In this document: positions 1-12,351 of the stretch, piece by piece
Layout: every line of letters begins with the position of its first letter
How positions within the stretch are numbered: the stretch's first letter is position 1
Assembly (NCBI GenBank): GCA_947177885.1
Contig: CAMWWF010000051.1
Location: 1-12,351, forward strand
From: an uncultured Lachnospiraceae bacterium
Lineage (GTDB): Bacteria; Bacillota_A; Clostridia; Lachnospirales; Lachnospiraceae
DNA length: 12,351 nt
Reading direction: 5' to 3'
The notes under the pieces: model-generated
Told to the model about the DNA's origin: nothing
The model's input: only the letters and a program-made list of their open reading frames with translations
Databases searched by the model: none
Translations under genes and position numbers: made by a program

Positions 1-111
1 GGTATCTATGCAAATGTCATCTTTTTGCTGATTTTATGCGGTTTTCATGATTCTGCTTGTAGCTATAAAAATGATTGTAGAGTAAAAAATAATCGGGAAC
101 TCAGGATTATC

Positions 112-140
112 TTGAACATCTGTCTGTCTTTTTGTATAAT
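112..140 (+). promoter_or_regulatory. Sigma-70/SigA-type promoter for the STM4015-4011 cluster
   Basis: TTGAAC at 112-117 and a perfect TATAAT at 135-140 are separated by exactly 17 bases. Transcription would start near 147, leaving a short leader of about 24 bases that contains the AAGGAGG ribosome binding site at 155-161. The upstream A/T-rich stretch (60-95) could act as an UP element. It is the best plus-strand promoter I found in the window. Confidence 0.75.
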
Positions 141-170
141 GATAACTAATAAAGAAGGAGGTAAGCTGCG

Positions 171-1058
171 GTGGAATCTGGCACCTCAGCAAACAGCAAA
201 ATGGGAAAAAGCAAAACATATTCTTACGATTATGACGAGTACGAAAGCGGTAAAAATGCAGGGACCATGGCGGAGGATATTCTGGCGGATCCGGAATTCT
301 CTGATCTGGAGGAGCTTATTATCGGCGGATGGGGAGGCGAATATGAGGACGATTGTCAGCCGATCCTGGATGCCATCGCCGATAATCCCGACCGATTCAG
401 CCATATCACCAAGTTGTTTGTAGGCGATATGGATTTCGAGGTATGTGAGGTTTCCTGGATCATGCAGGGAAATTACAGCCGTATCTGGAAGGCTATGCCT
501 CAGTTGAAGGAGCTGACCATAAAGGGCAGTATGGAATTGACACTGGGGGAGATCGAGCATGAAAATCTGGAGTCATTGACCATTATCTGCGGTGGTCTGG
601 GAGCGGATGTGATAAAGGAGATTACGAAAGCGAAGCTGCCCAACCTGAAAAAGTTACTTCTCTATATCGGTGTTGAAGATTATGGCTTTGACGGCAATGC
701 GGATACTGTCAGGGAGATGCTTGCCGATTCTGATTATCCCGGACTTACCTATCTTGGAATCGTGGACAGTGAGATCCAAGACGAACTGACAGAGGTGGTA
801 CTGGAGAGTAAGTACATCCGCCAGATTGAGACTCTGGATCTGTCCTGCGGCACACTGACAGACAAAGGCGCCAACCTGTTGTTGGAGAAGCTGCCGGAGC
901 TTTCCAATATCAGGAAGCTGGATGTACATCATCATTATCTGTCAAATGAAATGATGGAAAAGTTGGGAAAGCTGTCCCTTGATGTTGACATGTCCGAGCA
1001 GGAAAAACCAGATGAATGGGACGGGAAATTATGGTACAACGCGATGCTGACGGAGTAA
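171..1058 (+). CDS. STM4015 family leucine-rich-repeat-like protein
   Basis: This 295-residue protein matches what I know of the STM4015 family: a cytosolic protein of irregular leucine-rich repeats with no known catalytic activity. The start is GTG at 171, supported by AAGGAGG nine bases upstream. After about 35 polar residues come repeating strand-loop units such as LEELIIGG, ITKLFVGD, LKELTIKG, LESLTIICGG, LKKLLLYIG, LTYLGIVDSEI and IETLDLSCGTLTDKGA, ending in LDVHHHYLS. The acidic stretch and tail (DMSEQ...EWDGKLWYNAMLTE) resembles the conserved family C-terminus, so the protein looks complete. There is no signal peptide or membrane segment. It is the first gene after the promoter and its end overlaps the ATP-grasp gene, which suggests coupled translation. 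A scaffold or substrate-binding role for the cluster's enzymes is inference only. Confidence 0.85.
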   Translation: MESGTSANSKMGKSKTYSYDYDEYESGKNAGTMAEDILADPEFSDLEELIIGGWGGEYEDDCQPILDAIADNPDRFSHITKLFVGDMDFEVCEVSWIMQGNYSRIWKAMPQLKELTIKGSMELTLGEIEHENLESLTIICGGLGADVIKEITKAKLPNLKKLLLYIGVEDYGFDGNADTVREMLADSDYPGLTYLGIVDSEIQDELTEVVLESKYIRQIETLDLSCGTLTDKGANLLLEKLPELSNIRKLDVHHHYLSNEMMEKLGKLSLDVDMSEQEKPDEWDGKLWYNAMLTE

Positions 1059-2299
1059 GAGGGATCATCCTGATCGGTTCGGAGGGAAGAGAAAGCCGGG
1101 CAGGTGATGAAGCCCCGGAGGGAAGAACCGTTCAGGCAGGCAATAAAGATCCGGAGGGAAGAGAAAGCCGGGCAGGTGATGAAGTTTCGAAGGAAAGAAC
1201 CGGCAGGGAAAGAGATATGGTCCCGGAAGAAAGAAACCATTCGGAACGCGGCGGAAGAGCGGAAGGCCGCAAAAGCTTCGAGGGCAGCAAAAGAAGATTT
1301 TATTTTGAGAGGGCTGCCGCTGAAGCCGGTATCAGCATCTCTTACTATGACTGGAAGGACTTCCCGTTTCCGGAAGGATTGCCCAATATCGGAAACAGCA
1401 TTGTGAAGATAGATGCACCGGAATGGAAGAGCAGCCGGCTGAAAGATCTGGATGAGCTTACAGGCAGGTACAGGGAGCAGCTGCGCCTGCTCTCCCGGAT
1501 GCCTTTCGGAGCGTTCTTTAATCATCCCGGCGATATCGCGGAAGTACTCGACAAGCGGAAGTGCAAGAAAAGGCTTGCCGAAAACGGTGTTGCTGTGACG
1601 GAGATGTATGGGGAAAAATTTTCCGGCAGAGAAGAGCTCCTTGACTTTATGAGGGAAAACAGGATTTACCAGATTTTTTTAAAACCCCTGAGAGGATCGG
1701 GAGCGGCAGGGGTGACGGCGCTTCGGTTTTCCCCGGTAAAGGGGAAAGTTGTCCTTTACACCTGTGCGGCGCTCCTCCAGGGTGAGCTTGTCAACACAAA
1801 AAGGCTGTACAGGCTTGAGGATGAGGATGCGGCGGCGCTTTTGGATCCGCTTCTGGAATTAGACTGTGTGGTGGAAAAGTGGCACAGGAAGGCTGCATTT
1901 CAGGAGTATTGCTATGATCTCCGTGTCATAGTGCAGGACGGGCAGGTGGATTATATTTTGCCCCGACTGTCCAGGGGGCCAATCACCAATCTGCATCTGA
2001 ACAACCATTCCATGGAGTTTGAAAGATTAAATCTGGACGGGACTGTAACCGATAGTATTATGGAACTCTGTATTCGGGCAGCAGGGTGTTATCCCGGATT
2101 AAAGAGTATCGGGATGGATGTGCTTTTGGAGAAGGAGAGCAGGAAGCCCTATATTATTGAGATGAATGCCCAGGGAGATCTTCTTCACAGGGATGTCTAT
2201 CATGAAAACAATATTTACAAGCGGCAGATAGAGATCATGCGGAATATGTATATCCGGAGTGATTCCGCAGAATCTTTTTGTTTTGGCAAGACGTTTTGA
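1031..2299 (+). CDS. STM4014 family ATP-grasp protein with a repeat insertion
   Basis: A predicted ATP-grasp enzyme of 422 residues. Such enzymes activate a carboxylate with ATP and join it to an amine or thiol; the substrate is unknown. Visible motifs are the lysine and glycine-rich loop FLKPLRGSGAAG (K218), YDLRV (295-299), GMDVLL (361-366) and the metal-binding IIEMNAQGD (E377, N379). The N-terminal strand GIILIGSEG (11-19) should lead straight into RRFYFERAAAEAG (88-100), but about 68 charged residues, largely 12-residue repeats, lie between them. The start is uncertain. ATG 1031 has GGGA four bases upstream and overlaps the previous gene by 28 bases; ATG 1016 in the same frame adds five residues and has AGGA twelve bases upstream. 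The core fold looks intact, so I expect a working enzyme. Radical SAM and sulfatase-like partners follow downstream. Confidence 0.85.
   Translation: MVQRDADGVRGIILIGSEGRESRAGDEAPEGRTVQAGNKDPEGRESRAGDEVSKERTGRERDMVPEERNHSERGGRAEGRKSFEGSKRRFYFERAAAEAGISISYYDWKDFPFPEGLPNIGNSIVKIDAPEWKSSRLKDLDELTGRYREQLRLLSRMPFGAFFNHPGDIAEVLDKRKCKKRLAENGVAVTEMYGEKFSGREELLDFMRENRIYQIFLKPLRGSGAAGVTALRFSPVKGKVVLYTCAALLQGELVNTKRLYRLEDEDAAALLDPLLELDCVVEKWHRKAAFQEYCYDLRVIVQDGQVDYILPRLSRGPITNLHLNNHSMEFERLNLDGTVTDSIMELCIRAAGCYPGLKSIGMDVLLEKESRKPYIIEMNAQGDLLHRDVYHENNIYKRQIEIMRNMYIRSDSAESFCFGKTF
1080..1259 (+). repeat. 36-base tandem repeat array within the STM4014 gene
   Basis: Five 36-base units begin at 1080, 1116, 1152, 1188 and 1224. 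The first 33 bases of units 1 and 3 (1080-1112 and 1152-1184) are identical, beginning CGGAGGGAAGAGAAAGCCGG. Unit 2 keeps the first dozen bases, and units 4 and 5 are progressively more diverged. Each unit is 12 codons long and encodes variants of EGRESRAGDEAP, so copy number can change without breaking the frame. The array sits in a loop between the first strand and first helix of the pre-ATP-grasp domain. Confidence 0.85.
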
Positions 2300-2628
2300 A
2301 CGAATACAATGAGGGCGGTACGGAGGCGCGGTGATCAGTACAGGATGCCTGTATGGCACCGTTTATGTATCCTGCCTGTTTGCTCTGAAAAGCGTAAGCT
2401 GCATTAGAGCGTGTTTAAAAATACTTTTTCCGGGGCGTGCGCCACACATTGCGGGATACAAGACCCATTTGAGAGACGAAGTGGGGCATTGCACGCCAAA
2501 TGGGGGCACAGCAGGCCGCGAAGTGTGGCGTGCGGACTGGGTATGATTTTCGAACATGTTTTAAGGATATTGGCGTTGATTGTGTTTGAAGATTTGATTC
2601 GGCAGATTTTTAGAAGGAGTGATGGAAA
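2300..2628. other. 329-base gap between the STM4014 and STM4013 genes
   Basis: No convincing gene lies here. Short open frames lack ribosome binding sites and overlap each other on both strands. The 2300-2402 part shows nothing recognisable. The 2410-2558 part is the nested inverted repeat listed separately. The last 70 bases hold the AGGAG ribosome binding site (2614-2618) of the next gene. Other pairs in this cluster overlap, so the gap is probably an insertion or a boundary between transcripts. Confidence 0.6.
2410..2558. repeat. Nested inverted-repeat (foldback/MITE-like) element
   Basis: Three nested inverted repeats share one centre. The outer arms are CGTGTTTAAAAAT (2410-2422) and ATTTTCGAACATG (2546-2558), matching 10 of 13. 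The middle arms are CGCCACACATTGCG (2440-2453) and CGCGAAGTGTGGCG (2517-2530), matching 12 of 14. The inner arms are CCCATTTG (2464-2471) and CAAATGGG (2497-2504), a perfect 8. The layout suits a miniature foldback transposable element or a long RNA hairpin; it encodes no protein. I did not see a clear target-site duplication. A family name cannot be given without a database search. Confidence 0.5.
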
Positions 2629-3486
2629 ATGACAGGTGAAGTACCGTTTGCGGCATTCCGGTCCGGCATGGATCAGAAGAAATGCTCGGTTGATATGACG
2701 CAGGTTGTGGGGAACTGTGATATTTTGTTTGTGTGCCTTGACACATTGAGATACGATGCTGCCATAGAGGAAGAGAGAAGCGGCGGCACTCCCGTTTTGA
2801 ACAGGTATGGCGCTTGGGAGAAGCGGCAGGCCCCGGGGAACTTTACATATCCTTCTCACCACGCCATTTTTTCAGGCTTTCTCCCTGCGAAGGAGGAGGC
2901 GAAAAATATCGCGGAACAGGAGATGCTTTTCTTTCCCAAAAGCATGGGAATGGGCAATAAGGTTCCCGAAGGCGCCTATGGCTTTGACAGCAGCAATCTG
3001 GTGCAGGGACTTCATAACGACGGCTATGATACATGGTGTGTGGGCGGTGTGGCCTTTTTTGACAAGCGCACGGATATGGGTAAGGTATTTCCTTCTTTTT
3101 TTGAAAAGAGTTACTGGAACCCGTCCTTTGCCTGTCCGGTAAAGGACAGTACGAAAAACCAGGTGGATTTTATCATAAGCAGGCTGGACAAAAAGGAGGA
3201 TGATCGGAAGATATTCCTTTATTTGAATGTCTGCTCCATTCATTATCCCAATTATTTCTATCTGGAAAACGAAAAGAATGACAGCCTGGAAACTCATCGG
3301 GCGGCACTGCGGTATACGGACGGTGAGCTGGGCAGGCTTTTTGAGCATTGGAAGAGCAGGAGGGGCGAAACCTTTGTGGTATGCTTTTCCGATCACGGAA
3401 CCTGTTACAGTGAGGACGGATATGTCTTCCATGGCGTGAATCATCCAATGGTCAATACGGTGCCGTATAAGCATTTTTTTCTTTAG
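2629..3486 (+). CDS. STM4013 family sulfatase-like hydrolase (alkaline phosphatase superfamily)
   Basis: A cytosolic 285-residue hydrolase of the alkaline-phosphatase/sulfatase fold, matching the STM4013/SEN3800 family. The start at 2629 has AGGAG ten bases upstream. Metal and nucleophile motifs are in order: CLDTLRYD (D38), NFTYPSHHA (likely nucleophile T73), CSIHYPNY (H205), FSDHGTCYSEDG (D255, H256) and HGVNHPMV (H272), ending in TVPYKHFF as expected for the family. There is no C/S-x-P-x-R formylglycine motif, so it is more likely a phosphatase, phosphodiesterase or transferase than a classical sulfatase. No signal peptide is present, so it acts inside the cell. Length is normal and the protein looks complete. 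It is separated from both neighbours by about 310-330 bases although its partners are always the same families, so it may be transcribed with them through the gaps. Its substrate is unknown. Confidence 0.88.
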   Translation: MTGEVPFAAFRSGMDQKKCSVDMTQVVGNCDILFVCLDTLRYDAAIEEERSGGTPVLNRYGAWEKRQAPGNFTYPSHHAIFSGFLPAKEEAKNIAEQEMLFFPKSMGMGNKVPEGAYGFDSSNLVQGLHNDGYDTWCVGGVAFFDKRTDMGKVFPSFFEKSYWNPSFACPVKDSTKNQVDFIISRLDKKEDDRKIFLYLNVCSIHYPNYFYLENEKNDSLETHRAALRYTDGELGRLFEHWKSRRGETFVVCFSDHGTCYSEDGYVFHGVNHPMVNTVPYKHFFL

Positions 3487-3671
3487 TATCTGTAAATGAT
3501 TCCGCTTCTGACCGGATTGGATAACCGATTCCGTCAGGCAATTGGACTGGGGAAATTTCCGCCCGTGCGGTCGGACGCTTCAAAGGAGCCTCCAAGCTGA
3601 CTCCCACATTCGCAAAATTTGTGCTTACGCGCTATTGCGTCTGCCTGCACATCCGCATTTTGATCATTTTG

Positions 3672-3700
3672 AGGTGGGTTGCTGATCCAACAGCCCGCCT
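3672..3700 (+). other. 10-bp RNA hairpin between STM4013 and STM4012
   Basis: AGGTGGGTTG (3672-3681) can pair with CAGCCCGCCT (3691-3700) over ten base pairs, two of them G-U, around a nine-base loop. No T-run follows (GTATGGCAATG), so it is not a normal intrinsic terminator. A role in RNA processing or stability is possible. Confidence 0.4.
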
Positions 3701-3712
3701 GTATGGCAATGA

Positions 3713-3741
3713 TTGCATGGGGCAGACCATTGGATTACAAT
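3713..3741 (+). promoter_or_regulatory. Weak candidate promoter before the STM4012 gene
   Basis: TACAAT at 3736-3741 is a good -10 box. A poor -35 box, TTGCAT (3713-3718), lies 17 bases upstream. Transcription would begin near 3748, about 50 bases before the start codon at 3797. The weak -35 makes this tentative. Confidence 0.25.
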
Positions 3742-3796
3742 CGCACAGGTGCCGATATTTTTAGATTCCGAAATGGATACCGATATAGGGGCAGGT

Positions 3797-5119
3797 ATGA
3801 ACAGATATATTCAATATATGTACAGCTATCCGCACAAGACGGCTTACAGGGCGTTAGAGAATGTCAATTTAAGAGACTACTTTCATAATCTGGAGGGTGA
3901 AGGACACAGTTTATATCTTCACCTTCCCTTTTGTGAAAGCAAATGCGGTTACTGTAATCTGTTTTCGGTTACAGGCTGCAGCCGGATTCAGACGGAGGAT
4001 TATATTGCTGCGGTATCGCGCCAGATAAGTCAATATCGGGAAATGATGCCCCAAGGCACATCCTTTGGTGATCTTACCGTCGGCGGCGGTACGCCTTTGC
4101 TGTTGGAAAGCAGGCAGATAGTGCGTATTTTCGAAGCTGTGAAAAAGAATCTGCCAATCGGTGACGATTGCAGGATCATCATAGAAACGGCTCCCAACCA
4201 GACCGATAAAGAGAAAGCGGAGCTGCTGAAAGAGCTTGGGGTGACACGGGTCAGTATGGGGATCCAGAGCTTTGACAACCGGGAACTTCGATGGCTGGGA
4301 AGAAGCCATGACCGGGAACGTGCCATGGAAGCCGCGGAACTTCTGGCAGATACAGGGTTTGAATGTGTCAATTTTGACTTTATTTACGGATTGCCTGATC
4401 AGACGGCGGAAAGCCTGGAGCACTCTTTGAGGACGGCGCTTTCCTTTTCACCGGACGAAATATTTCTTTATCCGCTCTATATAAAGCATGGCGTCAGACT
4501 GGAGCGGGAAGGAAGAGGAGAGCTGTTGGATTCCGATCACATGTATGCTTTGTATCAGTGCGGCTCGGCATATTTGCGGGATAAGGGATATGAACAGATC
4601 TCCATGAGACGTTTTCTGAAAAAGGGGAATAGGAGGACGATTTCATCAGACGATCTGCTCCCGGAATTCAGCGAGTGCGGATTAAAGAGCGCGCTGTCCC
4701 TGGGCTGCGGCGGAAGAAGCTACCTGGGGAGGCTCCATACCTGTACACCCTACCGGACAACAAGAAATGCCGCGATGGAGGAAATTGCGCGCTATCAGCA
4801 GACGGAGGATTTCTCTTCTGTGTCAAACGGGATACTGCTTTCGGATGAGGAACTTAGGAGGCGATATGTGATAAAGCATTTACTGATCCTTCCCGGAATA
4901 TCCAGGCAGGCGTATCAAAAGGCTTTTCAGGCAGACGTTTTAGAAGATTTCCCCATCCTGAAAGATTGGATCAGGCAGGGATGGGTGGAAGAGCGCTGCT
5001 GCTGTGACCATATCGGCCTGACTACAGAAGGATTAGGCCTTTCCGACTATATAGGTCCCCAGCTGATCTCAGAGGATATCAGGGGGAAAATGCTGGAATG
5101 GGAGAGGGCAAATGCATAA
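3797..5119 (+). CDS. STM4012 family radical SAM protein (HemN/HemW-like)
   Basis: A 440-residue radical SAM protein related to HemN/HemW. The 4Fe-4S cluster that cleaves S-adenosylmethionine binds C46, C50 and C53 in PFCESKCGYCNLFS (CX3CX2C). The SAM-binding GGGTP motif follows (TVGGGTPLLLE), then ETAPNQTDKEK, RVSMGIQSFDNREL and NFDFIYGLPDQT, all typical of this branch. A HemN-type winged-helix C-terminus is visible (YVIKHLLILPGISRQAYQK to LTTEGLGLSDY). I chose ATG 3797 because AGGGG lies five bases upstream and the protein then opens with YMYSYPHKTAYRAL, as family members do. Family similarity to HemW does not prove a haem role; within this cluster it more likely modifies an unknown substrate. 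The end overlaps the next gene by eight bases (ATGCATAA), which implies translational coupling and probably joint function with the second radical SAM enzyme. Confidence 0.9.
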   Translation: MNRYIQYMYSYPHKTAYRALENVNLRDYFHNLEGEGHSLYLHLPFCESKCGYCNLFSVTGCSRIQTEDYIAAVSRQISQYREMMPQGTSFGDLTVGGGTPLLLESRQIVRIFEAVKKNLPIGDDCRIIIETAPNQTDKEKAELLKELGVTRVSMGIQSFDNRELRWLGRSHDRERAMEAAELLADTGFECVNFDFIYGLPDQTAESLEHSLRTALSFSPDEIFLYPLYIKHGVRLEREGRGELLDSDHMYALYQCGSAYLRDKGYEQISMRRFLKKGNRRTISSDDLLPEFSECGLKSALSLGCGGRSYLGRLHTCTPYRTTRNAAMEEIARYQQTEDFSSVSNGILLSDEELRRRYVIKHLLILPGISRQAYQKAFQADVLEDFPILKDWIRQGWVEERCCCDHIGLTTEGLGLSDYIGPQLISEDIRGKMLEWERANA

Positions 5120-6995
5120 GAGGACGATCCTTTACAGGGGAAATCTGAAAAGCTGTAATTACAGCTGCTCCTACTGTCCCTTTGCAAAGCATAGGGCATT
5201 GGCGTCGGAGATGGAGAGAGACCGGCAGAATTTTGCATGGTTCTGTGACAGTATTGTGAAAAGGGCACAGGATTTTTCCATCGGGGCGGTTTTCGTTACG
5301 CCATACGGCGAAGCCTCCATACACCGTTGGTACTGGGAGGGTCTTTCGCGTCTGGCAGAGCTTCCGGAGATTGACAGAGTGGGATTGCAGACGAATCTCA
5401 GCTTTTCTGTGGAAGAGTGTCTGAACGTGTTTGATTCTTTCGGGAGAGAGTATCAGGAAGAAGATTCTTTTGCAGATACTCATCGGAAGATCGATTCGCC
5501 TGTAAAGGAGCGTTCAGAGACGGATCATGAAAGGACTGGTTTGGTAGAGGCTGATCATGAAGGGACTGGCTCGAAGGAGGCTGATCATGAAAGGACTGGT
5601 TCGGTAGAGGCTGATCTTGGAGGGATTGACCCGGAAAGAGCTGATCATGAGAAGGAGATTTTTCTCCGGGAGAAATTGTCTAAGGGGGAGCTTCTGAAAG
5701 AGAAAAGAGCAAAACTTTCTGTCTGGGCGACCTTTCATCCCGAGATGACAACGGTGGATGCGTTTGTCTCCAAATGCCACAGCCTGATCGAAAACAATAT
5801 TCTGGTATGTGCCGGGGCAGTGGGAGCCCCTGATAATATACAGATATTACGGGAATTGAGGGAAAAGCTTTCCCCGGCAGTATATTTATGGATCAATAGA
5901 ATGGATGGTCTGAAAAGGAATTACAGTCCGGAGGAAACGGAAGCCTTTGTGCAGATCGATCCCTTTTTTGAATATGAACTCAGGAATCCGGAGGCTGCCG
6001 TACATATGTGCACGGACCGGTGCTTTGTGGAGGCCGACGGGAGAATACACACCTGTAATATAAGCAGGACAAAAGCAGCGAACTGGTACGATGGCGGTGA
6101 GGAAGAAATATTTGAACCTGTGTGCAGCAGAAAGAGATGCAGCTGTTACCTTGCCTATGGCGGAAGAGCTGATTTTGCGCCGAAAAATGTGTTTGGAGAA
6201 TATCCCGTTTTCAGAGTTCCCCGAAAGTTCAGGGCGGTCTTTTTTGATCTGGACGGAACATTGATCCCGGCGTGCAGGAAAGCGGGGGGCACAAGCAAGG
6301 AACCGTATGGAGGAGCCATTGAACCCGGTATTGGACGCAGCGGGCCTGGCAATCCGGGCGGGACACCGGATGTCATATGTAAAAGATCAGATATCCTATG
6401 TACGGGATTCGGAATGTCCGCCGGGAACCGGCGCGGATCAGAACTGTCGGATGAGGTTCGCGGAAGGCTGACTGCATTAAGGGAAGTATGCCCGGTTTTT
6501 CTTGCCACATCCATGCCGGAGTCAGCTGTGAAGAGAAGATTAAGGGGCGATATGGATCTGTTTCAGGGATTTATCTTTGCATCAGGCGGATATCTGCGTC
6601 TGAAAGAAAAAGAGAGATGCAGGGAAAAGGTTTATCCCATAGATGTCAGCGGTCTGTCGGAAGTGATAAGAACCGGAGAGAGTATAAAGGCGAAATGCGT
6701 GGTCTCTGCCAAAAACGGAGCGGCATATAAGATAACCTTTGTGAAAAGCCGCCACAATATTTGGAAGGCTGCGGAGTGCGGCAGGATCGCGGAGCTTCTG
6801 AAAAAGTCGGACTGCCGCTTCTTTACCGAAGGGAACTGCCTGGAAATCGTAAGGAAAGGGCGGGACAAGGGAACCGGTATTGCGGAAATATGCGGCTGGA
6901 TCGGAATCCCCGCAGAAGATGTCCTGGCCGTGGGCAATGATAGGGAAGACGCCGCCATGGAGAGGGTCTGCGGGGGATATATAAATGTGGGATAA
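5112..6995 (+). CDS. STM4011 family radical SAM protein fused to a Cof-type HAD hydrolase
   Basis: A 627-residue two-domain protein. Residues 1-355 are an STM4011-type radical SAM enzyme: C15, C19 and C22 (SCNYSCSYCPF) hold the SAM cluster, TPYGEASIHRWYW (63-75) is a family signature, and C300, C304, C315, C338, C343 and C345 form a SPASM-like set likely to bind auxiliary iron-sulphur clusters. Residues 372-627 are a HAD phosphatase of the Cof (C2-cap) type with FFDLDGT (D379, D381), LATSMP (T466/S467), K586 in RDKGTG and VGNDREDAAM (D610, D613). It stops soon after motif IV (INVG), slightly short for this family. Low-complexity segments interrupt both domains, at about 111-200 (10-residue repeats) and 388-444 (Gly/Pro/Ser-rich). 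The start overlaps the previous stop, with GGAGAGGG just upstream. The fusion suggests that a phosphorylated substrate or product is handled along with the radical reaction; the substrate is unknown. Confidence 0.88.
   Translation: MHKRTILYRGNLKSCNYSCSYCPFAKHRALASEMERDRQNFAWFCDSIVKRAQDFSIGAVFVTPYGEASIHRWYWEGLSRLAELPEIDRVGLQTNLSFSVEECLNVFDSFGREYQEEDSFADTHRKIDSPVKERSETDHERTGLVEADHEGTGSKEADHERTGSVEADLGGIDPERADHEKEIFLREKLSKGELLKEKRAKLSVWATFHPEMTTVDAFVSKCHSLIENNILVCAGAVGAPDNIQILRELREKLSPAVYLWINRMDGLKRNYSPEETEAFVQIDPFFEYELRNPEAAVHMCTDRCFVEADGRIHTCNISRTKAANWYDGGEEEIFEPVCSRKRCSCYLAYGGRADFAPKNVFGEYPVFRVPRKFRAVFFDLDGTLIPACRKAGGTSKEPYGGAIEPGIGRSGPGNPGGTPDVICKRSDILCTGFGMSAGNRRGSELSDEVRGRLTALREVCPVFLATSMPESAVKRRLRGDMDLFQGFIFASGGYLRLKEKERCREKVYPIDVSGLSEVIRTGESIKAKCVVSAKNGAAYKITFVKSRHNIWKAAECGRIAELLKKSDCRFFTEGNCLEIVRKGRDKGTGIAEICGWIGIPAEDVLAVGNDREDAAMERVCGGYINVG
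5517..5666 (+). repeat. 30-base tandem repeat array within the STM4011 gene
   Basis: Units of 30 bases begin at 5517, 5547, 5577, 5607 and 5637. The core GCTGATCATGAA recurs with small changes. Each unit is ten codons and encodes variants of EADHERTGSV; the fourth (EADLGGIDPE) is the most diverged and the fifth is partial. The array lies in an inserted linker between TNLSFSVEECLNVFDSF and LSVWATFHPE, which normally follow each other closely in the family. Confidence 0.85.
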
Positions 6996-7113
6996 CAGAT
7001 TGCCTCCATTCCCGCGGGCAAACGATAACTTTGGAAATGTGAAAAGGCCCGGACAGGAAGAGTGGAAAGATGGCAAGTGAAGCCAACGCCGCAATCGGAA
7101 ACCCAAAGCGTGA
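6996..7113. other. Convergent intergenic region without a clear terminator
   Basis: The plus-strand cluster ends at 6995 and the minus-strand operon at 7114. I searched for a stem followed by a T-run on either strand and found only short stems, such as TTGCC paired with GGCAA around 7002-7021. Termination may be factor-dependent, or the transcripts may overlap. Confidence 0.4.
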
Positions 7114-8157
7114 TTAACCGCAGTTTGTCCGCATGCATTTTGCCAGGAATCGGTATCTTTTTTCCGGATAAGATCCGCAGATCCGGGCGATTTCCCGTGC
7201 CACGGATCCTGCTGTGGCATATGCGTCATATGAGGCGTCACATAATCTGTGAAATTCTATCACCGGTGTGTCTGTCAGGTCGCTTATTTCCCTGTAGGCA
7301 TCCAGGCATTGATTCCACAATTGCCGGGAACAGTCATCGGTGTCATCTCTGTCGGAATGAGCGGCGGGAGTGAGCAATACAGGATAGGCCAGACGTTCCC
7401 TGCACTCAATGATATAACGGGCCAATTGGCGTCTGCAGCTTCCGCCGGGTGCCCAGTCTTCTGCCGTCTGCCCCCCGGGAGCAAATTGGAGAAAGTAAAA
7501 ATCGCCCGGCCTGCCGTATTCATGGATCGCAGCATAGTATCCTGCTTTCCGAAAGGATTCCATGGTAAGTCCTGAACGGGAACAGTCGGATACGGCAATC
7601 CTCTGATCCGTATATGCGTTCAGCATTTGCTCCCACCTGGCAGGGGAGCTTTTTTCTGTATGAAAAGAGGAGTGCGTGGTGGGCTGACCGGCTCCGGGAG
7701 TGGAACCCGTTGTGATCCTGCTGTCTGCTGCTGTCGTGATCCCGTTGGCCGGTTCTGACACAGCGCCACTGTCTGCTGCTGTGCTGCTGTCGGCGGATCC
7801 GGCTATGTAAATGGTCGGACAGGATATTTCGCTGACGGACAGGCTGCTGAGACAGTCCGTTTCCGCTGTTACGGTAACGGTTATCTCCCTGTTCTGACAC
7901 ACACGGTTACAGCCTTCAGGTACGCTGTTTCCCACATGCACCACGGTGACATGCCTGAAGACTCCGGCAGGCACACTTCCTGTGAATATAAGGCTTCCGG
8001 AGCCCGTGCAGACGGATACTCTTTCCAGAGGGCGTTCTGCTGTGAGAACCATTGTGAGCTTATATTTGCCCGGACGGGGAACTTCTATCGTAAAGGATCT
8101 TCCCGCCGTATAGCAGCTGCCGGGATACCGGTGAAACAGAAAATTATGACGATACAT
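7114..8157 (-). CDS. Degenerate SGNH hydrolase-like protein (rhamnogalacturonan acetylesterase type)
   Basis: A 347-residue protein with no signal peptide. The N-terminal part is beta-rich (SFTIEVPRPGKYKLTMVL, ITVTVTAET), followed by an SGNH-like domain recognisable from PTIYIAG (114-120), RWEQMLNAYTD, AVSDCSRSGLTMESFR, GDFYFLQF, YIIECRERLAYPVLLTP, DTPVIEFH and AGSVAREI. In active relatives block I reads AGDST; here it is AGSADSST, followed by about 45 Ser/Thr/Ala/Gly-rich residues. The GHND block is replaced by APGG (226-229), and the late DxTH...GA catalytic histidine region is shortened to CDASYDAYATAG, so esterase activity is doubtful. The start at 8157 is set by GGAGG six bases upstream; the frame stays open upstream to 8346, but that part overlaps the binding-protein gene. 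It is the last gene of the sugar-transport operon, so a sugar-deacetylating ancestor is plausible. Confidence 0.7.
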   Translation of the reverse strand: MYRHNFLFHRYPGSCYTAGRSFTIEVPRPGKYKLTMVLTAERPLERVSVCTGSGSLIFTGSVPAGVFRHVTVVHVGNSVPEGCNRVCQNREITVTVTAETDCLSSLSVSEISCPTIYIAGSADSSTAADSGAVSEPANGITTAADSRITTGSTPGAGQPTTHSSFHTEKSSPARWEQMLNAYTDQRIAVSDCSRSGLTMESFRKAGYYAAIHEYGRPGDFYFLQFAPGGQTAEDWAPGGSCRRQLARYIIECRERLAYPVLLTPAAHSDRDDTDDCSRQLWNQCLDAYREISDLTDTPVIEFHRLCDASYDAYATAGSVAREIARICGSYPEKRYRFLAKCMRTNCG

Positions 8158-8173
8158 ATCGTGCCTCCAAAAT

Positions 8174-8202
8174 TGCCTCCCAATTACGGGAATTGGGAGG
8201 CA
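8174..8202 (-). terminator. Hairpin with a short U-run between the binding protein and SGNH genes
   Basis: On the minus strand, TGCCTCCCAATT and AATTGGGAGGCA form a perfect 12-bp stem with a five-base loop (CCCGT), followed by ATTTT. This resembles a weak intrinsic terminator 32 bases after the binding-protein stop. The right arm carries GGAGGCA, and the same seven bases recur five bases later as the SGNH ribosome binding site, so the left arm could pair with either copy. It may reduce or switch expression of the last gene. Confidence 0.6.
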
Positions 8203-8233
8203 TACGCTCATTCTCGGAAGATAGTATACTGTG

Positions 8234-9970
8234 TTACTGCAGCTTTGTGGTGTAGCCGTTTTCATAGGCTTCGCGTCTCTCGTCGATGACCTGCTGATAA
8301 CCCGCTTCCAGGTATTTGGCACTGAGCTCTTCATACAGTGCGTCAAACTGATCGGGAGGGCATGTCACAAGCTGGTCTCTGTACTCGGCATACAGTTCGC
8401 ATAAGGTTTGCTGAAGCTCGGAAGAGGACTTGATTATCACTGCGAATTTACAGTCGGAATTCGCATATCCTGCATTATAGACCTCAAGCTGACCGTTGTA
8501 GTTGTCGATAATGGCCTGCGTATAGTCCACAGGAAGTCCGGCAGGCGCTACAGCGGCCATATCCGCTTCCATGCTGCCGAGGCTCCTTGACTCGACCGTC
8601 ACACACCAGTAGTCCTTGCTGTTGCTGAAGCCCTGTGTATATTCGGGATCTGCTTCCGTCAGGGATACGGGATTACCGTCTTCGCCATACTCAAAGTTCT
8701 TACCCTCAACGCCCCACTGCATGGTGAACAGCACATCTTTCTGCGTCATCCACTCCATGTACATCATAGCGGCTTTGATTTCATCCTCGGTTGCCTGGGA
8801 AGAGAAACCGATCATCATGCCGAAGGGATCCCAGGGACGGAAGGTATTTACGGAGCCGTACTTTTCGTCGATCACCAGTCCGGGTGTTCCCTGGATACCG
8901 ATCTTTCCGTCAGGATTCTGCTCGTAGAATGCGGTCAGGAAGTCAACGTTGGCGGAGGTATAGCCCCAGAGCTGGAAAGAATTACCGCTGACGAAATCTG
9001 CCTTGTTGGTCTCCGTGTCGCGAACGTAATATTCAGGGTTGAGGAAGCCCAGATTATACTTCTCATTTTCTCTCTGCAGGTACTTTCTGTTAGCCTCGCT
9101 GCTCAGAGCGGGGATCTGATAGTCGCCGTACATTACCCATTCCAGCTCGTCCTGGGGATAGGTCCTGAAAGAATAATTCTGATCGGAACCTACACCGTTG
9201 ATCATTTCGCCCCCCAGAGGATGTTCGCAGTACCCCTCGTCGATCAGCTTCTGATAGATTTCTTTCTGCTCATCCCAGGTTGCGGGCCACTCTTTATAGC
9301 CCAGTTCCTCCAGCCAGTCCTGGCGGTACCAGGTGAGGGAGGTATAGGTAGAGTTAAAATAAGGTCTTTCTGCCAATACGAAATAACGGGATCCGTTCAG
9401 TTCGGTGTACTTGAGCTGATCCAGTTCCACCATTCTCTCATAATAGGTGGGTGCGATCTGTGCAAACTGGTCCAGGTCATACTCGACCAGATATCCTTTG
9501 TCACCCCACTCGGCAAGCTTGTCAAAATCGTACTCCATCAGGATCGTGGGAAGCTCGCCCACGGTAGCCAGCATATTGTAGCTGGTAAGTACGTCGGTAC
9601 GGGTGATGGGCTCGAATGTAACGGTAATGTTGTAGGGATCACCGAAATTTTCCTGAATCCATTTGGTCCAGTAATTGTTGGTCACATCCGGAACGCCTGC
9701 GGCGCCTCTGTCATATACAGGGATTGTCAGAGTCACGTTCTCGGCAAAGGCTTCCCAGCCTTCCACACCGGCAGGCGCATTTTCTCCGCCTGCTGCGCTG
9801 CCGGTATCACTGCCTGCAGAGGCGGGATCGGAAGCGGCATCGGAAGAGTCTGTTGTGGATCCTGCGTTGTTTGTTTCAGCCGCGTTATCACCGCAGCCGG
9901 TCAAAGAGCCCGTCACCATAATGGCTGTGAGAGCAGCGGCAAGCAGCCTTTGAAGATACTTCTTCTTCAT
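8234..9970 (-). CDS. Extracellular solute-binding lipoprotein of a sugar ABC transporter
   Basis: A 578-residue family 1 solute-binding protein, similar in type to LplA, which captures an oligosaccharide outside the cell and delivers it to the two permeases encoded upstream. I chose ATG 9970 (MKKKYLQRLLAAALTAIM...) because GGAGG lies eight bases upstream and it opens a proper lipoprotein signal peptide; an in-frame start at 10009 would add 13 unsupported residues. The lipobox LTGC places the lipidated cysteine at residue 26, followed by a roughly 40-residue Ser/Ala/Gly/Asp-rich tether. Mature motifs include VTLTIPVYDRG, GELPTILMEYDFDKLAEWGDKGYL and LTWYRQDWLEELGYKEWPATWDE, typical of the family. 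Its length suits the large LplA-like subgroup. The 107-base spacer before it has a poor TTAACA/AATTTT pair only, so it is probably read from the operon promoter. The sugar cannot be identified. Confidence 0.93.
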   Translation of the reverse strand: MKKKYLQRLLAAALTAIMVTGSLTGCGDNAAETNNAGSTTDSSDAASDPASAGSDTGSAAGGENAPAGVEGWEAFAENVTLTIPVYDRGAAGVPDVTNNYWTKWIQENFGDPYNITVTFEPITRTDVLTSYNMLATVGELPTILMEYDFDKLAEWGDKGYLVEYDLDQFAQIAPTYYERMVELDQLKYTELNGSRYFVLAERPYFNSTYTSLTWYRQDWLEELGYKEWPATWDEQKEIYQKLIDEGYCEHPLGGEMINGVGSDQNYSFRTYPQDELEWVMYGDYQIPALSSEANRKYLQRENEKYNLGFLNPEYYVRDTETNKADFVSGNSFQLWGYTSANVDFLTAFYEQNPDGKIGIQGTPGLVIDEKYGSVNTFRPWDPFGMMIGFSSQATEDEIKAAMMYMEWMTQKDVLFTMQWGVEGKNFEYGEDGNPVSLTEADPEYTQGFSNSKDYWCVTVESRSLGSMEADMAAVAPAGLPVDYTQAIIDNYNGQLEVYNAGYANSDCKFAVIIKSSSELQQTLCELYAEYRDQLVTCPPDQFDALYEELSAKYLEAGYQQVIDERREAYENGYTTKLQ

Positions 9971-10077
9971 AAATCTTTCCTCCATTCTGAAATTTGCTTT
10001 ATAATCCACCTGGAAATACAGGAGATTACCGTACCTTAAAATTGTTTCTGCTTATAATTGTGTTAATGCGAAAATAC

Positions 10078-11007
10078 TCAGCCTTTCACCGCTCCGGCCA
10101 TGGCACTCTTTACGAAATACTTCTGTACGAAGGGGTAAATACAGATGATGGGCAGAGTGACAAACATAATGAATGCCGCCTGTAACACCTCCGGTGTGCT
10201 GGTTACGGCAGCAGCTTCGGACAGAGTGACACTCTGAGCCTCCGAAGCGGAGGACACCATCTGGTAAAGCTTGTATTGTGCCATTTTCAGGTTCTCGGAT
10301 TTTATGTAATACATATTGTCTGCATAGGCATTCCAGCGTCCCACCGCATAAAACAGTGACAAGGTGGCAATGATGGGCTTGGACAGCGGTATGACGATCT
10401 TGAAGAGGATCTGGAAATTACTGGCGCCATCCAGAAACGCAGACTCTTCCAGACTGTCCGGTATGCTGGACTGGAAGAAGGTCTTCATGATGAGCATGTT
10501 GTAGGGAGAGTAGATCAGAGGCCAGATCAGCACCCACATGGTGTCATACAGTTTCAGGTTGTACATCAGCACAAAGGAGGGAATGATACCGGCGGAAAAG
10601 TACATGGGGATCATTAGGAGAAAAGTGATCCCCGTCTTTCCTTTCAGCCTCTTTTTTGAGAGGGGATATGCGGCGCAGGTACACACCAACATTCCCAGAA
10701 CGGTAAAAATCAGGGTGACCAGTACACTGTAACCCATGGACCACACCAGAGAGCCGTCGCGGAAGATGGAGCCGTAAGCCTCGAAATTGATTCCCTTTGG
10801 CAGGAAATAGACCTGTTTAGCCAGCACATAACTGTTGCCGGATATGGATTTGACTGCCACATGCAGAAAAGGAAGAATACATGTAGCACATAAAACGGTA
10901 ATGAACAGCATCATCAGTGCGTCGCTGATTCGGAATTTATTGACTGCGCGGCTGCCGTCGGAGCTTACCTGCCCGTCTCGGCCCGCTGTATTCGTATTCT
11001 TTGCCAT
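10078..11007 (-). CDS. Carbohydrate ABC transporter permease, YtcP/MalG-like
   Basis: A 309-residue inner-membrane permease, the second of a pair forming the channel for sugar uptake. Six hydrophobic segments are visible at roughly 29-52, 91-114, 126-150, 154-175, 206-224 and 275-295. The cytoplasmic EAA loop that docks on the ATPase is clear at 187-211 (EESAFLDGASNFQILFKIVI). The first 25 residues are polar and longer than needed. The start at 11007 is preceded by an unusual run of seven G (11014-11020 on the minus strand) that overlaps the stop codon of the preceding permease gene, so the two are tightly coupled with a 12-base gap. No ATPase gene is present; relatives usually share a general MsmX-type ATPase encoded elsewhere. 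Length and motifs are normal. Confidence 0.93.
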   Translation of the reverse strand: MAKNTNTAGRDGQVSSDGSRAVNKFRISDALMMLFITVLCATCILPFLHVAVKSISGNSYVLAKQVYFLPKGINFEAYGSIFRDGSLVWSMGYSVLVTLIFTVLGMLVCTCAAYPLSKKRLKGKTGITFLLMIPMYFSAGIIPSFVLMYNLKLYDTMWVLIWPLIYSPYNMLIMKTFFQSSIPDSLEESAFLDGASNFQILFKIVIPLSKPIIATLSLFYAVGRWNAYADNMYYIKSENLKMAQYKLYQMVSSASEAQSVTLSEAAAVTSTPEVLQAAFIMFVTLPIICIYPFVQKYFVKSAMAGAVKG

Positions 11008-11019
11008 ATGCTTCCCCCC

Positions 11020-11964
11020 CTATAGTAAGCCGTCTTCGCCAAGCATCTTTGCGATCCTGTCTGAGAGAAGTACCAGGATCACACCCACCAGGGACTGGAA
11101 CAGGTTCACGGCGGTGGACATGCTGTATTTGCCGCTCTGCAGACCTTTGTTATAGATATACACCGCAAGCTGGTACTGAAAATCCTTGACCTGTGTGTTG
11201 GCAAATACGGTCAGACGCTCCAGATTGCTGCCCATAACGCGTCCCAGGTTCATGATGAGCAATGTGACGATGGTGCCCTTGATGCCCGGCAGCGTGATGT
11301 GCCACATCCGTTTCCAGCGGTTTGCACCGTCGATCATTGCCGCTTCATATAATTCGCCGTTGATGCCGGTGATGGCTGCCAGATAGATGATGGTGCCCCA
11401 GCCCATGCCCTGCCAGACGCCGATCAGCAGATAGGTCACGGCCCAGTGCCATTTCTCTGTCAGGAACGGGATTCCCTGCTCTATGATGCCGGCATTCATC
11501 AGAGCCATATTTACCAGACCGGATGTGGGGCGGAACATGGTATAAGCGACGCTTCCGATGATTGCCCAGGACAGGAAATGGGGCAGATACAGGATCGTCT
11601 GTGTCACCTTTTTAAAGCGGGGATAACGGAGTTCGTTTAAAATCAGTGCCAAAAGGATGGGCATGGGGAATCCCACAAGGAGATCCATCAGATTGAACGC
11701 GATGGAACTTTTCAGGGCACGGATAAAATCCGCATCCTTGAAGATCTTCCGGAAGGTTTCCAGTCCTACCCATTCGCTGCCGGAATATCCCTTTACGGGA
11801 TTGTAGTCCATGAATACCATTCGCAGTCCCGGATATGCAGCGTAATTGAAGATGGCCACCATTGCGATGGGAAACAGGAGAAGCAGATATAATTGCCAGT
11901 CCCGTTTAAAAGCATTTTTCCATGTGGTCTGCGCGACAACCGGGGGTTTTTTGTTTTTTGCCAT
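11020..11964 (-). CDS. Carbohydrate ABC transporter permease, LplB/MalF-like
   Basis: A 314-residue inner-membrane permease that pairs with the downstream YtcP-like protein. Hydrophobic segments lie at about 24-45, 84-112, 122-145, 172-200, 230-242 and 286-301. The EAA loop is at 206-230 (YEAAMIDGANRWKRMWHITL). The phrase YNPVKGYSGSEWVGLETFRKIF is typical of LplB-like proteins. The start is ATG 11964, with GGAGG five bases upstream; an ATG at 11976 in frame overlaps that ribosome binding site and is unlikely. A 71-base spacer holding a strong bulged hairpin separates it from the small gene upstream. It is the first transporter gene of the operon and likely shares the promoter at 12262-12290. 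Nothing suggests damage. Confidence 0.93.
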   Translation of the reverse strand: MAKNKKPPVVAQTTWKNAFKRDWQLYLLLLFPIAMVAIFNYAAYPGLRMVFMDYNPVKGYSGSEWVGLETFRKIFKDADFIRALKSSIAFNLMDLLVGFPMPILLALILNELRYPRFKKVTQTILYLPHFLSWAIIGSVAYTMFRPTSGLVNMALMNAGIIEQGIPFLTEKWHWAVTYLLIGVWQGMGWGTIIYLAAITGINGELYEAAMIDGANRWKRMWHITLPGIKGTIVTLLIMNLGRVMGSNLERLTVFANTQVKDFQYQLAVYIYNKGLQSGKYSMSTAVNLFQSLVGVILVLLSDRIAKMLGEDGLL

Positions 11965-11978
11965 ATTTTCCTCCATTC

Positions 11979-12029
11979 CGAAGCGTTTTCACAGGGCATA
12001 CTCCATGCAGTCAAGTCTGTGACGCTTCG
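11979..12029 (-). other. Bulged 13-bp hairpin just before the lplB-like ribosome binding site
   Basis: CGAAGCG (11979-11985) plus TCACAG (11989-11994) pair fully with CTGTGACGCTTCG (12017-12029), leaving a three-base bulge. The 22-base loop contains a further GCAT/ATGC pair. In the mRNA it ends a few bases before the GGAGG of the lplB-like gene and has no U-run, so it is not a terminator. It could stabilise the transporter message or affect ribosome access. Confidence 0.55.
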
Positions 12030-12035
12030 CAGTTT

Positions 12036-12227
12036 CTATGTATCAGTCTCGGAAGCCGGCGATGCCGGTCGGTCGGCTTCCTGACGCAATACACAATTCC
12101 GCGTATATTGCATTGCCTTTGCCATCATCAAAAGGAGTTCCTGATTTTCCACCGGAAGACCTATTGCGTTATTAATGATCTCATCAGCTATCTCTGCTTT
12201 TTCCCTAGAATCTAATTGCGCTGACAA
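12036..12227 (-). CDS. Small helical protein of unknown function, first gene of the operon
   Basis: A 63-residue protein that I do not recognise by name. The start is TTG at 12227, chosen because GAAGGGAG lies eight bases upstream; an in-frame TTG at 12245 has no ribosome binding site. The centre (DSREKAEIADEIINNAIGLP, then VENQELLLMMAKAMQYTRNC) reads as two amphipathic helices, the second with a LPxxxQELLLMMAKAMxxTR pattern seen in many short Firmicutes proteins of unknown role. The tail (RPASPASETDT) is polar. No signal peptide or clear DNA-binding helix-turn-helix is visible. It follows a near-consensus promoter directly and lies 71 bases before the lplB-like gene, so it may be co-transcribed with the transporter or be an independent small gene whose transcript reads on. 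The strong start signals make it likely to be real. Confidence 0.6.
   Translation of the reverse strand: MSAQLDSREKAEIADEIINNAIGLPVENQELLLMMAKAMQYTRNCVLRQEADRPASPASETDT
12051..12081 (-). other. Strong hairpin within the end of the small gene
   Basis: GGAAGCCG (12051-12058) pairs perfectly with CGGCTTCC (12074-12081); an alternative inner stem is CCGGC (12056-12060) with GCCGG (12064-12068). It falls in the codons for the polar C-terminal tail and is followed 22 bases later by the second hairpin at 11979-12029. There is no U-run. Confidence 0.4.
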
Positions 12228-12261
12228 AGCATTTTCTCCCTTCAATATGCTTTATTAATGA

Positions 12262-12290
12262 ATTGTAACACGCGAAATAATCAGTGCCAA
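12262..12290 (-). promoter_or_regulatory. Sigma-70/SigA-type promoter for the minus-strand operon
   Basis: On the minus strand TTGGCA (12285-12290) and TACAAT (12262-12267) are 17 bases apart, each one base from consensus. Transcription would begin near 12255, about 28 bases before the TTG start of the small gene. It is the only good minus-strand promoter I found upstream of the transporter genes. Confidence 0.65.
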
Positions 12291-12311
12291 TGACGACAAA
12301 GTAATATTTTT

Positions 12312-12324
12312 GCATTGACAATGC
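12312..12324. promoter_or_regulatory. Perfect palindrome upstream of the operon promoter, possible operator
   Basis: GCATTG-A-CAATGC is a perfect inverted repeat about 22 bases upstream of the minus-strand -35 box. Two copies of CAGTGCCAWTG flank it (12282-12292 and 12326-12336), one of them overlapping the -35. The position fits an activator or repressor site, but no regulator is encoded in the window. Confidence 0.4.
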
Positions 12325-12351
12325 GCAGTGCCATTGGAGATGAATTTTTGC

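Follow-up and report, generated by a model that had tools for sequence, protein, structure and literature searches.

The window, meaning the whole stretch of 12,351 nucleotides that was analysed, carries on its + strand a run of adjacent genes of the families STM4015, STM4014, STM4013, STM4012 and STM4011. In an NCBIfam scan of the window, with bit scores read against the curated cut-offs of NF038073–NF038076 and NF006067, 5/5 models scored over cut-off. The claim of an earlier sequence-only reading that all five families are present in the order 4015-4014-4013-4012-4011 therefore stands. The following features were mapped, all on the + strand:

171..1058, +, STM4015, LRR protein by predicted fold and proposed carrier (NF038076, 326.8 bits against a cut-off of 275)
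1016..2299, +, STM4014, ATP-grasp ligase, proposed loading enzyme (NF038074, 287.1 against 175)
2629..3486, +, STM4013, alkaline-phosphatase-superfamily hydrolase (NF038075, 373.3 against 250; PF00884, PF01663)
3797..5119, +, STM4012, HemN-like radical SAM enzyme (NF006067, 478.5 against 380)
5112..6223, +, STM4011 radical SAM domain (NF038073, 291.4 against 200)
6224..6995, border approximate, +, HAD-IIB phosphatase domain fused to the STM4011 C-terminus (PF08282)
1032..1055, +, codons for the STM4015 tail WYNAMLTE; the last codon, GAG at 1053-1055, encodes the proposed attachment Glu
1080..1217, +, 36-bp tandem repeat array, in-frame, within STM4014 (TRF)
5516..5656, +, 30-bp tandem repeat array, in-frame, within STM4011 (TRF)

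STM4015 starts with GTG at 171, with a AAGGAGGT-like ribosome site ahead of it, and its first Met lies at 201. The start of STM4014 (1016) overlaps the end of STM4015 (1058). For STM4012 the open frame reaches back to 3713; we placed the start of the gene at 3797, because the family model begins at ORF residue 31 and close relatives begin at a Met matching position 3797. Neither the 36-bp array (blastn) nor the 30-bp array (blastn, alignment A6) was seen in the fetched relatives. In the AF2 model of STM4014 the 36-bp array lies in or beside a low-confidence insert (residues 27-85, pLDDT under 50). The intergenic spacers of the window gave matches in 2/150 and 0/150 genomes, the zero being uninformative without a positive.

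The distribution of the families in other genomes supports the gene linkage. In a sample of 249 genomes from the phylum all five families were over cut-off in the same six genomes, one of which is the centre of the sample, and we therefore do not attribute the co-occurrence to chance. The cluster was found again in Salmonella, Paenibacillus, Deinococcus, Methylobacterium and Streptomyces; an identical gene order is shared across several phyla, with overlapping genes, and in the Embleya locus one open frame spans STM4014 and STM4013. The five families thus form one unit, as had been proposed from their known co-occurrence. The opposite case, families occurring mostly apart, was not seen in the phylum sample; elsewhere two of the families are also found apart, STM4012 (Rhizobium, Cupriavidus, one Streptomyces) and STM4013 (S. 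albidoflavus, Kitasatospora). A megablast search of 5,426 E. coli genomes, which detects near matches only, gave no near match to the Salmonella 4014-4011 stretch. We also considered other kinds of locus. The viral contigs scanned with the STM4012 protein, a scan that reaches close relatives only, gave no match that would indicate viral cargo, and for an anti-phage defence system PADLOC returned nothing beyond one partial hit, STM4012 against PDC-M51A (E 9.4e-7).

The AF2 model of STM4015 has a mean pLDDT of 93.8, and its top PDB match is 2RA8, followed by many LRR proteins. On the strength of this predicted fold we take STM4015 to be a leucine-rich-repeat protein, in agreement with the sequence-only reading, while a Pfam scan gave no match to any LRR model. 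The conserved C-terminal tail noticed earlier is real: all 38 distinct tails from the loci end in [L/V/I/F/Y]-[T/S/G/A]-Glu after a stretch of variable length, and a terminal E is present in 150/152 STM4015 database proteins. In alignment A1 E285 is an invariant column and the sole invariant residue of the tail, whereas the C-termini of STM4014, STM4013 and STM4012 are variable. Residues 281-285 have a mean pLDDT of 61 in the AF2 model. No invariant or nearly invariant Cys was found in A1. The Tyr of mycofactocin and PQQ precursors is a target of radical SAM chemistry; in the STM4015 tails Tyr is not in register, and such chemistry on a tail Tyr was rejected. The suggestion that the LRR C-terminus may serve as substrate is supported, this end being the best candidate for the substrate site.

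For STM4014 a PDB profile search placed LysX and RimK on top. In the AF2 model both fold rankings gave ArgX/LysX/RimK first, with small Z gaps to other ATP-grasp ligases; the graspetide ligases PsnB and MdnB were also among the fold matches. STM4014 is accordingly assigned, by nearest profile and modelled fold, to the LysX/ArgX/RimK group. ArgX and LysX couple an amine to the last Glu of the carrier LysW, and RimK lengthens the end of ribosomal protein S6. The STM4014 loop reads GS[GSA]A[ASG]G in 22/23 sequences and GAGAAG in one; with GS aligned in the PDB profile match, we take it to be the probable counterpart of GSWGR. Compared by eye, the type of loop and the class of STM4015 tail follow phylogeny, with exceptions, and we do not claim a link between them.

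STM4012 keeps Y40, H42, C46, C50 and C53 invariant, and the closest PDB structure is HemN (1olt), matched along most of the protein; NocN (9p2u) is matched across the core. It was rejected as a heme enzyme, scoring under the cut-offs for HemN (164.9 vs 325) and HemW (176.9 vs 205.4) and over that of its own family. STM4011 contains a C-x3-C-x2-C motif and five further invariant Cys at 300, 315, 338, 343 and 345 (24 sequences, A6). SkfB (6efn), a radical SAM peptide maturase for the sporulation killing factor, is its sole PDB relative at E up to 0.01, the match being limited to the C-terminal Cys region (profile 198-260). Pfam and NCBIfam scans gave no match of STM4011 to SPASM models. Set against the SPASM Cys pattern, C300-x9-G310-x4-C315 fits the first half and C338-x4-C343-x-C345 does not fit the second. 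As no SPASM model matches, the term "SPASM-like" is apt, and "SPASM" would be too strong.

In STM4013 the residues D38, T73, D255, H256 and H268 are invariant among 23 sequences. Its best matches are Pfam Sulfatase and an arylsulfatase. Type I sulfatases use Cys or Ser as nucleophile; STM4013 has the invariant T73 in that position, and this assignment was rejected. In weak, low-scoring alignments the NPP Thr and a choline sulfatase Cys fall opposite T73; these residues occupy the catalytic nucleophile position in their enzymes. The HAD-IIB domain keeps DxDGT. In Salmonella HAD is the separate next gene, while the fusion to STM4011 recurs in further Lachnospiraceae-type loci and also in Bacteroides; we add it as a separable sixth component. 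The enzyme classes read from the letters, namely an AP-superfamily hydrolase and two radical SAM enzymes, one of them SPASM-like and carrying a HAD domain, are all borne out by the model matches and invariant residues.

The combination of an ATP-grasp enzyme with radical SAM enzymes points to peptide- or protein-tethered chemistry, because the nearest solved relatives are ArgX/LysX/RimK, SkfB, HemN and NocN; the earlier analogy to peptide-modifying pathways is supported by the same relatives. Going beyond it, we regard amine ligation to the terminal Glu as the likely type of reaction. We consider it an even call that the cluster is a carrier-protein pathway with STM4015 as carrier, STM4014 as loader, and the radical SAM and phosphate enzymes as modifiers. 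Gene linkage, the anchored tail and the enzyme classes support this scheme, to which we add by inference the covalent loading, the order of steps and the role of the phosphatases. The terminal Glu of STM4015, on its flexible tail, would be the attachment point: STM4014 would use ATP to activate a carboxylate of this last Glu, which would then be linked to a small substrate through the amino group of the latter. The LRR body may serve as docking surface for STM4012 and STM4011, and the HemN-like STM4012 together with STM4011, a radical SAM enzyme with a likely auxiliary Fe-S cluster, could then rearrange or functionalise the substrate while it is tethered. Removal or transfer of phosphate groups would fall to the HAD phosphatase and to STM4013, which is of the phosphodiesterase/phosphatase type with a Thr nucleophile. 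DUF6745 is a cluster partner in other lineages with a conserved end type of its own, Y-x-P-x-x-[E/Q]-[T/A], and these proteins may be a second carrier within the same pathway.

Four other explanations have to be weighed against the carrier pathway. STM4014 might act as a RimK-like tagging enzyme that extends the STM4015 end by glutamate or a different amino acid as a regulatory mark tuning LRR binding, with the radical SAM enzymes acting on a separate LRR-presented substrate. We think this unlikely, as it leaves unexplained why, in the same 6/249 genomes, ligase and LRR protein are accompanied by a phosphohydrolase and two radical SAM enzymes. Slightly less probable is a RiPP-like pathway, comparable to graspetides or sactipeptides, with the LRR body as a giant leader and the tail as the core peptide; the radical SAM enzymes would modify this core directly, and the ATP-grasp enzyme would crosslink or extend it. 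The relation of STM4011 to SkfB and the presence of PsnB and MdnB among the STM4014 fold matches favor it; in the tail, however, where residue -2 and Tyr were examined, only the last Glu is invariant. Tyr is out of register, and 11/38 tails have G or A at residue -2, so that there is no constant hydroxyl partner at this position.

D-Ala-D-Ala ligase, GshB and DcsG are ATP-grasp enzymes that make soluble small molecules, and STM4014 might do the same while the tail is only a recognition motif holding the enzymes. This we regard as improbable: ligases acting on protein C-termini rank first by profile and in both fold rankings, and a docking motif, we would expect, need not lie at the very end of the protein throughout the family. 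It is very doubtful that the genes are merely co-inherited as a selfish operon with unrelated jobs. The occurrence of STM4012 and STM4013 relatives in unrelated contexts would suit such an operon, but the same order in several phyla, the overlapping genes, the STM4011-HAD fusion and the single open frame of STM4014 and STM4013 in Embleya L029 argue against it.

The literature searched gave no function for the STM4011-STM4015 families, in line with the earlier statement that no reaction is assigned, and an earlier mention of the neighbourhood may exist. STM4015 or STM4013 appear by name in published tables. DUF6745 is not mentioned in the literature searched, and the term LRR is absent from the main text of two ATP-grasp surveys in the sections covered. 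A 2009 review on amidoligase gene neighbourhoods is likely to be relevant. The clustering of the families was already known; the mechanistic evidence is the new part. With the carrier pathway, five orphan families that so far bear only Salmonella locus tags as names would gain one testable mechanism, in which the last STM4015 Glu is the single decisive residue. More tentatively, at somewhat less than even confidence, we suggest that STM4015 represents a new class of biosynthetic carrier, with an LRR scaffold and a Glu handle loaded in LysX/RimK-like manner, which presents an amine to radical SAM enzymes and phosphohydrolases for the making of a metabolite, from Clostridia to Salmonella and Streptomyces. 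If true, this would add an LRR-based type to the known carrier-protein systems and point to an undescribed metabolite of gut Clostridia, Salmonella, Paenibacillus, Deinococcus and Streptomyces.

The five proteins of the cluster are all members of the NCBIfam STM4011-STM4015 families, whose names assign no reaction; the carrier reading is our addition. 2RA8 (Bacteroides fragilis Q64V53, structural genomics), whose record says uncharacterised, shares 43% identity with STM4015 by fold alignment; the sequence match (E 6.1e-65) ends at residue 272, short of the STM4015 tail. STM4012 is a family of its own beside HemN and NocN, and neither heme nor nocathiacin genes are among its partners. The similarity of STM4011 to SkfB covers the C-terminal Cys region alone, and STM4011 has no SPASM model match. 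The graspetide ligases PsnB and MdnB, fold matches of STM4014, are ATP-grasp enzymes acting on genetically encoded peptides, whereas the candidate acceptor here is an LRR protein of 285-295 residues with no ring-forming residue pairs evident in its tail. With RimK/RpsF (S6) STM4014 shares the ligase fold and, as proposed, a protein C-terminus as acceptor, but here the acceptor candidate is STM4015 and biosynthetic partners are present.

A close parallel is LysW/ArgW, where the ligase has the same fold, is nearest in sequence and is likewise paired with a carrier that has a conserved C-terminal Glu. The LysW C-terminus W-G-E is a hydrophobic-small-Glu end (PMC10433800), and the STM4015 tail reads [LVIFY][TSGA]E. 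LysW is a small zinc protein, in contrast to the 285-295 residue LRR protein STM4015, in which EDWGE and the zinc-binding Cys are absent (A1); the GSWGR motif, with which the ligase recognises EDWGE, is absent from STM4014. The LysW system has lysZ/Y/J/K, of which Pfam and NCBIfam scans gave no homologues among the nine window proteins scanned, and the cluster has radical SAM and phosphohydrolase partners instead. Because EDWGE and GSWGR are absent and the window has no lysZ/Y/J/K-like gene, our best reading by analogy is that the cluster would work like the LysW system while forming no member of it.

The claim of the sequence-only reading that all five STM4011-STM4015 families are present in the order 4015-4014-4013-4012-4011 was confirmed, as each gene scored over its curated NCBIfam cut-off. 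Overlaps were found between 4015 and 4014 and between 4012 and 4011.

Genes of the window
171-1058, plus strand: STM4015
1016-2299, plus strand: STM4014
2629-3486, plus strand: STM4013
3797-5119, plus strand: STM4012
5112-6995, plus strand: STM4011 fused to a HAD-IIB phosphatase domain (HAD)
7114-8346, minus strand: open reading frame (ORF) without assignment, downstream of the cluster
8234-10009, minus strand: solute-binding-protein-like ORF without a family match
within 7114-11976, minus strand: two sugar-type ABC permeases, downstream of the cluster

The minus-strand genes at 7114-11976 run convergent with the cluster, and we did not count the ORFs and permeases there as part of it. Neither a tRNA nor an Rfam match at gathering score was found in the 12,351 bases. 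STM4014 and the radical SAM domain of STM4011 hold low-complexity inserts formed by in-frame tandem arrays (36-bp unit at 1080-1217 and 30-bp unit at 5516-5656, respectively); by blastn both arrays are absent from all fetched loci (L-numbers). The intergenic spacers at 2300-2628 (329 bp) and 3487-3796 (310 bp), without a match among these loci, have a 19-nt repeat (84%) in common. Parts of the second recur in two of 150 family genomes, at two places with 72-75% in one and as a 34-bp match in another, and the spacers may be small dispersed elements.

Searching with the STM4012 of the window yielded 14 loci, mostly labelled Lachnospiraceae or Acetatifactor, which points to a Lachnospiraceae-type bacterium as the source of the window. 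We assessed co-occurrence in 249 genomes drawn evenly from the phylum of Acetatifactor muris G009, which is the source of L010 and was itself included. Each family exceeded its cut-off in the same six genomes (G009, G035, G079, G118, G164 and G245), in line with the co-occurrence that the sequence-only reading had given as known; the five genes are adjacent in five of them and spread over three contigs in G245. Including relatives under the cut-off, totals rose to 7 genomes for STM4015, 9 for STM4013, 25 for STM4011 and 58 for STM4014 (E 1e-3) and to 103 for STM4012 (E 1e-60), as expected for large superfamilies. None of 14 control genomes exceeded the cut-off for any family. All 13 genomes that the first locus scan had supplied for searching have STM4015 over cut-off; they had been picked beforehand by their STM4012.

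Among 12 cluster loci examined in a plasmid collection (L015-L022, L026, L028-L030), 11 hold all five families, and all 13 records matching STM4011 fall within the 14 matching STM4015, the extra one being Calothrix. The exception among the 12, L021 of Bacteroides finegoldii (12841-15781), has 4015, 4014, a 4013 fragment and 4011-HAD without 4012; only the first part of STM4013 is kept, and the cluster may be a deletion or a minimal version. STM4014 is unlisted for L029 (Embleya NBC_00888) in the per-ORF assignment because it has one open frame in common with STM4013 (6475-8769, low-complexity linker between them), possibly a natural fusion. The Salmonella locus L015 (NZ_CP019203.1 15506-40210) lies on a record labelled plasmid and carries typA, glnA-glnL-glnG and hemN beside the cluster. 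These genes are expected on a chromosome, and the record is perhaps mislabelled or an excised chromosome piece.

The five families thus form one unit, although not an exclusive one. In Rhizobium, over-cut-off STM4012 adjoins a class I methyltransferase, and in a Streptomyces it occurs without the other four families; a Cupriavidus STM4012 is identified from its record name. The STM4012-methyltransferase pair on Rhizobium and Cupriavidus plasmids (L023 8944-11261, L024 8902-11237) is possibly a separate two-gene pathway. In S. albidoflavus, over-cut-off STM4013 lies next to a MoaA-like radical SAM protein, a thymidylate kinase and a Nudix hydrolase (L084 5950-9399).

Seven of the 12 loci from the plasmid collection have a DUF6745 gene with a partner of about 100 residues next to the cluster.

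DUF6745 gene with partner
L017 14774-16071
L018 14881-16202
L019 15731-17040
L020 8395-9720
L022 8066-9530
L026 2785-4407
L030 11104-12620

Six partner sequences examined have GHSH or GHAH and HEEH or HDEH motifs. By eye the front of DUF6745 looks rich in leucine repeats in Deinococcus and Methylobacterium, with no Pfam LRR match, and the seven proteins end in Y-x-P-x-x-E-T/A, one of them with QT. In D. ficus (L085 7030-10263) the pair stands apart from STM4015 within the fetched stretch and has a VWA-domain gene as its neighbour; the cluster of D. taeanensis has a VWA gene nearby too (L017 6064-8082).

A conserved C-terminal tail had been noted for STM4015, and the alignment bears this out. 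It covers 29 sequences (Bacillota, Bacteroidota, Pseudomonadota, Deinococcota, Actinomycetota and a single cyanobacterium), and in it the terminal glutamate is among 15 invariant columns and ranks 14th of 278 by weighted relative entropy. Between 38 and 50 residues follow column 300, and the conserved end therefore lies behind a stretch of variable length. This stretch is mostly acidic (D+E minus K+R at positions -23 to -9: mean 5.3, minimum -1). The 40 STM4015 ORFs in the loci have 38 distinct tails, all ending in E, preceded by T 20, S 7, G 7 or A 4 at -2 and L 20, V 14, I 2, Y 1 or F 1 at -3. Partner proteins, fragments included, end in 15 (STM4014, n=29), 11 (STM4013, n=31) and 11 (STM4012, n=33) kinds of residue. 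Database searching found 1,637 and 2,777 proteins, of which 152 were listed; 150 of these 152 also end in E. The listed proteins are close relatives of the window's STM4015 and not independent; the exceptions, P0044 and P0067, appear cut or chimeric. The end of P0067, an entry labelled partial by its source, looks foreign and may be an artefact of an adapter or of assembly. The predicted model (mean pLDDT 93.8; best structural match 2RA8 of Bacteroides fragilis) drops to 61 at residues 281-285, as would be expected of a free tail. STM4015 forms tandem pairs in L017, L019, L022 and L030 and has further copies in L026, L027, L028 and L090, all with the tail kept. Such duplication would be easier to explain for a carrier or substrate than for a structural subunit.

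Both radical SAM enzymes noted from the sequence, STM4011 (24 sequences, with five further invariant Cys) and STM4012 (25 sequences, three from outside clusters, with an invariant Y-x-H), have an invariant C-x3-C-x2-C. SkfB was the sole PDB sequence for STM4011 at E up to 0.01 (4.4e-4, C-terminal Cys region), while STM4012 is closest to HemN (1.1e-61) and NocN (7.3e-38), Elp3 entries being far weaker. In 23 STM4013 sequences D38, T73, D255, H256 and H268 are invariant, and the best PDB matches are sulfatases and NPPs; T73 aligns with the NPP Thr and the choline sulfatase Cys in low-scoring N-terminal alignments. STM4011-HAD fusions occur in the window, L002, L004-L008, L011-L014 and L021, and the alignment shows them for L078 and L079 too; in Salmonella HAD is a separate gene directly next. 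At E 1e-4 no HAD was detected in L001, L003, L009, L010 or the Paenibacillus, Methylobacterium and actinobacterial loci, and the D. taeanensis neighbourhood (L017) gave a weak match.

From the anchored glutamate and the enzymes we therefore propose an LRR carrier pathway, a reading to which, taken whole, we give an even chance. Loading would take place at the terminal Glu of STM4015, as suggested by the anchored residue together with ligase kinship. RimK-like tagging is a rival explanation, and we consider it improbable. Along the carrier pathway, radical chemistry would act on the tethered amine, as proposed from the enzyme class, and action on phosphate groups and release of the product might follow, in an order that we infer.

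STM4011-STM4015 are already known, named families, and the cluster of the window belongs to this known, uncharacterised set; no paper assigning them a function was found in the literature searched, which took in few subscription papers. Amino-group carrier proteins are known from secondary metabolism (PMC8346489). If true, the carrier mechanism would add a new variant to the amino-group-carrier kind.
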